A stretch of 64,000 bases of DNA, taken from NCBI RefSeq assembly GCF_019884785.1, contig NZ_CP082326.1, positions 4,271,355 through 4,335,354 of the forward strand, given 5' to 3'. The stretch comes from Crassaminicella profunda. Its GTDB lineage: Bacteria > Bacillota > Clostridia > Peptostreptococcales > Thermotaleaceae. The position numbers and the translations under genes are program-made. The notes under the pieces were generated by a model. That model searched no databases, was not told where the DNA came from, and was given only the letters and a program-made list of their open reading frames with translations. How positions within the stretch are numbered: position 1 is the stretch's first letter; every line of letters begins with the position of its first letter. Positions 1 through 64,000 of this stretch are shown in pieces.

Positions 1-1139
1 CAAATTTAAAGACCATTAAGCGAATTAATGAATTAGAGTTTGATAGTAGGTTCATACGATTAAGTACTGGAGAAGCGTCTCCAGATTTATTTCCTACAAA
101 AAAAATGGAGATTATTTTAAAGGAAGTTTCAAAAAATATAAATAACCTAGGATATGAAGAACCAAAGGGAATGTTATATTTAAGGGAGCATATTAGTAAG
201 TATTTAAAAAAGTATGACATTCATGTATCTCCTTCCTCTATCCTCATTGTATCTGGAGCTGTGCAGGCCATACAGCTTATTTCTATGGGTCTTTTGCAGC
301 CTGGGTCTACAGTGTTTTTAGAAAAACCATCCTATTTGTATTCTCTTCAAATTCTTCAATCTATAGGTATGAGAAGATGTGGTATTCCTATAGATGAGGA
401 AGGGATTCAAGGAAATTTAATTCCTAAGTATACCAAGAAAAATAGATCTTCGATTCTTTATATTATACCTAATTTTCAAAATCCAACGGGGATTGTTATG
501 TCACAAAGGAGACGAAAAGAGCTTATAAAAGTATGTCAAAAAGAAAAAATGCCTATTATTGAAGATGATGTATATAGAGAATTGTGGATTGATCATCGAC
601 CTCCTAATCCATTAAAAAGTTTAGATACCAATGGACTTGTTTTATATGTAGGGAGCGTATCGAAAACTTTGAGTCCAGGGTTAAGAATAGGATGGATTGC
701 AGGACCAGAGCCTGTTATTGATCGACTTGCAGATATAAAAATGCAAACAGATTATGGTTCTAGCTCGTTGGCACAGCTTACTGTTGGGAAATGGCTTGAG
801 ACAGGACTTTATGAAGAACATATTGAGTACTTGAGAAAACAATTATACATAAGAAGGGAAATAACTATTGATGCTTTAGAAAAATACTTTTCTGATATTG
901 CTACGTGGAAGATCCCTAGTGGAGGTTATTATGTGTGGGTTACTTTAAAAGATCCTATAGCAATGTATAAATTATTTGATGAAGCTTGTAAAATAGGAAT
1001 TTTATTGTATCCTGGATATATTTATGATGGAAGTCATAATCAAAGCTTGAGAATATCTTATTCGTATGCATCTATAAAAGATTTGAACGAAGGATTGTAT
1101 AGATTATCGAAACTCATTAGAAAATTAAAGAAGACATAA
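1..1139 (+). CDS. MocR/PdxR-type aminotransferase-like regulator, 5' truncated by window edge
   Basis: The reading frame is open from base 3 with no stop, so the ATG at 105 is internal and the true start lies before the window. What remains is a fold-type I aminotransferase domain. The PLP lysine sits in VGSVSKTLSPGLRIGW, an Asp-containing motif in EDDVYRE, and an Asn-Pro motif in NFQNPTG. The segment before residue 105 (LSTGEASPDLFPTKKM) matches the linker that joins a GntR winged helix to the aminotransferase domain in MocR-family regulators. The missing N-terminus is therefore probably DNA-binding, which is family knowledge and cannot be seen here. A terminator follows at 1140. The next gene is a PLP racemase, so a role in amino-acid metabolism control is plausible. 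A plain class I aminotransferase is the alternative. Confidence 0.8.
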   Translation, partial: NLKTIKRINELEFDSRFIRLSTGEASPDLFPTKKMEIILKEVSKNINNLGYEEPKGMLYLREHISKYLKKYDIHVSPSSILIVSGAVQAIQLISMGLLQPGSTVFLEKPSYLYSLQILQSIGMRRCGIPIDEEGIQGNLIPKYTKKNRSSILYIIPNFQNPTGIVMSQRRRKELIKVCQKEKMPIIEDDVYRELWIDHRPPNPLKSLDTNGLVLYVGSVSKTLSPGLRIGWIAGPEPVIDRLADIKMQTDYGSSSLAQLTVGKWLETGLYEEHIEYLRKQLYIRREITIDALEKYFSDIATWKIPSGGYYVWVTLKDPIAMYKLFDEACKIGILLYPGYIYDGSHNQSLRISYSYASIKDLNEGLYRLSKLIRKLKKT

Positions 1140-1170
1140 AACAACCATGAAATTTATGGTTGTTTTTTTA
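1140..1170 (+). terminator. Rho-independent terminator after the MocR-type gene
   Basis: Nine-base stem AACAACCAT / ATGGTTGTT with a 7-base loop, directly followed by a run of seven T. It begins right after the stop codon of the upstream gene. Confidence 0.85.
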
Positions 1171-1338
1171 TTTTTTATGGTTGGGTGGTAAATGTTTAAT
1201 ATGGATGGAGATGTAATATTCGAAATTTTTTATAATATAATTAATGATAAGAAAATTTTGGGATATAAAACAAAAACTTCAAAGAACACTCAACCTAATT
1301 TTATTTCAAGAATAGATTTTTCTAGAGGGGGAATTAGT

Positions 1339-2445
1339 ATGTGCCAATGTGCTGAACAAAAGCAAAAATATCCTATGTTGCAAATGGATTTGAAGAAAAT
1401 CTATGAAAATGTAAAATGTACAGTTGATTTATGTAATGAGAATGGAATTAGCATTGCTGGTGTAGTAAAAGGGTTTAATGGGTTGTTTCCAGTTGCTGAC
1501 CAATTTGTAAAAGCTGGATGTAAATATATTGCAAGTTCAAGAATGAACCAAATGATTAAACTTAAGGAAGCTGGAATAAATTTACCCATGATGCTTATTC
1601 GTATTCCCATGTTTAGCGAAATTGATGAATTAGTAAAATCTGTAGATATTAGTTTGAATTCTGAGATAGAAATATTAAATGAAATCCAAAGAGTCTGTGA
1701 AGTTCAAGGGAAGACACATGGCATTGTTTTAATGTTTGACCTTGGAGATTTAAGAGAAGGCTTTGTTGATGAAGATGAGTTTATTGATATGGCTTTATAT
1801 GTAGAAAATAATCTTAAAAGTGTTAATTTACTTGGGATAGGGACAAACCTAGGATGTTATGGTTCTATAAAGCCTACAGAAGAGAATCTTGGTAGACTTT
1901 GTGAAATAGCAGAAAAAATAGAAGAAAGAATAGGTAGAAAGCTAGAGATTATATCTGGTGGAGCTACAAGTACTCTCCCTCTTATTATAGATGGAAAAAT
2001 TCCAAAGAGAATCAATCATTTAAGGGTGGGAGAAGGAATGTTATTAGCAAAGGACTTAGATGATTTGTGGAAAATAGATATGAGTCATATGCATCAAGAT
2101 ACATTTGTTTTAAAGGCGGAAGTGGTAGAGGTAAAAGATAAACCTACCTATCCTATTGGAGAGATTTTTATTGATGCTTTTGGAAAAAGACCTACCTATG
2201 AGGATAAAGGGATACGAAAAAGAGCATTAGTAGCTGTTGGGAAACAGGACTTTGGATTACCTGATAAATTAATTCCTCAAAAACAAGGAGTTAAAATTAT
2301 TGGGAGTAGTAGTGATCATTTGATTATAGATGTTCATGATTGTAATGAAGAAATAAAGATTGGAGATATTCTTGATTTTGAGATGTATTATCCACCTATG
2401 CTTTATTTGAGTGGTTCTTCATCTGTAGAAAAAGTATATATTTAA
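1339..2445 (+). CDS. orr: Alanine/ornithine racemase family PLP enzyme
   Basis: A 368-residue fold-type III PLP enzyme of the alanine racemase N-terminal (TIM barrel) family. The likely PLP lysine is in AGVVKGFNG near the N-terminus. Length and overall sequence match the clostridial ornithine racemase branch (YhfX/Orr), which interconverts L- and D-ornithine in Stickland-type ornithine fermentation. The substrate is inferred from family resemblance. An upstream in-frame ATG exists at 1192. I chose 1339 because a GAGGGGGA ribosome binding site lies 8 bases before it, and because the extra 49 residues are low-complexity with no resemblance to the family. A bidirectional terminator follows. Neighbouring genes (amino-acid symporter, glutaminase) also concern amino acids. 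Alanine or another amino acid as substrate cannot be excluded. Confidence 0.8.
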   Translation: MCQCAEQKQKYPMLQMDLKKIYENVKCTVDLCNENGISIAGVVKGFNGLFPVADQFVKAGCKYIASSRMNQMIKLKEAGINLPMMLIRIPMFSEIDELVKSVDISLNSEIEILNEIQRVCEVQGKTHGIVLMFDLGDLREGFVDEDEFIDMALYVENNLKSVNLLGIGTNLGCYGSIKPTEENLGRLCEIAEKIEERIGRKLEIISGGATSTLPLIIDGKIPKRINHLRVGEGMLLAKDLDDLWKIDMSHMHQDTFVLKAEVVEVKDKPTYPIGEIFIDAFGKRPTYEDKGIRKRALVAVGKQDFGLPDKLIPQKQGVKIIGSSSDHLIIDVHDCNEEIKIGDILDFEMYYPPMLYLSGSSSVEKVYI

Positions 2446-2448
2446 TAT

Positions 2449-2482
2449 AAAAAAATCATCTACATTTTGTAGATGATTTTTT
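2449..2482. terminator. Bidirectional terminator between racemase and symporter genes
   Basis: Near-perfect stem (AATCATCTACA / TGTAGATGATT) with a TTTT loop, flanked by an A-run on one side and a T-run on the other. It can serve both convergent genes. Confidence 0.9.
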
Positions 2483-2493
2483 ATATGATTATT

Positions 2494-3939
2494 TTATGCC
2501 TTTTCAAGATTTGCTTTTTTTCTTTTTTCCCAACACTCAACATTTTGTAGTCCAGGAATGCTATCAGCATAAAATACGGGATCTTTTCCTGCCTTCTTTT
2601 GATCTACATAATCTTTTAACGCAGCAAAAGCAAATTTACCAAGCATTGCAATGGCAATTAAGTTAATTACAGCCATCATTCCCATGAATAAATCAGCCAT
2701 ATCCCAAACGATTTGAATCTTTTGTACAGATCCCCATAGAACCATTAATGATACAGCTACTCTGTAAATTAATAACCATGTTTTGCTTCCGCTCATAAAT
2801 TCTATATTAGATTCCCCATAATAGTAATTTCCAACGATAGAACTAAATGCAAATAATAATATACAGACAGCAATGAATGTATTTGCCCAAGAACCTACTT
2901 GAGAGCTTAAAGCTGTTTGTGTAAGTTGAATTCCTGTTAAATCTCCATTCGTATAAGCACCTGATAATATAACAACAAATGCAGTGGCACTACAGATTAA
3001 TAAAGTATCCGTAAATACCCCTAAAGTTTGAATAAGTCCTTGTTTTACAGGGTGTGTTACTTCAGCTGTTGCAGCAGCATTTGGCGCACTACCCATACCA
3101 GCTTCATTTGAGAATAGACCTCTCTTAATCCCTTGCATAAGAGCTTGTTTAATAGCTACACCAGCAGCTCCTCCAATAGCAGCCTTAAGTCCAAATGCAC
3201 TGCCTATAATTAAAGAAAATAAAGATGGAATTTGAGAAGCGTTTTTAATAAGAACAAATGCAGCAACTAATACATATGCGATGGCCATAACGGGTACGAT
3301 TGTTTCAGCAACTTTTGCAATTCTTTTTACGCCACCGAAGATGATAATAGCTGTAAAGATCATTAGAGCTAATCCTACCATCCATCTTTGAACACCAAAG
3401 GCTTGTTCAAAAGCAAGAGAAATAGTATTTGCTTGTACAGAATTAAATACTAAACCGAAACATAAAGTAATCAAAATAGAGAATAATATTCCCATCCATC
3501 TCATATTTAAGGCTTTTTCCATATAGTATGCAGGACCACCTCTATAGCCATGCTTATCTGGTACCTTATAAATTTGAGCCAGTGTACTCTCTACAAAACT
3601 TGAACCAGCACCGATTAAAGCGATTAACCACATCCAAAATACGGCCCCTGGGCCACCAATAGAAATAGCGATAGCTACCCCTGCTAGGTTTCCTGTACCT
3701 ACACGAGATGCAGTACTGATACAGAATGCCTGAAAGGATGAAACTCCTTTTTTCTCTTTGTTGGTAACAGATTTACTTGCCCCTTCTGTAAGAAGTCGGA
3801 ACATTTCTCCAAACAATCTAAATTGTACAAATTTTGTTCTTACAGTAAAATAAAGACCAAGACCAACTAACATATAAATGAGTACGTAAGACCATAGTAT
3901 GGTATTTCCCTTACCAACTATTGTGTTTAAAAAATCCAT
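2494..3939 (-). CDS. AGCS-family sodium:amino-acid (alanine/glycine/glutamine) symporter
   Basis: A 481-residue polytopic membrane protein of the alanine/glycine:cation symporter family, with about eleven hydrophobic segments. Family-typical stretches include the glycine-rich GGPGAVFWMWLIALIGAGSS and FSNEAGMGSAPNAAATA. It imports a small amino acid with Na+ or H+. The start has an AGGAGA ribosome binding site 7 bases upstream. It lies 108 bases downstream of glutaminase on the same strand with no poly-U terminator between them, so the two are probably co-transcribed. By analogy with the Bacillus glsA-glnT operon the cargo may be glutamine, which is an inference. The C-terminal tail is hydrophilic and basic. 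Confidence 0.9.
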   Translation of the reverse strand: MDFLNTIVGKGNTILWSYVLIYMLVGLGLYFTVRTKFVQFRLFGEMFRLLTEGASKSVTNKEKKGVSSFQAFCISTASRVGTGNLAGVAIAISIGGPGAVFWMWLIALIGAGSSFVESTLAQIYKVPDKHGYRGGPAYYMEKALNMRWMGILFSILITLCFGLVFNSVQANTISLAFEQAFGVQRWMVGLALMIFTAIIIFGGVKRIAKVAETIVPVMAIAYVLVAAFVLIKNASQIPSLFSLIIGSAFGLKAAIGGAAGVAIKQALMQGIKRGLFSNEAGMGSAPNAAATAEVTHPVKQGLIQTLGVFTDTLLICSATAFVVILSGAYTNGDLTGIQLTQTALSSQVGSWANTFIAVCILLFAFSSIVGNYYYGESNIEFMSGSKTWLLIYRVAVSLMVLWGSVQKIQIVWDMADLFMGMMAVINLIAIAMLGKFAFAALKDYVDQKKAGKDPVFYADSIPGLQNVECWEKRKKANLEKA

Positions 3940-3965
3940 TAAAACACTCTCCTTTTTATATTTTT

Positions 3966-4002
3966 ATTACCTATAGGTAATAATCAATAGCCTTAGGCTA
4001 TT
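3966..4002 (-). repeat. Two consecutive palindromes between glutaminase and symporter genes
   Basis: A 16-base perfect palindrome (ATTACCTATAGGTAAT, 3966-3981) and a 17-base one (AATAGCC then T/A then GGCTATT, 3986-4002) stand 4 bases apart in the intergenic gap. Neither is followed by a strong U-run in the minus direction. They could be an attenuator, an mRNA processing site or an operator. The function is unknown. Confidence 0.5.
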
Positions 4003-4047
4003 AAAAACTTAAAAATTATAGCATGTAGGTTTTTGAAATAAATGGAC

Positions 4048-4965
4048 TTAAAATATACTAAGGTTTAACTTTTCTGAAATCTCTTCTAAAACTTTTTTTC
4101 CACCAATACTATTTCCACTTTCATCAAGGGCAGGGCCAACTACAGCAATACCCATTCGTTTAGGAACGACAGATAGGATGCATCCACCAACACCACTCTT
4201 TGAAGGGGCTCCAATGTTTACTGCAAATTCTCCAGATGCATCATATAATCCACAAGTCATCATGAGGGCTTGTACAATTTGATTTACTTTTTGGGGAAGA
4301 AGTCTTTTCTTTGACCAAGGAGCAATTCCCCCGTTGGCAATAACGGAAGCTATTCTAGCCATATCTTTTACAGTAACTTCAACAGAACATAATTTAAAGT
4401 AGGCATCTAATACATCTTCTACATCTCTTTCAATGATGTTGGCCCCCTTTAAGTAGTAAGCGATGGCTCTATTTGTATTCCCTGTAAGTTTTTCTGATTG
4501 ATATACATTAAAATTTACTTGAATAGTAGGGTTATCAGCCATTTTTTTCATCATTCCAAGGACACGTTCAAACTTCTCAATACCATTATCACCAGCAACT
4601 AAAGATGTACAAACAATTGCTCCAGCGTTAATAAAAGGATTTAAGGGTTTATGAGAATGTCTTGTTTCTAGTTTGATAATGGAGTTAAATGGATCAGAAG
4701 AAGGTTCCGTTCCCACCTTAGAAAATACAGTTTCTTTTCCTTTGTCCATTAATGCACAAATAAGGATAATGACTTTTGAAACACTTTGAATAGTGAAGGC
4801 TGTTTTATAATCTCCAGCACAAAATTCATTACAATCTAAATCAAAAATATGAATACCTAAAGCATTCGGATTAGCTTTTGCAAGTTCAGGGATGTATGAT
4901 GCCACTTTACCATGTTTTGTCCAACTTCTATTGTTTTCTATTACTATTTTTAGTAGTTTTTCCAT
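4048..4965 (-). CDS. glsA: Glutaminase A
   Basis: A 305-residue serine-dependent glutaminase (beta-lactamase-like fold) that hydrolyses L-glutamine to glutamate and ammonia in the cytoplasm. The catalytic Ser61-x-x-Lys64 pair is in TIQSVSKV. Other family marks are the NPFINAGAI stretch, a conserved Tyr region in NVYQSEK, and the C-terminal GAPSKSGVGG segment. Length matches the roughly 310-residue norm. A GGGAG ribosome binding site lies 8 bases before the ATG. It is the first gene of a likely glsA-symporter operon. A sigma-54 -24/-12 promoter stands about 55 bases upstream, and the gene for a sigma-54 activator comes just before it on the same strand. Nitrogen- or glutamine-responsive control is therefore likely. 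Confidence 0.95.
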   Translation of the reverse strand: MEKLLKIVIENNRSWTKHGKVASYIPELAKANPNALGIHIFDLDCNEFCAGDYKTAFTIQSVSKVIILICALMDKGKETVFSKVGTEPSSDPFNSIIKLETRHSHKPLNPFINAGAIVCTSLVAGDNGIEKFERVLGMMKKMADNPTIQVNFNVYQSEKLTGNTNRAIAYYLKGANIIERDVEDVLDAYFKLCSVEVTVKDMARIASVIANGGIAPWSKKRLLPQKVNQIVQALMMTCGLYDASGEFAVNIGAPSKSGVGGCILSVVPKRMGIAVVGPALDESGNSIGGKKVLEEISEKLNLSIF

Positions 4966-5017
4966 GCAATGTCACTCCCTTGCTATGAACTTATAGAGAT
5001 TTACCTATTTAGTTAAT

Positions 5018-5035
5018 AAGCAATATTCATGCCAA
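5018..5035 (-). promoter_or_regulatory. Sigma-54 (-24/-12) promoter of glsA
   Basis: On the minus strand the sequence reads TTGGCATGAATATTGCTT. It matches the consensus TGGCAC-N5-TTGCW at all key positions, with GG at -24 and GC at -12 exactly spaced. Transcription would start near 5008, leaving a leader of about 43 bases before the glsA ATG. Confidence 0.8.
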
Positions 5036-5126
5036 TAGAATATTTTGATAATGAATACATGAAGGTTTAAAAAATGCGAGTTTCAAAGTTTTATCAAAAT
5101 TCAGCAAATGATGACATGTTTGATTC

Positions 5127-5179
5127 CGCACAAATAAGTGTGCGAAAACGAACAAAGAGTTCGAATTCGCACACTTATT
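5127..5179 (-). promoter_or_regulatory. Inverted repeats, probable upstream activator site and/or hairpin at the regulator gene end
   Basis: CGCACA-N6-TGTGCG (5127-5144) is followed by a further CGCACA (5168-5173). The middle and last copies are part of a 14-base perfect inverted repeat (5133-5146 with 5166-5179) that overlaps the stop codon of the response regulator. There is no U-run, so it is a poor intrinsic terminator. It lies roughly 95-140 bases upstream of the sigma-54 promoter, where enhancer sites for NtrC-like activators are found. The dyad fits a dimeric Fis-type helix-turn-helix. The assignment to the adjacent regulator is inference. Confidence 0.55.
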
Positions 5180-6542
5180 CAAAATACTTTTCAAGTCTTC
5201 TTTTTAAAGCAAATCTAGAAATGCCTAAAAGTTTTGCAGCATTTGTATGATTTCCATTTGCTTGATCTAGTGCTTTTTTGATATAACTTTTTTCAATTTC
5301 TGAGATGTTTTTTTCTAAAGAAAAACCTTCTGCTATTAGATCATTTGGTGTAGTAAATGGATTTTTTGAAATGGTATTTCTTAGTTCTATGGGAAGATGT
5401 TGTATATCCAAAATTTTTGTATCGTTTAATATAACCATTCTTTCTATTACATTTTTTAATTCTCGGACATTGCCAGGCCAATGATAGTTTAAAAGCTGTT
5501 GTTTTGCTTTTTCAGAAAATCCTACAAAGTTTTTTCGAAAACGATTTGCATAGATATTCAAGAAAAACTTTGCAATTTTTAATATATCTGAGCCCCTTTC
5601 TCTTAATGGAGGGATGACAATAGGGACTACATTTAACCGATAATATAAATCTTCTCTAAACTCTTTTTTTATGATGGCTTCTTCAAGATTTTTATTTGTT
5701 GCGCCAATGATTCGAAGATTTACTTCAATAGATTCTAGTCCGCCAATCCTTTTGAAGTTTTTTGTTTCCAAAAATCGTAATAGCTTTGTTTGAATATCCA
5801 AGGGGATTTCTCCTAATTCATCTAAAAATAATGTTCCACCGTCAGCAAGTTCTAAAAGTCCTTTTTTACTGGAATTAGCACCTGTAAAGGCATTTTTTTC
5901 GAATCCAAACAATTCACTTTCTAATAATTGACTAGGGATAGCGGCGCAATTAACACTGAGCATGAGGGAATCTTTTCTGGAGCTATTTTGATGGATATAA
6001 GAAGATACAATTTCTTTTCCTGTTCCTGTTTCACCCCGAATAAGTACTGTGACGGAATCGTTTTTTGCTAATATATCCATCTTTTTTAAGGTGTCTTGCA
6101 TAATTGGATGTTCTCCAATGAATTCATAATGTTCTTTTGCTTCTTTTTCCTGATAAAGTTTAAGCTTTTTTTTCATAGATTGATTTTTGATAGCTTTTGA
6201 AATAGATAGATTAATTTCTTCTAGGTCCAAGGGTTTTTTTAGATAATCTATTGCCCCAAGCTTAATGGCTGTTATGGCTGTTTTAATATCGGCATAGGCA
6301 GTCATAATAATAATTTCAGCATAGTCATCAATATTTTTAATGTTTTTAGCAATATCTAGGCCATTTTCGTTTTTTAATTTCATATCCAAAAGAATCACAT
6401 CAGGACGAAAGCTATATACTTTATGAATAGCTTCTTTTCCATCCTTGGCTGTTGCCACATCATAATGAAAATCTAGTAGTCCTTCCTCTAAGGATAGTCG
6501 AATAATTTCTTCATCATCAATGATCAATACTTTTTTATTCAT
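5175..6542 (-). CDS. Sigma-54-dependent response regulator (NtrC family)
   Basis: A 455-residue activator with three domains. The receiver has its phospho-acceptor at Asp53 (ILLDMK). The AAA+ sigma-54 interaction domain has Walker A GETGTGKE at 170-177 and a NAFTGA loop at 217-222, a close variant of GAFTGA. The C-terminal Fis-type helix-turn-helix is in NHTNAAKLLGISRFALKRR. It would be phosphorylated by the kinase encoded immediately upstream; the two genes overlap by 8 bases, so translation is coupled. The nearest sigma-54 promoter is that of glsA, just downstream, so glutaminase and the symporter are the likeliest targets. The target assignment is inferred from proximity. Confidence 0.93.
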   Translation of the reverse strand: MNKKVLIIDDEEIIRLSLEEGLLDFHYDVATAKDGKEAIHKVYSFRPDVILLDMKLKNENGLDIAKNIKNIDDYAEIIIMTAYADIKTAITAIKLGAIDYLKKPLDLEEINLSISKAIKNQSMKKKLKLYQEKEAKEHYEFIGEHPIMQDTLKKMDILAKNDSVTVLIRGETGTGKEIVSSYIHQNSSRKDSLMLSVNCAAIPSQLLESELFGFEKNAFTGANSSKKGLLELADGGTLFLDELGEIPLDIQTKLLRFLETKNFKRIGGLESIEVNLRIIGATNKNLEEAIIKKEFREDLYYRLNVVPIVIPPLRERGSDILKIAKFFLNIYANRFRKNFVGFSEKAKQQLLNYHWPGNVRELKNVIERMVILNDTKILDIQHLPIELRNTISKNPFTTPNDLIAEGFSLEKNISEIEKSYIKKALDQANGNHTNAAKLLGISRFALKRRLEKYFE

Positions 6543-8271
6543 TTTTATCTCCCCTATACAAAGGTATATATAAAGTTACTCTTGTTCCTATATTTAATTG
6601 GCTTGTTATTTCGATTTCACCATTATTTGAAGTAAGTAATTTATGGACAACACAAAGACCTAGACCCGTACCATTTTCATTTTTGGTATAAAAGGGGTCA
6701 AATATTTTATGGAGTTCTTCTTTATGCATACCGCAACCATTATCTTCAAAAATAATACATAAAAAATCTTTTTCTCTTTCTAGAGAAGAATTAATTTTAA
6801 TTTTTAAGGTGCCTCCATCATTTATTGCCCATAGAGCATTTGCAATGATATTTAAAAATATTTGAGCCAATTGATTTTTGTCAAAGTAGGAAAATACTAT
6901 GTTTTCTTCAAACTCTTTTAAAATGTGTATATTTTTCTGCTGAATATTTTTTTTAGAAAAAAGAAGAGCATTTTCTAATATTTCATAAACATTAACAATT
7001 TGAAATCTCGGTAGATTAGGCTTTGAAAAATCTAATAAATCTGTTATTAATTCATTTAAACGGTCAATTTCATGGATGGTTGCATCAAATAATTTTTCAT
7101 CTGATGGACGAAGATATGAAGACAATCGCTTTTTTAATACTTGAGCACTCATTTTCATTCCTGAAAGAGGATTTCTAATTTCATGGGCTAGAGCGGCTGT
7201 TAATTGTCCTAGAGATGTTAAGCGATTAATGCGATCAATTTTTTCCTCAATTCTTTTTCTCTTGCTAATATCATTAAAGCTACAAATTACTCCTATATTT
7301 TCTCCGTCATTATTTTTCATTAGGGAAGTGGTAATATCTAAATAAATATTTTTACCTTTTTTTTGATTTTGAAAGGTTTCTACTTGATTGATGGTTGTTT
7401 TTGTTTTTAAAGTATGGGTGATTTGTTTCAGTAATACTTTAATAATTCTTGGATGGTTATCTCCTAATTGGAGTGCTTTTTCTATAATGGTAACAGCTGC
7501 ATTGTTATATTTTATAACATGACCTTGTATATTTGTGGTAATAATTCCTGTTGAAATGCTTCTTAATAAATCTTCATTAAAATGTTTCATTTGAATAAAT
7601 TCATTTGTTCGATGAGCGATTTCATTTTTCATCTCATTAAAAGCATGACCTAAGAGCCCTAATTCATCTTTCCTTTCAATATTTATTTCTTTTTTGAAAT
7701 TACCACTGAGCATATCATTATACCCGTTTAAAAGAATATCAATAGGCTTTGCAATATTATGTGTAATTAAGATGATGGCTGCTAATGAAAAGAAAATACA
7801 TAGGGTAATGAGTAAAAGGACATATATGCTAATACTATAATTTTTATTAGGTATTGTTTGTAGATCTAATAAGAACCCAATTTTCCAATTCCATTGAGAA
7901 TAGACACGATAATGAAGAAGATATCTAGAGGATACATCTTCATCATTCCAAATACTTTTCAAAATTTTTTTTGCAGAAATATTTTTGTCTGAAATGCTAT
8001 TATATAAAAATTCAGTTCCTTCCACGATAAACATATTTTCTTTATCTAATGATTTTATATAATCTAGTAAAAATTCTTTGGGTTGATTATTTTTTTCAGT
8101 ATGTTCTATTAAAATCAATAGATCGTTTAGGGTGTTATTCATAGACATGCTTTTATGACTAATCATTGTTTTGCTATGATTCCAATAAGAAAGGATACTC
8201 AAAACAATAATTGGCATAATCATTAAAAATAATAAGGGAAAAATGATTTTTTTCTTTATACTTAACTTCAT
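6535..8271 (-). CDS. Membrane sensor histidine kinase (HAMP-PAS-HisKA-HATPase)
   Basis: A 578-residue kinase. A first membrane helix lies near residues 8-30, followed by an extracellular sensor region of about 115 residues and a second helix near 148-172. Then come HAMP, PAS, and the HisKA H-box in ALAHEIRNPLSG. The ATPase domain shows the N-box (IFLNIIANALWAI), the G1 box (EDNGCGM) and the G2 box (NGTGLGL). The architecture is that of NtrB/AtoS-type kinases paired with NtrC-like regulators. I chose the ATG at 8271, 15 codons inside the longest frame, because GGAGA lies 8 bases before it and the hydrophobic helix then begins at the N-terminus. The ligand is unknown. An amino acid such as glutamine would fit the neighbourhood. 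Confidence 0.9.
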   Translation of the reverse strand: MKLSIKKKIIFPLLFLMIMPIIVLSILSYWNHSKTMISHKSMSMNNTLNDLLILIEHTEKNNQPKEFLLDYIKSLDKENMFIVEGTEFLYNSISDKNISAKKILKSIWNDEDVSSRYLLHYRVYSQWNWKIGFLLDLQTIPNKNYSISIYVLLLITLCIFFSLAAIILITHNIAKPIDILLNGYNDMLSGNFKKEINIERKDELGLLGHAFNEMKNEIAHRTNEFIQMKHFNEDLLRSISTGIITTNIQGHVIKYNNAAVTIIEKALQLGDNHPRIIKVLLKQITHTLKTKTTINQVETFQNQKKGKNIYLDITTSLMKNNDGENIGVICSFNDISKRKRIEEKIDRINRLTSLGQLTAALAHEIRNPLSGMKMSAQVLKKRLSSYLRPSDEKLFDATIHEIDRLNELITDLLDFSKPNLPRFQIVNVYEILENALLFSKKNIQQKNIHILKEFEENIVFSYFDKNQLAQIFLNIIANALWAINDGGTLKIKINSSLEREKDFLCIIFEDNGCGMHKEELHKIFDPFYTKNENGTGLGLCVVHKLLTSNNGEIEITSQLNIGTRVTLYIPLYRGDKNE

Positions 8272-8462
8272 AGTAAAGTCTCCAATTTTATTTAATCTTA
8301 TCTTACTATTATACAATATAGATGTGTAAGGCTAAAGTTTAATAAGGGGATTTACTTTTCTTTTTAATATGTTAGTATAAGGATAAAATATAGAAAGTAG
8401 TAAACTTAGGATGTCTACCAGAAGTAGAGAACTAATAAAAAGAAAAAAATAGGAGGCTGATT

Positions 8463-9854
8463 ATGCATAAGGGGCATGAAAAGTATATATTGTGGTTCAT
8501 ATTATTATTTGTTGTAGCAGCTTCTTTGATAGGAACCTTTTATATTGATTATTCGAGAATATTAAAAAAACAATACGTTGAATCTTTTGATGATTCTATT
8601 GTTCAATTAGATGATTCTGTTTCTGAATTTTTTTCTACCTTTGAAAATGCTTTACAAATGTTTTCTAAAAATGAAATGGTACAGAAGGTTTCAGATGATC
8701 CTAATAAGTATTATCTACAAACTATGCAGCTTTTTAAATCTTTTCAGCAGTCTTATGCTGCTACTGCTTTTGCTTATTTTGCGCCAAATAAAATTATTTT
8801 AGGAAACAAAAAACTTATTACTTGGCCTGATACATCAGAAGCATTAGCCAATACAGAATGGACTGCTACAAAGAGACCTTGGTATATGGGGGCAATAGCA
8901 GCAAAAGGGAGAATTGCATGGACGAAACCTTATTTAGATGCTACAACAAAAAAGCCTATTGTTACTATCTCTAGAATAGTAAGAGATGAAAGTGATGAAT
9001 TAAAGGGCGTTATGGCAATAGATTTTTTTTTAGATGAATTATCTAATAAAATTGAAAACTTTAAAGCCTTTAAGCAGGGACATGCTTTTGTGATTGCGCA
9101 AGATGGGAAAGAGTATTATTTTATATCTAGGGATATGAAAAATAGAAGATTTGATAAAATAATTGAAAAGGCTTGGAGGGGTAACCTACTTGATAAAAAA
9201 TCTGGTAATTTTACAGTTAATGAAAATAATGTAGATTATTATATTACCTATAAGATCAATAAACCAACAGGATGGAAAATAATAGGAATTATAGAAGAAG
9301 AAAAAATTTATAAACCTGCAAAGGATATGATAAAAAAAATATTTACAAGTAGTTTAATGATCATGGGAATGGGAATCATGAGTATTGTATATATCTTTAA
9401 ACAGATGAGAAAATCTATAAGAGATTTAAGTCATTCTTTGAATGATTATGAAAATATGTATGATATGGATGAGAGCTTGTCCAATCAATTTAATATTTTG
9501 TTAGAGGATGATGAGCATCTCATAGATGAATCAAGTGATTATATGGGTGCATTATTTGAAAGCCAAAGTGAATTAGAAAAATTAATGGATAGGATGAACG
9601 ATCAATTTAAAAATCCTCGAGTAGTAAACCTTAAAGAGCTTGAGCATATAATTAATCAATTAAATAAATTTAGAAAAAAATTTGAGAAAAGTTCCTTGAA
9701 GGTAGAGGAAATTCAGAAAGAAAATATAGAAAATCATATGGGTCTTCTATTAGATAAGATAAAGGATTTAAAAAAGGATTATATGGATGAAGAGCAGGTT
9801 AAGATCATATATAAAATAGAAAAAAAATTGATGATGAGGGATATAGACATGTAA
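8463..9854 (+). CDS. Cache-domain membrane protein without output domain
   Basis: A 463-residue membrane protein. An N-terminal helix (about residues 9-27) is followed by a roughly 250-residue extracellular double-Cache (PAS-like) sensor domain with typical stretches such as RPWYMGAIAAKGRIAWTKPY and VMAIDFFLDEL. A second helix lies near 291-312. The cytoplasmic part of about 150 residues is acidic and helical, probably coiled coil, with no HAMP, methyl-accepting, GGDEF, kinase or HD domain that I can recognise. An AGGAGG ribosome binding site precedes the ATG. It is divergent from the two-component operon and followed by a lipoprotein gene. Cache domains bind small molecules such as amino acids. 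How the signal would leave this protein is unclear. Confidence 0.75.
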   Translation: MHKGHEKYILWFILLFVVAASLIGTFYIDYSRILKKQYVESFDDSIVQLDDSVSEFFSTFENALQMFSKNEMVQKVSDDPNKYYLQTMQLFKSFQQSYAATAFAYFAPNKIILGNKKLITWPDTSEALANTEWTATKRPWYMGAIAAKGRIAWTKPYLDATTKKPIVTISRIVRDESDELKGVMAIDFFLDELSNKIENFKAFKQGHAFVIAQDGKEYYFISRDMKNRRFDKIIEKAWRGNLLDKKSGNFTVNENNVDYYITYKINKPTGWKIIGIIEEEKIYKPAKDMIKKIFTSSLMIMGMGIMSIVYIFKQMRKSIRDLSHSLNDYENMYDMDESLSNQFNILLEDDEHLIDESSDYMGALFESQSELEKLMDRMNDQFKNPRVVNLKELEHIINQLNKFRKKFEKSSLKVEEIQKENIENHMGLLLDKIKDLKKDYMDEEQVKIIYKIEKKLMMRDIDM

Positions 9855-9974
9855 TGATGTTGTAACTATTTTGTAACAATTTCCAATGAGAACTATAGTA
9901 AAATTATATAGGAAAAGTTTTTACTAGGAGTCAATAACGAGTAGCAATAAAAAGAGCATGAAGGGAAGATGACT

Positions 9975-10991
9975 ATGAAAAAATGGTTGATATGTATTTT
10001 AGCAGTAGTGCTTATATTAGGTGGATGTACAGACACGGAAAACAACCCATCTGATGAAATAAATAAAAATAAGGAAATGAATGAAGAGGTAGAAAAACCT
10101 ATACAAAAAGACCAGACACCTCAAGAGGAGAAAAAATTATCTAAAGAAGATGAAGAAAAAATCATGATTCAATATAATGATTTGCTTACAAAGGGAAAGC
10201 CTTATGAAGTTCTTGCATTTATAGATAAAAATATATTGGAATTATCTGAAGAAAATGCAGATGAAATAATTCAAGGTTTAGAAAAAATACAGAAGCAATA
10301 CAAAAATGAATATACAGAAATTTTAATGGAAGATGATTTAGTCAAACAAAACCAGTTGCATAAAATATTCGGATACAAATTTAATAAACGAAAGGTTGAG
10401 TCTATAGAAGATGAAGATTTAAAAGCTCTTGTGGTGGAGATGATTAAGGGTGGATACAAATTTGTTACCTTAGAAGGTTCTTTTTATCCAATGATAGATT
10501 ATGGATATTTAAAGAAATATCAACCTTACGTATCTGATGAAATGAGAGCATATATAGAGATTGTATCTAGAGAGTCAGACCAGTTTACATGGAATGGAAA
10601 CGTTGTGAATATATCTTGGAAAGTCTTAGGAAATAGAACATTGCAAGCGGAAAGCTATTTAAGAAAATATCCAGACAGTGCAATGAGAAATGAAGTGGCC
10701 AATTTATATATGATGTATATTGGAGCCTTTATGAATGGCTCAAAAAATATGCCATTATTAGACCCTGAGACAAATCAATTAAATGATAAAATTTTAAAGA
10801 ACTATAGAGATTTGATTTCTGACAATGAAGGTTCCATTACGGCAGAGGTAATCAAAGAGTATGTAGATGCCATGGAGAAAAATGATTTTAAGATAGATGA
10901 TACAATTATGGAACTATCAAACAATATTCATCAGAAGGTTATTGAAAAATTAAATTTAGGAGATGGACTTACTGATTATAATGCACAATAA
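9975..10991 (+). CDS. Lipoprotein of unknown function
   Basis: A 338-residue protein with a lipoprotein signal (MKKW, hydrophobic core, lipobox LILGGC). A Lys/Glu-rich linker of about 50 residues follows, then a helical acidic domain without a family I can name. The ATG at 9975 is preferred over 9969 because the GAAGGGA ribosome binding site is then 8 bases away instead of 2. The gene follows the Cache protein by 120 bases and has its own terminator. It should be anchored to the outer face of the membrane. No enzyme motif is visible. Confidence 0.7.
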   Translation: MKKWLICILAVVLILGGCTDTENNPSDEINKNKEMNEEVEKPIQKDQTPQEEKKLSKEDEEKIMIQYNDLLTKGKPYEVLAFIDKNILELSEENADEIIQGLEKIQKQYKNEYTEILMEDDLVKQNQLHKIFGYKFNKRKVESIEDEDLKALVVEMIKGGYKFVTLEGSFYPMIDYGYLKKYQPYVSDEMRAYIEIVSRESDQFTWNGNVVNISWKVLGNRTLQAESYLRKYPDSAMRNEVANLYMMYIGAFMNGSKNMPLLDPETNQLNDKILKNYRDLISDNEGSITAEVIKEYVDAMEKNDFKIDDTIMELSNNIHQKVIEKLNLGDGLTDYNAQ

Positions 10992-10993
10992 AC

Positions 10994-11033
10994 AAAAGAC
11001 CTGCAATGGGGAGGAACCATTTGCAGGTCTTTT
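10994..11033. terminator. Bidirectional terminator between convergent lipoprotein genes
   Basis: Thirteen-base stem AAAAGACCTGCAA / TTGCAGGTCTTTT, with A-rich and T-rich flanks, between genes that converge from both sides. Confidence 0.88.
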
Positions 11034-11074
11034 CTATAAGGAATGATGCTAAAGCACAAAGTTATGTACCTATA

Positions 11075-12151
11075 TTATTTTGACAAATCTTTTAAAGTTT
11101 CCATGATGGCTTTTTTATAGTCATCTTTGCTTTTTGCTCCGATGATTGGTTTCCCTACTATATTACCTTTTCCATCAACAAAAATACTTGTTGGGTAAGC
11201 AGATACATCTTTTAAAAATTCATTTTGAATAACTGGGTTTGGCAGGATATTTAAGTAAGTAACCTTTGTTTTAGCAATAATATCTTTTGCTATTTTTTCA
11301 TTCCCTTTTGCATCTCCAATGATACCTATGACGTTGATATTTTCTTTCTTTACTTCTTCATAAAGTTCTTGTAAATCAGGCATTTCATTAATACAAGGAC
11401 TGCAGAAGGTTCCCCATATGTTAATCATGGTTAGCTTACTTTCTTTAAAAATAGTACTGCTGATATCCTTTCCGTTGATATCTTTTGTTTTAAAGGTTGG
11501 AAAGGTTTTATGAGATTTAAGAGCATCTTCTTTGAATATAGGTTTGAATAGTTTTACACTTGCTTTTAACTTTCCGATTTCTTCATATAATGAATCATAT
11601 ATTTTTTTTGATTCAGGAGATAGACTTTTCATCTCTTCTTTATTTGGATAAGATAGATAATATACAAGTCCTTCCTGCTCTCCTAAAAGAATATTATTTT
11701 TAAGATTAGATAAGGATTCGATGGATTTTTTTCCAATTAATTCTTTTTTATAGATATTAAAATGGATTAAAGGCTTTTCTGCATCAAAGAATGCTTGCAT
11801 TTCTTTTTCTGTAGGTTGTTTACCATCCTTTGTGATATCTTTTATTTGATTTAGTGCTTCATTTGGAACAAAGAAGATTTGTAGTCCACCATAAAAAAGC
11901 TCTCCTGGTGTTGCGGCTAAAACTAAACCATCCATATTTTCATTGTCGTCCCATTTTTTCGGCATAACGAAGCTAATACCAAGATCATCTAATTTAAAAG
12001 GTTCAGAAATATTTTCTTCTGTGGCCTTTTGTTGTTCTATTTCTGCTGTGGCGTTTGTTTTTTCAGTTTCTTTTGTTTCTGTTTTTCCACAGCCTATAGC
12101 AGTGAAAGCTATTGTACCAATTAGTAAAGTAACTACTAGTTTTTTTAACAT
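11075..12151 (-). CDS. TlpA/ResA-like thioredoxin-fold lipoprotein with N-terminal extension
   Basis: A 358-residue lipoprotein (lipobox TAIGC). Residues of roughly 45-210 form an uncharacterised domain. The C-terminal 150 residues form a TlpA-type thioredoxin fold with a Cys-Ser-Pro-Cys redox motif in WGTFCSPCINEMPDLQ. It probably acts outside the membrane as a thiol-disulfide reductant or oxidase. The gene is preceded on the same strand by a second TlpA-like gene, only 25 bases away, whose first active-site cysteine is selenocysteine. The two proteins align well around the active site. The domain between signal and redoxin may bind a partner or substrate. Ribosome binding site AAAGGAG. Confidence 0.85.
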   Translation of the reverse strand: MLKKLVVTLLIGTIAFTAIGCGKTETKETEKTNATAEIEQQKATEENISEPFKLDDLGISFVMPKKWDDNENMDGLVLAATPGELFYGGLQIFFVPNEALNQIKDITKDGKQPTEKEMQAFFDAEKPLIHFNIYKKELIGKKSIESLSNLKNNILLGEQEGLVYYLSYPNKEEMKSLSPESKKIYDSLYEEIGKLKASVKLFKPIFKEDALKSHKTFPTFKTKDINGKDISSTIFKESKLTMINIWGTFCSPCINEMPDLQELYEEVKKENINVIGIIGDAKGNEKIAKDIIAKTKVTYLNILPNPVIQNEFLKDVSAYPTSIFVDGKGNIVGKPIIGAKSKDDYKKAIMETLKDLSK

Positions 12152-12176
12152 AGGGAACTCCTTTCGGTGGGTAGGG

Positions 12177-12704
12177 TTATTTTATGTTTTTCAAAGCTTG
12201 TTCAATAATTTTTTCAAATTCTTCCTTTGGTTGAGAACCTACTATTAATTCTCCTACGATTTCACCTTTGCTATTTACAAGAAGAGATACAGGAACAACA
12301 TTTGTTTTATTTACAAAATCATTCATGAATTGTTCATCGGGAATAATATTTGTAAATGTAACATTTGTTTTTTTCAAAATTTGCAAGGCACCTACATCAT
12401 TACCCATGCCATCAGCAACAATTCCTAACACATTGATCCCTTTTTCCTGCATTTCTGTATATATTGCCTGCAACGCAGGCATTTCATCTATACAGCCACC
12501 TCATCCAGTTGACCATATATTTACTAGAGTAAATTTTTTATCTTCAAAGATTTTGTTAGATACATCTTGATCATTTATATCTTTTAAACTAAACTCGGGC
12601 ATAGCTTTTAAGTCACTTAGTGAAGCTTGAGAATCTTTTTTTCCACAGCCTGCTATACTCATACCTATTGTAAGGATTAGTATCAAAACAACTATTTTTT
12701 TCAT
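12177..12704 (-). CDS. Selenocysteine-containing TlpA-like thioredoxin lipoprotein (UGA read through)
   Basis: The reading frame is interrupted by a single TGA at 12501-12503. If that is read as selenocysteine, the product is a 175-residue lipoprotein (lipobox SIAGC) with one continuous TlpA-type thioredoxin fold. The active site then reads WSTG-U-GGC-IDEMPALQ (Sec68, Cys71). It aligns without gaps to WGTF-C-SPC-INEMPDLQ of the neighbouring paralogue, placing Sec exactly on the first redox cysteine. A SECIS-type hairpin lies just behind the UGA. The frame is otherwise intact, and the start has AGGAGG 7 bases before ATG 12704. A pseudogene is unlikely given the hairpin and the exact position of the codon. 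Function: extracytoplasmic thiol/selenol redox reactions, partner unknown. Confidence 0.9.
12455..12495 (-). promoter_or_regulatory. Bacterial SECIS element for the UGA at 12501-12503
   Basis: On the minus-strand RNA an outer stem CUGUAUA / UAUACAG (12495-12489 with 12461-12455) encloses an internal loop. The inner stem is a perfect 6-bp GCCUGC / GCAGGC (12480-12475 with 12471-12466), capped by a GUU loop whose first base is G. The loop G lies about 27 bases after the UGA, inside the usual 16-37 base range for SelB-recognised hairpins. Confidence 0.85.
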
Positions 12705-12880
12705 CATTTCACCTCCTAGTGTAGACATATAAGATCCATATTTAATGGAATATACCTTTTTTAGTATGCATCTTCATATCTAATGTTAGAATTTATATTG
12801 TATAGATCATAATATTTGTGTTTTCATGAAATAATATTTTATTGTGTAATGCTTATAAAGCTTTAAAAAGGTCTTTTATA

Positions 12881-13006
12881 TTATGAAAGAAAGAAACGTG
12901 ACAAGGATTCTACAATGGTATCGGATTTTACTATTAAATCAAAACTTCCTCTCATAATTCCCATGCTCATAACCATTAAAAGTGTAAAAATCATCTTTTT
13001 TTTCAT
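12881..13006 (-). CDS. Small 41-residue peptide gene near the Bce-type transporter
   Basis: The frame starts ATG AAA AAA AAG with a GGAGGG ribosome binding site 6 bases upstream and encodes 41 residues. These are a basic start, a Met-rich hydrophobic stretch (MIFTLLMVMSMGIM), then a polar tail ending RFFLS. It resembles a small membrane or secreted peptide. A promoter block at 13067-13117, about 60-110 bases upstream, matches the block in front of the transporter operon, which supports expression with that operon. No similarity to a known family is recognised. The evidence is the start context, hydrophobic profile and shared promoter only. Confidence 0.5.
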   Translation of the reverse strand: MKKKMIFTLLMVMSMGIMRGSFDLIVKSDTIVESLSRFFLS

Positions 13007-13066
13007 AGCTCATCCCTCCATAAATTTCATATTATATACTTCTATTTTAAATAAATTTTATCATAT

Positions 13067-13117
13067 TATCCATTGATTTAGCTTACAAAACAAAAACCGT
13101 ACCTTACATTTTTGTAA
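13067..13117 (-). promoter_or_regulatory. BceR-type operator and promoter block upstream of the 41-residue peptide gene
   Basis: The minus strand carries TTACA-AAAA-TGTAA (13117-13104), matching the known BceR-type operator TNACA-N4-TGTAA. A downstream element TTTGTTTTGTAAG and then TAAATCAATGGATA follow. TTGTAA and TATGAT, 17 bases apart, could be -35/-10. A very similar block stands at 18611-18661. Confidence 0.6.
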
Positions 13118-13140
13118 GGTAGGCTGATAGGAATTACCGT

Positions 13141-15066
13141 CTATAGGTTTGCAATTTTATTATAAGAATTTACGGTGAGTATATAATATACAAAATAGAT
13201 CATAGTATATGGAAGAATAGTCAGTAAAGTTGGAATCCATAAAGTTGTATTAAATAATCTTCCTAAAATCAGTAGAGCGACTATGCTATGGCTTATACCT
13301 ATTGCTAAGGGTGCTAAAAAGATCATTAATACTTGTTTTGCGATGGAACGCTTTATTTCTTTTTTGTGAACGCCTATTTTCTTTAAGATGGTATATTTTT
13401 GGCGGTTTTCATGTGCTTCAGTTAATTGCTTAAAATAAATAATACTACCGGTAGCAATTAAAAAGACTAAACCTAAGAAAATACCCACAAATAGAATCAT
13501 CCCCATAAATTTTAATATTCCTTGTGTATCTGCATAATAAGCCATGAGATCTACTTCATTGGGAAGGGACCGAATCAATTCTTTTGTTAATGCATGACTA
13601 TTATTTTTGTTATCAATTATATATCCTTTTTCTCGAATGATATGATTCTTTATATAATATTTTTCATAAATGGTATCATCTACAACAAAGGTTGTTTGAC
13701 CATACCGATCATTCATTGTAGGATATTTGAAATATTCTTTGATTTTTAGTTGTTCTTTTTCATTATTTAAAGATATCTCTATTGTTTGACCGATCATTTT
13801 TTTTGCTTTAGCTATTTGTGATTTTGTTCGAGGATGATCTAATAGAATGATCTCTCTTTCATTTTTTAAAGATGCTTCAATATCTAAACCTTTTATTTGA
13901 GCCAGTTTATTGTATTTACTTTTAGATACAAGATAGATTGTTTTAGATTTTTGATCTTTTAATGTATTATTTTTATTGATGAATTTACCATTTATTTCAA
14001 TGAATTCAACCTGAGCAGTATTTAATATTTTGTTTTCAGGATATTTTGAGATGATTTTTTCAACTTTTTCATCTATACTTTTATCATTTGTTATATAAGA
14101 ATAGCTAAAAGGATACATGGTATCAAACATGTTATTAAAGTCATAGTAAAAACTATAGCAAGTACCTATAGCTGTTAAAGTAGAAGCACTTAAAATAGCT
14201 ATAATAGAGAAGGTAAGTGCATTAGATTTTACACGATACAAAAGGTTAGAAGTACTAATCATATTTATTCCTTTATAATATTTCCTTTTATTATTTTTTG
14301 AACCTTTTACAGCTAAAATTAAAAAGAAATAAAAGAAAATAAATGTACCAACAATAGATGCTACTAAGGTAATAGGAATATTCATTAAAAAGGATGCAGA
14401 ACTGGCCTCTGTCCTGAGACCTATCCCATAACCAGCTATTAAAATAATGATAGATAATATACTTAAGAACATAGACGTTTTTGGTTCTTTTTCTCCAATC
14501 TTTTCAGCTTTAAAAAGCTCAACGAGCTTGTACTTATAAATGATTCTATATCCATGAATAGAAGTAACAAAAAACAATAGGCCAAAAACAAGGATGGTAC
14601 TAAAAAGGGCTTTTAAATTGATTGAAAAATCAACTGCTCCGAAAATACCCATGAATTTTGCTAAAATCATAATAAAAAATTTACAAAGAATACTTCCAAG
14701 GATCGTACCGATAAATAGAGCCAATATACCCATTACCAAATTTTCATAAAAAAGCATACTGCCAATTTGTTTTTTCTTCACCCCTAATAAAGAATAAAGA
14801 GCCATTTCCTTTTTCCTTTTTTTCATGAAAAAGCTTGTGGAATAAGAAATGAAGATTAATGAAAATATGGCAATGACAATAGATGCAAAATTAAATAAAA
14901 CGAGAATTTTTTCATCCCCTTCAACAAAGCGTGCTACCTGATTATTATAGCGCATAGAGACAAATGTGTAATAAATCATTACATTAAATACAATAGATGC
15001 AAAATAGATAAAATAATGATAAAAGTTTCTCTTGATATTCTTTGTTGTTATACTAAATAAGGTCAT
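13141..15066 (-). CDS. BceB-like ABC transporter permease
   Basis: A 641-residue permease of the FtsX/BceB type. It has about ten membrane segments with a large extracellular domain of roughly 200 residues between segments 7 and 8 (around residues 305-525), as in peptide-antibiotic sensing and detoxification transporters. The start at 15066 is preferred because GGAGGAG precedes it; it overlaps the ATPase gene end by 14 bases. A paralogous permease lies on the other side of the same ATPase. Bce-type systems protect the lipid II cycle against peptide antibiotics and signal to a BceS-type kinase; one such kinase gene is upstream at 18688. Confidence 0.88.
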   Translation of the reverse strand: MTLFSITTKNIKRNFYHYFIYFASIVFNVMIYYTFVSMRYNNQVARFVEGDEKILVLFNFASIVIAIFSLIFISYSTSFFMKKRKKEMALYSLLGVKKKQIGSMLFYENLVMGILALFIGTILGSILCKFFIMILAKFMGIFGAVDFSINLKALFSTILVFGLLFFVTSIHGYRIIYKYKLVELFKAEKIGEKEPKTSMFLSILSIIILIAGYGIGLRTEASSASFLMNIPITLVASIVGTFIFFYFFLILAVKGSKNNKRKYYKGINMISTSNLLYRVKSNALTFSIIAILSASTLTAIGTCYSFYYDFNNMFDTMYPFSYSYITNDKSIDEKVEKIISKYPENKILNTAQVEFIEINGKFINKNNTLKDQKSKTIYLVSKSKYNKLAQIKGLDIEASLKNEREIILLDHPRTKSQIAKAKKMIGQTIEISLNNEKEQLKIKEYFKYPTMNDRYGQTTFVVDDTIYEKYYIKNHIIREKGYIIDNKNNSHALTKELIRSLPNEVDLMAYYADTQGILKFMGMILFVGIFLGLVFLIATGSIIYFKQLTEAHENRQKYTILKKIGVHKKEIKRSIAKQVLMIFLAPLAIGISHSIVALLILGRLFNTTLWIPTLLTILPYTMIYFVYYILTVNSYNKIANL

Positions 15067-15817
15067 TGGTATCTCCTCCAAGGGTTTTTAATACATCAAG
15101 AATCTTTTGGAAGAATTCTTTGCGAGAGCCACCTCTTACAAGCTCTGTAAAGAGTCGTCCATCTTTAATAAAAAGAATTCTTTTGCAGTAACTTGCTGCA
15201 AAGGCATCATGGGTGACCATCATAATGGTTGCTTGATTATTTTCATTTAAATCACTCAAGCATTGAAGGAGTTCTGATGATGATTTAGAATCTAATGCTC
15301 CTGTAGGTTCATCTGCAAGTATTAGCTTTGGGTTATGGATGATAGCTCTTGCTGCTGCTGTTCTTTGTTTTTGCCCGCCAGATATTTCATAAGGATATTT
15401 GTTCAATAAATCTGTAATGCCTAAAATATTTGATACGGTATTTACCTTTTTTTCTATTTCTTTAACGGAAACTTTTGAAAGGGCTAAGGGAAGTACAATA
15501 TTTTCTTTAACCGTTAAAGTGTCCAAAAGATTAAAATCTTGGAAAATAAATCCTAATTTGTCTCTTCTAAAGGAAGATAATTTATCTTCATTCATTTTCA
15601 CAATATCATCTCCATCAATATGAATGCTTCCTCCTGTAGGGCTATCGATGGTAGAAATTACATTTAAAAGGGTGGTTTTTCCTGCTCCAGAAGGCCCCAT
15701 AATTCCTACAAATTCCCCTTCTTTGATGTCTAGAGATATATCATCTAGTGCAGGATAAATGTTTCCTCTTGAACCGTATACTTTTTTTACATTTTTAGCC
15801 GTTAATACATTTTTCAT
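15053..15817 (-). CDS. BceA-like ABC transporter ATP-binding protein
   Basis: A 254-residue ABC ATPase with Walker A GPSGAGKTT, signature ISGGQKQRTAAARA, Walker B LILADEPTGALD and the H-loop in VTHDAFAA. This is the MacB/BceA subclass, which pairs with FtsX-like permeases. An AGGAGGAA site precedes the ATG. It is flanked by two large BceB-like permease genes transcribed in the same direction, so it may serve both as a shared motor. Alternatively only one permease uses it. Confidence 0.92.
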   Translation of the reverse strand: MKNVLTAKNVKKVYGSRGNIYPALDDISLDIKEGEFVGIMGPSGAGKTTLLNVISTIDSPTGGSIHIDGDDIVKMNEDKLSSFRRDKLGFIFQDFNLLDTLTVKENIVLPLALSKVSVKEIEKKVNTVSNILGITDLLNKYPYEISGGQKQRTAAARAIIHNPKLILADEPTGALDSKSSSELLQCLSDLNENNQATIMMVTHDAFAASYCKRILFIKDGRLFTELVRGGSRKEFFQKILDVLKTLGGDTNDLI

Positions 15818-15872
15818 TTAGATTCCTCCTAAAAATTATTTTTAAATAGAATAAAGTAATTTGAATGATAAA

Positions 15873-17843
15873 TTATTTTTCTGAATGGATAACTTTATAA
15901 TAAGAATTCACAGTGAATATATAAAATACAAAATAAATAAGCGCATAAAGACCTGTACTTAATGAAAATGGAATCAATAAATTGACACCTTCAAATCGAC
16001 CTAGGGTACCTAGATTCTTCAAGGCCATAAAGCTATGAACAATACCGACTACTAATGGTACAAGAAATACAAATAACATCTGTTTAGCAATAGATGCTTT
16101 AATTTCTTTCTTCTCTACACCAATCCTTTTTAAAATTTTATACCGTTCTTTCTCATTATGTGCTTCTGTTAATTGTTTAAAATAAATAATACTTCCTGTA
16201 GCAAATAAAAATACTAATCCTAAAAAGGCACCAATGAAGATGAATAATCCATCTATTTCTAATAGCTGTTTGTAAACAGCGTAGAAAGAACTAAACCGAG
16301 CAGATTTAGGAATGATTTTTTCTAATGCTTTTGTTAAATCAGCACTATCTTTTTTATTGTCAATGATCAGTCCTTGGACACGATGAGATTCTCCAAGCGC
16401 AGCCAATTTTTCATATAGGGAATCCTTTACAATAACAGGGAGCCCATTTAAAAGATTTTTATTGATGAAAGAATGTTGTAAAATTTGGTTGATGGTAAGT
16501 TGCTTTTTTTGACCATTCAATGATATTTCCATGTTTTTCCCTTCAAGTTTAAATTTATCAGAAAACAGAGCATAATAATCATCTATAACTACTACTTGGT
16601 TTAAGTTATCTAGCTTGAGTTTTTCTTTGATGCCGTGTATTTTAGCAATTTCATTAAAAGTGCTTTCTGAAAGAATTGCAACTTTGTGTTCACTCTTTTT
16701 TTTATCATAATTATAAGCAAAGAGGGCAGGAGGAATATATTTAGAATGAAGAACCTCCCCATCAAAACGGGTTGCTTGGATAGATATTTTATCCAGTAAT
16801 GGATTTTCAGGATATTCTAAAAGAGTTTTTTCCACTGCGTTCTCTAAAGTTTCATCTTGATAAACATAAGCATAATCAAAAGGTGCAGATAAGGATGCAT
16901 TATTTTCGTTATTGTAATAAAGGGAATAAGTTGCTCCAATGGCACTTAGTGTGGTAGCACTAAGGATGGCAATGGTAGCAAGGGTTTTTCCGTTACTTTT
17001 AATACGATAAAGTAGCTGAGAAGTGCCAATCATGTTAATGCTTTTATAATATCTTTTTTTATCTTTTCTAGATAATTTGATAACAAATAATAGAAACGAA
17101 GAAAATAAAAGATATGTTCCTATGATAGTAAATGCTAAAGTTAAGAGCATTTTTATAAAAATATCAATTTTCAAATCAAAATCAAGGATCTTAAAAGAAA
17201 ACCAATAACCAATTCCTATCAATAGGATTGAAAGGAAAGAAAGAATGATCGACGATTTTGGCTCTTTTTCTCTTCTCTTTTCTGATTTGAAAAGATCAAT
17301 TAATTGAAAACGATAGATGATCCAATAACCATGAATAGATGTAATGATAAAAAGGATAAAGAATATACAAATGGTATTAAAAATGGCTTTTGTAGAAAGA
17401 AGAAAGCTTATATCTGTAGCATAGCCCATAAGTTTTAATAAAATCATTGCAAATACTTTTGATAGTAAACTACCAAGAGCTATTCCTATGAAAAGAGCAA
17501 AAGTACCCATGATCATATTTTCATAAAAGAGCATTTTTCCAATTTGTCTTTTTTTTACACCCATTAAGGAATAGAGTGCCATTTCTTTTTTTCTTTTTCT
17601 TGTAAAGAATGAATTGGAATACCCAATAAAAATAGCTGCAAAAATAGCAACGATAATGGCAGAACCACTCATGACATTATCGAGTTTAAAGGAATCTGCA
17701 GATTTACGGAGGACTTGTTCGTTGTATTGAATGGATGTAAAAGTAAAGTAAATCATAATACTGAATACCATAGAAGCAAAGTATAAAAAATAATTGTAAA
17801 AATTTCTTTTGATGTTTTTTATGGATATTTTCCAAAGTGTCAT
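15873..17843 (-). CDS. BceB-like ABC transporter permease (second copy)
   Basis: A 656-residue permease, paralogous to the one at 13141. The N-terminal (ISIKNIKRNFYNYF) and C-terminal (YFVFYIFTVNSYYKV) segments nearly repeat those of its partner, and a large extracellular domain lies around residues 310-540. The start at 17843 follows AGGAGAGGTG; the longer frame adds 13 residues without a ribosome binding site. It is the second gene of a likely operon: transglycosylase-like protein, permease, ATPase, permease. The pair may form a heterodimer, unlike the single long permease of Bacillus BceAB. Its role in envelope-antibiotic defence is family-based inference. Confidence 0.87.
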   Translation of the reverse strand: MTLWKISIKNIKRNFYNYFLYFASMVFSIMIYFTFTSIQYNEQVLRKSADSFKLDNVMSGSAIIVAIFAAIFIGYSNSFFTRKRKKEMALYSLMGVKKRQIGKMLFYENMIMGTFALFIGIALGSLLSKVFAMILLKLMGYATDISFLLSTKAIFNTICIFFILFIITSIHGYWIIYRFQLIDLFKSEKRREKEPKSSIILSFLSILLIGIGYWFSFKILDFDLKIDIFIKMLLTLAFTIIGTYLLFSSFLLFVIKLSRKDKKRYYKSINMIGTSQLLYRIKSNGKTLATIAILSATTLSAIGATYSLYYNNENNASLSAPFDYAYVYQDETLENAVEKTLLEYPENPLLDKISIQATRFDGEVLHSKYIPPALFAYNYDKKKSEHKVAILSESTFNEIAKIHGIKEKLKLDNLNQVVVIDDYYALFSDKFKLEGKNMEISLNGQKKQLTINQILQHSFINKNLLNGLPVIVKDSLYEKLAALGESHRVQGLIIDNKKDSADLTKALEKIIPKSARFSSFYAVYKQLLEIDGLFIFIGAFLGLVFLFATGSIIYFKQLTEAHNEKERYKILKRIGVEKKEIKASIAKQMLFVFLVPLVVGIVHSFMALKNLGTLGRFEGVNLLIPFSLSTGLYALIYFVFYIFTVNSYYKVIHSEK

Positions 17844-17905
17844 GATATCACCTCTCCTAATGATAGATTGAAGAGATTTCAAAAGAAACCTCTCAAATCT
17901 ATTGT

Positions 17906-18406
17906 TTATTTTAGACTAATTCCATAAAGGATATTATATATATTTCTTGCATCTTTGCAGTTTTCCATATAACGATCTATTTCATCTTTATCTAGTTTTA
18001 TACCACCAGATGCATGACGATTGCACCAGCCTTCGATGATCGTATCTATATTATCATTTTGTTTTGTTAACTTTCCTAAATACCAAGTACCTAGTTGGAT
18101 ATTAATGGAAGGATCTGCTAGCATTTTACCTTCAAAATTTTCCATACCCATTTCTTTTGCCCATTTTTTTGCAGCAAAATCTCTTATTTCCATTACCCCG
18201 GATTTTTCTCCTTTTTTATAACCTAGGGCTTTAAACCCACTTTGGTTTCTTATGATGGCTGCAACTAAAGCAGGATCAACATTATATTCAGCTGAATATT
18301 TTTTTATTTCACTTTGGTATTTTAGGGGATAGGCTGCTCGTCCTAAGAATAAAAAACCAGATATTAGAATAGCAATAACTACAAACAATATAATAAATTT
18401 TTTCAT
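17906..18406 (-). CDS. Lytic transglycosylase-like protein with altered catalytic residue
   Basis: A 166-residue protein with an N-terminal membrane anchor or signal (residues 4-22) and a single SLT (goose-lysozyme-like) domain. Family landmarks are recognisable: YNVDPALVAAIIR, then the helix that should carry the catalytic Glu (ESxF), then a degenerate GLMQ motif (SGVMEI), then LGTWYLGKL. The catalytic position reads Asn-Gln55-Ser-Gly-Phe, so Glu is replaced by Gln. The protein may bind peptidoglycan without cutting it, or be strongly impaired. It is the first gene of the Bce-type transporter operon, behind a BceR-like operator. Sensing or displaying a wall intermediate is a possible role, but this is inferred. 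Confidence 0.75.
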   Translation of the reverse strand: MKKFIILFVVIAILISGFLFLGRAAYPLKYQSEIKKYSAEYNVDPALVAAIIRNQSGFKALGYKKGEKSGVMEIRDFAAKKWAKEMGMENFEGKMLADPSINIQLGTWYLGKLTKQNDNIDTIIEGWCNRHASGGIKLDKDEIDRYMENCKDARNIYNILYGISLK

Positions 18407-18610
18407 TGATAAAAAACCTCCATTTTTTTAGTGTATAGGTTGATATGATTTCTACTTTTGATTGAATATATTAAGTGAGAGTATACAATTTAGGTATAGG
18501 AAAAACCCCATTACTATTTTGTATGTTTAGTTTTACTGAATGAATTTAGTAGATCTATAGTTAAAAAGTTCATGAACTTATAGCTTTATTGTACATAGAA
18601 TGAAACGTGC

Positions 18611-18661
18611 TATCCATTCATTTACCTAACAAAACAAAGGATTAAACTTACATTTTTGTCA
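18611..18661 (-). promoter_or_regulatory. BceR-type operator block upstream of the transporter operon
   Basis: The minus strand reads TGACA-AAAA-TGTAA (18661-18648), fitting TNACA-N4-TGTAA. It continues with TTTGTTTTGTTAG and TAAATGAATGGATA, nearly identical in sequence and spacing to the block at 13067-13117. It lies about 200-250 bases before the transglycosylase-like gene, with a TACAAT further downstream as a possible -10. Confidence 0.6.
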
Positions 18662-18667
18662 CATAAA

Positions 18668-18697
18668 AAAGCTGTAACCTATAAAGATTACAGCTTT
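18668..18697 (-). terminator. Terminator at the end of the histidine kinase gene
   Basis: Ten-base stem AAAGCTGTAA / TTACAGCTTT, including the kinase stop codon, followed in the minus direction by a T-run. Confidence 0.8.
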
Positions 18698-19719
18698 GAT
18701 ACATTAAAATAATCAATGAGCTTTGGAAAATGAATAGTTACTTTTGTATATTTTCCAAACTCAGATGTAATTGTAAGATCATGTCCTAATTTTTTAGAAA
18801 GTTTCTTTGCTAAATAAAGCCCCATTCCTGTAGATTGATAGTTTTCACGACCTATATGACCTGTAAAGCCTTTATTAAAGACCCTTGAAAGATCTTCATT
18901 TTTAATGCCAATACCATTATCTTCAATGATGAGACGTTTTTCTTTTTTATCTTTTTGTGTATATATTTTTATGGAGCCTTCTTTGTCTGTATATTTCAAT
19001 GAATTAGATAAAATTTGATCAATGATAAAGGAAAGCCATTTTTTATCGGTGGTTACAGTTGCATCCATATTGTCCATTTTAAAGCTTATTCCTTTGCTGA
19101 TGAATGTTTTTGCATTCTTTTTTATAATATCTTTTATAACTTTTTCTAATTGGATCTCATGAATAAAATAATCCTTTGAAAAAGCATCTATTCTTGAATA
19201 ATAAAGAGCTCTTTCTACATGAGCTTCTATTTTATCTACTTCTTCTTCTAAGCTGTTTAATACTTCATCATAAGGTTCCCTACTATTTTCAATAATAAGT
19301 CTACTTGTAGCAATAGGTGTTTTCACTTCGTGGACCCATGAGGTAATGAATTCGAGATTATCCCTTTTTTCTTCTTGCAATGCTTTGATTTTTTCTTCCT
19401 CTTCAAGATAGGCTTTATATAGAAGATTGTGATACAAGCGTTGCTCATTATTAATCGGCGTAGGTAGAGCACTAAGTACATTCGTATCTTGTTTTTCAAT
19501 GATTTCAGAAATATTTTCATAATATCTTTTATAGAATAAGTAGCCAACAATAATGTAAATACAAAGAAAGACAAAAGAAACGAAATGAATATAAAGGATA
19601 TTGCTGATGCTTACCTTTACTGTATGATCTAAATAGATGACAGCAGAGATAAAAGTCATTAGAATAAAATAAAACAAAAAGAAATGTCTTTTATCTAGGA
19701 GATATTCTTTTAACTTCAT
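18688..19719 (-). CDS. BceS-type intramembrane-sensing histidine kinase
   Basis: A 343-residue kinase with two membrane helices (about residues 13-31 and 38-62) and almost no extracellular loop. This is the hallmark of intramembrane-sensing kinases that read the state of a BceAB-type transporter. The H-box is SWVHEVKTPIATS, the N-box IDQILSNSLKYT, G1 EDNGIGI and G2 STGMGLYLAKKL. No response regulator gene lies beside it, which is unusual for this family. The partner must be elsewhere or the kinase acts with an unlinked regulator. The transporter operon is immediately downstream. It ends in a terminator that overlaps its stop codon. Confidence 0.88.
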   Translation of the reverse strand: MKLKEYLLDKRHFFLFYFILMTFISAVIYLDHTVKVSISNILYIHFVSFVFLCIYIIVGYLFYKRYYENISEIIEKQDTNVLSALPTPINNEQRLYHNLLYKAYLEEEEKIKALQEEKRDNLEFITSWVHEVKTPIATSRLIIENSREPYDEVLNSLEEEVDKIEAHVERALYYSRIDAFSKDYFIHEIQLEKVIKDIIKKNAKTFISKGISFKMDNMDATVTTDKKWLSFIIDQILSNSLKYTDKEGSIKIYTQKDKKEKRLIIEDNGIGIKNEDLSRVFNKGFTGHIGRENYQSTGMGLYLAKKLSKKLGHDLTITSEFGKYTKVTIHFPKLIDYFNVSKL

Positions 19720-20052
19720 AGGATCAACCCCCTGTCTTTTTTTATTAAATAAATGAAATTTTACTTATTTATGTTCCATAAGATTACTATATATTCATAT
19801 TTATTGCAATAAAACTTTTATTTTTCTAGTTGTGGTAGAATAAAAAATAGGATAATAGGAATAAATTGGAGGTTACAATGAAATAAAAACCGTATACAAG
19901 GTTGACTATAGATTAGAAATATAACCTTTATTTTCATAGAATATAAGTAAAGAAAGCTAAATTTTATAGATATATATCTTTGGTGCAAACATGTATAGAA
20001 ATCTGCAATTATGATATAATATTTTATCATAAGCTTTTAGGAGGGTAATAAC
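19720..20052 (+). other. Intergenic region with the glutamate racemase promoter
   Basis: 333 bases between divergent genes. An extended -10 (TGATATAAT, with TATAAT at 20015-20020) lies 33 bases before the racemase start. A GGAGG followed by ATGAAATAA at 19868-19886 would give only a two-codon peptide. I see no riboswitch or gene. Confidence 0.45.
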
Positions 20053-20823
20053 GTGAAAACTTTACCTATTGGTGTATTTGATTCAGGAATGGGTGGAATT
20101 AGTGTATTAAGTGAAATGAGAAAATTAATGCCTCAAGAGGATTATATATATTATGGAGATTCAAAAAATATTCCATATGGAAAGAAAACGAAAGAAACAT
20201 TACAAGAGCTTTGCTTTCAAATAGGGGATTATTTTATAGATAGAGGTGTTAAAGCAATTGTCATTGCCTGTAATACAGCTACTAGTGCTGCGGTAAATGA
20301 GTTTAGAAAAAGATATGATATTCCTATAATTGGAATAGAGCCAGCTCTAAAACCAGCTGTTGAGAGTTATGAAAAGGGTAAGATCGTTGTTTTAGCTACG
20401 GAGGTTACCTTAAGAGAAGAGAAATTTAGCAATTTAATGAATCAATATACAAATCAAGCAGAGATTATCAAACTGCCTGCACCAAAGCTTGTAACTCTTG
20501 TAGAGCAGGGAATCATCAATGGAAAGGAAGCAGAGGATGCTATAGGAGAGCTTTTTGAAAATTTAAATATAAAAGAAGTTGATTCTATTGTATTAGGGTG
20601 TACCCATTATCCTTTTTTAAAGGAACCATTAAAAAAGGTATTAGGAGAGAAAATTACACTTATTGATGGAGGTCTTGGAACGGCACAGCATCTTAAAGAT
20701 ATTCTTTATGAAAGAGGATGGTTAAGGAATAGTAGTGAAAAGGGATGTATTGAGATTATTAATTCATCTAATGATCAAAGGATGATAGAACTTTCTCATA
20801 AGCTATTAGATGTGTATAGGTAA
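20053..20823 (+). CDS. murI: Glutamate racemase
   Basis: A 256-residue cofactor-independent racemase that makes D-glutamate for peptidoglycan in the cytoplasm. Substrate-binding Asp10-Ser11 are in GVFDSGMGG, and the two catalytic cysteines are Cys73 (ACNTATSAA) and Cys183 (LGCTHYP). The start codon is GTG, 8 bases after AGGAGGG. The length is normal for the family. It is monocistronic, with its own extended -10 promoter and terminator. Confidence 0.96.
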   Translation: MKTLPIGVFDSGMGGISVLSEMRKLMPQEDYIYYGDSKNIPYGKKTKETLQELCFQIGDYFIDRGVKAIVIACNTATSAAVNEFRKRYDIPIIGIEPALKPAVESYEKGKIVVLATEVTLREEKFSNLMNQYTNQAEIIKLPAPKLVTLVEQGIINGKEAEDAIGELFENLNIKEVDSIVLGCTHYPFLKEPLKKVLGEKITLIDGGLGTAQHLKDILYERGWLRNSSEKGCIEIINSSNDQRMIELSHKLLDVYR

Positions 20824-20846
20824 TTCAATAGGAATATCAAATGAGG

Positions 20847-20883
20847 AATAATACAGTTTGAAAAATACTGTGTTATTTTTTTT
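20847..20883 (+). terminator. Terminator after murI
   Basis: Eleven-base stem AATAATACAGT / ACTGTGTTATT (one G-U pair) followed by eight T. Confidence 0.8.
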
Positions 20884-21000
20884 ATTAAACTAGGATGAAA
20901 AAATAGGAAATCCTATCCAAGCAAAAAAGGAAGGGAATTAAAAGAATATGTCGAAATTATAAAGGAGATGTCTAGTATAAGCAAAAGAGGTGCTTATTAG

Positions 21001-22554
21001 ATGAAAACAAAAACAAAGATTATTATTTCAATTATTTTGATCATAACATTGGGAGTAGTAGGTGTAATTATTCAAATAAACCATAGTATGGAAGACTCAG
21101 AAAATACAATTCTTGATGCTTATGCTAATGCTAGAATAAGTGTGATCGACCATTATTTTAAAAAATCTTCTCAAGAATTGAAAAATCGGGTATTCGACAA
21201 TGCTTATTGGGATGATGCTGTGTATAATTTAGAAAATGAGAATAAAGAGTGGTTGAAAGAAAACATTACACAGTATTTATATGAACAGCCTACCTTTTGT
21301 ATAGATATTGTATTTTTACAAAAAAATGATGGGAATTATGTGGAAGTGTATGGTGAAGGTGTGGAGGGTTATGATTTTACAGCTACCAATACATATAAAA
21401 AAGCCTTTCAAGAGAAAAAGATTCATCAAGAGTATTTAAATGTTTATGGAAGAACATATGAAATCGTCGCTGCACCTATTATTACGGATGATAAACAGAC
21501 AAATGGCATATTGCTTTTAGGAAGAGTTATGGATGAAAAATTTTTAGAGGATTTATCTCAATTTATTATGTTTGATCTTGTAAAAGAAGTTCAAATAGTA
21601 AATAGTTATAGTGGAACAAATACGGTTAAGTATGATGGGGATTTAATGGAGTTGTATTATCCTATAAAGGATATAGAAAATAACAAAATCGCTTGGATTA
21701 AAATAGTTTATAATATAGCTATTTTTGATAAAATAAAGCTAAAAATAGAGAAGGAAATTATAGTAGATATTATACTTGTTGCAGTTGGTGTTGTAGGTAT
21801 TATGATTGTAATTAGTAATAGGTTTATGAATATTATAGAAGAAATTATCAAACAAATTAATTCTATTGCACAAGGAAATTATAAAGAACGTTTAGAAGAA
21901 AAGGGCTCTCATGAAATGATAAGGCTTGCAAAAAGTATAAACACACTCTCTGAAGAAATAGAAAGAAGAATCAAAGAACAAGAGAACAATTATTTAGAAT
22001 CTGTAAAAACTTTAGTCATGTCATTAGAAGTAAAGGATGCCTATACAAAAGGACATTCAGAAAGAGTTTCTTTTTACGCATATCATTTAGGAGAGGCTGT
22101 AGGATATAAAAATATAGACACTTTAGTAAATGCTGCATTAGTTCATGATATTGGGAAAATTGCCATACCTGAAGTTATATTGAATAAGCCAGGAAAACTT
22201 ACAAAAGAAGAATATGAAATTATGAAAACTCATCCTGATCAGGGATACAAAATATTAGATGCTTCACATATGTTTAAAGATATTAAATATATTATAAAAT
22301 ATCATCATGAGCGATATGATGGAAAAGGGTACCCAGATGGTTTACAAGGAGAACAGATTCCATATGGAGCAAGAATTTTAGCGGTAGCAGACGTGTTTGA
22401 TGCTTTGACTAGTAATAGAGCATATAGAGAGGCAATGTCTGTAGGTGAAGCTATGGAAATTATAAAAAAGGATACAGGTACGCACTTTGATCCACTTTTA
22501 GTAGAGGCCTTTAAAGAAATTATTTATGAGTTATATAGAAAAGTTAATTTATAA
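21001..22554 (+). CDS. Membrane HD-GYP cyclic di-GMP phosphodiesterase with CHASE4-like sensor
   Basis: A 517-residue protein. An N-terminal helix (6-26) is followed by an extracellular CHASE4-type domain (motif DNAYWDDAVYN), a second helix (about 251-271), HAMP, then HD-GYP. Catalytic motifs are intact: HDIGKI, the KTHPDQGYKIL region, HHERYDGKGYP, and the signature GYPDGL. It should hydrolyse cyclic di-GMP at the membrane in answer to an extracellular cue. The ATG follows a weak AGAGGTG site. The window also holds a cyclic di-GMP-II riboswitch (53.0 kb) and another HD-GYP gene (62.6 kb), so the nucleotide is clearly in use. Confidence 0.9.
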   Translation: MKTKTKIIISIILIITLGVVGVIIQINHSMEDSENTILDAYANARISVIDHYFKKSSQELKNRVFDNAYWDDAVYNLENENKEWLKENITQYLYEQPTFCIDIVFLQKNDGNYVEVYGEGVEGYDFTATNTYKKAFQEKKIHQEYLNVYGRTYEIVAAPIITDDKQTNGILLLGRVMDEKFLEDLSQFIMFDLVKEVQIVNSYSGTNTVKYDGDLMELYYPIKDIENNKIAWIKIVYNIAIFDKIKLKIEKEIIVDIILVAVGVVGIMIVISNRFMNIIEEIIKQINSIAQGNYKERLEEKGSHEMIRLAKSINTLSEEIERRIKEQENNYLESVKTLVMSLEVKDAYTKGHSERVSFYAYHLGEAVGYKNIDTLVNAALVHDIGKIAIPEVILNKPGKLTKEEYEIMKTHPDQGYKILDASHMFKDIKYIIKYHHERYDGKGYPDGLQGEQIPYGARILAVADVFDALTSNRAYREAMSVGEAMEIIKKDTGTHFDPLLVEAFKEIIYELYRKVNL

Positions 22555-22651
22555 GTATAGTAACCTATCCTGATAGGGGAGGTTTGCCATTGTCAGAGTA
22601 ACTAAAATTTGATATTCTATAAAAGAATGCATCTATTTAGGAGTTGAACCT

Positions 22652-23080
22652 ATGAAGGATATTAAATTAGCTAAGGAAGTTTTAGAAAAAGAATCATTCA
22701 CTTTAGTGATTGTTAAAGAAGGAAAAGTAATATTTTCTAGTGAAGATAAAGGCATTAAACCTATGTATACGGCTGTAGTTAGTATGAAAGAAAAACTTAA
22801 GGGTGCCAGTGTAGCTGACCGAGTAATCGGAAGAGCTGCTGCCATGCTATGTGTCTATGGGAATATTAAAGAGTTGCATACAAAGATTATTTCAGAGAGT
22901 GCTGTGAGCGTATTAGAAAATACCAATATCTTATTTGAGTATGAAAAAAAATCTACATATATAAAAAATAGGGACAAGACAGATATGTGTCCAGTAGAAA
23001 AACTATCACAAGATATAGATCATCCTATATATTTGATAGAAAGAATACAAAGCTTTTTAGAAAGTATAAAAAAGAAATAA
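22652..23080 (+). CDS. DUF1893 family protein
   Basis: A 142-residue soluble protein. The first 105 residues match the DUF1893 family (cytidine-deaminase-like fold): KEGKVIFSSEDKGIKPM, the core SVADRVIGRAAAML, and the SESAVSVLENTNI segment. The C-terminal 35 residues are a polar extension. Members are known from clostridia and other anaerobes. The function is unknown, perhaps a nucleotide or small-molecule deaminase-like activity, though this is not shown. AGGAG ribosome binding site 7 bases before the start. Confidence 0.75.
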   Translation: MKDIKLAKEVLEKESFTLVIVKEGKVIFSSEDKGIKPMYTAVVSMKEKLKGASVADRVIGRAAAMLCVYGNIKELHTKIISESAVSVLENTNILFEYEKKSTYIKNRDKTDMCPVEKLSQDIDHPIYLIERIQSFLESIKKK

Positions 23081-23293
23081 ATAAGTCTTATATCAAAAGA
23101 GCTAGGATAGTACATGTAAAAGTGATATAATGTAAACATATATGAATAATGATATGAAATCATTGTTTTGAGAATGAATTCTCAATAAGTTAAGAATCAG
23201 TAAATGTTTATATGAGACTATATTGAATATGATAACTATATATGGGTTCCATATTTTTGTGCATTAAAGTAAAATAAATATGATGAAGAATAA

Positions 23294-23340
23294 AACCATG
23301 AAGGTATTTCCATAAAGGAAGCTTTCATGGTTATTTTTTT
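23294..23340 (+). terminator. Terminator-like hairpin in the leader of the ECF S-component gene
   Basis: Stem AACCATGAA / TTCATGGTT with an inner TTCC / GGAA pair, followed by ATTTTTTT. It ends only 15 bases before the ECF gene start, within its leader. It is either a terminator for transcription from upstream or a conditional attenuator. The leader upstream (23140-23290) contains further hairpins (GAGAA-TGAA-TTCTC) but no riboswitch class I can name. Confidence 0.7.
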
Positions 23341-23354
23341 GAGGAGGAATAAAA

Positions 23355-23888
23355 ATGAATCAAAATGCAAAAACAAAGGATTTGATGTTGAGTGGATTAT
23401 TACTTGCTATGGGGATTTTACTACCTATGTTTTTTCATAGTGTAGGAATAATGGGGAAAGTATTTTTACCTATGCATATTCCTGTTTTAATAGGTGGTTT
23501 TGTATTATCTCCTTATTTAGCATGTATTTTAGGGGTTATAACTCCCCTCATTAGTGGAGCCCTTACAGGGATGCCTATTATGTTTCCTATGGCAATCATT
23601 ATGGCCTTTGAATTGGGGACTTATGGATTGATGACTTCTTTAGCTGTGAGAAAGATGAGACTTTCTGTTATTCCATCTCTTATAATTGCTATGATATCAG
23701 GAAGAGTTATAGCAGGAGTTGTAGTATTTTTCTTAGCTCAATTTTTTGGTCTTAAAATGAATCCAATCCTTTTTATTAAAGGAGGAATATTAACAGGACT
23801 TCCTGGAATAGGTGTTCAATTAATATTGATCCCTTCAATAATCTATGGATTAAAAGGGATTATTAGAAAAGAAGGTATAAGAGTATAA
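23355..23888 (+). CDS. ECF transporter substrate-binding (S) component
   Basis: A 177-residue integral membrane protein with about six hydrophobic segments. The sequence style is that of energy-coupling-factor S components (MPMHIPVLIGGFVLSPYL-like motif, then an AFELGTYG stretch). It binds a vitamin-like molecule and docks to a shared EcfAAT module encoded elsewhere. The substrate is not evident; the AVRKM...GRVIAG pattern is seen in several vitamin subfamilies. The ribosome binding site is GAGGAGG. The preceding attenuator-like hairpin suggests regulated expression. Confidence 0.75.
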   Translation: MNQNAKTKDLMLSGLLLAMGILLPMFFHSVGIMGKVFLPMHIPVLIGGFVLSPYLACILGVITPLISGALTGMPIMFPMAIIMAFELGTYGLMTSLAVRKMRLSVIPSLIIAMISGRVIAGVVVFFLAQFFGLKMNPILFIKGGILTGLPGIGVQLILIPSIIYGLKGIIRKEGIRV

Positions 23889-24047
23889 GCAGTTTAATTG
23901 GGTTGAGTGCATAATCACTCAACTCTTTTTATTTAGTAAGGAAGTATTTTCTTGAAAAAAGTGTATAAAAGTTGAATTTTATTCTGAATTGTATTAAAGT
24001 TTAAATAAGTATAAATGATTCATTTTTGTTAGAAAGGGGCAATATAC

Positions 24048-24614
24048 ATGATTAGTAGAGAAAAAGCATTTGAGTTATTAGAAGAATACACAAAATCACA
24101 AAGCTTGATAAAACATGCGTTAGCTGTTGAAGCAGCAATGATGGGATATGGGAAAAAGTTTGATGAAGATGTAACCTATTGGTCAGTCTGTGGATTATTA
24201 CATGATGTAGATTATGAAATTTATCCAGAAGAGCACCCTTTAAAAGGAGCTGAAATTTTAAGAGAAAAGGGATATCCAGAAGATTTAGTACTTGCTGTTA
24301 AGGGGCATGCTGATTCAGCTAATACTCCTAGAGAAACTTTAATGGCAAAAGCTTTATATGCAGTTGATGAATTATCAAGCTTTATCGTAGCTGTAGCCTT
24401 AGTAAGACCCAATAAATTTGAAGGATTGAAAGTAAAATCTGTTAAAAAGAAATTGAAAGATAAAGCTTTTGCAAAAGCAGTTGATAGAGATATTATTAAA
24501 AAAGGTGCTGAAGAGCTAGGCGTTGATTTAACAGAACATATTCAATTAATTATTGATGCGCTTGTGACAAGAGAAGAAGAGTTAAAAAAAGATGGATATA
24601 GCTTAATCAATTAA
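24048..24614 (+). CDS. HD-domain phosphohydrolase
   Basis: A 188-residue cytoplasmic HD-superfamily protein. Metal-site residues are visible: His in LIKHALAVE, His-Asp in LLHDVDYE, His in VKGHAD, and a distal Asp in AVDELSSF. It is a stand-alone HD hydrolase of unknown substrate (nucleotide or phosphate monoester are usual). AGAAAGGGG ribosome binding site. It is followed by its own terminator. Confidence 0.8.
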   Translation: MISREKAFELLEEYTKSQSLIKHALAVEAAMMGYGKKFDEDVTYWSVCGLLHDVDYEIYPEEHPLKGAEILREKGYPEDLVLAVKGHADSANTPRETLMAKALYAVDELSSFIVAVALVRPNKFEGLKVKSVKKKLKDKAFAKAVDRDIIKKGAEELGVDLTEHIQLIIDALVTREEELKKDGYSLIN

Positions 24615-24628
24615 TATAGATTTATTAT

Positions 24629-24680
24629 AAACGGGATCAGCTTTTAGATATAAGTAGAAAGCTAAACCGTTTATTTTTTT
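24629..24680 (+). terminator. Terminator after the HD-domain gene
   Basis: Two-part stem AAACGG / CCGTTT and AGCTTT / AAAGCT, followed by ATTTTTTT. The design closely resembles the terminator at 32698. Confidence 0.8.
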
Positions 24681-24768
24681 GAGAGAAAAAGATAATATTT
24701 TAAAAAGAATCTTTAGAGTTATGCAGATTTATAAAAAAATATAATGAATCTTATCGTAATTTTAAAAA

Positions 24769-24796
24769 TTGACCTAAAAGGATTATCTGATATAAT
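24769..24796 (+). promoter_or_regulatory. Sigma-70 type promoter for the AbrB-like membrane protein
   Basis: TTGACC (24769-24774) and TATAAT (24791-24796) with a 16-base spacer, 48 bases before the start codon. Confidence 0.65.
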
Positions 24797-24843
24797 GCTA
24801 GATAATAATAGAGGATTAGGTTGAAAGATAAGGAGAGGTGATG

Positions 24844-25341
24844 ATGGATAAAATTTTTTATACATTAGTGGTAGCGGGTATTGGAGGATTTGCTGGAATA
24901 AAGTTAAAAATTCCTGCAGGGGCTTTTGTGGGTGCCATGATTGCTGTAGCAATATTTAATATTTATACAGAAACAGGCTCCATCCCTTCTAGTTTTAAAA
25001 TTATAGCACAAATTGTTGTAGGCGGTATGATTGGTTTAAACTTTACTATGGAGACGATTCATGGATTGAAAAGTTTAATTTTACCAGCCTTTATTTTAGT
25101 AGTAGGATTAACGGTTTTTAGTGTAGCTTTGGGATTTATTATTTCAAAAATTAGTGGGATTGATTTAATTACATCCCTTTTTAGTTGTTCCCCAGGAGGC
25201 CTTACAGATATGGCACTAATATCGGAAGCCTATGGAGCACAAACCCCTAAAGTAGTATTATTACATTTAATGAGATTGATTACAGTAATTACTGTATTGC
25301 CTGTTGTAATCAAATTGTTTGCACAATATGTAAAATCTTAA
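24844..25341 (+). CDS. AbrB-duplication-type membrane protein (single repeat)
   Basis: A 165-residue hydrophobic protein with about five helices. It carries the conserved CSPGGLTDMALISEAYGA stretch of the AbrB membrane protein family (the Escherichia AbrB putative regulator/transporter). Full-length members hold two tandem repeats of about 160 residues; this one has a single repeat and may act as a dimer. ATG codons at 24841 and 24844 follow AGGAGAGGTG; the second gives better spacing. The function is unknown; possibly small-molecule export. Confidence 0.7.
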   Translation: MDKIFYTLVVAGIGGFAGIKLKIPAGAFVGAMIAVAIFNIYTETGSIPSSFKIIAQIVVGGMIGLNFTMETIHGLKSLILPAFILVVGLTVFSVALGFIISKISGIDLITSLFSCSPGGLTDMALISEAYGAQTPKVVLLHLMRLITVITVLPVVIKLFAQYVKS

Positions 25342-25412
25342 GGGAGAAAAAGAAATAACAAAAATGGGTAGACTATAAGGATATTAAGAAAATTTGTTAA
25401 ATCAAAGAGGGT

Positions 25413-25445
25413 AGGGCCTGGTGTATAAATATTGGGCTCTTTTTG
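25413..25445 (+). terminator. Probable terminator after the AbrB-like gene
   Basis: Nine-pair stem AGGGCCTGG / TTGGGCTCT with several G-U pairs, followed by TTTTTG. Confidence 0.5.
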
Positions 25446-25510
25446 TATGAATAAAAAAGTGGATATAAGGCAAAATAAGATTTTTAAAATAGTTTTTTTT
25501 AAAACCCATA

Positions 25511-25523
25511 AAACACGAACATT
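25511..25523 (+). promoter_or_regulatory. PurBox-like sequence
   Basis: AAACACGAACATT matches the Gram-positive PurR box AWWWCGAACWWT except at one position. It lies 210 bases before the promoter of the purine-type operon, in the otherwise gene-free region 25342-25890. Confidence 0.45.
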
Positions 25524-25719
25524 GTTTCGAGGGGCTTTCTTGTGAAAAATATATATTACAAATGAAATAAAATAATATATGTGTATATTTTTAAAATATA
25601 TAAATAGAGAATTTGTAAAAAAGCTAGGGAATATTTGGTTAAAAAAGGTTTTTATAAGTAAACATTGAAAATAAACCATGTATAAATATTTTTATAAATG
25701 ATAAATAACAAGTTTTTTC

Positions 25720-25800
25720 TTGACGTGAATAGGGGACGATGCTATACTGAACGTGAACATTCCAGAAAACCACAAAAGAATAGTTCGTGAATAGGGGCGA
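25720..25800 (+). promoter_or_regulatory. Promoter with paired PurBox-like operator for the ABC transporter/adenine deaminase operon
   Basis: TTGACG (25720-25725) and TATACT (25743-25748) stand 17 bases apart, with transcription starting near 25755. Across and after the start lie TGAACATT (25754-25761) and AATAGTTCG (25779-25787), an inverted CGAAC-type pair about 17 bases apart. PurR operators in Bacillus have this arrangement. The 12-mer CGTGAATAGGGG occurs twice (25724-25735, 25786-25797). PurR-type repression is an inference. Confidence 0.55.
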
Positions 25801-25890
25801 GTATTAGAAATTCAATTATTTTCAAAAATTTAAATTTGAGAAGTTTTCCAAGAAAGATTTTTTGTAAAGAAAGAGAAAGGGAGAATTTTT

Positions 25891-26718
25891 ATGAATAAAA
25901 GGTGGTCATACATATTATTAGTGCCTGGTTTATCTCTGATTAGTATTTTTTTAATCTTACCACTTATCTATACGATTATTCCAACATTTATAGGGGAGAG
26001 CGGTGTTACTTTTCAGCAGTATATATCCTTTTTTAAGGATGCATACTATGTACAAATTTTCAATAGAACATTAAAAATTGCAGCTATTACATCTATTATT
26101 GCTATGATTTTAGGGGTTCCAGTTGCTTATTTTATTTCTAGAACCAATAAAAAAATAAGAGGAGTTATGATTGCTTGTACAGTTTTTCCCTTGTTAACCA
26201 ATTCTGTTGTCCGTTCTTTTGCATGGATGACCATACTCGGGAAAAATGGGATTATTAATAAACTATTCCTGAACATACATATGATTGATGAACCTTATAA
26301 GCTTCTTTATACGGAGTTTGCTATTATAGTAGGTACGGTATATTTATTTTTACCTTTAATGATCGTTTCTTTAGTAGGGGTAATGGAGAATATAGAAAAT
26401 GATTTATTAGAAGCTGCTGAAAGCTTAGGGGCAAGTAGACTGACTGCGTTTTTTAAGATTATATTTCCACTGAGTGTGCCTGGTCTTATTGTAGGAAGTG
26501 TTCTTGTTTTCACAGGGGCTTTAACAGCTTATACGACTCCTCAATTATTAGGAGGAAACACCAATATGGTATTATCTACATTAGTTTATCAAAAAACCAT
26601 GACTCTTGGAGATTGGACAGGGGCATCAGTGGTTGCTACAATTATGATTTTTACCACATTAACCGTAATATTTTCTATTAATAAGTTAGCCAAGAAGCTA
26701 AATGAAAGAGGTGTTTAG
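25891..26718 (+). CDS. ABC transporter permease, PotB-like
   Basis: A 275-residue inner-membrane permease of the spermidine/putrescine-type (PotB) family with six helices. The EAA loop is in LEAAESLGASRLTAFFKIIFP. It is the first gene of a six-gene run: permease, permease, ATPase, binding protein, adenine deaminase, amidohydrolase. The purine enzymes behind it suggest a purine or related compound as cargo, whereas the family name would suggest polyamines. AAAGGGAGA ribosome binding site 7 bases before ATG. Confidence 0.88.
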   Translation: MNKRWSYILLVPGLSLISIFLILPLIYTIIPTFIGESGVTFQQYISFFKDAYYVQIFNRTLKIAAITSIIAMILGVPVAYFISRTNKKIRGVMIACTVFPLLTNSVVRSFAWMTILGKNGIINKLFLNIHMIDEPYKLLYTEFAIIVGTVYLFLPLMIVSLVGVMENIENDLLEAAESLGASRLTAFFKIIFPLSVPGLIVGSVLVFTGALTAYTTPQLLGGNTNMVLSTLVYQKTMTLGDWTGASVVATIMIFTTLTVIFSINKLAKKLNERGV

Positions 26719-26719
26719 G

Positions 26720-27502
26720 ATGAAGCAGAATAAATGGTTAACCATGTTTGTTTTTCTAGTTTATAGTTTTTTATTTGCGCCACTAGTGATCATCTTCATA
26801 ACTGCTTTTGGACCAGATGAGTACATAGCCTTTCCGCCAAATGGATTTAGCCTTCGATGGTTTGTAAATATTTTTACATCAGATATGTTTATGAGAACTT
26901 TTGCCATGAGTATACAAATAGCCGTATTGGCAACTCTATTTGCTTTGCTTTTAGGTATTCCGGTTGCTTATACACTAAGTAGATTTGATTTTAAAGGAAG
27001 AGCGGTTATCAAAAATATATTCTTTTCACCGGTCATTGTACCTGGAATTGTTTTTGGTTTTTCTTTATTCAATTTTATTATAATCAAATTGAGGCTGCCT
27101 ATTTATACGAGTTTATTAATCGCACATATAGTTGTAATTATACCTTATATTATTCGAGTTGTTGCTTCAAGTTTGGAAAACTTTGATTATTCCATAGAGG
27201 AAGCAGCTATAAGCTTAGGGGCAAGTAAGGTGAAAACTTTTTTTATGGTGGTACTACCCAATATTACTTCAAGTGTTATCGCAGCTTTTATGTTAGCTTT
27301 TATTAATTCCTTTAATAATGTACCTGTATCTATTTTTTTGACAGGTCCAGGAGTGAGCACATTACCTATTCAAATGATGAGTTATGTAGAATATTATTAT
27401 GATCCTACGGTTTCAGCTTTGTCAGTTGTTTTGATGCTTATGACCATGGGAATTATGTTTATTGTTGAGCGGACTTTAGGACTTAGTTATTTTTCAAAAT
27501 AA
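26720..27502 (+). CDS. ABC transporter permease, PotC-like
   Basis: A 260-residue partner permease with six helices and an EAA motif in IEEAAISLGASKVKTFFMVVLP. The ATG at 26720 follows AGAGGTG with 8-base spacing and sits one base after the previous stop. An alternative ATG at 26702 would overlap the upstream gene. It forms the membrane channel with the PotB-like protein. Confidence 0.88.
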   Translation: MKQNKWLTMFVFLVYSFLFAPLVIIFITAFGPDEYIAFPPNGFSLRWFVNIFTSDMFMRTFAMSIQIAVLATLFALLLGIPVAYTLSRFDFKGRAVIKNIFFSPVIVPGIVFGFSLFNFIIIKLRLPIYTSLLIAHIVVIIPYIIRVVASSLENFDYSIEEAAISLGASKVKTFFMVVLPNITSSVIAAFMLAFINSFNNVPVSIFLTGPGVSTLPIQMMSYVEYYYDPTVSALSVVLMLMTMGIMFIVERTLGLSYFSK

Positions 27503-27518
27503 AGGTTGGAGGTATATT

Positions 27519-28565
27519 ATGTCATTAATTAATTTAAAGGATCTTACAGTTTCTTATGATGGAAAGACAGATATATTAAAGAAATTAAATCTTCAAGTAG
27601 AAAAAGGACAATTGGTTTCTTTGTTAGGACCTAGTGGATGTGGGAAGACTACTACATTAAGAGTAATAGCAGGGTTCATAGAACCAACGAAGGGACAGTT
27701 TATATTTGATGATAAAGATTACACAAATATTCCTGTGCATAAAAGGAATTTTGGACTAGTATTTCAAAGTTATGCCTTATTTCCCCATTTAACAGTATTT
27801 GAGAATGTTGCTTTTGGATTAAAAATGAGAAAAATGGATAAAAAAAGTATAACTCAAGATGTAGAGAAAATACTAAAGGTTGTAAATTTAGAAGCATATA
27901 GTGCTCGATATCCAAAGGAATTGTCAGGAGGGCAAAGACAAAGAGTTGCTATTGCAAGAGCATTAGTAATTCAGCCAGATTTATTACTATTAGATGAACC
28001 CCTTAGTAACCTAGATGCAAAATTAAGATTAAATATGCGTGTAGAAATTAGAAAATTGCAGAAACAATTAGGAATTACCACTGTTTTTGTTACTCATGAT
28101 CAAGAAGAATGTTTTTCTATTTCAGATAAGGTTGCTGTTATGAATGGTGGGATTATTGAACAATATGATGCACCAGAAAAGATTTATTCACATCCGGCAA
28201 CAGAATTTGTAGCAAGGTTTGTAGGTTTTGAAAATTTTATAGAATTAAAACAAATTGGTGAGAATAACTATGTGTCAAAAGCAGGGATTCAATTTGTAAG
28301 TGATTTTGAAAAAGAAAATAGCAAGGAAGAAATAAAAGGAACCATTCGACCAGATGATATTCAAATCATAGATCATGCTTCTAGTGATTTAAATAATATG
28401 GTAAATGGAGAAATTGAAATCCGTACTTATTTAGGAAAAGAATATCAATATGCTGTAAATACAGCATTAGGAACTTTGATTGTGAACGGAAGCAATGATC
28501 AAAAATATAGTCAAGGAGACAAGGTAAGACTATACTTACCCTCAAATAAACTTATTTTAGTATAA
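27519..28565 (+). CDS. ABC transporter ATP-binding protein, PotA-like
   Basis: A 348-residue ATPase with Walker A GPSGCGKTT, Q-loop in VFQSYALFPHLTV, signature LSGGQRQRVAIARA and Walker B LLLLDEPLSNLD. A C-terminal TOBE/OB domain (about 235-348) is typical of the PotA/MalK group. It sits 16 bases after the PotC-like gene, with a GGAGG site. It energises uptake through the two adjacent permeases. Confidence 0.93.
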   Translation: MSLINLKDLTVSYDGKTDILKKLNLQVEKGQLVSLLGPSGCGKTTTLRVIAGFIEPTKGQFIFDDKDYTNIPVHKRNFGLVFQSYALFPHLTVFENVAFGLKMRKMDKKSITQDVEKILKVVNLEAYSARYPKELSGGQRQRVAIARALVIQPDLLLLDEPLSNLDAKLRLNMRVEIRKLQKQLGITTVFVTHDQEECFSISDKVAVMNGGIIEQYDAPEKIYSHPATEFVARFVGFENFIELKQIGENNYVSKAGIQFVSDFEKENSKEEIKGTIRPDDIQIIDHASSDLNNMVNGEIEIRTYLGKEYQYAVNTALGTLIVNGSNDQKYSQGDKVRLYLPSNKLILV

Positions 28566-28582
28566 AAGGAGGAGAAAAAATG

Positions 28583-29623
28583 ATGAAAAAATTATGTGCA
28601 TTGTTCATTTTGATTTTAGTATTTACAAGTATTGTTGGTTGTAGTCCAAAAGAAGAGGAAACAAATCAATTGGTGATTTCTACTTGGGGGTATAATGAGG
28701 ACAAGCTATGGGAAAATGTATTTAAGCCATTTGAAGAAGCTCATAACGTTAAAATTGTATTAGAAACAGGAAACAACTCTGAAAGATTAACAAAATTAAG
28801 AACAAATCCAAGTAATAATGTGGATATTATTTATTTAGCAGAAGCTTTTGCACAAGAAGGTGCTAAAGAAGGATTGTTTGAAAAAATTGATTATAGTAAA
28901 ATTTCAAATGCGAAGAAAATCAATGAAAAGGCTCAATATTTAGTAGAACAAGGTTATGGGCCAGCCTATACATTAAATCGTGCAGCAATTGTCTATGATC
29001 CTACAAAGGTTGATTTTGAAATAAAATCATGGAAAGATTTATGGAATCCAGCTTTAAAAGGAAAGGTATCGATTCCTGAAATTTCAACAACTTTTGGACC
29101 TGCAGCTATGTATTTAGCATCAAATAAGGGTGGAGTAGATATCACTACTGATAATGGGGAAACTGCATTTAAAGAGTTAGAAGCATTAAAGCCAAATCTA
29201 GTGAAGACTTATACAAAATCATCTGATTTAGCAAATATGTTTGCAAATGGTGAGATTACAGTAGCCGTAGCAGCGGATTTTGCTTTTGGAAGAATCAAGG
29301 ATGGATCGAAAGACGCCGTATTTATAGACCCAGAAGAAGGAGCTTACTTAAACTTTAATACAATCAACATTGTAAAGAACTCAAAGAATAAGGATTTAGC
29401 ATTACAGTTTATTGATTATGCATTAAGTCAAGAGGTACAAACGAAAACAGCTAAAGCATTAGGAGAGTCTCCAGTAAATGTAGATGTAGCACTATCAGAA
29501 GAAGAAGCTAAAAATTTAACTTATGGAGATAAGGTTGAAAAAGGAAATATTGTTGAATATACATTTGTAAATAGTATAAAAAACCAATGGGTAGATACGT
29601 GGAATAGAATATTAAATCAATAG
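28583..29623 (+). CDS. ABC transporter substrate-binding lipoprotein, PotD-like
   Basis: A 346-residue lipoprotein (lipobox SIVGC) with the type II periplasmic-binding fold. Family features are LVISTWGYNEDKLWENV at the start of the mature part, VDIIYLAEAFAQEG, and YTLNRAAIVYDP. PotD-type proteins have acidic residues that hold polyamine amines; which of them persist here cannot be judged without alignment. It is probably the cargo receptor for the preceding transporter. The purine-enzyme context leaves the ligand open. Start ATG ATG after AGGAGG; the second ATG is used here. Confidence 0.88.
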   Translation: MKKLCALFILILVFTSIVGCSPKEEETNQLVISTWGYNEDKLWENVFKPFEEAHNVKIVLETGNNSERLTKLRTNPSNNVDIIYLAEAFAQEGAKEGLFEKIDYSKISNAKKINEKAQYLVEQGYGPAYTLNRAAIVYDPTKVDFEIKSWKDLWNPALKGKVSIPEISTTFGPAAMYLASNKGGVDITTDNGETAFKELEALKPNLVKTYTKSSDLANMFANGEITVAVAADFAFGRIKDGSKDAVFIDPEEGAYLNFNTINIVKNSKNKDLALQFIDYALSQEVQTKTAKALGESPVNVDVALSEEEAKNLTYGDKVEKGNIVEYTFVNSIKNQWVDTWNRILNQ

Positions 29624-29644
29624 AGAATAGAATAGGAGGACATG

Positions 29645-31348
29645 ATGGAACTAGATTTATTGATCAAAAACGTGCAAGTATATAATGCGTACTTTAAAAA
29701 ATTCATCTATGCAGATGTAGGGATGATAGAAGGTAAGTTTATATATATAGGACAGGATCAGGAATTTAAAAGTAAAGAAGTATTAGATGGAAAAGAAAAA
29801 TATATGATTCCAGGTCTTGTTGATATTCATATGCATATTGAAAGTTCTATGACAACTCCTTTTCAGTTTTCTCAAGCAGTGATTCAGCATGGGGTAACTA
29901 CAATAGTAGCAGATCCACATGAAATGGCTAATGTGTTTGGATTAGAAGGAATAGAAGCAATGATTCATTGCAACAATCAAGACGCCGTAGATATATTCTA
30001 CGGCGTTCCTAGTTCTGTACCATCTACATCTTATGCACTTGAGACAACTGGAGGGAGCATAAAAGAAGATGAGGTAGCAAACCTTCTTAAAAGGGATGAA
30101 ATATGCTGTTTAGGAGAGGTTATGAATTTTAAAGATCTAATTGGTGATTCGGATTCATTAATCAATAGAATCATTAGATTGATTAAAAAGGAGAAACCAC
30201 ATCTACAAATCGAAGGACATTGTCCTAAAATAACAGGATTAGAATTAGCAAAATTTATATATCAAGGGGTAGACGCTGATCATACGCAGCAGAGTGTAGA
30301 TACATTAAGAGAAAAAATACAAAATGGTATGTTTATAGAAATTCAAGAAAAATCTATGACAGAGGAAAATATAAAATATTTAGTTGAAAATAATTTATAT
30401 GAACATTTTTGTCTTGTGACAGATGATGTAATGGCAGATAAAATTCTTAAGGGACATTTAAATGAATTAGTGAAAAAAGCTATAAAAATGGGAATGCCTA
30501 TAGAAGAGGCCATATATGTTAGTACATATACACCTGCAAGAAGAATGGGGCTCAGAGATAGAGGGAGTATTGCACCAGGGAAGAAAGCAGATTTTATTTT
30601 GTTAGAGGATATAGATGAATTTACCATTCAATATGTATATAAAGATGGCAAAAAAGTATTTGATGGAAAAGTTCATTATAAGGAGGAAGAGAAGCTTTTT
30701 CCGAAGCATTTTTATAAAAGTGTAAATTTAGAGGATGTAAATGAAGAGGATTTTGAGGTGATTGCTTCTATAGAGGATGGAGAAGTCATATGTAGAGCAA
30801 TGAAGGTAAATCCTCATACTACATTTACTGAAAATGTAAAAGAGGTTTTAAAAGTAAAGAATGGAAAATTACAATGGGAACAATCTTCTAATTGTTTAAT
30901 AACTGTATTTGACCGATACAAGAAAACAAAAAATAAATCCTTTGGGTTGGTAACTGGCTCTATTATTAAAGAAGGTGCTGTTGCTACTACTTATGCACAT
31001 GATCATCATAATTTGATGGTAATGGGACAAAATGCAAAGGACATGATGATAGCTACAAATTGGATCATTAAAAACCAAGGGGGTTATTGTGTAGTGAATA
31101 AGGGTAAAATCATAGCATCCTTAGAGCTACCTGTAGGGGGCATATTATCAGAGGAAAGAATTGATTCTTTAGGGAAGAAGTTAGAGAATATTAGAAAAGC
31201 CCTAAAGGACTTAGGATATATCCATCACAATGAAATTATGTCTTTTAGTACATTATCCCTTCCTGTAAGTCCTAGTCTAAAAATTACAGATAAAGGATTA
31301 ATAGATGTGAAAAAACAAGAGATTGTTGACTTATTTTATGAAAAATAG
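29645..31348 (+). CDS. ade: Adenine deaminase
   Basis: A 567-residue amidohydrolase-fold enzyme of the ADE family that converts adenine to hypoxanthine and ammonia with a binuclear metal centre. Motifs include the HxH signature GLVDIHMHIESS, the EGHCP stretch, and the C-terminal ADE domain with YAHDHHNLMVMG. The length is normal for the family. AGGAGG lies 5 bases before ATG 29645; an ATG at 29642 is too close. It is directly downstream of the ABC transporter binding-protein gene in what appears to be one operon for purine salvage or use as a nitrogen source. Confidence 0.93.
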   Translation: MELDLLIKNVQVYNAYFKKFIYADVGMIEGKFIYIGQDQEFKSKEVLDGKEKYMIPGLVDIHMHIESSMTTPFQFSQAVIQHGVTTIVADPHEMANVFGLEGIEAMIHCNNQDAVDIFYGVPSSVPSTSYALETTGGSIKEDEVANLLKRDEICCLGEVMNFKDLIGDSDSLINRIIRLIKKEKPHLQIEGHCPKITGLELAKFIYQGVDADHTQQSVDTLREKIQNGMFIEIQEKSMTEENIKYLVENNLYEHFCLVTDDVMADKILKGHLNELVKKAIKMGMPIEEAIYVSTYTPARRMGLRDRGSIAPGKKADFILLEDIDEFTIQYVYKDGKKVFDGKVHYKEEEKLFPKHFYKSVNLEDVNEEDFEVIASIEDGEVICRAMKVNPHTTFTENVKEVLKVKNGKLQWEQSSNCLITVFDRYKKTKNKSFGLVTGSIIKEGAVATTYAHDHHNLMVMGQNAKDMMIATNWIIKNQGGYCVVNKGKIIASLELPVGGILSEERIDSLGKKLENIRKALKDLGYIHHNEIMSFSTLSLPVSPSLKITDKGLIDVKKQEIVDLFYEK

Positions 31349-31359
31349 GAGAGACTCAT

Positions 31360-32673
31360 ATGAGCACGATACTTATAAAAAATGTAAATATCCTTACAAT
31401 GAATAAAGATAAAGATATTATTGAAAAAGGTGTTGTTGTTATAAAGGATGAAAAGATTGCAGACGTTGGAAATGAAGCTTTGTTAGATCGATATTCTCCA
31501 GATATCATAATAGATGGAGAAGATGGAATTCTTATACCGGGCATGGTAAACACGCATACCCATGTATCTATGACTCCTTTTAGAAGTTTGGGAGACGATA
31601 TACCTGATCGGTTAAAGAAATATATATTTCCCCTTGAAAAGATGCTAGTGGATAAAGAACTCGTAAAAGTAGGAGCAAAATATGGTATTGTTGAAATGCT
31701 CTTAGCTGGGGTTACAACCTTTGTAGATATGTATTATTTTGAAGATGAAGTAGCAAAAGTAGCAAAAGAATTAGGGATTCGAGGGATATTAGGAGAAACA
31801 ATTGTTAATTTTGTTGCTCCTGATGCCAAAGAACCTTATGAAGGACTTGAATATAGTAAATGGTTCATTGAAAAGTGGAAAGAGGATGATTTGATTATTC
31901 CAGGGGTAGCGCCTCATGCACCCTATACAAATGATACGATCCATTTACAAAAAGCAATGGATTTAGCAAAGAAATATGATGTACCTATGATCATGCATGT
32001 TGCAGAAATGGATTATGAGTATAGACAGTACAAAGAAGAATATAATTTAACCCCTGTACAGTATTTAGATCATATTGGAGTTTTAAATAAAAACTTAATA
32101 GCTGCCCATTTAGTTCATGTAGATGATGAAGATTTAGAATTGTTAAAAAAGAAAGAGGTAGGTATTGCCCATAATGTAGGAGCCAATGCAAAGGGAGCAA
32201 AAGGGGTTTGTCCTGCTGCAAAGATGTATCATAAGGATATGAGAATCGGATTAGGTACAGATGGACCTATGAGTGGAAATACCCTTGATATTATCACGCA
32301 AATGGGGTTAGTTGGAAAAATTCATAAGCTATTTAACAAAGATAGAAGTCTTTTACCAGCAAGAGAGATCGTTGAGATGGCAACCATTGGTGGAGCGAAA
32401 GCACTACACTTAGAAAAAGAAATAGGTTCTATTGAAGTTGGGAAAAAAGCAGATTTAGTCATTATGGAAACACAGTCTATCAATATGCAGCCTATTTATG
32501 ATTACTACGCTACCTTAGTGTATTCAGCTAATACGAGTAATGTAGATACAGTTATAGTAGATGGGAAAATTTTAGTAGAAAATAAAAAATTAAAGTATGT
32601 GGATGTAATGGAGATTACTGAGGATTTAAAGAACATACAGGGAAAAATATTAGAGATTGCAAAGAAGCTTTAA
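31360..32673 (+). CDS. Amidohydrolase of the S-adenosylhomocysteine/5'-methylthioadenosine deaminase family
   Basis: A 437-residue metal-dependent deaminase with metal ligands in MVNTHTHVSM, HVAEM, AAHLVHVDDED and LGTDGPMSGN. This is the MtaD/SsnA/TrzN group, whose members deaminate adenosine derivatives, guanine-like bases or related rings. The start is 11 bases behind adenine deaminase, with GGAGAG upstream. The preceding genes point to an adenine-containing compound, which is an inference. It is the last gene before a strong terminator. Confidence 0.85.
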   Translation: MSTILIKNVNILTMNKDKDIIEKGVVVIKDEKIADVGNEALLDRYSPDIIIDGEDGILIPGMVNTHTHVSMTPFRSLGDDIPDRLKKYIFPLEKMLVDKELVKVGAKYGIVEMLLAGVTTFVDMYYFEDEVAKVAKELGIRGILGETIVNFVAPDAKEPYEGLEYSKWFIEKWKEDDLIIPGVAPHAPYTNDTIHLQKAMDLAKKYDVPMIMHVAEMDYEYRQYKEEYNLTPVQYLDHIGVLNKNLIAAHLVHVDDEDLELLKKKEVGIAHNVGANAKGAKGVCPAAKMYHKDMRIGLGTDGPMSGNTLDIITQMGLVGKIHKLFNKDRSLLPAREIVEMATIGGAKALHLEKEIGSIEVGKKADLVIMETQSINMQPIYDYYATLVYSANTSNVDTVIVDGKILVENKKLKYVDVMEITEDLKNIQGKILEIAKKL

Positions 32674-32697
32674 TCAATTGAATATATTATAAAAAAT

Positions 32698-32749
32698 AAA
32701 CGGGACAAACTTCTAGAGAAAAATAGAAAGCTGTACTGTTTATTTTTTT
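32698..32749 (+). terminator. Terminator of the transporter/deaminase operon
   Basis: Stem AAACGGG...CTTCTA / TAGAAAG...CTGTTT followed by ATTTTTTT. The outline matches the terminator at 24629. Confidence 0.75.
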
Positions 32750-32827
32750 AGATAAAAAAAAGAAATTAGAAGTTTATGTCGAATAGGATAGTAGATAGAT
32801 TAATCCATCAAAAAGGGGGCATTTGAA

Positions 32828-33709
32828 ATGAAACTAGCTACTGTAAAGATAGGAGAGGGAGAAGAGGCGGCTGTAATGATACAAAAAGGAGTCGTTTATG
32901 TAAGAACAGTTAATGAAAAGCTGAATCAAAACTGGCCATTAGAAGTATTTGAATTAATTGAAACAGGACAGCTAGAAAAAATGAATCAATGGTATAAAAA
33001 TGGTGGAAAAAAAGCAATTGAAGAGCTTGATGAAATCATTCCAAAAGAAGAAGTTCTATTTAGACCGCTTTATAGAAATCCAAGGAAGATTTGGGGAATT
33101 GGGTTAAATTATGTAGATCATGCAGCTGATTTATCAGAGAAAGCACCAAGTATTGCTCCTGCAAGCTTTATGAAGCCTGATACAACCATCATAGGATATA
33201 AGGATGACATAAAAATACCCCTTCAATCCGATAAGACAACAGGGGAAAGTGAATTAGGGGTGATTATTGGAAAACGTTGTAAGGATGTTGAAAGAGAAAA
33301 TTGGATAGATGTTGTAGCTGGATTTACAACGATTATTGATATGACTGCAGAAGATATTTTGAAGCTAAATCCTAGATATTTAACAAGGGCAAAAAGCTTT
33401 GACACTTTCTTTAGCTTTGGACCTTGTTTGGTGACACCAGATGAAATTGAAGATGTGTTAACCTTACAGGTAGCAACGGTTATCAATAAAAAAATTCATG
33501 CACAAAATACGGTTTCTAATATGACTTTTCCACCAGATCATTTAGTTTCTTTTCACTCAAAGGTGATGACTATGCTTCCTGGAGATATTATCTCTACAGG
33601 AACCCCAAGGGCAGTTCATATTCATGAGGGAGATGTGATAGAGTGCTGGATTGATGGATTGGAGCCTCTTATTAACCCTGTAATAGATTTAAAAATCAAG
33701 AAAAAATAG
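32828..33709 (+). CDS. Fumarylacetoacetate hydrolase (FAH) family protein
   Basis: A 293-residue protein with a C-terminal FAH catalytic domain: IWGIGLNYVDHA, metal-binding acidic cluster in GESELGVIIGKRC, AKSFDTFFSFGPCLV, and the FHSKVMTMLPGDIISTGTP segment. Members hydrolyse or isomerise acylpyruvates and related ketoacids (for example 2-hydroxyhepta-dienedioate isomerase, ureidoglycolate lyase). The substrate here is unknown. The ribosome binding site is AAAGGGGG. It has its own upstream region and terminator, so it is probably separate from the purine operon, although a catabolic link is possible. Confidence 0.85.
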   Translation: MKLATVKIGEGEEAAVMIQKGVVYVRTVNEKLNQNWPLEVFELIETGQLEKMNQWYKNGGKKAIEELDEIIPKEEVLFRPLYRNPRKIWGIGLNYVDHAADLSEKAPSIAPASFMKPDTTIIGYKDDIKIPLQSDKTTGESELGVIIGKRCKDVERENWIDVVAGFTTIIDMTAEDILKLNPRYLTRAKSFDTFFSFGPCLVTPDEIEDVLTLQVATVINKKIHAQNTVSNMTFPPDHLVSFHSKVMTMLPGDIISTGTPRAVHIHEGDVIECWIDGLEPLINPVIDLKIKKK

Positions 33710-33718
33710 ATAGATGTA

Positions 33719-33754
33719 AAAAAACTCTCTTTTGTGATAAAGGAGAGTTTTTTA
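33719..33754 (+). terminator. Terminator after the FAH-family gene
   Basis: Stem AAAACTCTC / GAGAGTTTT with a T-run directly after. Confidence 0.85.
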
Positions 33755-33764
33755 TATGAGATCA

Positions 33765-33792
33765 TTGACCTTATAGAATGATTTGATATAAT
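33765..33792 (+). promoter_or_regulatory. Sigma-70 type promoter of the Cof-type phosphatase gene
   Basis: TTGACC (33765-33770) and TATAAT (33787-33792) with 16 bases between them, about 100 bases before the gene start. Confidence 0.6.
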
Positions 33793-33896
33793 GCAGTAAG
33801 ATAATCTATTTAGATAAAATGGTGGAGAGGGATTTTTAGAGAAATTGATGAACGGACTAAACTGAATGGATAGTAAATGAATAGGAGAGGTTATAA

Positions 33897-34694
33897 ATGA
33901 TGAAATATAAAGCAGTCATTTCAGATTTAGATGGGACATTATTAAATAGTGACCATAGAATAAGCGATTATACAAAGAAAATTATTAAAAATGTTGTTGA
34001 AAAGGGTATTAAGTTTTTCATTGCAACAGGAAGACATCATATGGATGCATCCCATATTAAAGAAGAATTATCATTAGATACGACCCTGATTTCAGCTAAT
34101 GGTTCAAGAGTGCATCGTGCAGAAGAAGAAATTTTTGCTTGTGATTTAGAAGGAGAAATAGTAAAAGAGATTTTAAAGATGGATTTTGACGATAGCGTTT
34201 ATAAAAACATATATCAAGGGAATCAATGGCTGGCAGAAAAGGAAAATTTATGGCTAAGTGAATTTAAGAATGAATCAGGTTTTTTTTACGAAGTCGCAGA
34301 TTTTAAAAGTTTAAAAAGTTATGAAGCAGCAAAAATATTTTTTATTTGTGAAGAGCACGAAAAATTAGTACAGGTGAAAGAAAAATTAGAAAAAAATTAT
34401 GGAAAAAAATTAAATATTGCTTTTTCTCTTCCTCAATGCTTAGAAATTATGGCTCGAGGAGTTTCTAAAGGCCATGCGTTGCAGAAAGTTCTAAAGGAAT
34501 ATAATATTCATCCAGAAGAAGTTGTTGCCTTTGGTGATGGATTTAATGATTTAGAAATGCTTACAGTAGCAGGAAAAGGTCTTGTCATGGGCAATGCCAA
34601 TGATAAGCTAAAAGAGGCATTACCAAACCATGAGATTATAAAGACAAATGATGAAGATGCTGTAGCAAATTATTTAGAAAAATTATTTTTGTAA
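33897..34694 (+). CDS. Cof-type HAD-superfamily phosphatase
   Basis: A 265-residue HAD hydrolase of the Cof subfamily with a C2 cap. Motif I is ISDLDGTLLNSD, with the nucleophile Asp and the acid/base Asp two residues on. Motif II Thr lies in FFIATGRHH, motif III Lys in SKGHALQ, and motif IV in VAFGDGFNDLEML. Such enzymes dephosphorylate sugar phosphates, flavin or PLP-like compounds. The exact substrate cannot be told from sequence. TAGGAGAGG precedes tandem ATG codons; I keep the first. Confidence 0.92.
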   Translation: MMKYKAVISDLDGTLLNSDHRISDYTKKIIKNVVEKGIKFFIATGRHHMDASHIKEELSLDTTLISANGSRVHRAEEEIFACDLEGEIVKEILKMDFDDSVYKNIYQGNQWLAEKENLWLSEFKNESGFFYEVADFKSLKSYEAAKIFFICEEHEKLVQVKEKLEKNYGKKLNIAFSLPQCLEIMARGVSKGHALQKVLKEYNIHPEEVVAFGDGFNDLEMLTVAGKGLVMGNANDKLKEALPNHEIIKTNDEDAVANYLEKLFL

Positions 34695-34697
34695 AGA

Positions 34698-34725
34698 ATT
34701 AAAATCCTCCTAGGAGGATTTTAAT
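34698..34725. terminator. Bidirectional terminator between the Cof phosphatase and ilvN genes
   Basis: Near-perfect inverted repeat ATTAAAATCCTCC / GGAGGATTTTAAT with a two-base centre; A- and T-rich on both sides. Confidence 0.75.
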
Positions 34726-34770
34726 ATATAAGTATTTCTTGTAAAAATATTATTTTGTTTACATAAATTT

Positions 34771-35265
34771 TTATTCTGCAAGCTGAGTATTTCCTCTTTG
34801 AAGTCCTGTAAATCCTGTTCGGACAAGCTCTAGGATACCAAAGGGAGCCATGAGTTCTGTAAAGCCAGCAATTTTACCAAAGTCACCAGTAAGCTCAACG
34901 GTTAATGTTTCATTGGACACATCAATGATATTTCCTCTGAAGATATTGATGGTCTCAATAATAGCTGCCCGATGAGTAAGGTCAGCTTTTACTTTTAAGA
35001 GTACTAGCTCTCGATAAACAGACTTTTCAGGCTGTAATTCTACTACTTTGATGACATTGATTAATTTATTTAATTGCTTTTTCATTTGCTCTAGCATATA
35101 ATCATCTCCGCTGACCGTAATGGTCATACGAGAAATATTTGGATTTTCTGTTTCGCCAACAGAAAGGCTATCAATATTATATCCTCTTCGGCTGAATAAT
35201 CCTGCAATTCTACTCAAAACACCTGAATGATTTTCAACCAAAACGGATAATACATGTCTATTCAT
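34771..35265 (-). CDS. ilvN: Acetolactate synthase small (regulatory) subunit
   Basis: A 164-residue regulatory subunit with an N-terminal ACT domain (HVLSVLVENHSGVLSRIAGLFSRRGYNIDSL reads through the usual valine-binding region) and the C-terminal AHAS small-subunit domain. It controls feedback inhibition by branched-chain amino acids. It starts 11 bases after ilvB, with AGGAGG, so it is co-translated with the large subunit. Confidence 0.95.
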   Translation of the reverse strand: MNRHVLSVLVENHSGVLSRIAGLFSRRGYNIDSLSVGETENPNISRMTITVSGDDYMLEQMKKQLNKLINVIKVVELQPEKSVYRELVLLKVKADLTHRAAIIETINIFRGNIIDVSNETLTVELTGDFGKIAGFTELMAPFGILELVRTGFTGLQRGNTQLAE

Positions 35266-35276
35266 TGGAATCCTCC

Positions 35277-36890
35277 TTATAAGGTGCTAAAATCTGAATC
35301 TACTACACATTCTATGAAATATCCTTTTTTACTTGTCAATGCTCCTTGGATGGTTTCTTCGAATTCTTTTTGGGAAGTTACTTTTTTACCAGGCAATCCA
35401 TAAGCTTCTGCGATTTTTACAAAATCAGGATTTTTGTTGAGGGTAACACTAAAGTAGTTACTTTCATAATGGATATCTTGAAGCTCTCGTACCATGCCTA
35501 AGCGGCTGTTATTGAAAAGCAAAATGATGATATTTAAATCATTTTCAAGGATCGTACCTAGCTCACTTAAAGACATTTGAAGTCCCCCATCTCCAACTAC
35601 GCAGATAACGGTTTTTTCAGGAAAAGCAAGCTTTGCACCTATTGCTGCGGGAAGACTATATCCCATGGTGCCTAGCCCTCCAGATGTAAAAAATTTTCGA
35701 TTTCCTTTTATTTTAAAGTTTCGAGCAGCCCATAGTTGATTTTGACCAACATCTGCTGCAAGAATAGCTTCATCATCAACAACCTTGGATAGAAAATTCA
35801 AGGCTTTTTTTGGATTCACGTGGCTTGCATCCAATTCTTCTTTATGATAAGTTTCTTTTAATTGGTTGATTTTTTCCATCCATGCATCTGTTTGGAGGGT
35901 GGTGCATTTATTCGAAAACTGTTTTAATATATTTTTTGCATCTCCAACAATAGGTATAGTTGTATCAATATTTTTTCCTACCTCAGCAGGATCTATATCT
36001 ACGTGGATAATATTTTGTTTTTCATTCAGAAGCTTCATGCCAGCAGTAGCACGGTCTCCAACCCTTGTACCAATGATCATCAATAAATCTGACTCCATTA
36101 CAATTTGATTTGAAAAGCTATGGCCGTGAGACCCTACCATTCCCACATAATATGGAGAGTCTGAAGGAAGGGCACCAATTCCCATTAGCGTATGAACAAC
36201 AGGGATTTTTGCTTTTTCAGCAAAATCTTTTAGCTCTTTCGAGGCTTTTGCACAAATGATACCTCCTCCTACGCAAATTAAAGGTTTTTGGCTTGCTTTT
36301 AGCTTTTGTAAAGCTCGTTTTACTTGTCCTGCATGCCCTTCATAAGTAGGCTTGTATCCTGGAATATTTACGGATTTAGGATAATCATATTTGATATGTT
36401 CCTTTTGAATATCTACGGGTATATCAATGAGCACAGGGCCAGGTCTTCCAGAAGATGCAATATAGAATGCTTCCTTGATAATCTTTGGAAGATCTTGTGC
36501 ATTTTTTACTAAATAATTATGTTTTGTAAAGGGTTCAGTAGCTCCTGTAATATCTGCTTCTTGAAATACATCTTTTCCAATAAAATTTGAATCTACCTGT
36601 CCAGTAATAATAACAAGAGGAATAGAGTCCATGTAAGCAGTAGCAATACCTGTAATCAAATTGGTTGCCCCAGGACCTGAGGTGGCGGTGCAAACTCCTA
36701 CCTTTCCTGTAGCTCGAGCGTAGCCACTTGCGCTGTGAGCTGCAGATTGTTCGTGTCTGACTAAAATGTGCTCTATATTTGAAGTTCTTAAAGAGTCATA
36801 AAAAGGGAGTATAGCCCCTCCTGGATATCCAAAAATCATATGAACTTTTTCTTCTTCTAAAGATTTTATAATTGCATCTGAAGCTCTCAT
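35277..36890 (-). CDS. ilvB: Acetolactate synthase large (catalytic) subunit
   Basis: A 537-residue TPP- and FAD-dependent enzyme making acetolactate and acetohydroxybutyrate for valine, leucine and isoleucine. It shows the catalytic Glu in VRHEQSAAH, a central FAD-binding domain, and the TPP motif GDGGLQMSLSELGTILENDL. The usual length is about 550-570 residues, so this is slightly short but complete. A GAAGGTG site precedes the ATG. It is the first gene of ilvBN, divergent from the leuA leader, with a clear promoter at 36941-36970. Confidence 0.95.
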   Translation of the reverse strand: MRASDAIIKSLEEEKVHMIFGYPGGAILPFYDSLRTSNIEHILVRHEQSAAHSASGYARATGKVGVCTATSGPGATNLITGIATAYMDSIPLVIITGQVDSNFIGKDVFQEADITGATEPFTKHNYLVKNAQDLPKIIKEAFYIASSGRPGPVLIDIPVDIQKEHIKYDYPKSVNIPGYKPTYEGHAGQVKRALQKLKASQKPLICVGGGIICAKASKELKDFAEKAKIPVVHTLMGIGALPSDSPYYVGMVGSHGHSFSNQIVMESDLLMIIGTRVGDRATAGMKLLNEKQNIIHVDIDPAEVGKNIDTTIPIVGDAKNILKQFSNKCTTLQTDAWMEKINQLKETYHKEELDASHVNPKKALNFLSKVVDDEAILAADVGQNQLWAARNFKIKGNRKFFTSGGLGTMGYSLPAAIGAKLAFPEKTVICVVGDGGLQMSLSELGTILENDLNIIILLFNNSRLGMVRELQDIHYESNYFSVTLNKNPDFVKIAEAYGLPGKKVTSQKEFEETIQGALTSKKGYFIECVVDSDFSTL

Positions 36891-36940
36891 GGTTTTTCAC
36901 CTTCTTCATTGAAATTTTCGACAAAAAAACGATTTTAAGT

Positions 36941-36970
36941 ATTGTACCAAAGTTTGTATATATTTGTCAA
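36941..36970 (-). promoter_or_regulatory. Promoter of ilvBN
   Basis: On the minus strand TTGACA (36970-36965) and TACAAT (36946-36941) stand 18 bases apart. Just upstream, AAAATTCAGAAAAGA (36983-36997) matches the CodY box AATTTTCWGAAAATT at 11 of 15 positions. Control by CodY is only a suggestion. Confidence 0.6.
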
Positions 36971-37100
36971 TCATATTTAAAGAAAATTCAGAAAAGAATT
37001 TGTAGGAAATGTAGATTTATAATGATAAAAATTCGAAAAAGACTATCCGAACAATGGAAATTTTTGAACAAATATTATTTTTAAAAATTATTTAAAATGA

Positions 37101-37129
37101 TTGACAATGGTATAGAATTTTGATAAAAT
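37101..37129 (+). promoter_or_regulatory. Promoter of the T-box-leuA transcript
   Basis: TTGACA (37101-37106) and TAAAAT (37124-37129) with an ideal 17-base spacer, just before the T-box leader. Confidence 0.7.
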
Positions 37130-37139
37130 ACGATTTAAT

Positions 37140-37425
37140 ACATGAAAATAGCAAACCTCAAAAGCAATGCAGGAGAGCGTATTTTTTAAAAACAGTTTCA
37201 GAGAGTCGGTGGTTGCTGAGAACCGATACTGTAAAAAAATACTACTCACTCCTAAGCAGTTTCTTTGAAATAATAGTAGGAGAAAATGGATGGCCCCATT
37301 ATCGGCTAAAGTTTGATCAAACTTGTAAGAGCGGCTTTTGTATTTTGCAAAAGCAAGTTAAGGTGGTACCGCGGGGAAATAAGCCCTCGTCCTTGGATAA
37401 GATTATTCTTGGACGAGGTTTTTTG
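37140..37425 (+). promoter_or_regulatory. T-box leader (probably tRNA-Leu sensing) of leuA
   Basis: The T-box core AAGGTGGTACCGCGG is at 37360-37374. The terminator stem CCTCGTCC / GGACGAGG (37385-37392 with 37411-37418) plus TTTTTTG follows. Stem I is recognisable: GTATTTTTT pairs with AAAAAATAC, AGG pairs with CCT below, and GAGAGTCGGTGGTTGCTGAG forms the distal part. The internal loop between these helices holds TACTCACT, which contains CTC (37245-37247), a leucine codon followed by a purine. Uncharged tRNA-Leu would favour antitermination and leuA expression. Confidence 0.9.
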
Positions 37426-37519
37426 TTTGTATAAATTTGGATAAGTCTGTTTATTAAGATGTTATTTAGGCAATTAAAATGAATAAGGTTATTAGAGATC
37501 AATTAAGGAGGAATCTATA

Positions 37520-39040
37520 ATGGCAAAGCAAATAAAGATTTTTGATACAACGTTAAGAGATGGAGAACAATCACCAGGTTGTAGTATGAATCTTCACGAA
37601 AAGATTCAAGTGGCAAAGCAATTAGAGCTTTTAAAAGTAGATGTAATCGAGGCAGGATTTGCCATTGCTTCCCCTGGAGATTTTACTTCTGTAAGAGAAA
37701 TTTCAAAGAATATAAAAAATTGTACCGTTGCAAGTTTGGCAAGAGCATTGCCAAAGGATATAGATACGGCATGGGAAGCTGTAAAATATGCAAAACATCC
37801 TAGAATACACACATTTATTGCTACATCAGATATTCATATGAAATACAAGCTAAAAATGAGACCAGAAGAAGTTCTTGAGAATGCTGTGAATATGGTGAAA
37901 CATGCAAAAGCATATTGTGAAGATATTGAATTTTCAGCCGAAGATGCAACAAGGAGTAACCCTGAATTTTTAGCAAAGCTATTTGATCGAGTCATAAAAG
38001 CCGGGGCTACAGTGATTAATATTCCTGATACAGTAGGTTATACAACACCAGATGAATACTATAATTTTATTACAGCTATAAGAGAAAAATCAGATTACTT
38101 AGATCAAGTAGATATCTCTGTACATTGTCATAATGATCTAGGAATGGCTGTAGCAAACACATTAGCAGCTGCAAAGGCAGGGGCTACTCAAGTTGAATGC
38201 ACCATCAATGGAATTGGAGAAAGAGCTGGAAATGCAGCATTAGAAGAAATCGTTATGGCTATGAATACAAGAAAAGACGTTCTTGATTTATACTGCAATG
38301 TAGATACAAAGCAGATCATGCGTTCAAGTAAACTATTAAGCAATATAACAGGAGTTGGGGTTCAGCCAAACAAAGCCATTGTGGGAAATAATGCCTTTGC
38401 TCATGAATCAGGAATTCACCAGCATGGAATGCTAGAAGAAAGAACGACCTATGAAATTATGACACCTGAGTCTATTGGACTTTCTCAAAATAAAATGGTC
38501 CTTGGAAAGCATTCAGGGCGTCATGCTTTTGAAGATAGATTGAAGGCTTTAGGATACGATTTATCCAAGGAAGAAATATTAAAAGCTTTTGAACAGTTTA
38601 AAGAATTAGCAGATAAAAAGAAGACCATCTATGATGAAGATATTGAAGCCATTATTACAAGAAATGCTATTGCTTATCCAGAAGTTTATAAGATCAAGAG
38701 ATTTGTGATCAATAGTGGAAATACTATTACATCTACTGCATCTGTAATACTTATAACGAATGACCAAGAAATAGAAGAAGTATCCATAGGGGATGGACCT
38801 GTAGATGCAGCCTTTAAAGCTATTGAGAAGATTGTAGGGATTGATATGACATTAGAAGATTACAAGCTTCATTCTGTAACAGAAGGAAAGGATGCACAGG
38901 GAGAAGCTATTGTGAAATTAAAGCATAATGAGAAAATCTATACAGGTAGAGGACTTAGTACAGATGTTGTTGAAGCAAGTATTAAGGCATATCTTGGTTC
39001 AGTGAATAAAATATTGTATCAAACACAAGTAGAAAACTAA
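37520..39040 (+). CDS. leuA: 2-isopropylmalate synthase
   Basis: A 506-residue enzyme catalysing the first leucine-specific step (2-oxoisovalerate plus acetyl-CoA). The HMGL-like TIM barrel shows FDTTLRDGEQSPG and the metal-binding HCHND motif. A C-terminal LeuA allosteric domain (about 370-500) binds leucine. The length is standard. AGGAGG lies 8 bases before ATG. It is controlled by the T-box leader and followed by a bidirectional terminator; the other leu genes are not in the window. Confidence 0.95.
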   Translation: MAKQIKIFDTTLRDGEQSPGCSMNLHEKIQVAKQLELLKVDVIEAGFAIASPGDFTSVREISKNIKNCTVASLARALPKDIDTAWEAVKYAKHPRIHTFIATSDIHMKYKLKMRPEEVLENAVNMVKHAKAYCEDIEFSAEDATRSNPEFLAKLFDRVIKAGATVINIPDTVGYTTPDEYYNFITAIREKSDYLDQVDISVHCHNDLGMAVANTLAAAKAGATQVECTINGIGERAGNAALEEIVMAMNTRKDVLDLYCNVDTKQIMRSSKLLSNITGVGVQPNKAIVGNNAFAHESGIHQHGMLEERTTYEIMTPESIGLSQNKMVLGKHSGRHAFEDRLKALGYDLSKEEILKAFEQFKELADKKKTIYDEDIEAIITRNAIAYPEVYKIKRFVINSGNTITSTASVILITNDQEIEEVSIGDGPVDAAFKAIEKIVGIDMTLEDYKLHSVTEGKDAQGEAIVKLKHNEKIYTGRGLSTDVVEASIKAYLGSVNKILYQTQVEN

Positions 39041-39052
39041 AATAAAATCAAT

Positions 39053-39090
39053 AAAACAAAACGGATTCTTTTGAATCCGTTTTGTTTTTT
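39053..39090. terminator. Bidirectional terminator between leuA and the reverse rubrerythrin gene
   Basis: Stem AAAACGGATTC / GAATCCGTTTT with TTTT loop, A-rich before and T-rich after. Confidence 0.9.
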
Positions 39091-39100
39091 ATATATTTTT

Positions 39101-39649
39101 TTACTTTCCAAAATAACGCTTTAATAATCCCTTAAATGCCATACCATGTCTTGCTTCGTCTTTACACATTTCATGAACAGTATCATGAACAGCATCTAGG
39201 TTTAATTTTTTAGCTAGGGTAGCTAATTCTTTTTTACCAGCACAGGCACCGTGTTCTGCGTCTACTCTCATTTGTAGGTTTTTCTCTGTACTATCTGTAA
39301 CGACTTCACCTAGTAATTCTGCGAACTTTGCAGCATGCTCTGCTTCTTCAAAAGCGATTCTTTTGTAAGCTTCAGCGATTTCAGGATATCCTTCACGATC
39401 AGCTTGACGACTCATTGCCAAATACATTCCTACTTCAGTACATTCTCCCATGAAATTGTTACGAAGTCCTTTTAAAACTTCCTCGTCTACATCTTTTGCA
39501 CTTCCTACGAAATGCTCATCTGCCCATGTTAAATCTCCATCTTCTTGAAGAACGAAATTTTCTTTAGATACTTTACATTGAGGGCATACATCAGGTGCCT
39601 CTGTTCCTTCGTGTACATAACCACATACTTTACAAACAAATTTTTTCAT
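39101..39649 (-). CDS. Reverse rubrerythrin (NADH-dependent peroxidase component)
   Basis: A 182-residue protein with the domain order rubredoxin then ferritin-like, the reverse of classical rubrerythrin. Rubredoxin iron ligands are CKVC (residues 6-9) and CPQC (22-25). The diiron site is built from Glu-rich helices with EEAEHAAKF and DEARHGMAF. Clostridial proteins of this type reduce hydrogen peroxide, and oxygen through partner proteins, as part of oxidative-stress defence, often under PerR. I did not find a clear PerR box. AGGAGG ribosome binding site. Confidence 0.92.
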
Positions 39650-39931
39650 ATTAAATTCCTCCTGTATTTTCGATTTTTATTTTTTTAATCATCTTTCTTT
39701 TTCACACATTTTATATCTACCCATGAAAATTTTATTAAAACATTTTTTATGATAAAAATTTAAAAAGAATTAAATAGAAAAACAAAGGAATGTAAATGTT
39801 AATTTTTTAAAAATAGTTTTACTAATGACGTACTAAAAAAGAGTGAGATACAAAGAATCTTCATAAATAGATAATTTCTTTTTATCTTAAGACATATACT
39901 GTACAAAATGAATAAAAGGAGAGAATAGGCT

Positions 39932-40675
39932 ATGAAAAAATCATTCCAAGTAAGTCGTTTTGTGAGAAATGCTTTACCTCCTGACGCAAGAATGATAAGA
40001 CCGGAAAATCCTAAACGAGCTAAGGCCATTCAGATGGAAGATTTAGATGGGGATGGGAAGTATGAAATTATTGTGACTTATGAGCTACAAGGGGAAATGT
40101 ATGCAATGATCTTAAAACAAGATGCGGGTAAATGGTATAAACTAACTATAAAGGGCTCTGGATACGGTATAAATTATATGGACTTTGCAGATATAACAGG
40201 AAGTGGGAAAAAAGATCTTTTGGTAGGTTGGCAGATAGGAAATATATGGGGTGAACTTGATTTGTATACTTGGGAGAAAAATACCATGAAAAAAATCGCT
40301 AAGGGTTTATCCTATAGCAAAGCAGATATTTTTCAAAGTTCAGAGCAGGAGTCTATAGAATTAGGGTTATGGAGCCATATTACAGGAGAAGTTTATGATA
40401 TTCAACTGGTTCATTGGGATGGAAGAAAATTAACACATGTGAGGGACTCTCGTGAGTATTACACAGAAAGAGTCATTCCATACTATGAACAGAAGGTAAA
40501 AGAAATACCAGAAGATCCTCATTATTGGTATTATCTTGCAGATGCTCAGATCAATGGAGGGACACCTAAAGATGCCCTAAAATCTATAGTAAAAGGAATG
40601 GCGTTTAAGGAATCAAATCCATCAAAAGGAGAATTTTTAGCTTTGAGGAAAAAGGCTATAAGAAGTTTATTATAA
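39932..40675 (+). CDS. FG-GAP/VCBS-like repeat protein of unknown function
   Basis: A 247-residue protein with two to three beta-propeller-like repeats recognisable by MEDLDGDGKYEIIVTYE and ADITGSGKKDLLVGW, the Asp-rich calcium-type loops of FG-GAP repeats. A C-terminal TPR-like helical region (WYYLADAQINGGTPKDALKS) follows. There is no signal peptide, which is unusual because most such repeat proteins are exported. AGGAGAG ribosome binding site 11 bases before ATG. Nothing in the context reveals a function. Confidence 0.6.
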   Translation: MKKSFQVSRFVRNALPPDARMIRPENPKRAKAIQMEDLDGDGKYEIIVTYELQGEMYAMILKQDAGKWYKLTIKGSGYGINYMDFADITGSGKKDLLVGWQIGNIWGELDLYTWEKNTMKKIAKGLSYSKADIFQSSEQESIELGLWSHITGEVYDIQLVHWDGRKLTHVRDSREYYTERVIPYYEQKVKEIPEDPHYWYYLADAQINGGTPKDALKSIVKGMAFKESNPSKGEFLALRKKAIRSLL

Positions 40676-40834
40676 ACAATAGCTTAAATATGATTTTGTT
40701 TGTAGCATCTTCACGTATACAAAATATTTAAGCGTGAAGAACTTAAAGAAAATGCATTAAAACTTTTGCATATTAGATACATAATAAAAAACATTAAGAT
40801 GTGGATTCTGTAGGTGTAATAAAAGTATAAAAAC

Positions 40835-40880
40835 AAATAAAAATAAAGACAGATATTTTTCTGTCTTTATTTTTATTTGG
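40835..40880. terminator. Strong hairpin terminator in the 40676-41189 gap
   Basis: Eighteen-base perfect stem ending in GACAG / CTGTC with an 8-base loop; A-rich before and T-rich after. A smaller hairpin (CTTCACG / CGTGAAG, 40710-40740) precedes it. The rest of the gap holds the LevR activator site and promoter. Confidence 0.8.
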
Positions 40881-41020
40881 AAAATTTACTGCATTAGGTA
40901 GATAGAGGGGAATATATCTTTTGTGGATAAGAGAATATAGGGATGGAAAGTATAAGCATTCTAAAAATTATGTAAGGATATAACAGATGTCATTGTTTGT
41001 AAGATGAATAAAAAGTAAGG

Positions 41021-41054
41021 GTGTCACATTTTGTTGGAGTGTCACGAAATGTGA
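41021..41054 (+). promoter_or_regulatory. Probable enhancer site for the LevR-like activator
   Basis: Inverted repeat TCACATTT (41024-41031) / AAATGTGA (41047-41054), plus a direct repeat GTGTCAC at 41021 and 41039. It lies about 100-135 bases upstream of the sigma-54 promoter, the usual distance for an activator that loops to polymerase. Confidence 0.55.
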
Positions 41055-41155
41055 TAACATATAGAAAAAAATGAAAATTAAAAAAATAATCATATGGCTA
41101 GTTATGCAATCTTGTATATTTATAGTTGAAAAAACAAAACAATAAATGACAGCCC

Positions 41156-41172
41156 TTGGCATGGACATTGCA
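41156..41172 (+). promoter_or_regulatory. Sigma-54 (-24/-12) promoter of the PTS operon
   Basis: TTGGCATGGACATTGCA matches TGGCAC-N5-TTGCW with GG and GC correctly spaced. Transcription would begin near 41183, about 20 bases before the LevR-like start codon, so the activator gene is itself the first gene of its target operon. Confidence 0.85.
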
Positions 41173-41201
41173 AAATAATATAGACATAGGTGGGGAAGCA
41201 A

Positions 41202-44147
41202 ATGAAAAAAGATAAAATTGTACAAGAACTAAAAAAAATTATCAAGAACGAAGATCAAAAAAATCCATACACAGATATAGAAATTGCAAAAAAATTAAAT
41301 ATCAGCAGAAGTGATGTTTCCATGATTCGATGCAATTTAAAAATTAAGGATTCAAGAGAAAGAAGAAAAAATCTTCTAATAAATGAAATACAGAAGATTT
41401 TAAAGGAAGAAAAAGCTGCTTCTGTAAGACGGGTGACTGCTATTTTAAATGAAAAGGGATACAAAATTTCTAGAAATTTAGTTTTTAAATTTTTAAAAGA
41501 AATTGAACCATCTATAAAAGATAATTCTAGTCATGAAATGAATAAATTTAATGAAATTCCCACAAAAGTTGAGGATATTCCATATGCATTTGACTCACTT
41601 ATTGGTTCTAAAGGAAGCTTGAAACCTCAAATAGAGTTAGCAAAAGCTGCTATTTTATATCCAAAGAATGGACTTCACACTTTAATTTATGGACCAACTG
41701 GAGTGGGGAAGAGTGAAATGGCAGAATGTATGTATGGATTTGCAATTGAATCGAACACAAAGAAACAAGATGCACCTTTTATTGTTTTTAACTGTGCAGA
41801 TTATGCAGATAATCCTCAATTATTATTATCCCAACTCTTTGGTTATAAGAAAGGTGCCTTTACAGGAGCAACAGACGACAAAGCAGGATTAGTAGAAAAA
41901 GCGAATGATGGAATTTTATTTCTAGATGAGATTCATAGATTGCCTCCTGAAGGACAGGAAATCTTTTTTCATCTCATTGATAAGGGGAGATTTAGGAGGC
42001 TAGGAGAAACAGAAAACTATAGGCAGGTGAATATACTGCTTATTGCAGCAACTACAGAAAATATAGAATCTAATTTATTGGCTACATTTAAAAGACGAAT
42101 ACCTATGATTATTGAATTACCAGCTTTATCTCATAGACCTTTTATTGAAAGATATAAAATCATTAAGAATTTTTTTAAACAAGAAGCTATTCGAATGAAT
42201 GCAAATATTGTAGTATCTCAAAATGTAGTCAAGGCACTTATTCTATATGAACCTATTGGAAATATTGGTCAGATTCGTTCTGATATACAAGTTACTTGTG
42301 CAAGAAGCTTTTTAAAGTTAATGGGGAAAGAAAACAAGTCAATGAAAATTGATATTACAGAACTTCCAAATTCTGTTGTAAAAGGTCTTCTAAAGCTTAA
42401 TTCATATAGAAATGAAATGAATAAGATTGTTAAAGGAGATCTTGAAGTCATCGATTCAAATAAAGTTATTATTCAAAATCTTGATGATACCCCTTATCTG
42501 CTCTCTAAAGAAATTTATAAGGAAATAGAAAGTAAATATAAAGTATTAAAATTTCAAGGAATTGATGAAGAGATTATCAATCGAATCATTGAAAATGAAT
42601 TGGAAACGAAAATTTATAAATCAGTTAATACCATTAGAAAAAATAAATACAAGTTAGTTAAAAATGACTTAGAAAAAATTGTGGGTAGTAAAATTGTCCA
42701 TATTGTAGAAAAAATGATTGATATTGCTAAAGAGTATCATAAAGATTTAGATAATAGTTTGTTTTATTGTTTAGCGACACATTTGGCAGCATCTTATGAA
42801 AGATTGATCCAAAATAAACCTATTAACAATCCAAAATTAGAAAAAATTAAAACACAATACCCTAAAGAATTTAGTATTGCTAAAGAAATGTCAGAGCTAG
42901 CGAGTTATAGTCTAAAAGTTAATTTTCCAGAGGATGAAATTGCGTTTATTGCCATGTATTTAAAATCTTGTGCAAGGAAGGATCTACTTTTGCAAAAACA
43001 TGTAGGCGTAATTGTTCTATCTCACGGAAGAGTAGCAGAAGGGATGGCGACAGTTGCCAATCGTCTTTTAGGCGTTAACCATGCTAAAGCAGTAGAAATG
43101 TCATTAGATGAATCTCCTAGTGTAGCATTAAAAAATACAAAGCAAATTGCAAAAGAGATAGGAAATGAAAAAGGTATATTATTTCTAGTAGATATGGGAT
43201 CTCTCACAGGATTTGGAGAAATTATTGGTAAAGAATTGTCTATAAAAACTAGGACAATTAATAGAGTGGATACGATGATGGTTATTGAAGCTGTTAGAAA
43301 AGCTATGATGCCAGATTCAAATCTTGATGAAATGGCAGATTCATTACAATCAGATGATAAGAGAATCTCTCCTAAAGAGATAATCAATGAAGATAAAAAA
43401 GTAATTATCTGTGTATGCTTAACAGGTGAGGGAACTGCAAAAGCGTTGGAAAACGTTATCAGCGAAAGAGTAAAATTAGATAACAAAATAGAAGTTATGA
43501 CTATGAGTGTATTAGAAAATCATAATATTTCTGCAATCGTAAAAAAAATGTCTCAAGAAAAAAAAGTTATTGCTATTGTAGGAACAATCAATCCTCAAAT
43601 ACCTTTTATTCCGTTTATTGATGCAAGCGAAATCATTGAAGGAACAGGAGTGGAGAAGTTAGATAATTATATAAACTTAAGTAATAACATGTTTAATAAA
43701 AAGATAAACAAAAAAGTGAATATTTTAGCGAATGAATTGATTGATGAAAAAACAACAATACTTAAATCAGATATTCGGTCCAAAAAAGAAGCTATTGAAA
43801 AAATGACCAATTTACTATATGAACTAGGCTATGTAAAAGAAAAGTTTAAGGATTCTGTATATAAAAGAGAAGATATGCTTCCAACTTTATTTAAGGGAGG
43901 GGTTGCTCTTCCTCATGCAAATCCTAAATATGTAAATAAACCAATAATAGGAATTCTAACGCTGGAGAAACCCATATTATGGGATGCAAACAATGAGGTG
44001 GATTGCATATTTGTTGTAGCTATTAATGAGTATTATAAAGATGAATTTAGAAAGCTTTATAAGATGATCAATGATCCATATTTTCTCAATAAGATTAAGG
44101 AAAGTAGAAGTTTTGACGAATTGAGGGAGGTGATAAGGAATGTCTAA
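41202..44147 (+). CDS. LevR-family sigma-54 activator with PTS regulatory domains
   Basis: A 981-residue transcription activator. N-terminal helix-turn-helix repeats are followed by an AAA+ sigma-54 domain (Walker A GPTGVGKS near residue 165, GAFTGA near 217, LFLDEIHRLPPEGQ). Then come PRD-type regions, an EIIA-mannose-like domain (LSHGRVAEGM near 605), a stretch with EIIB-like sequence, a further PRD, and a C-terminal EIIA-2 domain (LPHANP near 903). Its activity should be set by phosphorylation from HPr/EI and EIIB, reporting sugar supply. ATG 41202 follows GGTGGGG; the longer GTG start at 41190 would use up the ribosome binding site. It overlaps the next gene by 8 bases. Confidence 0.92.
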   Translation: MKKDKIVQELKKIIKNEDQKNPYTDIEIAKKLNISRSDVSMIRCNLKIKDSRERRKNLLINEIQKILKEEKAASVRRVTAILNEKGYKISRNLVFKFLKEIEPSIKDNSSHEMNKFNEIPTKVEDIPYAFDSLIGSKGSLKPQIELAKAAILYPKNGLHTLIYGPTGVGKSEMAECMYGFAIESNTKKQDAPFIVFNCADYADNPQLLLSQLFGYKKGAFTGATDDKAGLVEKANDGILFLDEIHRLPPEGQEIFFHLIDKGRFRRLGETENYRQVNILLIAATTENIESNLLATFKRRIPMIIELPALSHRPFIERYKIIKNFFKQEAIRMNANIVVSQNVVKALILYEPIGNIGQIRSDIQVTCARSFLKLMGKENKSMKIDITELPNSVVKGLLKLNSYRNEMNKIVKGDLEVIDSNKVIIQNLDDTPYLLSKEIYKEIESKYKVLKFQGIDEEIINRIIENELETKIYKSVNTIRKNKYKLVKNDLEKIVGSKIVHIVEKMIDIAKEYHKDLDNSLFYCLATHLAASYERLIQNKPINNPKLEKIKTQYPKEFSIAKEMSELASYSLKVNFPEDEIAFIAMYLKSCARKDLLLQKHVGVIVLSHGRVAEGMATVANRLLGVNHAKAVEMSLDESPSVALKNTKQIAKEIGNEKGILFLVDMGSLTGFGEIIGKELSIKTRTINRVDTMMVIEAVRKAMMPDSNLDEMADSLQSDDKRISPKEIINEDKKVIICVCLTGEGTAKALENVISERVKLDNKIEVMTMSVLENHNISAIVKKMSQEKKVIAIVGTINPQIPFIPFIDASEIIEGTGVEKLDNYINLSNNMFNKKINKKVNILANELIDEKTTILKSDIRSKKEAIEKMTNLLYELGYVKEKFKDSVYKREDMLPTLFKGGVALPHANPKYVNKPIIGILTLEKPILWDANNEVDCIFVVAINEYYKDEFRKLYKMINDPYFLNKIKESRSFDELREVIRNV

Positions 44148-44610
44148 AAAACTTATGTTAAATGAAGAGGTTGTGGCAATCAATGTATCTGTAGAAAGCA
44201 GAGAACAGCTCCTTCATTTTATGGCAGATATGCTCAAAAAAGAAGGATATGTAAAAGAAACTTATGCTGAAGCAATTCTACAAAGGGAAGAAAAATTTTC
44301 TACTGGATTACCTACAGAAAAATTTGGTGTAGCAATTCCTCACACAGATGCTGTTCATGTAAATGAACCAATGATTAGTATTGTAACATTAAAAGAACCT
44401 ATACAATTTTTAGAGATGGGAAATCCAGATGGAGAAGTTGATGTAAAAATTGTATTCATGCTTGCAATGAAAGACAGCGATACCCAGGTAAAATTATTAA
44501 CGAATTTAATGGGAATTGTTCAAAATCAAGAGTTATTAAAAGAAATATATGAAGCGAACAAAGAGCAGTTGATTCTATTAATCAATAATAAGCTTAGTGA
44601 AACTTATTAA
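44140..44610 (+). CDS. PTS EIIA component, galactitol/fructose type
   Basis: A 156-residue PTS_EIIA_2 domain protein with the phospho-histidine in GVAIPHTDAVHV. It receives phosphate from HPr and passes it to EIIB. It overlaps the activator gene end by 8 bases and is followed by EIIB after 17 bases. It is closest to the GatA group, judging from its GatB/GatC-like partners. The sugar is unknown, probably a polyol or a deoxy/pentose sugar given the aldolase. Confidence 0.88.
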   Translation: MSKKLMLNEEVVAINVSVESREQLLHFMADMLKKEGYVKETYAEAILQREEKFSTGLPTEKFGVAIPHTDAVHVNEPMISIVTLKEPIQFLEMGNPDGEVDVKIVFMLAMKDSDTQVKLLTNLMGIVQNQELLKEIYEANKEQLILLINNKLSETY

Positions 44611-44627
44611 AAAAGGAGATGAAAATC

Positions 44628-44933
44628 ATGAGAACATTTAGAGTATTAACAGTATGTGGAACAGGGATTGCAACTTCAACAGTTGCAGCTGAAAAATGCA
44701 AGGAAATGTTAACTGCAAGAGGATTGAGTATCGAAGTTATTGAATGTAAGGCTACTGAAGTGGAATCAAAAGTACCTGTTTTTCAACCAGATGTAATTGT
44801 ACACACAACTATTTTAGGTGCAAAAGTTGCAGAAAATGTTAAGAAATTTAGAGGATTAGCGTTCTTAACAGGAATAGGAATGGATAAGTTAGCAGATGAA
44901 ATCTCTGAGTACCTTAAAACTTTAGATAAATAA
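44628..44933 (+). CDS. PTS EIIB component, GatB-like
   Basis: A 101-residue EIIB of the galactitol type with the phospho-cysteine in the N-terminal loop VLTVCGTGIATSTVAAEKC. ATG 44628 is chosen because GGAG stands 9 bases before it; the ATG at 44619 touches the ribosome binding site. It accepts phosphate from EIIA and phosphorylates the incoming sugar at EIIC. Confidence 0.9.
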   Translation: MRTFRVLTVCGTGIATSTVAAEKCKEMLTARGLSIEVIECKATEVESKVPVFQPDVIVHTTILGAKVAENVKKFRGLAFLTGIGMDKLADEISEYLKTLDK

Positions 44934-44951
44934 TATAAAGGAGGGATTTGC

Positions 44952-46202
44952 ATGACATTTATTAATTTCATATTAGATCTTGGTGCAAGTGTAATGATGC
45001 CTATTATCATAACAATTCTAGGACTTATTTTTAAACAGAAATTTTCTAAGGCATTTCGCTCAGGTTTAACAGTAGGAATCGGTTTTGTTGCAATATTTAT
45101 GATTGTAGGAATGCTCGTAAGCAACCTTTCTCCTGCTACCCAAGCAATGGTAGAAAATTGGGGACTATCACTAGATGTTATGGACGTTGGATGGCCAATT
45201 TCTGCATCTATTAGTTTTGGGACAACCATTGTTCCAGCAGTATTTGGAATATGTTTTTTATTAAACATTATCATGTTGTCATTTAATTGGACAAAAACAA
45301 TGAATGTTGATATTTGGAATTACTGGCATTTTATATTTACTGGTGCTTTAGTAATGTATTTAACAAACAATATGGTTTTAGGTCTAATTGCATCGGCTAT
45401 CTGTTTCATTATCATTCTAAAGCTTGCAGACTTTACTGCTCCATATGTATCTGATTTCTTTGGTATGCCAGGGGTGTCACTACCTCATACAGAAACTGTA
45501 TCCTGGGCACCTTTGGGAATTCTTATTGATAAGATTATTGATAGGATTCCAGTTATTAATAAAATTGAAATGCATCCTGAAGGAATTCAAAAGAAATTTG
45601 GCGTTTTAGGAGAGCCTATGATTATGGGATTATTCTTAGGTGCTGGAATAGGTGCATTAGCTGGATATGATGCGAAAGGAATTATTGCACTTGGTGTAAA
45701 TATGGCAGCTGTTATGTTCTTAATGCCTAGGATGGTTAGAATTTTGATGGAAGGATTGTTACCATTATCTGAAAGTGCTAGAGAATATATTGGACAAAAA
45801 TTCCCTGGAAAAGAAGTTTATATTGGTTTAGATGCAGCAGTAGCTATTGGACATCCCTCAGTAATTTCTACAGGTTTGATCTTAATTCCTATTACACTTC
45901 TTTTAGCTGTAGTCCTTCCAGGAAATCGTGTTTTACCTTTTACTGATTTAGGACTTGTTCCAATTTTGATTGTTTGGGCGGTTGCGCCATCTAAAGGAAA
46001 TGTTTTTAGGGGAGTTATTACTGGAACTATATTTATGGCATTAATATTATTAATTGCAACAGATTTAGCAGAAATAACAACGATCATGGCGAGAGATGTT
46101 CAATTCCCTATTCCAGAAGGAACTTCTTTAATATCTTCATTAGATGAAGGAGCTCATTTAATTCCTTATCTAATCTATAAAGTATTTAGCTTTTTCTTTT
46201 AA
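44952..46202 (+). CDS. PTS EIIC component, GatC-like permease
   Basis: A 416-residue membrane protein with about ten helices, of the galactitol permease IIC family (GatC/SgcC). Family-like segments are VGWPISASISFGTTIVPAV and GVLGEPMIMGLFLGAGIGA. It imports and phosphorylates the sugar with the neighbouring EIIA and EIIB. GGAGGG ribosome binding site. The most similar characterised cargoes are galactitol and pentitols, but the sequence alone does not decide. Confidence 0.92.
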   Translation: MTFINFILDLGASVMMPIIITILGLIFKQKFSKAFRSGLTVGIGFVAIFMIVGMLVSNLSPATQAMVENWGLSLDVMDVGWPISASISFGTTIVPAVFGICFLLNIIMLSFNWTKTMNVDIWNYWHFIFTGALVMYLTNNMVLGLIASAICFIIILKLADFTAPYVSDFFGMPGVSLPHTETVSWAPLGILIDKIIDRIPVINKIEMHPEGIQKKFGVLGEPMIMGLFLGAGIGALAGYDAKGIIALGVNMAAVMFLMPRMVRILMEGLLPLSESAREYIGQKFPGKEVYIGLDAAVAIGHPSVISTGLILIPITLLLAVVLPGNRVLPFTDLGLVPILIVWAVAPSKGNVFRGVITGTIFMALILLIATDLAEITTIMARDVQFPIPEGTSLISSLDEGAHLIPYLIYKVFSFFF

Positions 46203-46272
46203 ATTAAATAGTTAGAGGAGTTTTACTAATAACTCCTCTAATAACATCAAATAATGAAAGGAATGATTTAAT

Positions 46273-46920
46273 ATGTTATTAGAAGAACAAAGAAAAAAAA
46301 TTGTAGAAATCGGAAGAAGAATTCAGTCAGATAAATTGGTACCCCTTACTTTTGGAAATTTCAGTATTAGAGATTTTGAGACAGGATACGTTTGTATCAC
46401 ACCATCTGGAATGCCTTATGAAACATTAACACCTGAAGATATCGTTGTGGTCGATGTAAATGGAAATCATGTAGATGGAAAAAGAACACCCTCTATTGAA
46501 ACAGGTCTTCACTGTTCAGTATATAGAAAAAGACCTGAGGTTGGAAGTGTGGTACACACCCATTCTACATTTGTAACGGCATGGGCTTCTTGCAATAAAG
46601 AAATTCCTAGTGTTGTAGCTGAAGTTGCTGCACTTGTAAGTGGTAAAGTAAAATGTGCTCCATATAGACCCTGTGGTTCAAAGGAGCTAGCAGAGGTAAC
46701 TTCAGATTGTTTAGGAGAAGATGATGCAGTTCTTTTGGGAAATCATGGAGTATTAGTAGTAGGTGCAAATATTGATACAGCATATGTGAATGCAGTAATT
46801 GTTGAAGAAGGTGCAAAGGTTGCCTATTATGCACAAAATATTGGAGGTATGAGAATTTTAGATGAAGAAGAATGTGCATATGAAAGAGAATCTGCAAAAA
46901 AAGGATATGGGCAAAAATAA
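46273..46920 (+). CDS. Class II aldolase, L-fuculose-phosphate-aldolase-like
   Basis: A 215-residue zinc aldolase of the FucA/AraD family. Zinc ligands lie in VVHTHSTFVTAWA and LLGNHGVLV, and the catalytic Glu in SIETGLHCS. It would split a ketose phosphate into dihydroxyacetone phosphate and an aldehyde, or act as an epimerase like AraD. Its place straight after EIIC implies the imported sugar phosphate becomes, directly or after one step, the aldolase substrate. AAAGGAA site upstream. Confidence 0.88.
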   Translation: MLLEEQRKKIVEIGRRIQSDKLVPLTFGNFSIRDFETGYVCITPSGMPYETLTPEDIVVVDVNGNHVDGKRTPSIETGLHCSVYRKRPEVGSVVHTHSTFVTAWASCNKEIPSVVAEVAALVSGKVKCAPYRPCGSKELAEVTSDCLGEDDAVLLGNHGVLVVGANIDTAYVNAVIVEEGAKVAYYAQNIGGMRILDEEECAYERESAKKGYGQK

Positions 46921-46942
46921 TCTATAAAAAAGAGGTGTTTGT

Positions 46943-47101
46943 ATGATCTATGAATTTATGAGAATGATGGCAGGTTCAAGTTTGTGCAAATTATCAGATT
47001 ATTATAATCAAAATCAATTTATTTTCAATATCTTTATTGTGATCGTTGGATTTTTATGGATTCTTTATAAAAGGAAAAGCAGTAATGCAACAAATTATTA
47101 A
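46943..47101 (+). CDS. Small single-span membrane protein in the PTS operon (52 residues)
   Basis: The frame starts ATG ATC TAT after AAGAGGTG (spacing 6) and encodes 52 residues. An amphipathic start (MIYEFMRMMAGSS) is followed by a hydrophobic helix (FIFNIFIVIVGFLWILY) and a basic tail (KRKSSN). It fills the gap between aldolase (22 bases away) and HPr (17 bases away), so it is almost certainly transcribed with them. The Lys/Arg behind the helix predicts that the C-terminus stays in the cytoplasm. No family is recognised. It might assist the EIIC permease. Confidence 0.6.
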   Translation: MIYEFMRMMAGSSLCKLSDYYNQNQFIFNIFIVIVGFLWILYKRKSSNATNY

Positions 47102-47118
47102 TAAGAAAGGAGTATCAT

Positions 47119-47382
47119 ATGTGTACAGCAGAAATTGTATTAAAAAATGAAGCAGGACTGCATGCAAGACCTGCAAGTGTATTAGTAAAGATGGCAACAG
47201 GCTTTAATTGTAATATAAACCTTATAAAAAATGGTAGAAAATGTAATGCAAAAAGTATTATTAATATATTAAGCTTAGGAGCTAAATGTGGAGAAGCACT
47301 TTTTATTGAAACAGAAGGAGAAGATGAGAAAGAAGCGTTAGAAGCATTAGTGGAACTAGCTAACAATAATTTTGGAGAATAG
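47119..47382 (+). CDS. ptsH: Phosphocarrier protein HPr
   Basis: An 87-residue HPr. The active histidine is in EAGLHARPAS, and the regulatory serine region reads NAKSIINILSLGA, so phosphorylation by HPr kinase remains possible. It transfers phosphate from Enzyme I to EIIA. It is located inside the sugar-specific PTS operon rather than in a general pts operon, so it may be dedicated to this system, though it could also be the cell's only copy. AAAGGAG ribosome binding site. Confidence 0.93.
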   Translation: MCTAEIVLKNEAGLHARPASVLVKMATGFNCNINLIKNGRKCNAKSIINILSLGAKCGEALFIETEGEDEKEALEALVELANNNFGE

Positions 47383-47392
47383 GAGGATTCTG

Positions 47393-49108
47393 ATGTTTAA
47401 TGGAATTGGAGCTTCTCCAGGGATTGCAATGGGAAAGATTTTATTAAAAAAGGAAGCAAAAATAGAAATCGTGAAAAAAGATGTTAAAGATCCTATAGCA
47501 GAGGTACATGCATTGCATGATGCTAGAGTAAAAAGCAAAGATGAAATATTAAAACTATATGAACATACTTTAGAAACTATTGGAAAGAAAGAAGCTCAAA
47601 TTTTTGAAGCCCATAGTATGATCGTTGAAGATATAGAAATTTTCAATCAGATAGAATCAAAAATAAAAGATGAGAAAGTAAATGCAGAATGGGCATTAAA
47701 AGAAGTTACAGATATGTTTATAGATATGTTTGCGAATATGGACGATGAATATATGAAGGAAAGGGCATCAGATATAAAAGATGTTACCAATAGGATTATT
47801 AGAAATCTTTTAGGGATAGAAGATATTGATTTATCAAACTTGAAAGAACCTGCAATTATTGTTGCAGAAGATCTGACCCCTTCGGATACTGCTAGTATGG
47901 ATAAAAAGAATGTACTTGGATTTGTTACTGCTGTAGGAGGTAGAACTGCTCATTCAGCTATTATGGCTAGAAGCTTAGAAATACCTGCAGTGGTAGGAAC
48001 TTCAGACATTTTATCTAAAGTAAATAATGGTGATTATATGGTGTTTGATGGTGATGAAGGAATTATTTATTTAAATCCTAGTCAAGATATTACTGATCGT
48101 TATGCTGAAAAGTTAGAGAAGAACAAAATATTTAAAAATACATTACAAAAACTAATAGGAAAAGAAAGTATTACCTTGGATGGCAAAAAAGTAGAATTAG
48201 CTGCTAATATTGGAACAGTTAATGATTTAGAGGGTGTTTTAAGAAATGATGCACAAGGAATAGGACTTTTTAGAACAGAATTTTTATATATGGATCGAAC
48301 AAACTTACCTTCAGAAGAAGAACAATTTGAAGTATATAAAAAGGTTGCACAAACCATGAAAGAAAAGCCTGTAGTAATCAGAACTTTAGACATTGGTGGA
48401 GATAAGGATTTAAGTTATATGGATTTGCCCAAAGAGATGAATCCATTTTTAGGATACAGAGCCATACGCCTTTGTTTAGATCAGGTGGATATTTTTAAGA
48501 CACAGTTAAGAGCTTTATTAAAAGCCAGTAGCTATGGCAATATAAAGATCATGTTTCCCATGATATCTTGTATGGAAGAATTAAAAGAAGCTAAGTGTAT
48601 TTTAGAATCTGTAAAGAATGATTTAAAAAATGAAAACATAGTATTCAATGAAAATATAGAAGTTGGTATGATGATAGAAGTACCCGCTGCTGCAATTATT
48701 TCAGATATGCTAGCAAAGGAAGTAGATTTTTTTAGCATAGGAACAAATGATTTAATCCAATATACAGTAGCTGTTGATAGAGGAAATCAAAAGTTATCCT
48801 ATATATATAATCAATTCAATCCTGCTGTATTGAGATTGATTCAATTAGTTATTGATAATGGACATAAAGAAGGAATTTGGGTAGGGATGTGTGGTGAAGT
48901 TGCAGGAGATCCTGAAATGATCCCTATCTTAGCAGGAATGGGGTTAGATGAATTTAGCATGAGTCCAACTTCTATACTGAAAGCTAGATATATTTTAAAA
49001 AATGTAGATACACAAAAAATAGCAGAGTTATTAGATGAACTTTTATGGATATCTACTGCAAGTGAAGTACAAACTTATATAAAGAAAAAAATATCTTCTA
49101 TATTGTAA
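47393..49108 (+). CDS. ptsI: PTS Enzyme I (phosphoenolpyruvate-protein phosphotransferase)
   Basis: A 571-residue Enzyme I with the phospho-histidine in TAVGGRTAHSAIMARS, the PEP-binding barrel (IGLFRTEFLYMDR, IRTLDIGGDKDL) and the catalytic cysteine in WVGMCGEVAGDP. It takes phosphate from PEP and hands it to HPr. The start at 47393 follows AGGAGG with 7-base spacing. It is the last gene of the PTS operon and is followed by a terminator. With HPr beside it, the operon encodes a complete phosphorelay. Confidence 0.95.
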   Translation: MFNGIGASPGIAMGKILLKKEAKIEIVKKDVKDPIAEVHALHDARVKSKDEILKLYEHTLETIGKKEAQIFEAHSMIVEDIEIFNQIESKIKDEKVNAEWALKEVTDMFIDMFANMDDEYMKERASDIKDVTNRIIRNLLGIEDIDLSNLKEPAIIVAEDLTPSDTASMDKKNVLGFVTAVGGRTAHSAIMARSLEIPAVVGTSDILSKVNNGDYMVFDGDEGIIYLNPSQDITDRYAEKLEKNKIFKNTLQKLIGKESITLDGKKVELAANIGTVNDLEGVLRNDAQGIGLFRTEFLYMDRTNLPSEEEQFEVYKKVAQTMKEKPVVIRTLDIGGDKDLSYMDLPKEMNPFLGYRAIRLCLDQVDIFKTQLRALLKASSYGNIKIMFPMISCMEELKEAKCILESVKNDLKNENIVFNENIEVGMMIEVPAAAIISDMLAKEVDFFSIGTNDLIQYTVAVDRGNQKLSYIYNQFNPAVLRLIQLVIDNGHKEGIWVGMCGEVAGDPEMIPILAGMGLDEFSMSPTSILKARYILKNVDTQKIAELLDELLWISTASEVQTYIKKKISSIL

Positions 49109-49125
49109 AAATAAAAATAAAGACA

Positions 49126-49159
49126 ACATAGGACATTTTAAATAGGTCCTATGTTTTTA
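49126..49159 (+). terminator. Terminator after ptsI
   Basis: Stem ACATAGGAC / GTCCTATGT with a T-run behind it. Confidence 0.8.
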
Positions 49160-49275
49160 CTTTTATATCTCTTCAATTATAAAATTTTAGGGATGTAAAT
49201 AAGGATTAAATATCCTTGTATCTCTTATATTGAACCTCATATAAATCTATGATATACTTACATAAAAAATAAATA

Positions 49276-49314
49276 AGACAGTTCGTAACCATCCTGTCTA
49301 TAAACAAAACTAGG
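49276..49314 (+). promoter_or_regulatory. PreQ1-I riboswitch aptamer
   Basis: The stem AGACAG / CTGTCT (49276-49281 with 49294-49299) encloses TTCGTAACC, and an A-rich tail TATAAACAAAACTAGG follows. The layout and bases correspond closely to known preQ1-I aptamers such as the Thermoanaerobacter one (CUGGGUCGCAGUAACC then tail AACAAAACAAGG). In this class the tail docks into the loop when preQ1 binds. It precedes an operon with queD, queE and queC, which confirms the assignment. Confidence 0.88.
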
Positions 49315-49319
49315 ACTAT

Positions 49320-49347
49320 ACTACCTACCGTCTTAGGTAGTTTTTTG
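49320..49347 (+). terminator. Expression-platform terminator of the preQ1 riboswitch
   Basis: Stem ACTACCTA / TAGGTAGT (49320-49327 with 49334-49341) followed by TTTTTG. The aptamer tail AAACAAAAC can instead pair with the downstream TTTTGTTT stretch. Ligand binding to the tail should therefore free the terminator and turn the operon off. Confidence 0.8.
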
Positions 49348-49353
49348 TTTATG

Positions 49354-49374
49354 GGGCAGCTATGCCCTTTTTTT
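49354..49374 (+). terminator. Second short hairpin with T-run in the preQ1 leader
   Basis: GGGCA-GCTA-TGCCC followed by seven T, only 20 bases before the first gene of the operon. It is a short stem but GC-rich; it could act as a second terminator or lower basal expression. Confidence 0.5.
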
Positions 49375-49393
49375 GTTGGAATGGAGGAATATA

Positions 49394-50404
49394 ATGAAAA
49401 AAATTGGTTTGACTACGACAGTTCCTGTAGAGGTTTTATTTGCAGCAGGTTATCAACCAGTAGATTTAAATAATCTTTTTATTGTTTCAAAGGATTATAT
49501 GAAATATATAGATATAGCAGAACGAGATGGTTTTCCAAAGAGCCTTTGCGCATGGATTAAAGGAATCTATGGAGCTTGTGTTGAGAATGGTATAAAGGAA
49601 ATCGTAGGAGTGATGGAGGGCGATTGTTCTAATACCAAGGCTTTGATAGAAGTTCTTGCTTTAAGAGGAATCAAGGTATATCCTTTTTCATTTCCTCATA
49701 ATCACAGACAAGAAGATGTAGAAAAAGAAGTTAGAAAGTTTATGGAAATCTTTCAGGTAGATTTAGAAGAAGTTGAAAAAATACGACAAAGATTGAATAG
49801 AATAAGGCAATTAGCAAAGAAAATTGATACGTTAACCTATATTGATTATCAAGCAACAGGTTTTGAAAATCATTTGTATCAGGTAAGTTGTAGTGATTTT
49901 AATGGGAATCCTGATCATTTTGAAGTTGAGCTTAAAAGTGTTATTAAAGAAATAAAAGGGAGAAATCCTATAAAGAAAAAGATAAGGTTAGGCTACATAG
50001 GGGTTCCTCCTATGACAGCAGATCTTTATACTTTTGTACAAGAGCACCATGCCCAATTTGTTTACAATGAGGTACAACGAGAATTCGCTTTTCCAAGGGT
50101 AGATGAAGCAGATACCATATTTAAGCAGTATTATGATTATACTTATCCATATGATGTAGGGTACAGAATAAAAGAATTAAAAAAGCAAATAGAGAGAAGA
50201 AAATTAGATGGGATTATTCATTATACCCAAGCCTTTTGCTATAGAGCAGTAGAAGATATTGTACTGAAAAAAGCTTTGGATATTCCTATACTGAATATAG
50301 AAGGAGATAAATTAAATATATTAGACGCTAGAACGAAGCTTCGGATAGAAGCATTTTTGGATATGTTAAAGGACTTAAAAGGTGGGATAGGATGCGTATA
50401 TTAG
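49394..50404 (+). CDS. 2-hydroxyacyl-CoA dehydratase D-component / double-cubane-protein-like subunit
   Basis: A 336-residue protein of the 2-hydroxyglutaryl-CoA dehydratase D-component superfamily (also holding benzoyl-CoA reductase subunits, YjiM and the double-cubane cluster protein). Cysteines at 52, 62, 78 and 282 (contexts KSLCAW, GACVENG, EGDCSN, QAFCYRA) are likely Fe-S cluster ligands. Only one subunit is present, as in homodimeric double-cubane proteins. It overlaps by 13 bases the gene of its ATP-dependent activase and is first in the preQ1-controlled queuosine operon. A role in reduction of a 7-deazaguanine intermediate is inferred from context only. ATG 49394 follows GGAGG with 7-base spacing. 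Confidence 0.8.
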   Translation: MKKIGLTTTVPVEVLFAAGYQPVDLNNLFIVSKDYMKYIDIAERDGFPKSLCAWIKGIYGACVENGIKEIVGVMEGDCSNTKALIEVLALRGIKVYPFSFPHNHRQEDVEKEVRKFMEIFQVDLEEVEKIRQRLNRIRQLAKKIDTLTYIDYQATGFENHLYQVSCSDFNGNPDHFEVELKSVIKEIKGRNPIKKKIRLGYIGVPPMTADLYTFVQEHHAQFVYNEVQREFAFPRVDEADTIFKQYYDYTYPYDVGYRIKELKKQIERRKLDGIIHYTQAFCYRAVEDIVLKKALDIPILNIEGDKLNILDARTKLRIEAFLDMLKDLKGGIGCVY

Positions 50405-51183
50405 GAATAGACCTTGGCAGTAGAGAAGTAAAAATAGCTGTCATGGAAGATAAAAAATTGATTAAAAAGATGAGGGTAAGTACCATGTCTTTTTACAGAG
50501 ATTACTGTAATTATGATGGAAAGGTGATTGTAGATTTAAAAAAGCTAGGTATTACAAATATTCATGGAGCTATATCAACGGGATATGGTAGAAATAATAC
50601 GGATTTAAATAAATTTAAAGCAATCAACGAAATAAAGGCCCATGTGTATGGAGCTTTTTATCAGACTAAATTAAAGGACTTTATTTTATTAGATATTGGT
50701 GGACAAGATGTAAAGGTTGTTAAAGTAGAGAAGGGAATGATTACAGATTTAGAGCTGAATGAAAAATGTGCAGCCTCTTGTGGCAGGTATCTTGAGAATA
50801 TGGCAAATGTATTAGAAATTTCTTTGGATCAAATGAGTAAGTACTATGAAAAACCCGTATCTCTTAATTCAACTTGTGCTGTTTTTTCTGAATCAGAGTT
50901 GATTGGGAAAATTGCTGAAGGAGTAGATGTTGAAAGTTTGTGTGCTGGGGTAAATTATTCTTTATATAAAAGACTCCAGCCCTTATTGAATAAGTTTCGT
51001 GGAAGAAAGCTTATTTTAACAGGTGGCGTTGCCAATAACCGTGCTATAAGGAAATATCTTAAGAATGATTATGATGAGATTATTTCTATTAAGGAAACCC
51101 AATTCAATGGGGCAATAGGGTGCTGTTTTTATGGTAGTATGATGGGGAAATTAAAATTGGAGGAAAATAAATGTATCTTTTAA
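50392..51183 (+). CDS. Acyl-CoA dehydratase activase (BcrAD/BadFG/HgdC ATPase)
   Basis: A 263-residue ASKHA-fold ATPase with nucleotide-binding motifs GIDLGSREVK, DIGGQDVKV and LTGGVANNRAI. Cys-rich loops CAASCGRYLE and STCAVFSES, typical of HgdC, let two subunits hold one [4Fe-4S] cluster between them. Activases inject a low-potential electron into the partner dehydratase or reductase at the cost of ATP. Its coding region overlaps the preceding partner by 13 bases and queD by 13 bases, showing tight co-expression. The electron donor is not encoded nearby. Confidence 0.9.
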   Translation: MRILGIDLGSREVKIAVMEDKKLIKKMRVSTMSFYRDYCNYDGKVIVDLKKLGITNIHGAISTGYGRNNTDLNKFKAINEIKAHVYGAFYQTKLKDFILLDIGGQDVKVVKVEKGMITDLELNEKCAASCGRYLENMANVLEISLDQMSKYYEKPVSLNSTCAVFSESELIGKIAEGVDVESLCAGVNYSLYKRLQPLLNKFRGRKLILTGGVANNRAIRKYLKNDYDEIISIKETQFNGAIGCCFYGSMMGKLKLEENKCIF

Positions 51184-51614
51184 AAGCAGAACATAGCTTT
51201 GATAGTGCGCATTTTCTAGCTAATTACAATGGAAAGTGCAAAAATATTCATGGACATAGATGGAAGGTAGAGATAGAAGTTTATGCAGAAAACTTGGTAG
51301 AATGTGGTCAGCTAGACGGGATGGTTGTAGATTTTGGAGATTTAAAAAGAGATCTTCGTGAAATCGTTGATTTGTATGATCATGCGTTAATCATACAAAA
51401 GCATTCTATGAGAGAAGCAACGCTGAAACATTTACTAGAAGATGAATTTAAGGTAATAGAAGTCAATTTTAGACCCACTGCTGAAAATTTTTCATATGAT
51501 TTCTTTAAAAATATAGAAAAGAAAGGCTATCAAGTAAAAAGGGTGATGGTTTATGAAACACCTACCAATTGTGCAGTTTATGAAAAAAGTGAGGGAAAAT
51601 CATGTATAAAGTAG
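51171..51614 (+). CDS. queD: 6-carboxy-5,6,7,8-tetrahydropterin synthase
   Basis: A 147-residue PTPS-family enzyme for the second step of queuosine precursor synthesis (dihydroneopterin triphosphate to carboxytetrahydropterin). Zinc-binding histidines lie in FDSAHFL and NIHGHRWKVE, the active-site Cys in NGKCKNIHGH, and the conserved PTAENFS stretch near residue 103. It overlaps the activase gene upstream and queE downstream by 13 bases each. It is in the preQ1-regulated operon. Confidence 0.95.
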   Translation: MYLLKAEHSFDSAHFLANYNGKCKNIHGHRWKVEIEVYAENLVECGQLDGMVVDFGDLKRDLREIVDLYDHALIIQKHSMREATLKHLLEDEFKVIEVNFRPTAENFSYDFFKNIEKKGYQVKRVMVYETPTNCAVYEKSEGKSCIK

Positions 51615-52264
51615 TTGAAAAGTTTGTAAGTGTTAATGGAGAAGGAAGACTTTCAGGACAATTAGCTGTATTCATAAGGTTTAAAGGGTGTAATCTTGAT
51701 TGTAGCTATTGTGATACAAAATGGGCAAATAAAGAGGATACACCCTATACGCTTATGAGTAAAGAAGAAATATATAATTATATAAAGTCTACAGGGGTGA
51801 AAAATGTTACGTTGACGGGGGGCGAGCCTCTTCTTCAAGAGCATATAATTCCATTGATTGAGTATTTAGCAATGAATCAAGAATTATCTATGGAAATAGA
51901 GACGAACGGAAGTATCTCTATAAAAGATTTTAGTATATTAGAAAATCCCCCAAGATTTACAATGGACTATAAACTCCCTTCTAGTAATATGGAAGAAAAA
52001 ATGCTTGTAGATAATTTTTATTATTTAGAAAAAGAAGACACAGTAAAATTTGTAGTAGGGAATAAGGATGATTTATATAGAGCAAAAACAATTATTACAA
52101 GGTATGAATTAACAAAAAAGACACAAGTATATTTAAGCCCTGTATTTAATCAGATTGATTTAAAAGAGATAGTAGAATTCATGAAAAAGCATACAATGAA
52201 TGGGGTAACCCTTCAAATGCAGCTTCATAAAATTATATGGAATGAAGAGATGAGAGGAGTTTAG
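51602..52264 (+). CDS. queE: 7-carboxy-7-deazaguanine synthase (radical SAM)
   Basis: A 220-residue radical SAM enzyme that contracts the pterin ring to 7-carboxy-7-deazaguanine. The [4Fe-4S] ligands are in [13 protein letters not shown] (CX3CX2C). The [19 protein letters not shown] start and LTGGEPLLQ are typical of QueE. The length is normal. It overlaps queD and is followed by queC after 2 bases. Confidence 0.95.
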
Positions 52265-52266
52265 AT

Positions 52267-52926
52267 ATGAATCAAGAAAAAGCAGTAGTTATATTTAGTG
52301 GAGGGCAAGATAGTACAACCTGTTTATTTTGGGCAAAGAAAAGATTTAAAGAGGTCATAGCTGTATCCTTTGATTATAATCAAAAACATAAGCTAGAGCT
52401 TACCTGTGCCAAGGAAATTTGTAAAAAATACAATGTAGAGCATCATATTTTAGATTTGGGGTTACTCAATCAATTAGCACCAAATTCTTTAACGAGAGTG
52501 GATATAGAAGTAGATAAAGAATCACCAAAGGAAGGTGTACCAAACTCTTTTGTAGATGGAAGAAATTTATTATTCATAACCTTTGCAAGCGTCTTTGCAA
52601 AACAAAGAGGGATCAATCATGTTGTAACAGGTGTATCTCAAAGTGATTATAGTGGATACCCTGATTGTAGAGATGTGTTTATCAAATCTACAAATGTAAC
52701 GTTAAATTTATCTATGGATTATCAATTTGAAATTCATACACCCTTAATGTGGATTAATAAGGAAGAAACATGGAAAATGGCATATGATTTAGGGGTATTA
52801 GATATTATTAAAGAAGAAACTTTAACATGTTATAATGGAATAAGAGGAAATGGATGTGGAGAATGTCCTGCTTGTCATTTAAGAAAGAAAGGGTATATAG
52901 ATTTTAAAAAATCTAACGAGCTGTAA
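52267..52926 (+). CDS. queC: 7-cyano-7-deazaguanine synthase
   Basis: A 219-residue ATP-dependent enzyme converting 7-carboxy-7-deazaguanine and ammonia to preQ0. The PP-loop is [15 protein letters not shown], and zinc ligands at the C-terminus lie in [20 protein letters not shown]. It is the last gene of the operon. The preQ0 reductase QueF and the later enzymes QueA, Tgt and QueG/H are not in the window. Confidence 0.95.
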
Positions 52927-52969
52927 CACTAGGGGATGTTCAGATGATTTATTTTAATAAAACTAAGTA

Positions 52970-52999
52970 TTGAAAAATGTATAATAAATGGAATATAAT
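52970..52999 (+). promoter_or_regulatory. Promoter before the cyclic di-GMP-II riboswitch
   Basis: TTGAAA (52970-52975) and TATAAT (52994-52999), 18 bases apart; transcription would start about 20 bases before the aptamer. Confidence 0.6.
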
Positions 53000-53023
53000 A
53001 GAATTAATAAAAATGAAAATATT

Positions 53024-53097
53024 TTGGGAAAACGATGAAATACGTATTGTAATTAGGGCACCTAATATGTATTGAGTTAGTGGTGCTACCGACCCCA
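53024..53097 (+). promoter_or_regulatory. Cyclic di-GMP-II riboswitch aptamer
   Basis: The core ATTAGGGCACCTAAT hairpin is followed by TTGAGTTAGTGGTGCTACCG and ACC. The Clostridioides cyclic di-GMP-II aptamer has the matching UUGAGUUAGUAGUGCAACCG, together with an upstream GGAAACAAUGAUGAA-like segment (here GGGAAAACGATGAAA). Pairing of GGG (53026-53028) with the terminal CCC closes the structure. Confidence 0.88.
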
Positions 53098-53130
53098 ATG
53101 CTCATGATTTTTGAGTATAAGGGGTTTTTT
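53093..53130 (+). terminator. Expression-platform terminator of the cyclic di-GMP-II riboswitch
   Basis: CCCC (53093-53096) and CTCA pair with TGAG and GGGG (53121-53124), followed by six T. The same CCCC closes the aptamer, so ligand binding should block the terminator and switch transcription on. Confidence 0.8.
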
Positions 53131-53176
53131 ATTACCTTTTTATCATTAAGATAGGGAAAGAAAGGAGAGATAATGA

Positions 53177-53317
53177 ATGATGACACAAATTGAGAATCTG
53201 TTTTCTAAATTGGAATTAGAAATTCATGAGATTAATGATATGATTGAACGGACTGAAAAAGAGATATATTGTGTGATTTTAGAAATGCAGGAAGAGGATA
53301 AAAGTCATAATAATTAA
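53177..53317 (+). CDS. Small acidic helical protein controlled by the cyclic di-GMP-II riboswitch (46 residues)
   Basis: The frame starts with tandem ATG codons after GGAGAG (7-base spacing). The 46 residues are mostly charged with regular hydrophobic spacing (IENLFSKLELEIHEINDMIE and onward), which predicts one long amphipathic helix or coiled coil; a single Cys is present. It is the first frame after the riboswitch terminator. The Spo0E signature (SQELD) is missing. No known family. Expression would rise with cyclic di-GMP if the switch works as drawn. Confidence 0.55.
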   Translation: MMTQIENLFSKLELEIHEINDMIERTEKEIYCVILEMQEEDKSHNN

Positions 53318-53463
53318 TGATGATAGGAATTAGATATATTATATAAGTATTCATATTTTTTCATGTATATCTAATTTGAGGGGAATCTTCTATTATTTTT
53401 GCATTGTATATAAAATAGGAGAGATGATATAATTTTTATTGAGTATGATAGGAGGGATATACT

Positions 53464-54429
53464 ATGAAGAAGTTATTTTCAATGCTTCTCTTCTGTGCAC
53501 TACTCTTGTCGAACATTCCTGTCTACGCAGATTCCTATGTTATGCATACAATTCAACCGGGAGATACCTATTCAAAAGTGTCACAACAATACAATAAGGA
53601 TGTATACGAACTAGAAAAAATCAATCAGGATGTAGGGAAAACACTATATTCAGGGGATTTGATAAAAATAAACCCTGTAGCAGATGGAAAAAACATTTCT
53701 ATACAAGTTGATGGAAAAAAAGTTCTCACAGATCAACAACCATATTTAGAAAATTCCCGTACCTTTGTACCTATTCGATTCATTGCTGAAGCTTTAGATG
53801 TAGAAGCAGTCTCTTGGGATAACCATACGCAAACAGCAATGTTAAAACATAATGAAAAAACCCTATACTTACCAATGGGATCAAAGAGTGCAAGTATAAA
53901 TGGAATAAATATGGAATTGGATGCACCTATCAATGTTTACAAAGGAAGAACTTTTGTCCCCGTTAGATTTGTTGCGGAAGCATTTAATTGTAATGTAGAA
54001 TGGAATGCGTACACACATACAGTGGATATTTACACAAAAGAACAGGATAAAGCTAAAAATTACTCAGAAGAAGATTTATATTGGCTTTCAAGATTAGTGC
54101 ATGCTGAAGCAGAAGATGAACCTTTTGATGGGAAGGTGGCCGTTGCTAATGTGATCATCAATAGGAAATATAGTGATGAATTTCCGAATACAATCAAAAA
54201 TGTTGTATTTGATGATAATTATGGGATTCAATTTACGCCTGTAGGCAATGGAAGAATTTATAAACAGCCTTCTGGAGAAAGTATACAAGCAGCAAGAATG
54301 GCTTTAGAAGGGAAAAATAATATTGGCGATTGTTTATATTTCTTAAATCCTCGAAAATCTAAGAATTTTTGGATTGTGAAGAATAGGAAATATTATAGAA
54401 CCATTCAATTACATGATTTTTATATTTAA
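53464..54429 (+). CDS. Secreted LysM / copper-amine-oxidase-like / SleB-type cell-wall hydrolase
   Basis: A 321-residue exported protein: signal peptide (1-22, cut near VYADS), LysM domain (about 26-70, HTIQPGDTYSKVSQQYN), two copper-amine-oxidase N-terminal-like repeats (about 78-195, with the twice-seen RTFVP-[IV]-RF-[IV]-AEA motif), then a Hydrolase_2/SleB domain (205-321) with the catalytic Glu in RLVHAEAEDEPFDG. It probably cleaves peptidoglycan during spore germination or growth. It follows the riboswitch-controlled small gene by 146 bases. A TTGTAT-N18-TATAAT at 53404-53433 could be its own promoter. AGGAGGG precedes ATG. Confidence 0.9.
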   Translation: MKKLFSMLLFCALLLSNIPVYADSYVMHTIQPGDTYSKVSQQYNKDVYELEKINQDVGKTLYSGDLIKINPVADGKNISIQVDGKKVLTDQQPYLENSRTFVPIRFIAEALDVEAVSWDNHTQTAMLKHNEKTLYLPMGSKSASINGINMELDAPINVYKGRTFVPVRFVAEAFNCNVEWNAYTHTVDIYTKEQDKAKNYSEEDLYWLSRLVHAEAEDEPFDGKVAVANVIINRKYSDEFPNTIKNVVFDDNYGIQFTPVGNGRIYKQPSGESIQAARMALEGKNNIGDCLYFLNPRKSKNFWIVKNRKYYRTIQLHDFYI

Positions 54430-54447
54430 AATATGTAGATATAATAA

Positions 54448-54480
54448 AAACCCATATTACATTTATTGTAGTATGGGTTT
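54448..54480. terminator. Bidirectional terminator between the SleB-type gene and lepB
   Basis: AAACCCATA / TATGGGTTT with a further TAC / GTA pair inside; A-rich before, T-rich after. Confidence 0.8.
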
Positions 54481-54515
54481 ATCTGCATTTCAACTCAGTT
54501 CCTTAAAAGATGGAG

Positions 54516-55073
54516 TTATTTTTGTGAAGAAATTTGTCCAAAATTTGAAATAGGTAAAAGTCTTACGAGTGCTTTTCCTTGAATTTTACTGATGTCTACA
54601 AGACCTAGTTTTCTACTATCTAAACTGTTCTCTCTATTATCGCCCATAACAAAAATCTTACCTTTAGGAATTTTGTCAATTTGAACATCACCAGAAGTAG
54701 TATCTCCATTAATGTAGTTTTCTTTTAATTCTTCTCCATTTACATAAACTTTTCCATTTTGTATAAGTAATTCATCTCCTGGGATAGCGATAACTCTTTT
54801 GATGAGACTTTTGTTTTTTCCTAACTTTAATTTTTTGATAAAATTGAAACTTTCAAGCTCTTGCTGTGAAAATTCTAAGGTTGATTTAAAAGAGATGATA
54901 TCGCCTCTTTGGATTTCATGGGTGTTTTTTAAAATAAGATAATCATGATCATTTAAGGTTGGATACATGGATAGTCCATCTACCATTAGGGGTGTAACGA
55001 AGGTTGTAACAACTAGTGCAATAATAACAGCAATTGCAATTGTTTTAATCCATTCAAATATTTCTTTAAACAT
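54516..55073 (-). CDS. lepB: Signal peptidase I
   Basis: A 185-residue membrane serine protease removing signal peptides on the outer face of the membrane. An N-terminal helix (about 10-30) is followed by the catalytic Ser in VDGLSMYPTL and Lys in SLIKRVIAIPGD, then GDNRENSLDSR, a typical box E. The length is normal for Gram-positive type I. AGGAGG before ATG. It is monocistronic. Confidence 0.95.
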   Translation of the reverse strand: MFKEIFEWIKTIAIAVIIALVVTTFVTPLMVDGLSMYPTLNDHDYLILKNTHEIQRGDIISFKSTLEFSQQELESFNFIKKLKLGKNKSLIKRVIAIPGDELLIQNGKVYVNGEELKENYINGDTTSGDVQIDKIPKGKIFVMGDNRENSLDSRKLGLVDISKIQGKALVRLLPISNFGQISSQK

Positions 55074-55392
55074 GGTGTCCTCCTTTTCCTATTTAAGTGC
55101 ATAGGATTTAATTGTTTTCTCCCTTTTCTTAGGAAGTATAATAGGATTTGGGTGGTCTGATGATACATTTTTTACTGTACACATTATACCATAAATGCGT
55201 AATTGTAGGATTCAATTTTGTAGGGTTTGTAGATGCAAAAGTGAAATATCTATTTTTCACACAAAAAAATAACTCGGGTTAGAGGTAGATAAATAAAAAA
55301 CCTGTGGAGAACACAGGTTTTTTCATTGCTTTATCCACAGGAATAGGATAATTGTTTATATGTATAACAAATCTTATAAATGTAAAATGAAA
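55074..55392. other. Gene-free gap with bidirectional terminator
   Basis: 319 bases between lepB and the DUF3343 gene. The part next to lepB carries its ribosome binding site and AT-rich promoter region. The only clear structure is the hairpin AAAAAACCTGT / ACAGGTTTTTT at 55295-55323, which ends transcription from the DUF3343 gene. Nothing else stands out. Confidence 0.6.
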
Positions 55393-55629
55393 TTATTCTT
55401 CATATATCAAAATATAATTGTTACCATCTACTTGAAATATTTTTTCAATTTCTTCATTAACTAATTCATAAACATGTTGATTATACTTAAACTTTGCACC
55501 AATGCCACAATTGGAACTAAGTTTTCGTGGAACGGGCATAAGTTCACAAGATATATTATCTTTTTTTGCATTTCTATCAAATTTTATGGCACCAGAATGG
55601 GTAAAAAAAACTGCTACATATTCTTTCAT
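55393..55629 (-). CDS. DUF3343 protein, putative selenium/sulfur carrier
   Basis: A 78-residue protein of the DUF3343 family. It begins with a short beta-strand and a THSGAIKFD helix, then the conserved PVPRKLSSNCGIGAKF region that carries the single functional Cys. Comparative genomics has linked DUF3343 with YedE and YedF in selenium-using bacteria, where it is thought to act as a thiol or selenium carrier. It lies 170 bases behind yedF on the same strand. The gene for a selenoprotein is in this window. AGGAGCTT site. Confidence 0.8.
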   Translation of the reverse strand: MKEYVAVFFTHSGAIKFDRNAKKDNISCELMPVPRKLSSNCGIGAKFKYNQHVYELVNEEIEKIFQVDGNNYILIYEE

Positions 55630-55799
55630 ATAAGCTCCTTTTTTTATTTTTTAGGAAATTATAAAATTTAAAATTTGTGGATAACTTATGATTGAAAAAT
55701 CAAATGTTCAACTACTTTGAGTAAGTTTTATTACAAAAAAGTGGTTTTGTAATAAAGCTTACGAGATGAGCATATGCGATTAGCTACATGCGAATTTTT

Positions 55800-56006
55800 T
55801 TATTTTTTTGCTGAGATTAAATAATCTTCATCTAATTCTTCTACAGATAAATCATATCCAGCATTTTTTAAAAATCTTGAGACATTATTTTTAGCTGTAT
55901 TATTATCAACGATTACTTCAATAGTTGATGGATTAGAAGCAATTGCATTTTTAGTCATTAAGACAGGTTGGGGACAGGACATACCCCTTACATCAATTTT
56001 AGCCAA
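55800..56006 (-). CDS. yedF: YedF-like TusA-domain protein (selenium metabolism)
   Basis: A 68-residue TusA/SirA-fold protein with the conserved Cys-Pro in VRGMSCPQPVLMTK. The common YedF selenium protein is about 200 residues, with a second DsrE-like domain; here only the TusA part is present. It overlaps the yedE gene by 8 bases. Its Cys is the presumed site carrying sulfur or selenium as a persulfide-like group. Alternative name: TusA-like sulfurtransferase. Confidence 0.82.
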   Translation of the reverse strand: MAKIDVRGMSCPQPVLMTKNAIASNPSTIEVIVDNNTAKNNVSRFLKNAGYDLSVEELDEDYLISAKK

Positions 56007-57084
56007 CTTTCACATCTCCTTTCACTTTACTTTCACTGATTACCATTTCTGAGTTGAAATATCCTACTAAGGCAACGATAATGAAGCAAATGATGACAGC
56101 TATTTGCCCGTTTGATGTAGGGCCTTTAGGGCTAGATGCTAAACCAAAGTTGTGACAAATTGCAGCGCCAACGATCATACCCATAACCGTAATTACAGAA
56201 TCTGTATTTCCTTCACCTGCTAGGATTAATTGTCTCATAGGACAACCACCCAGGAGAACGGATGCCCATCCGCATAAAACCATTCCTAAGAAGTTCCAAA
56301 GTCCATCAGCATGTGCAACAGGCTGACCTTCAAAACCAATATTAAAATAACCCAATAAGACATTACCAATAAGTGAAAATACAAATATAGCAATAAATCC
56401 TGATAAAAGGTAGGTATCTTTAAAAAGAATGAAGTCTCTTATGCCACCAACCATACATAATCTTGTTCTTTGAGCAAGAGCACCTACTATTAGTCCTGCA
56501 GCTAAAGCAATAAAAATTGGTGCATGCATTTTACCTGGACCTTTTTCACTGAAGAAAATAAATGCAGGTGCGCTTACTAATAAAGCAATTAATAATACAT
56601 TTACAATCGGAAAAACAAAGCCTTCAGATTTTGGTAATTTATAACTTCTTCTTAAACTAAATCCCTTATTTAAGAAAAATATCCCTAAACCAATTCCTAC
56701 AACAAAACCTGCAATACCAAGAATAGCATTTAAATCTCCTCCACCAAGTCGTAAAACCATTCTTAGAGGGCATCCTAAAAACATCAAAGCACCGATCATA
56801 ACAGTAACCCCAAGGGTAAATCGAATAAAGGGAGATGATCCTCCTCGCACTTGGAATTCTTTTTTACTAAGAGCGATAATAAATGCACCTAGGACCAATC
56901 CCATAATTTCAGGTCTTAAATACTGTACAACAGCTGCTCTATGAAGACCTAATCCCCCTGCAATATCTCTTAAAAAACATGCAATACAAAATCCCATATT
57001 TACAGGGTTTCCGAATTTAACTAATAAGACAGCAATGATTCCAACAATGGCTCCTGTAAAGATAATTCCTTTTTTTTCTTCCAT
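55999..57084 (-). CDS. yedE: YedE-type putative selenium transporter
   Basis: A 361-residue polytopic membrane protein of the YeeE/YedE family with about ten helices. It has the paired Gly-Cys-Pro motifs FLGCPLRMVLRLGGGD and LLGGCPMRQLILAGEGNTD, plus Cys in GFCIACFLRD and RTRLCMVGGIRDF. The family transports thiosulfate or, in the branch found next to YedF and DUF3343, is proposed to import selenium compounds. The gene set here supports the selenium branch. AGGAGGGG precedes the ATG. It is divergent from a cysteine desulfurase-like gene. Confidence 0.88.
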   Translation of the reverse strand: MEEKKGIIFTGAIVGIIAVLLVKFGNPVNMGFCIACFLRDIAGGLGLHRAAVVQYLRPEIMGLVLGAFIIALSKKEFQVRGGSSPFIRFTLGVTVMIGALMFLGCPLRMVLRLGGGDLNAILGIAGFVVGIGLGIFFLNKGFSLRRSYKLPKSEGFVFPIVNVLLIALLVSAPAFIFFSEKGPGKMHAPIFIALAAGLIVGALAQRTRLCMVGGIRDFILFKDTYLLSGFIAIFVFSLIGNVLLGYFNIGFEGQPVAHADGLWNFLGMVLCGWASVLLGGCPMRQLILAGEGNTDSVITVMGMIVGAAICHNFGLASSPKGPTSNGQIAVIICFIIVALVGYFNSEMVISESKVKGDVKVG

Positions 57085-57249
57085 TTTTACACCCCTCCTA
57101 TTTATTCTTTCAATCTTGATATTAACAATATATGGGTAAAATGTTAAATAAAATATTTCTATATATGTGCAAGTTATATAGAAATTCTTTATTGTTGTTA
57201 GTCTAAGGATATAAAATACTATAAAATGAAAGACGAGGGGGGATAAAAG

Positions 57250-58398
57250 ATGAAGGAAATATATTTAGATAATGGTGCTACATCTTTTCCAAAAGCGCCA
57301 GGTGTTGTTGAGAGCGTGTCTAACTATTTGAAAAATATTGGTTGTAATATTAATAGAGGCGCTTATACATCATCTTTTGAAGCAGAAAATATTGTTTTTG
57401 AAACAAGAGAACTCATTTGTGAGTTATTGCACTTTGATCAGTGTGAAAATGTAGTTTTTACTAAAAACATTACAGAAAGCTTGAACGTATTAATCAAAGG
57501 GGCTTTAAGAAAAAATGAGCATGTAATTGTATCTTCTATGGAACATAATGCAGTCATGAGACCGATTCATGCGTTAGGGGAAAAGGGAATAACATTTTCA
57601 AGAGTAACTTGTAATGCATTAGGTGAATTAAATGTTGAGGACATAAAACAATATATAAAGCCTAATACAAAGGCATTGGTCATGACTCATGCATCAAATG
57701 TATGTGGTACAGTATTACCCCTTGAAGAGATAGGAGAAATATGCAAAATCCATGGGATTTACTTTATTATAGATACTGCTCAAACGGCTGGATTTTTAGA
57801 AATTAACTATAAAAAGCTAGGAGCAGATGCTATTGCTTTTACAGGGCATAAGGGGCTTTTAGGACCTCAAGGGATGGGAGGATTTATCATGAACGACCCC
57901 TTAGCAGCATATATGAATCCTTTAATAGAAGGAGGAACAGGGAGTCTTTCTGAATATGAAAAGCAGCCCTGTTATATGCCAGATAAGTTTGAAGCAGGTA
58001 CTATGAATATTCCAGGGGTTTATGGACTCAATGCAGCTTTAAAATACATATTAAAAACAGGGATAAATACCATAAGAGAAAAAGAACTATTTTTAGTAAA
58101 AAGGTTTTTAGAAAGGCTAAAAAATATACCTAATATAAAAATTATTGGAAAGAAAGAAATTGAGGGAAGAACAGCCGTTGTATCCGTAGATTTTCCTCAA
58201 TATGATAATGGACAAATTTCTTATAGATTATATAAAGAGTTTGGGATTATGACAAGATGTGGGCTACACTGTGCACCTTCAGCTCATAAGACATTAAAAA
58301 CGTTTCCAGATGGAACTGTAAGATTTAGCTTTAGTCATTTCAATACGGTAGAGGAAGTAGATTATACAATTGATAGTATTTATAAGTGCATGGATTAA
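57250..58398 (+). CDS. Cysteine desulfurase / selenocysteine lyase-like class V aminotransferase
   Basis: A 382-residue fold-type I PLP enzyme: YLDNGATSFPKAPGV start, PLP lysine in FTGHKGLLGPQG, active-site cysteine in TRCGLHCAPSAHKT. This matches the CsdB/SufS-like class found next to YedE/YedF. It probably mobilises sulfur or selenium from cysteine or selenocysteine and hands it to carriers such as YedF. GAGGGGG ribosome binding site. It is divergent from yedE with a 165-base gap containing AT-rich promoter sequence for both directions. Confidence 0.88.
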   Translation: MKEIYLDNGATSFPKAPGVVESVSNYLKNIGCNINRGAYTSSFEAENIVFETRELICELLHFDQCENVVFTKNITESLNVLIKGALRKNEHVIVSSMEHNAVMRPIHALGEKGITFSRVTCNALGELNVEDIKQYIKPNTKALVMTHASNVCGTVLPLEEIGEICKIHGIYFIIDTAQTAGFLEINYKKLGADAIAFTGHKGLLGPQGMGGFIMNDPLAAYMNPLIEGGTGSLSEYEKQPCYMPDKFEAGTMNIPGVYGLNAALKYILKTGINTIREKELFLVKRFLERLKNIPNIKIIGKKEIEGRTAVVSVDFPQYDNGQISYRLYKEFGIMTRCGLHCAPSAHKTLKTFPDGTVRFSFSHFNTVEEVDYTIDSIYKCMD

Positions 58399-58658
58399 TA
58401 AATAGCATAAGATTTATTGTAAGCCCTTTAAAACTTAATAGAGATCAAATAATATTGTTCTATAAGACAAGTATAATGAAAATTAATGTAGATGGATCCG
58501 TGTCTAAATTTTAGATGTTTAACTTCATTGAAAGAGGTTATTATAGATAACGATAATAATAAAACATTTCATATAGAATATATCAATGATGATAACCTAA
58601 TTAGATATGATATACTTTAGTGGTAAAGACTATATATTATGCTAAAGGAGTCGTGAAC

Positions 58659-59573
58659 ATGAAAAAATTACTCAGTATTCTAACTATTACAGCTTTACTT
58701 TTAAGTCTTGTTCTTACTGGATGTGGAACCAAAGCAAATAGTGATGAAGTTGCTTCAAATATGCAAGAAACATTTAAGTCGCAAATTTTATTTAAAGGAT
58801 CTTCTACATTAGCTCCAGTAATTGCAAAAATTTCTACAAACTTTATTGAAGAGTATAAAACATGGGATCAAGTAAGTGAAGACTTTCCCAATAAAAGTTT
58901 AGATATTTTTGTTTCTGCAGGAGGATCTTCAGCAGGAGTAAAAGCAGCTATGGATGGAAGCAGTGATTTTGGAATGGTTTCAAGAACTGTTTCTGATGAA
59001 GAAAAGGGAAAGATTGAAGGATACCAAGAGTTTAAACTAGGATTAGATGCATTAACAGTGTCTGTCAATCCAGAAAATAAAGTATATGAAGTGAAAAAGA
59101 GCTTATCGACAGAAGAAATTCAAAAGATTTTTTCAGGAGAATATAAATATTGGGATGAAGTAGAAAGTACCCTGTCTCATGAAGAAATTGTTATTGTTAC
59201 AAGAGATCTAGGTGGTGGTGCCCATAAAGTATTCCAAAAGAAAGTTATGGGAGATAAAAAAGTTAGAGAAGATGCCATCCAAGCTCCTTCAATGGGTGCA
59301 TTAGTTACAAAAATTATGGAAAATAAAAATGCTATAGGATATGCATCTTATGGAATGGTCAATCAAAATGCTGGAAAAATCATGCCATTAGATGTAGATG
59401 GAGTTGCTCCAACAAAAGAAAATATTGTAAGTGGCGATTACAAAATCTCAAGACCTCTTTTAATAGTGAAAAAAGGTGAATTATTACCACAGGAAAAAAC
59501 TTTTATAGATGTACTCCTTTCGGAAGAAGGTATGAAAACAGTTGAAAAAATGGGATTTGTTCCTGCAAAATAA
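58659..59573 (+). CDS. pstS: Phosphate ABC transporter substrate-binding lipoprotein
   Basis: A 304-residue lipoprotein (lipobox VLTGC) of the PstS family. Phosphate-binding loops are FKGSSTLAPV, SAGGSSAGVKAAMDG and TRDLGGGAH. ATG 58659 follows AAAGGAG by 7 bases; the longer frame lacks a site. It is the first gene of pstSCAB. A TATACT at 58612-58617 may be the -10 of its promoter. I cannot confirm a Pho box. Confidence 0.93.
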   Translation: MKKLLSILTITALLLSLVLTGCGTKANSDEVASNMQETFKSQILFKGSSTLAPVIAKISTNFIEEYKTWDQVSEDFPNKSLDIFVSAGGSSAGVKAAMDGSSDFGMVSRTVSDEEKGKIEGYQEFKLGLDALTVSVNPENKVYEVKKSLSTEEIQKIFSGEYKYWDEVESTLSHEEIVIVTRDLGGGAHKVFQKKVMGDKKVREDAIQAPSMGALVTKIMENKNAIGYASYGMVNQNAGKIMPLDVDGVAPTKENIVSGDYKISRPLLIVKKGELLPQEKTFIDVLLSEEGMKTVEKMGFVPAK

Positions 59574-59648
59574 AAATTCAGAAGGGTTTCCTTCTGAATT
59601 TTATTTTGCTACTATTAGGTGGACGAGAAATTAAGAGGAAGTGAAAAA

Positions 59649-60512
59649 ATGCATCAAAAATTTGAAAAAATATTTTCCTATATTATAAAAGGATTGACTT
59701 TTTCTTCTGTGATGATGCTTATTTTTATTATTGTATTTATCATAAAAGAAAGCGTGGTTCTTTTCGAGAAAGTTACAATAGTAGACTTCTTATTTGGAAA
59801 AGGATGGAATCCTTTAGGAGAACCCCTTACTATATCAATATTTCCCATGATTTTAGGAACTATTTATGTGTCTTTGTTAGGGATACTTATAGCCCTTCCT
59901 ATAGGTGTAGGATCAGCTATATTTTTGACGAGTGTGTTAAATAGAAAAATGAGAAAAATAGTAAAGCCTACTATTGATCTATTGGTAGGAATTCCATCAG
60001 TGATTTATGGATTGATGGGATTATTAGTGATAGTAAAATTTTTTGAAGTGCATTTTGATTTTTCATCTGGAGAATCTGTTTTAGCAGGAGGAATCATTCT
60101 TTCTATCATGGTCCTTCCATATATTATTTCTACCTGTGATGAATCAATGATCAAAATTAGTGAGCAGTATAAAATTACTTCAGAAGGATTAGGGGTATCC
60201 AAATGGCATATGATTCGCTATTTGATTTTACCTGCATGTAAAAAAAGTATTCTTGCTGGAGTCATTTTAGCTTTTGCAAGAGCCATGGGAGAGACTATGG
60301 CGGTTATGATGGTTATTGGAAATAGTCCTGTTTTTCCAAAGATTTTTGGAAAAGCCCAGACCATTCCTTCACTTATTGCTCTTGAGATGGGAGGGGCAGG
60401 GGTAGATAGCCTACATTATCACGCTTTGTTTGCAGCTGGTTTTGTATTGATGATAATTCTTTTTTTAGTGAATATGGTTTTTCATTATATAAAAAAGAGT
60501 ATAGAAATATAA
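59649..60512 (+). CDS. pstC: Phosphate ABC transporter permease PstC
   Basis: A 287-residue permease with six helices. The EAA-type loop is in ITSEGLGVSKWHMIRYLILP, and RAMGETMAVMMVIGN is characteristic of PstC. ATG 59649 follows GAGGAAGTG. A small inverted repeat (AAATTCAGAAGG / CCTTCTGAATTT) between pstS and pstC may attenuate or stabilise the mRNA so that more binding protein than channel is made. Confidence 0.93.
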   Translation: MHQKFEKIFSYIIKGLTFSSVMMLIFIIVFIIKESVVLFEKVTIVDFLFGKGWNPLGEPLTISIFPMILGTIYVSLLGILIALPIGVGSAIFLTSVLNRKMRKIVKPTIDLLVGIPSVIYGLMGLLVIVKFFEVHFDFSSGESVLAGGIILSIMVLPYIISTCDESMIKISEQYKITSEGLGVSKWHMIRYLILPACKKSILAGVILAFARAMGETMAVMMVIGNSPVFPKIFGKAQTIPSLIALEMGGAGVDSLHYHALFAAGFVLMIILFLVNMVFHYIKKSIEI

Positions 60513-60653
60513 ATTTAAAATTTTAAAAGTAAGTTTTTAAACAGTTTTAATGATATGAATATATGTCATAGCACAATAAAAATCTTTATAGGTATATGTT
60601 TATATCTACGGAGGTGGATTAGAAGCCTTGCAATGAAGGAAGTGAAGAATCAG

Positions 60654-61487
60654 ATGAAAAAAAACAACAAACATATAGGAATAAAGCTGTGGAGTAGCTT
60701 CAGTGGAATCATACTTATGATTTTAGTTTTATATATTAATATCTATATTTTTTCTAAGGGTGGCAGTGGTTTAAATAGTGATTTTCTATTGGATATGCCA
60801 AAGGGGTTTCCCCTTGGAACAGAGGGAGGGATTTTTCCTGCTATCATAGGAAGTATTTGTTTTACAGGGATTGCATGTTTTTTTGCGAGTATGATTGCTA
60901 TAGCAACAGCAGTGTATCTTAATTTTTATTGTAGCAATAAAAAATTATGTGGAATGATTCACGTGGTTATTCAGTCTACTGCAGGGATTCCATCTATTGT
61001 TTTAGGGTTATTTGGATATACTTTTCTAGTGGTTTATTTGAATTTAGGGTTATCCTTATTGTCTGGTGGGATTGTTTTGAGTGTTATGATTTTTCCGTTT
61101 ATAGAAGTAAGGGTAGAAAAAGCATTAGGGGAAATCAATAAAGAATTAATATATGCTTCTTATGCTTTAGGAATTTCAAAATCATATACTTTTTTCAAAA
61201 TTATACTCCCCATGTGTTTTAGTGAAATTTTGTCTGCTATTGTTTTAGCAGGAGGTTTTGCTATGGGGGCAACAGCCCCTATTATGTTTACTGGAGGTGT
61301 GGTGTATGCACCTGTTCCAAATAGTTTATTTTCTCCTGCAATGGCTTTACCCTACCACTTATATATGTTAATTGGAGAAGGAATATCTATGGAAAATGCA
61401 TATAAAACTGCTTCTGTATTATTGCTATTTCTTTTAATTTTGAACAGCTTTGGTATATTAGTAGAATTGTTTAGAAAGGTGGAATAG
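60654..61487 (+). CDS. pstA: Phosphate ABC transporter permease PstA
   Basis: A 277-residue permease with six helices, a PstA-type EAA loop (YASYALGISKSYTFFKIILP) and the GGFAMGATAPIMFTGG motif. I place the start at ATG 60654 after AAGGAAGTG; an ATG at 60633 and a long frame from 60555 are possible but lack a well-spaced site. It is coupled to pstB, whose ATG follows its stop by one base. Confidence 0.9.
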   Translation: MKKNNKHIGIKLWSSFSGIILMILVLYINIYIFSKGGSGLNSDFLLDMPKGFPLGTEGGIFPAIIGSICFTGIACFFASMIAIATAVYLNFYCSNKKLCGMIHVVIQSTAGIPSIVLGLFGYTFLVVYLNLGLSLLSGGIVLSVMIFPFIEVRVEKALGEINKELIYASYALGISKSYTFFKIILPMCFSEILSAIVLAGGFAMGATAPIMFTGGVVYAPVPNSLFSPAMALPYHLYMLIGEGISMENAYKTASVLLLFLLILNSFGILVELFRKVE

Positions 61488-61488
61488 C

Positions 61489-62238
61489 ATGGACGCAATC
61501 CTTGAAATCAAAAATTTATCTGTGTACTTTGATACGAAGAAAATTCTTGAAAGTATGAATATGAAAATCAAAGAAAAAAAGATTACAGCAATTATTGGAC
61601 CTTCAGGATGTGGAAAATCTACTTTTATCAAAAGCTTAAATAGAATGGTAGATGAGGAAAGTAATGCTAAAGTTCATGGAGAAATATTATTAAAAGGTAA
61701 AAATATAAGAGAGTTGGAAAAAGAACAGGTACGTGAAAAGATAGGAATGGTTTTTCAAAGTCCAACCCCTTTTCCATTGTCTATATATGAAAATATGATT
61801 TATGCCCCTGTGTATTATGGAATAAAGGACAAAAAACAATTGAAAAGGATTGTAGAAGAAAAATTAAAACTTGCTGGTCTTTATGAAGAAGTAAAAGATG
61901 ATTTAAAGATGAAAGCAACAAAGCTTTCAGGAGGACAGCAGCAACGTCTTTGCATTGCTAGAGCATTGACGGTGGAACCAGAAATATTATTACTAGATGA
62001 ACCTTGCTCAGCGTTGGATGTAAAGAATACTGCTAATATTGAAGAAATGTTAAAAAAGCTTTCTGATCGATACACAATCGTTATTGTTACCCATAATCTT
62101 TCCCAGGCAAAAAGAATTGCTGATTATACAGCTTTTTTATTAAATGGAGAAATTGTAGAATATAAAGAGACGAAAGAATTGTTTGAGTATCCTGAAGACT
62201 CAAGGACTAAGGAATATATAGAAGGAATATTTGGATAA
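61489..62238 (+). CDS. pstB: Phosphate ABC transporter ATP-binding protein PstB
   Basis: A 249-residue ATPase with Walker A GPSGCGKST, the PstB-like VFQSPTPFPLSIYENM, signature LSGGQQQRLCIARA and Walker B ILLLDEPCSALD. It powers uptake with PstC and PstA. A terminator follows immediately; phoU, which often comes next, is absent. Confidence 0.93.
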   Translation: MDAILEIKNLSVYFDTKKILESMNMKIKEKKITAIIGPSGCGKSTFIKSLNRMVDEESNAKVHGEILLKGKNIRELEKEQVREKIGMVFQSPTPFPLSIYENMIYAPVYYGIKDKKQLKRIVEEKLKLAGLYEEVKDDLKMKATKLSGGQQQRLCIARALTVEPEILLLDEPCSALDVKNTANIEEMLKKLSDRYTIVIVTHNLSQAKRIADYTAFLLNGEIVEYKETKELFEYPEDSRTKEYIEGIFG

Positions 62239-62240
62239 AA

Positions 62241-62270
62241 AAATATCGACTTATTTAGTCGATATTTTTA
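62241..62270 (+). terminator. Terminator of the pst operon
   Basis: Stem AAATATCGAC / GTCGATATTT with a 7-base loop and T-run. Confidence 0.85.
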
Positions 62271-62271
62271 T

Positions 62272-62348
62272 TGGTACCCCATCAGGGATTCGAACCCTGG
62301 ACACCCTGATTAAGAGTCAGGTGCTCTAGCCAACTGAGCTAATAGGGT
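62272..62348 (-). tRNA. tRNA-Lys (anticodon CTT)
   Basis: 77 bases including an encoded CCA end. The acceptor stem is ACCCTAT / ATGGGGT, the anticodon stem CCTGA / TCAGG with loop CTCTTAA (anticodon at 62314-62312), and the T-arm contains GGTTCGAATCC. The D-arm reads AGCTCAGTTGGCTAGAGCA. Confidence 0.95.
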
Positions 62349-62577
62349 ATGTCCTTTGAACAAATATGATTATACGCCTTATTCATTTATTTGTCTACCA
62401 TAATAAGGAAAATTTATAATAAAATTTATATTATAGATTTTTTTAATAAATTTTCCTTTATTTATCATAAACTACTGAATGGTATATGCGGGAATGGAAA
62501 TTAATTTTAAGGTAGAGTACACATCTGAATCTTTTATATTTAGCTTCATTGAAGGGTAAATAGTTGAGTATATTTTT

Positions 62578-64000
62578 TTAATGGATATCTTCTTCATATA
62601 TTTTTTTATGAATGAATATTTCAAGAAGATCTTTATCTAAATGGTGTTGCTTTGCTTCTTTTTGAAGAATTTTGAGTGTTTTATCAAGGGGTAAGGCTTT
62701 TTTATAAGGACGGTCTTTTGCTGTTAGAGCTTCAAAAATATCTACAATAGCTAGTATTTTTGATGGAATAAGAATTTCATCTTCCTTTAACCCCTTAGGA
62801 TAACCAGATCCATCTAATTTTTCATGATGAGCTGCTGCAATCAGAGGAACCTTTTCTAAATCCTTTCCCCAAGAAATGGACTTTAATATTTCATAGGTAT
62901 AAGAAGGATGATATTCCATCATTACCCGTTGTTCTTTTGTAAGGTTTCCGCGTTTAACAGTTAATTGATTATATTCTGATTGATTGAGTAGATTTTTTAT
63001 TTTTCCATCTATATCTTTAAAGGTTATTGAGGATATTTTTTCGAGAATTTTTATTTCGTCATTAGTTATAAAACCTTTCGTATTTAGGTTACAGATGAAT
63101 ATATAGTATTGATCTATTTCATCAAAAATTTGTTTTTCTTCTTCTGAAATAATATGAGAAAGCTTTTTATATTCAAGCTCCTTTTTATAATAATAAAACC
63201 TATATTTTAGTATTTCTAATTCAGATTCAGATAATTTAGTCCTTTTTAGTAAGATAGCTTCTTTTACTCCGATTTTTCCAATATCATGAAGAAGCCCAGC
63301 GTAGTATATTTGATGGATTTCCTTTTGAGAGAAATAGAGGTTTTTATATTTTCCATAGGTCGTTTGATTAACAGCTTTTGCAAATATAGCTGCGTATTTA
63401 GCAACACGAATAGAGTGACCAGCAGTAGTAGGGTCCCTTTGGTCAATGGTTGCTACCATACTTTCAATAAAGGTTTCGAACAGGTTTTTTATTTCTTGAT
63501 AAAGCTTACTTCTTTCTAATAAAATAGCAGCTAAAGAAGCTAACGAAGCAATAGTATTTTCTTCTTCTTCTGAGAAGGGGAGGGTGTGATTTTTATAATC
63601 TTCTTTTGTTATTAGAGGAATATGATAATCCTTTTTTTTGTTGATAAGTTGTAGAACACCAGTTGTTTCACCCTTTAGATTTTTCATGGGAATAACTAGC
63701 ATATTGATGGTTTTATAGTTGTTTTTTTTATCAAAGGAATCATTGTATTTGATTCCTATAGTAGAAGGGATATCACTAACTCTTCGAAAATTATATGATT
63801 TTCCTGTTAATGCACAAAATCCAGAGATACTTTTTTTGTCAATAGGAAGGAGGAATTGTTTAAAAGGAAAAATCTTCGAATAATTTCTAGCGATTTTAAA
63901 TCGTAGATACTCTTCTTTTTCCTTTTCTTCTTTTATATAGATACTTCCTCCATCGCTATCTGTAATTTTCATACTTTCTTCTACAATCATTTCAAGTAAT
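62578..64000 (-). CDS. GAF-HD-GYP cyclic di-GMP phosphodiesterase, 5' truncated by window edge
   Basis: The frame stays open to the window edge, so the ATG at 63990 is internal and at least the start of the GAF domain is missing. A GAF domain (SDGGSIYI to about residue 155) is followed by a linker and HD-GYP. The catalytic motifs are HDIGKIGVKEAIL, then EYHPSYTYEIL, HHEKLDGSGYP and GYPKGL. Between the HD motif and the EYHPSYTYEIL motif lies an insertion of roughly 85 charged residues (about 255-345). It is predicted to be cytoplasmic. Intact metal residues suggest an active phosphodiesterase. Confidence 0.88.
   Translation of the reverse strand, partial: LLEMIVEESMKITDSDGGSIYIKEEKEKEEYLRFKIARNYSKIFPFKQFLLPIDKKSISGFCALTGKSYNFRRVSDIPSTIGIKYNDSFDKKNNYKTINMLVIPMKNLKGETTGVLQLINKKKDYHIPLITKEDYKNHTLPFSEEEENTIASLASLAAILLERSKLYQEIKNLFETFIESMVATIDQRDPTTAGHSIRVAKYAAIFAKAVNQTTYGKYKNLYFSQKEIHQIYYAGLLHDIGKIGVKEAILLKRTKLSESELEILKYRFYYYKKELEYKKLSHIISEEEKQIFDEIDQYYIFICNLNTKGFITNDEIKILEKISSITFKDIDGKIKNLLNQSEYNQLTVKRGNLTKEQRVMMEYHPSYTYEILKSISWGKDLEKVPLIAAAHHEKLDGSGYPKGLKEDEILIPSKILAIVDIFEALTAKDRPYKKALPLDKTLKILQKEAKQHHLDKDLLEIFIHKKIYEEDIH

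Follow-up and report, generated by a model that had tools for sequence, protein, structure and literature searches.

A two-gene pair in a queuosine operon, consisting of a 2-hydroxyglutaryl-CoA-dehydratase-D-like (HGD-D-like) protein and its ATP-dependent activase, very probably acts as an ATP-driven reductase of two components. Its substrate would be preQ0 (7-cyano-7-deazaguanine) and its product preQ1 (7-aminomethyl-7-deazaguanine), a conversion performed elsewhere by QueF. Judged from sequence comparison, the best reading of the pair is a non-orthologous replacement of QueF, new to the queuosine literature searched.

The operon and its leader

The operon lies in the window, the 64,000-nucleotide stretch of Crassaminicella profunda DNA that was analysed, and its features are as follows.

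49273-49319, + strand: preQ1-I-like aptamer with a GACAG/CTGTC P1 stem and the tail AAACAAAACTA (RF00522, 26.2 bits)
49320-49341, + strand: terminator hairpin followed by a T run, the likely expression platform (terminator scan, 8 pairs; minimum-free-energy fold of the leader)
49394-50404, + strand: HGD-D-like catalytic component, the proposed preQ0 reductase (ATG at 49394; PF06050, 6.5e-40)
50392-51183, + strand: ATP-dependent activase, ASKHA type (PF01869; TIGR00241, 170 bits against a cut-off of 125.4)
51171-51614, + strand: queD, 6-carboxytetrahydropterin synthase (TIGR03367, 93.7 bits against a cut-off of 89.25)
51602-52264, + strand: queE, 7-carboxy-7-deazaguanine synthase (TIGR03963, 345 bits against a cut-off of 260.1)
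52267-52926, + strand: queC, preQ0 synthase (PF06508, 2.1e-85; TIGR00364, 269 bits)

Pfam and TIGRFAM matches confirmed all five genes that the initial annotation had placed in one operon, in the order HGD-D-like protein, activase, queD, queE and queC after the leader, and also its statement that QueF, QueG and QueH are missing from the operon. Its description of the five as overlapping holds for three of the four junctions but not for queE and queC, which are separated by 2 bases.

The same annotation had set a preQ1-I riboswitch ahead of these genes. An aptamer-like element with a terminator is indeed present there, although its RF00522 score (E 0.0013 in a targeted search of 221 bases) falls under the Rfam gathering score of 39, so that the aptamer is missed at the default threshold. 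In relatives, RF00522 scored 22-27 bits in 9 of the 16 searched, and single Rfam matches to the aptamer are weak when each is taken alone. The P1 stem, the UUC...CC loop, the A-rich tail with CUA and the position upstream of Q genes are all present; P1 is paired in 19/19 distinct sequences counted, and its outer pair covaries. A pattern built from the window element recurs ahead of the pair in 93 of 103 related loci. Across 1.97 Mb of pair-locus sequence it matched 99 times, in every case preceding either the pair itself or else queD, queE or an activase gene, indicating that the aptamer is beyond chance. In split operons an extra copy stands before the separated segment with the activase, queD or queE (L062, L065, L084, L088 and L117), and a separate queDEC operon in G106 (L075) is likewise headed by the variant. 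It also precedes four of six QueF loci read, namely two of queDEC-queF type (L071, L073) and two of queT-queF type (L076, L077), and was not found before the other two (L072, L074).

Among the 103 pair loci (97 distinct), QueD, QueE or QueC lies close by in 83, QueT or YhhQ takes their place in 11, and 9 have neither, which places que genes, QueT or YhhQ near the pair at 94 loci; the riboswitch variant stands before 8 of the 9 without such neighbors (one of the eight, L138, being a 4.6-kb contig). YhhQ is an importer of preQ0 and preQ1. In salvage-type loci QueT or YhhQ adjoins the pair in place of queDEC, while L115, L132 and L149 have both QueC and QueT beside the pair. In sister genomes, one operon carries queC and, downstream of it, queF (L071, L073). 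The pair is also present in Clostridium carboxidivorans P7 (L089).

Distribution of the pair, QueF and QueC

True QueC was found in 100 of 396 genomes surveyed, of which 64 contain the pair, 35 QueF, none both and one neither; exactly one of the two was thus present in 99 of 100 QueC genomes, and the pair and full-length QueF did not occur together in any of the 396. In the phylum set (249 genomes; pair in 50, QueF in 61, QueC in 73) the absence of any genome with both had a chance of 1.2e-7, and all 73 QueC genomes had exactly one (42 with the pair and 31 with QueF). The order set (148 genomes) yielded 28 QueC genomes, 23 with the pair, 4 with QueF, 1 with neither and 0 with both. Considering genomes that lack QueF, the pair was detected in 64 of 65 with QueC versus 9 of 260 without it (Fisher 1e-56, kinship ignored). 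The initial annotation had favored preQ0 reduction as a guess and had suggested that genomes with the pair beside queDEC be surveyed for a missing queF; the mutual exclusion observed here lends strong support to that guess. We encountered neither of the outcomes it had named as speaking against the idea, that is, complete queF and queG/queH together with a clear CoA-linked substrate, or a lack of conserved gene linkage.

Order-set cut-offs were E<1e-100 for the pair, E<1e-30 for QueF and E<1e-50 for QueC, each falling within a wide score gap, and those of the phylum set (1e-40, 1e-12 and 1e-25, respectively) were imposed in the search, leaving weaker matches unseen; fragments passing the cut-offs were counted (e.g., in G383 and G266). 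Fourteen weak PF14489 matches in the order set (E 2e-7 to 5e-4, covering 57-60 of 81 positions) were excluded as QueF. Four of them exceed the Pfam cut-off with 28-32 bits (G046, G060, G070 and G135), none in a pair genome, and two others sit in pair genomes (G086 and G098), where the gene encodes about 185-190 residues and occupies the folE slot of the operon. The one match that was scanned, L067, proved to be GTP cyclohydrolase I, its QueF signal being a shadow of 20 bits. A G020 match to the pair (28% identity, E 2e-11) was set aside as a paralogue.

Pair genomes without QueC were searched for an importer. Strong YhhQ was identified in six of nine, weak YhhQ only in one (G375), and QueT beside the pair in another; G361 has neither QueC nor YhhQ (QueT was sought at pair loci). 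The same search revealed YhhQ in 0 of 24 genomes with both the pair and QueC, hand-picked from 64.

Many pair loci in the phylum set are unlinked to queuosine genes. Of 40 loci read, drawn from the 49 pair genomes of this set besides the window's, 37 have no que or transporter gene near the pair by BLAST, and the riboswitch was found in one, so for these unlinked loci the case is a distributional one. They form a single clade on a long stem (38 rows, SH-aLRT 100, in a quick tree with que rows thinned), which holds 38 of the 40 loci. It is conceivable, albeit unlikely, that only the que-linked pair reduces preQ0 and that this clade has another function, its exclusion of QueF being inherited by descent; such a view would fit the long stem, the lack of the riboswitch in the clade and its different neighborhood, which is of murI type in four of five loci inspected. 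Nevertheless, although the clade accounts for nearly all phylum-set loci read, every QueC genome of that set has exactly one of the pair and QueF. Families f20 and f49 each include genomes with the clade's pair and others with QueF, and none with both, and five QueC-less genomes of the clade have YhhQ (G162, G180, G190, G194 and G281). These data argue against a separate function of the clade.

The lone QueC genome with neither the pair nor QueF (G018) encodes a TGT-like/DUF6884 protein by its queC, and the locus looks like a DNA-modification cluster. This genome is what might speak for a still less likely alternative, that the pair makes another 7-deazaguanine product for DNA modification or secondary metabolism, or with a 7-substituent other than aminomethyl. 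Yet it is the single DNA-type cluster and lacks the pair, whereas of the 49 phylum-set pair genomes 47 have QueA (42/42 of those of good quality), as do 23 of the 24 in the order set, the genomes in which it was not found being drafts (G048, G222 and G300). The preQ1-I type of the riboswitch and the adjacent Tgt and QueA genes in the window's genome also argue against another product.

The initial annotation had further considered the pair as a substitute for QueG or QueH, which carry out the final reductive step of the pathway, that of epoxyqueuosine, and had proposed a search of the whole genome. In the window's genome we found no QueF (no PF14489 match at E<=0.001) and no QueH match; Tgt and QueA are present, as is a QueG-like protein above the TIGR00276 cut-off. 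Across the order set, QueH was found in only one of 24 pair genomes (G143), and the top QueG match is under the cut-off in three (G048, G129 and G133), which would suit such a substitution; QueG, however, exceeds the cut-off in 20 of the 24, the window's included, and G143 has QueH. Moreover, the distribution of the pair parallels that of QueC, and hence the supply of preQ0, rather than QueA, which occurs in 142 of 148 order-set genomes against 24 for the pair, and the substitution does not predict the exclusion of QueF. We therefore dropped this proposal as quite improbable.

A conventional acyl-CoA dehydratase or reductase that co-occurs with queuosine genes as a by-product of anaerobic life is a hardly credible identity for the pair: its nearest solved relatives do have CoA esters or small molecules as substrates (available part of PMC11971306), but the operon has one PF06050 gene rather than two, and neither the que, QueT or YhhQ neighbors and preQ1-type riboswitch at most loci nor the association with QueC in QueF-lacking genomes fits such an enzyme.

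Fold, cofactor and proposed mechanism

PF06050 is the sole Pfam domain of the HGD-D-like protein (138.2 bits against a gathering score of 28.4). Its AlphaFold2 model (pLDDT 87) matched 16 PDB chains at E<=0.001, and each belongs to the HGD-D superfamily; the nearest folds are the double-cubane cluster protein DCCP, HadBC and BCR subunits, with DCCP (6eno, 7yyl) the closest (E 1.3e-14, TM 0.78). Alignments of 24 and 61 sequences revealed only three invariant cysteines, C52, C78 and C282, each of which has a cysteine opposite it in both DCCP and 3o3m chain B. BzdN Cys327 is a further counterpart of C282, whereas BzdN Cys36 stands opposite T7 in a weak part of the alignment, and gaps stand opposite Cys263 and Cys293. 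According to the part of PMC11971306 available, a double cubane has six cysteine ligands (BzdN Cys36/73/100/263/293/327) and the [4Fe-4S] cluster of BzdO a three-cysteine set. The double-cubane type assigned by the initial annotation was accordingly rejected, since three conserved cysteines face six ligands and the protein scores 50.7 bits with NF040772 (double-cubane protein), below the curated cut-off of 350; the cysteines are as for a HAD/BzdO-type [4Fe-4S] site, with one cluster predicted. The order survey gave one PF06050 match per genome, and the single gene differs from heterodimeric HAD and BCR systems, in which two different HGD-D subunits are encoded together.

The activase aligned with the HgdC structure 1hux (E 1.1e-38). 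Its C126 and C162 are unchanged across 20 sequences and stand opposite cysteines of 1hux. With these two cysteines and a TIGR00241 score above the cut-off, it is of HgdC type. Presumably C126 and C162 are the cluster ligands. No activase was found near the HGD-D-like protein at L174, and at L169, L185 and L192 it lies apart or outside the range shown.

A possible mechanism is as follows. QueD, QueE and QueC would supply preQ0. A ferredoxin or flavodoxin may donate an electron to the activase, which by homology to HgdC would be a homodimer bridged by a [4Fe-4S] cluster, and ATP would drive low-potential transfer into the HGD-D-like protein, probably a homodimer since a single such gene is present. 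Each subunit would coordinate one [4Fe-4S] cluster through C52, C78 and C282, leaving an iron site open, and the preQ0 nitrile may sit where double-cubane proteins have the distal subcluster, being reduced stepwise to the amine with four electrons. The resulting preQ1 would enter tRNA via Tgt, QueA and QueG would finish the pathway, and surplus preQ1, the putative ligand, would repress the operon by way of the riboswitch and its terminator. QueF uses NADPH, and very low-potential electrons are not needed for preQ0 reduction (available part of PMC11625349), so an ATP-driven reaction looks wasteful. A nitrile-reducing member of the HGD-D superfamily was not found in the literature searched, as far as its text was available, and the word "nitrile" is absent from PMC11971306.

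Relation to known systems and significance

The pair resembles QueF (PF14489, the NADPH-dependent preQ0 nitrile reductase) in proposed pathway position, operon partners (queDEC or queT) and the riboswitch variant shared with most QueF loci read, but belongs to an unrelated family and brings an activase and, by homology, a need for ATP and Fe-S clusters. Like DCCP and its reductase, it combines a single HGD-D gene with one activase, yet it lacks the second-cubane cysteine ligands and has 336 residues versus 421. It shares the fold, the BzdO-like three cysteines and the activase family with HadBC ((R)-2-hydroxyisocaproyl-CoA dehydratase) and the benzoyl-CoA reductases BzdNO and MbdON. Those enzymes act on CoA esters and are built from two distinct HGD-D subunits, in contrast to one subunit in a 7-deazaguanine pathway here. 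Its activase is similar to HgdC and HadI (1hux, 4eht) in sequence and both cysteine motifs, and differs in partner protein and pathway. The queuosine salvage variants Ac and Ao, which contain QueF, are mirrored by pair loci with queDEC, QueC plus QueT, or QueT or YhhQ alone, the pair standing in QueF's place (table in the available part of PMC6593275).

Taken together, these results suggest that a second preQ0 nitrile reductase, unrelated to QueF, probably exists: an ATP-driven, single-cubane Fe-S enzyme of the DCCP/benzoyl-CoA-reductase superfamily that performs a four-electron, nitrogenase-like reduction of nitrile to amine, and that replaces QueF across anaerobes of the Clostridia type and in some of the Fusobacteriota, the two solutions having been exchanged repeatedly, in de novo and salvage operons. 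A link of the pair to preQ0 or the queuosine pathway was not found in the literature searched, in the text available (bioRxiv and most subscription journals lay outside its scope, and earlier publication is possible).

In the parts of these sources available, QueF is described as required in preQ1 synthesis (PMC11130926), and a gut survey assigns queuosine production in Firmicutes mostly to Bacillales and Negativicutes (PMC6593275). Genomes with queDEC and no QueF would be scored as queuosine non-producers. Should the pair indeed reduce preQ0, many Clostridia would be producers and maps of queuosine exchange would change; from their gene content, many anaerobes appear to make queuosine without QueF, by way of an ATP-powered Fe-S pair. 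The biological function of DCCP is stated to be unknown (available part of PMC11971306), and the assignment, if true, would provide a defined substrate for a lineage near DCCP and a model system in which the ATP-driven reduction of a nitrile at an Fe-S cluster could be assayed.

The queuosine operon and pathway of C. profunda

The initial annotation described five genes under a preQ1-I riboswitch, and all five were confirmed in the order claimed, encoding the HGD-D-like protein, its activase, QueD, QueE and QueC, with three overlapping junctions and a gap of 2 bases between queE and queC. The best start for the HGD-D-like gene is the ATG at 49394, a TTG at 49373 lying upstream in the same frame. 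The preQ1-I-type element was also recovered before the operon, though below the Rfam gathering score, and the leader carries the following features, among which the promoter-like match belongs to a class not more frequent in this region than in shuffles.

Leader features of the operon
49230-49258, promoter-like match with a TG ahead of the second hexamer
49273-49319, + strand, preQ1-I-like aptamer (26.2 bits; Rfam gathering score, 39)
49320-49341, terminator hairpin and T run, after the aptamer
49353-49368, + strand, second terminator-like hairpin and T run, past the riboswitch terminator and ahead of the first start codon

Other elements observed in the window were a c-di-GMP-II riboswitch directly downstream of queC (53019-53103, +, 64 bits), a T-box leader (37158-37397, +, 131 bits), and a gene for a TusA-like small protein adjoining one for a YeeE/TsuA-like membrane protein (55800-57084, −; both named by eye).

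The C. profunda genome, a single contig of 4.59 Mb with a listed completeness of 98.46%, was searched for the remaining queuosine genes, as the initial annotation had proposed. Tgt (1930284-1931345) adjoins QueA (1931428-1932438), and a QueG-like protein scored 247 bits (cut-off, 200), while neither QueF nor QueH had a match anywhere in the genome. Thus, all steps from QueD onward are covered except the conversion of preQ0 to preQ1. Both the pair and a true QueC were absent from the three other genomes of the same genus in the order set.

Distribution of the pair and QueF

In the order set (148 genomes), 24 genomes carry the pair (leaving out one weak paralogue), 10 a full-length QueF and 28 a true QueC; of the last, 23 have the pair, 4 QueF, none both and 1 neither. 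In the phylum set (249 genomes; pair in 50, QueF in 61, QueC in 73), each of the 73 QueC genomes has exactly one of the two, the pair in 42 and QueF in 31. No genome of either set has both the pair and a full-length QueF. Among the 325 QueF-less genomes of their union (396 genomes), the pair occurs in 64 of 65 with QueC versus 9 of 260 without it, an association whose P values ignore kinship. Six families (f1, f2, f3, f20, f49 and f50) each contain pair genomes and QueF genomes, never both in one genome, which argues against a pattern due to inheritance alone.

In G018, the sole QueC genome of the order set with neither, queC is part of a cluster (locus L069, 2916-7361) with a QueD-like gene, a gene named FolE2-like by eye and one for a protein of 794 residues that weakly matches TGT and DUF6884; we take this cluster to resemble those for DNA 7-deazaguanine modification. 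The contig stops roughly 1 kb past the cluster, so a neighbour may be lost.

YhhQ was sought in 33 hand-picked genomes of the 73 with the pair, including all nine that lack QueC. Strong matches (PF02592) were found in six of the nine (G103, G162, G180, G190, G194 and G281), beside the pair in G103 and G180, and in none of the 24 genomes with both pair and QueC. As for the other three, G375 gave a weak, partial match, G181 has QueT adjoining the pair (L160), and G361 had no match in the YhhQ search. E. coli YhhQ is described in PMC11130926 as an importer of preQ0 and preQ1.

Gene neighbourhoods and the shared riboswitch

The 103 que-type loci comprise 23 order-set loci and 80 named loci (the best 80 of 521 confirmed, among at least 586 pattern matches); with six contigs present in both lists, the distinct proteins number 97. 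Every one of the 103 loci has the activase close to the HGD-D-like gene; 83 also have QueD, QueE or QueC nearby, 11 have only QueT or YhhQ, and 9 have none of these. Hosts among the named loci include Clostridium, Tepidibacter, Ruminiclostridium, Halanaerobacter and Natroniella, as well as Ilyobacter and Propionigenium of the Fusobacteriota. Pair, QueC and QueT occur together in L115, L132 and L149, the arrangement expected for CDG salvage in the Ac variant outlined in PMC6593275. QueF genomes of the same order have operons queD-queE-(folE)-queC-queF (L071, L073) and queT-queF (L076, L077), whose partners are those of the pair operons, with QueF where the pair stands. At L062 (5841-10060, −), a 677-residue reading frame splits the pair genes, with a preQ1-type aptamer upstream of each.

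A pattern derived from the leaders of such loci, GACAGTTC(N)CCTGTC(N)AAANAAAACTA, was found upstream of the pair in 93 of the 103 que-type loci, including 8 of the 9 with no que or transporter gene near. It was unmatched in L059, L086, L100, L116, L123, L125, L126, L129, L130 and L140; sequence differences or truncated contigs may conceal the riboswitch there. Both strands of the full set of 143 pair loci (1.97 Mb) gave 99 matches: 94 upstream of the pair, five before a separated activase, queD or queE gene (L062, L065, L084, L088, L117), and none at any other position. A cruder stem-based scan detected the element in 79 of 144 upstream regions (40 phylum loci included) and in 20 of 1430 windows placed at random in these loci; some of the random windows may themselves touch genuine aptamer copies. 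Pairing of the P1 stem is preserved in each of the 19 distinct sequences counted (of 40); its outer pair varies (A-U, G-C, G-U, U-A) and five pairs are invariant, so covariation supports one pair only.

The element also precedes four of six QueF loci examined (L071, L073, L076 and L077, with no match before L072 and L074) and, in G106, the queDEC operon, which lies separately (L075). Thus, the pair belongs to a regulon that elsewhere contains queF. This highly conserved variant (P1 GACAG/CTGTC; window 49273-49319, L071, L073, L075-L077) scored 22-27 bits where searched, below the Rfam gathering score, so queuosine regulons of Clostridia may be under-annotated. In L009 (2557-2638, −) and L010 (2614-2698, −), an sRNA of the Clostridiales-2 family (RF02937) separates the preQ1 aptamer from the first gene of the pair.

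A second group of pairs is not linked to que genes: 37 of the 40 phylum-set loci examined (of 49) have no que or transporter gene near. Five unlinked neighbourhoods were inspected, the remaining loci showing similar gene lengths only. In four (L158, L162, L175, L179), the pair is preceded by a murI-like gene and followed by rph- and rdgB-like genes, in three also by a yfcE-like gene; L169 has other neighbours. NCBIfam matched murI (L179), methylaspartate mutase E and an MBL-fold protein (both L175); the other neighbours were named by eye.

Blocks of the type murI-(methylaspartate mutase E)-pair-(MBL)-rph-rdgB
L175, 2859-12081
L179, 276-6922
L158, 5503-10385

In a quick tree, for which que rows of the named loci were thinned, the unlinked rows form one clade (38 rows) adjoining a que-linked clade; the exclusion of QueF holds there too. 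The riboswitch was found in one of the 40 phylum-set loci, L160, which is placed outside the unlinked clade. The salvage type recurs in separate parts of the tree (7 label changes), which suggests that pair loci switched repeatedly between de novo and salvage forms.

Cofactor and proposed reaction

The model of the HGD-D-like protein (pLDDT 87) matched 16 solved chains at E ≤ 0.001, all of them DCCP, 2-hydroxyisocaproyl-CoA dehydratase or benzoyl-CoA reductases, and the activase matches HgdC (1hux), both cysteine motifs included. C52, C78 and C282 are invariant across 24 and 61 relatives, and each lies opposite a cysteine in DCCP and in 3o3m chain B. C282 aligns with Cys327 of BzdN; BzdN Cys36 falls opposite T7, where the alignment is weak, and gaps stand opposite Cys263 and Cys293. 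According to PMC11971306, the double cubane of BzdN has six ligands and the catalytic [4Fe-4S] cluster of BzdO three. The family thus has a single-cubane set of cysteines, and the double-cubane cofactor of the initial annotation is not borne out. In the same paper, losing a subcluster is proposed to make room for the substrate; preQ0 would sit in the space so freed.

By membership tests, the pair belongs neither to QueF, the closest in function, nor to DCCP or benzoyl-CoA reductase, the closest in machinery. A literature search of limited coverage returned no paper linking the pair to preQ0 reduction. The earlier guess that the pair converts preQ0 to preQ1 gains support from its mutual exclusivity with QueF among QueC genomes and from the regulon shared with queF. 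It is very likely that the pair reduces preQ0, and, by analogy with its family, this reduction would probably be ATP-driven and take place at a single [4Fe-4S] cluster.
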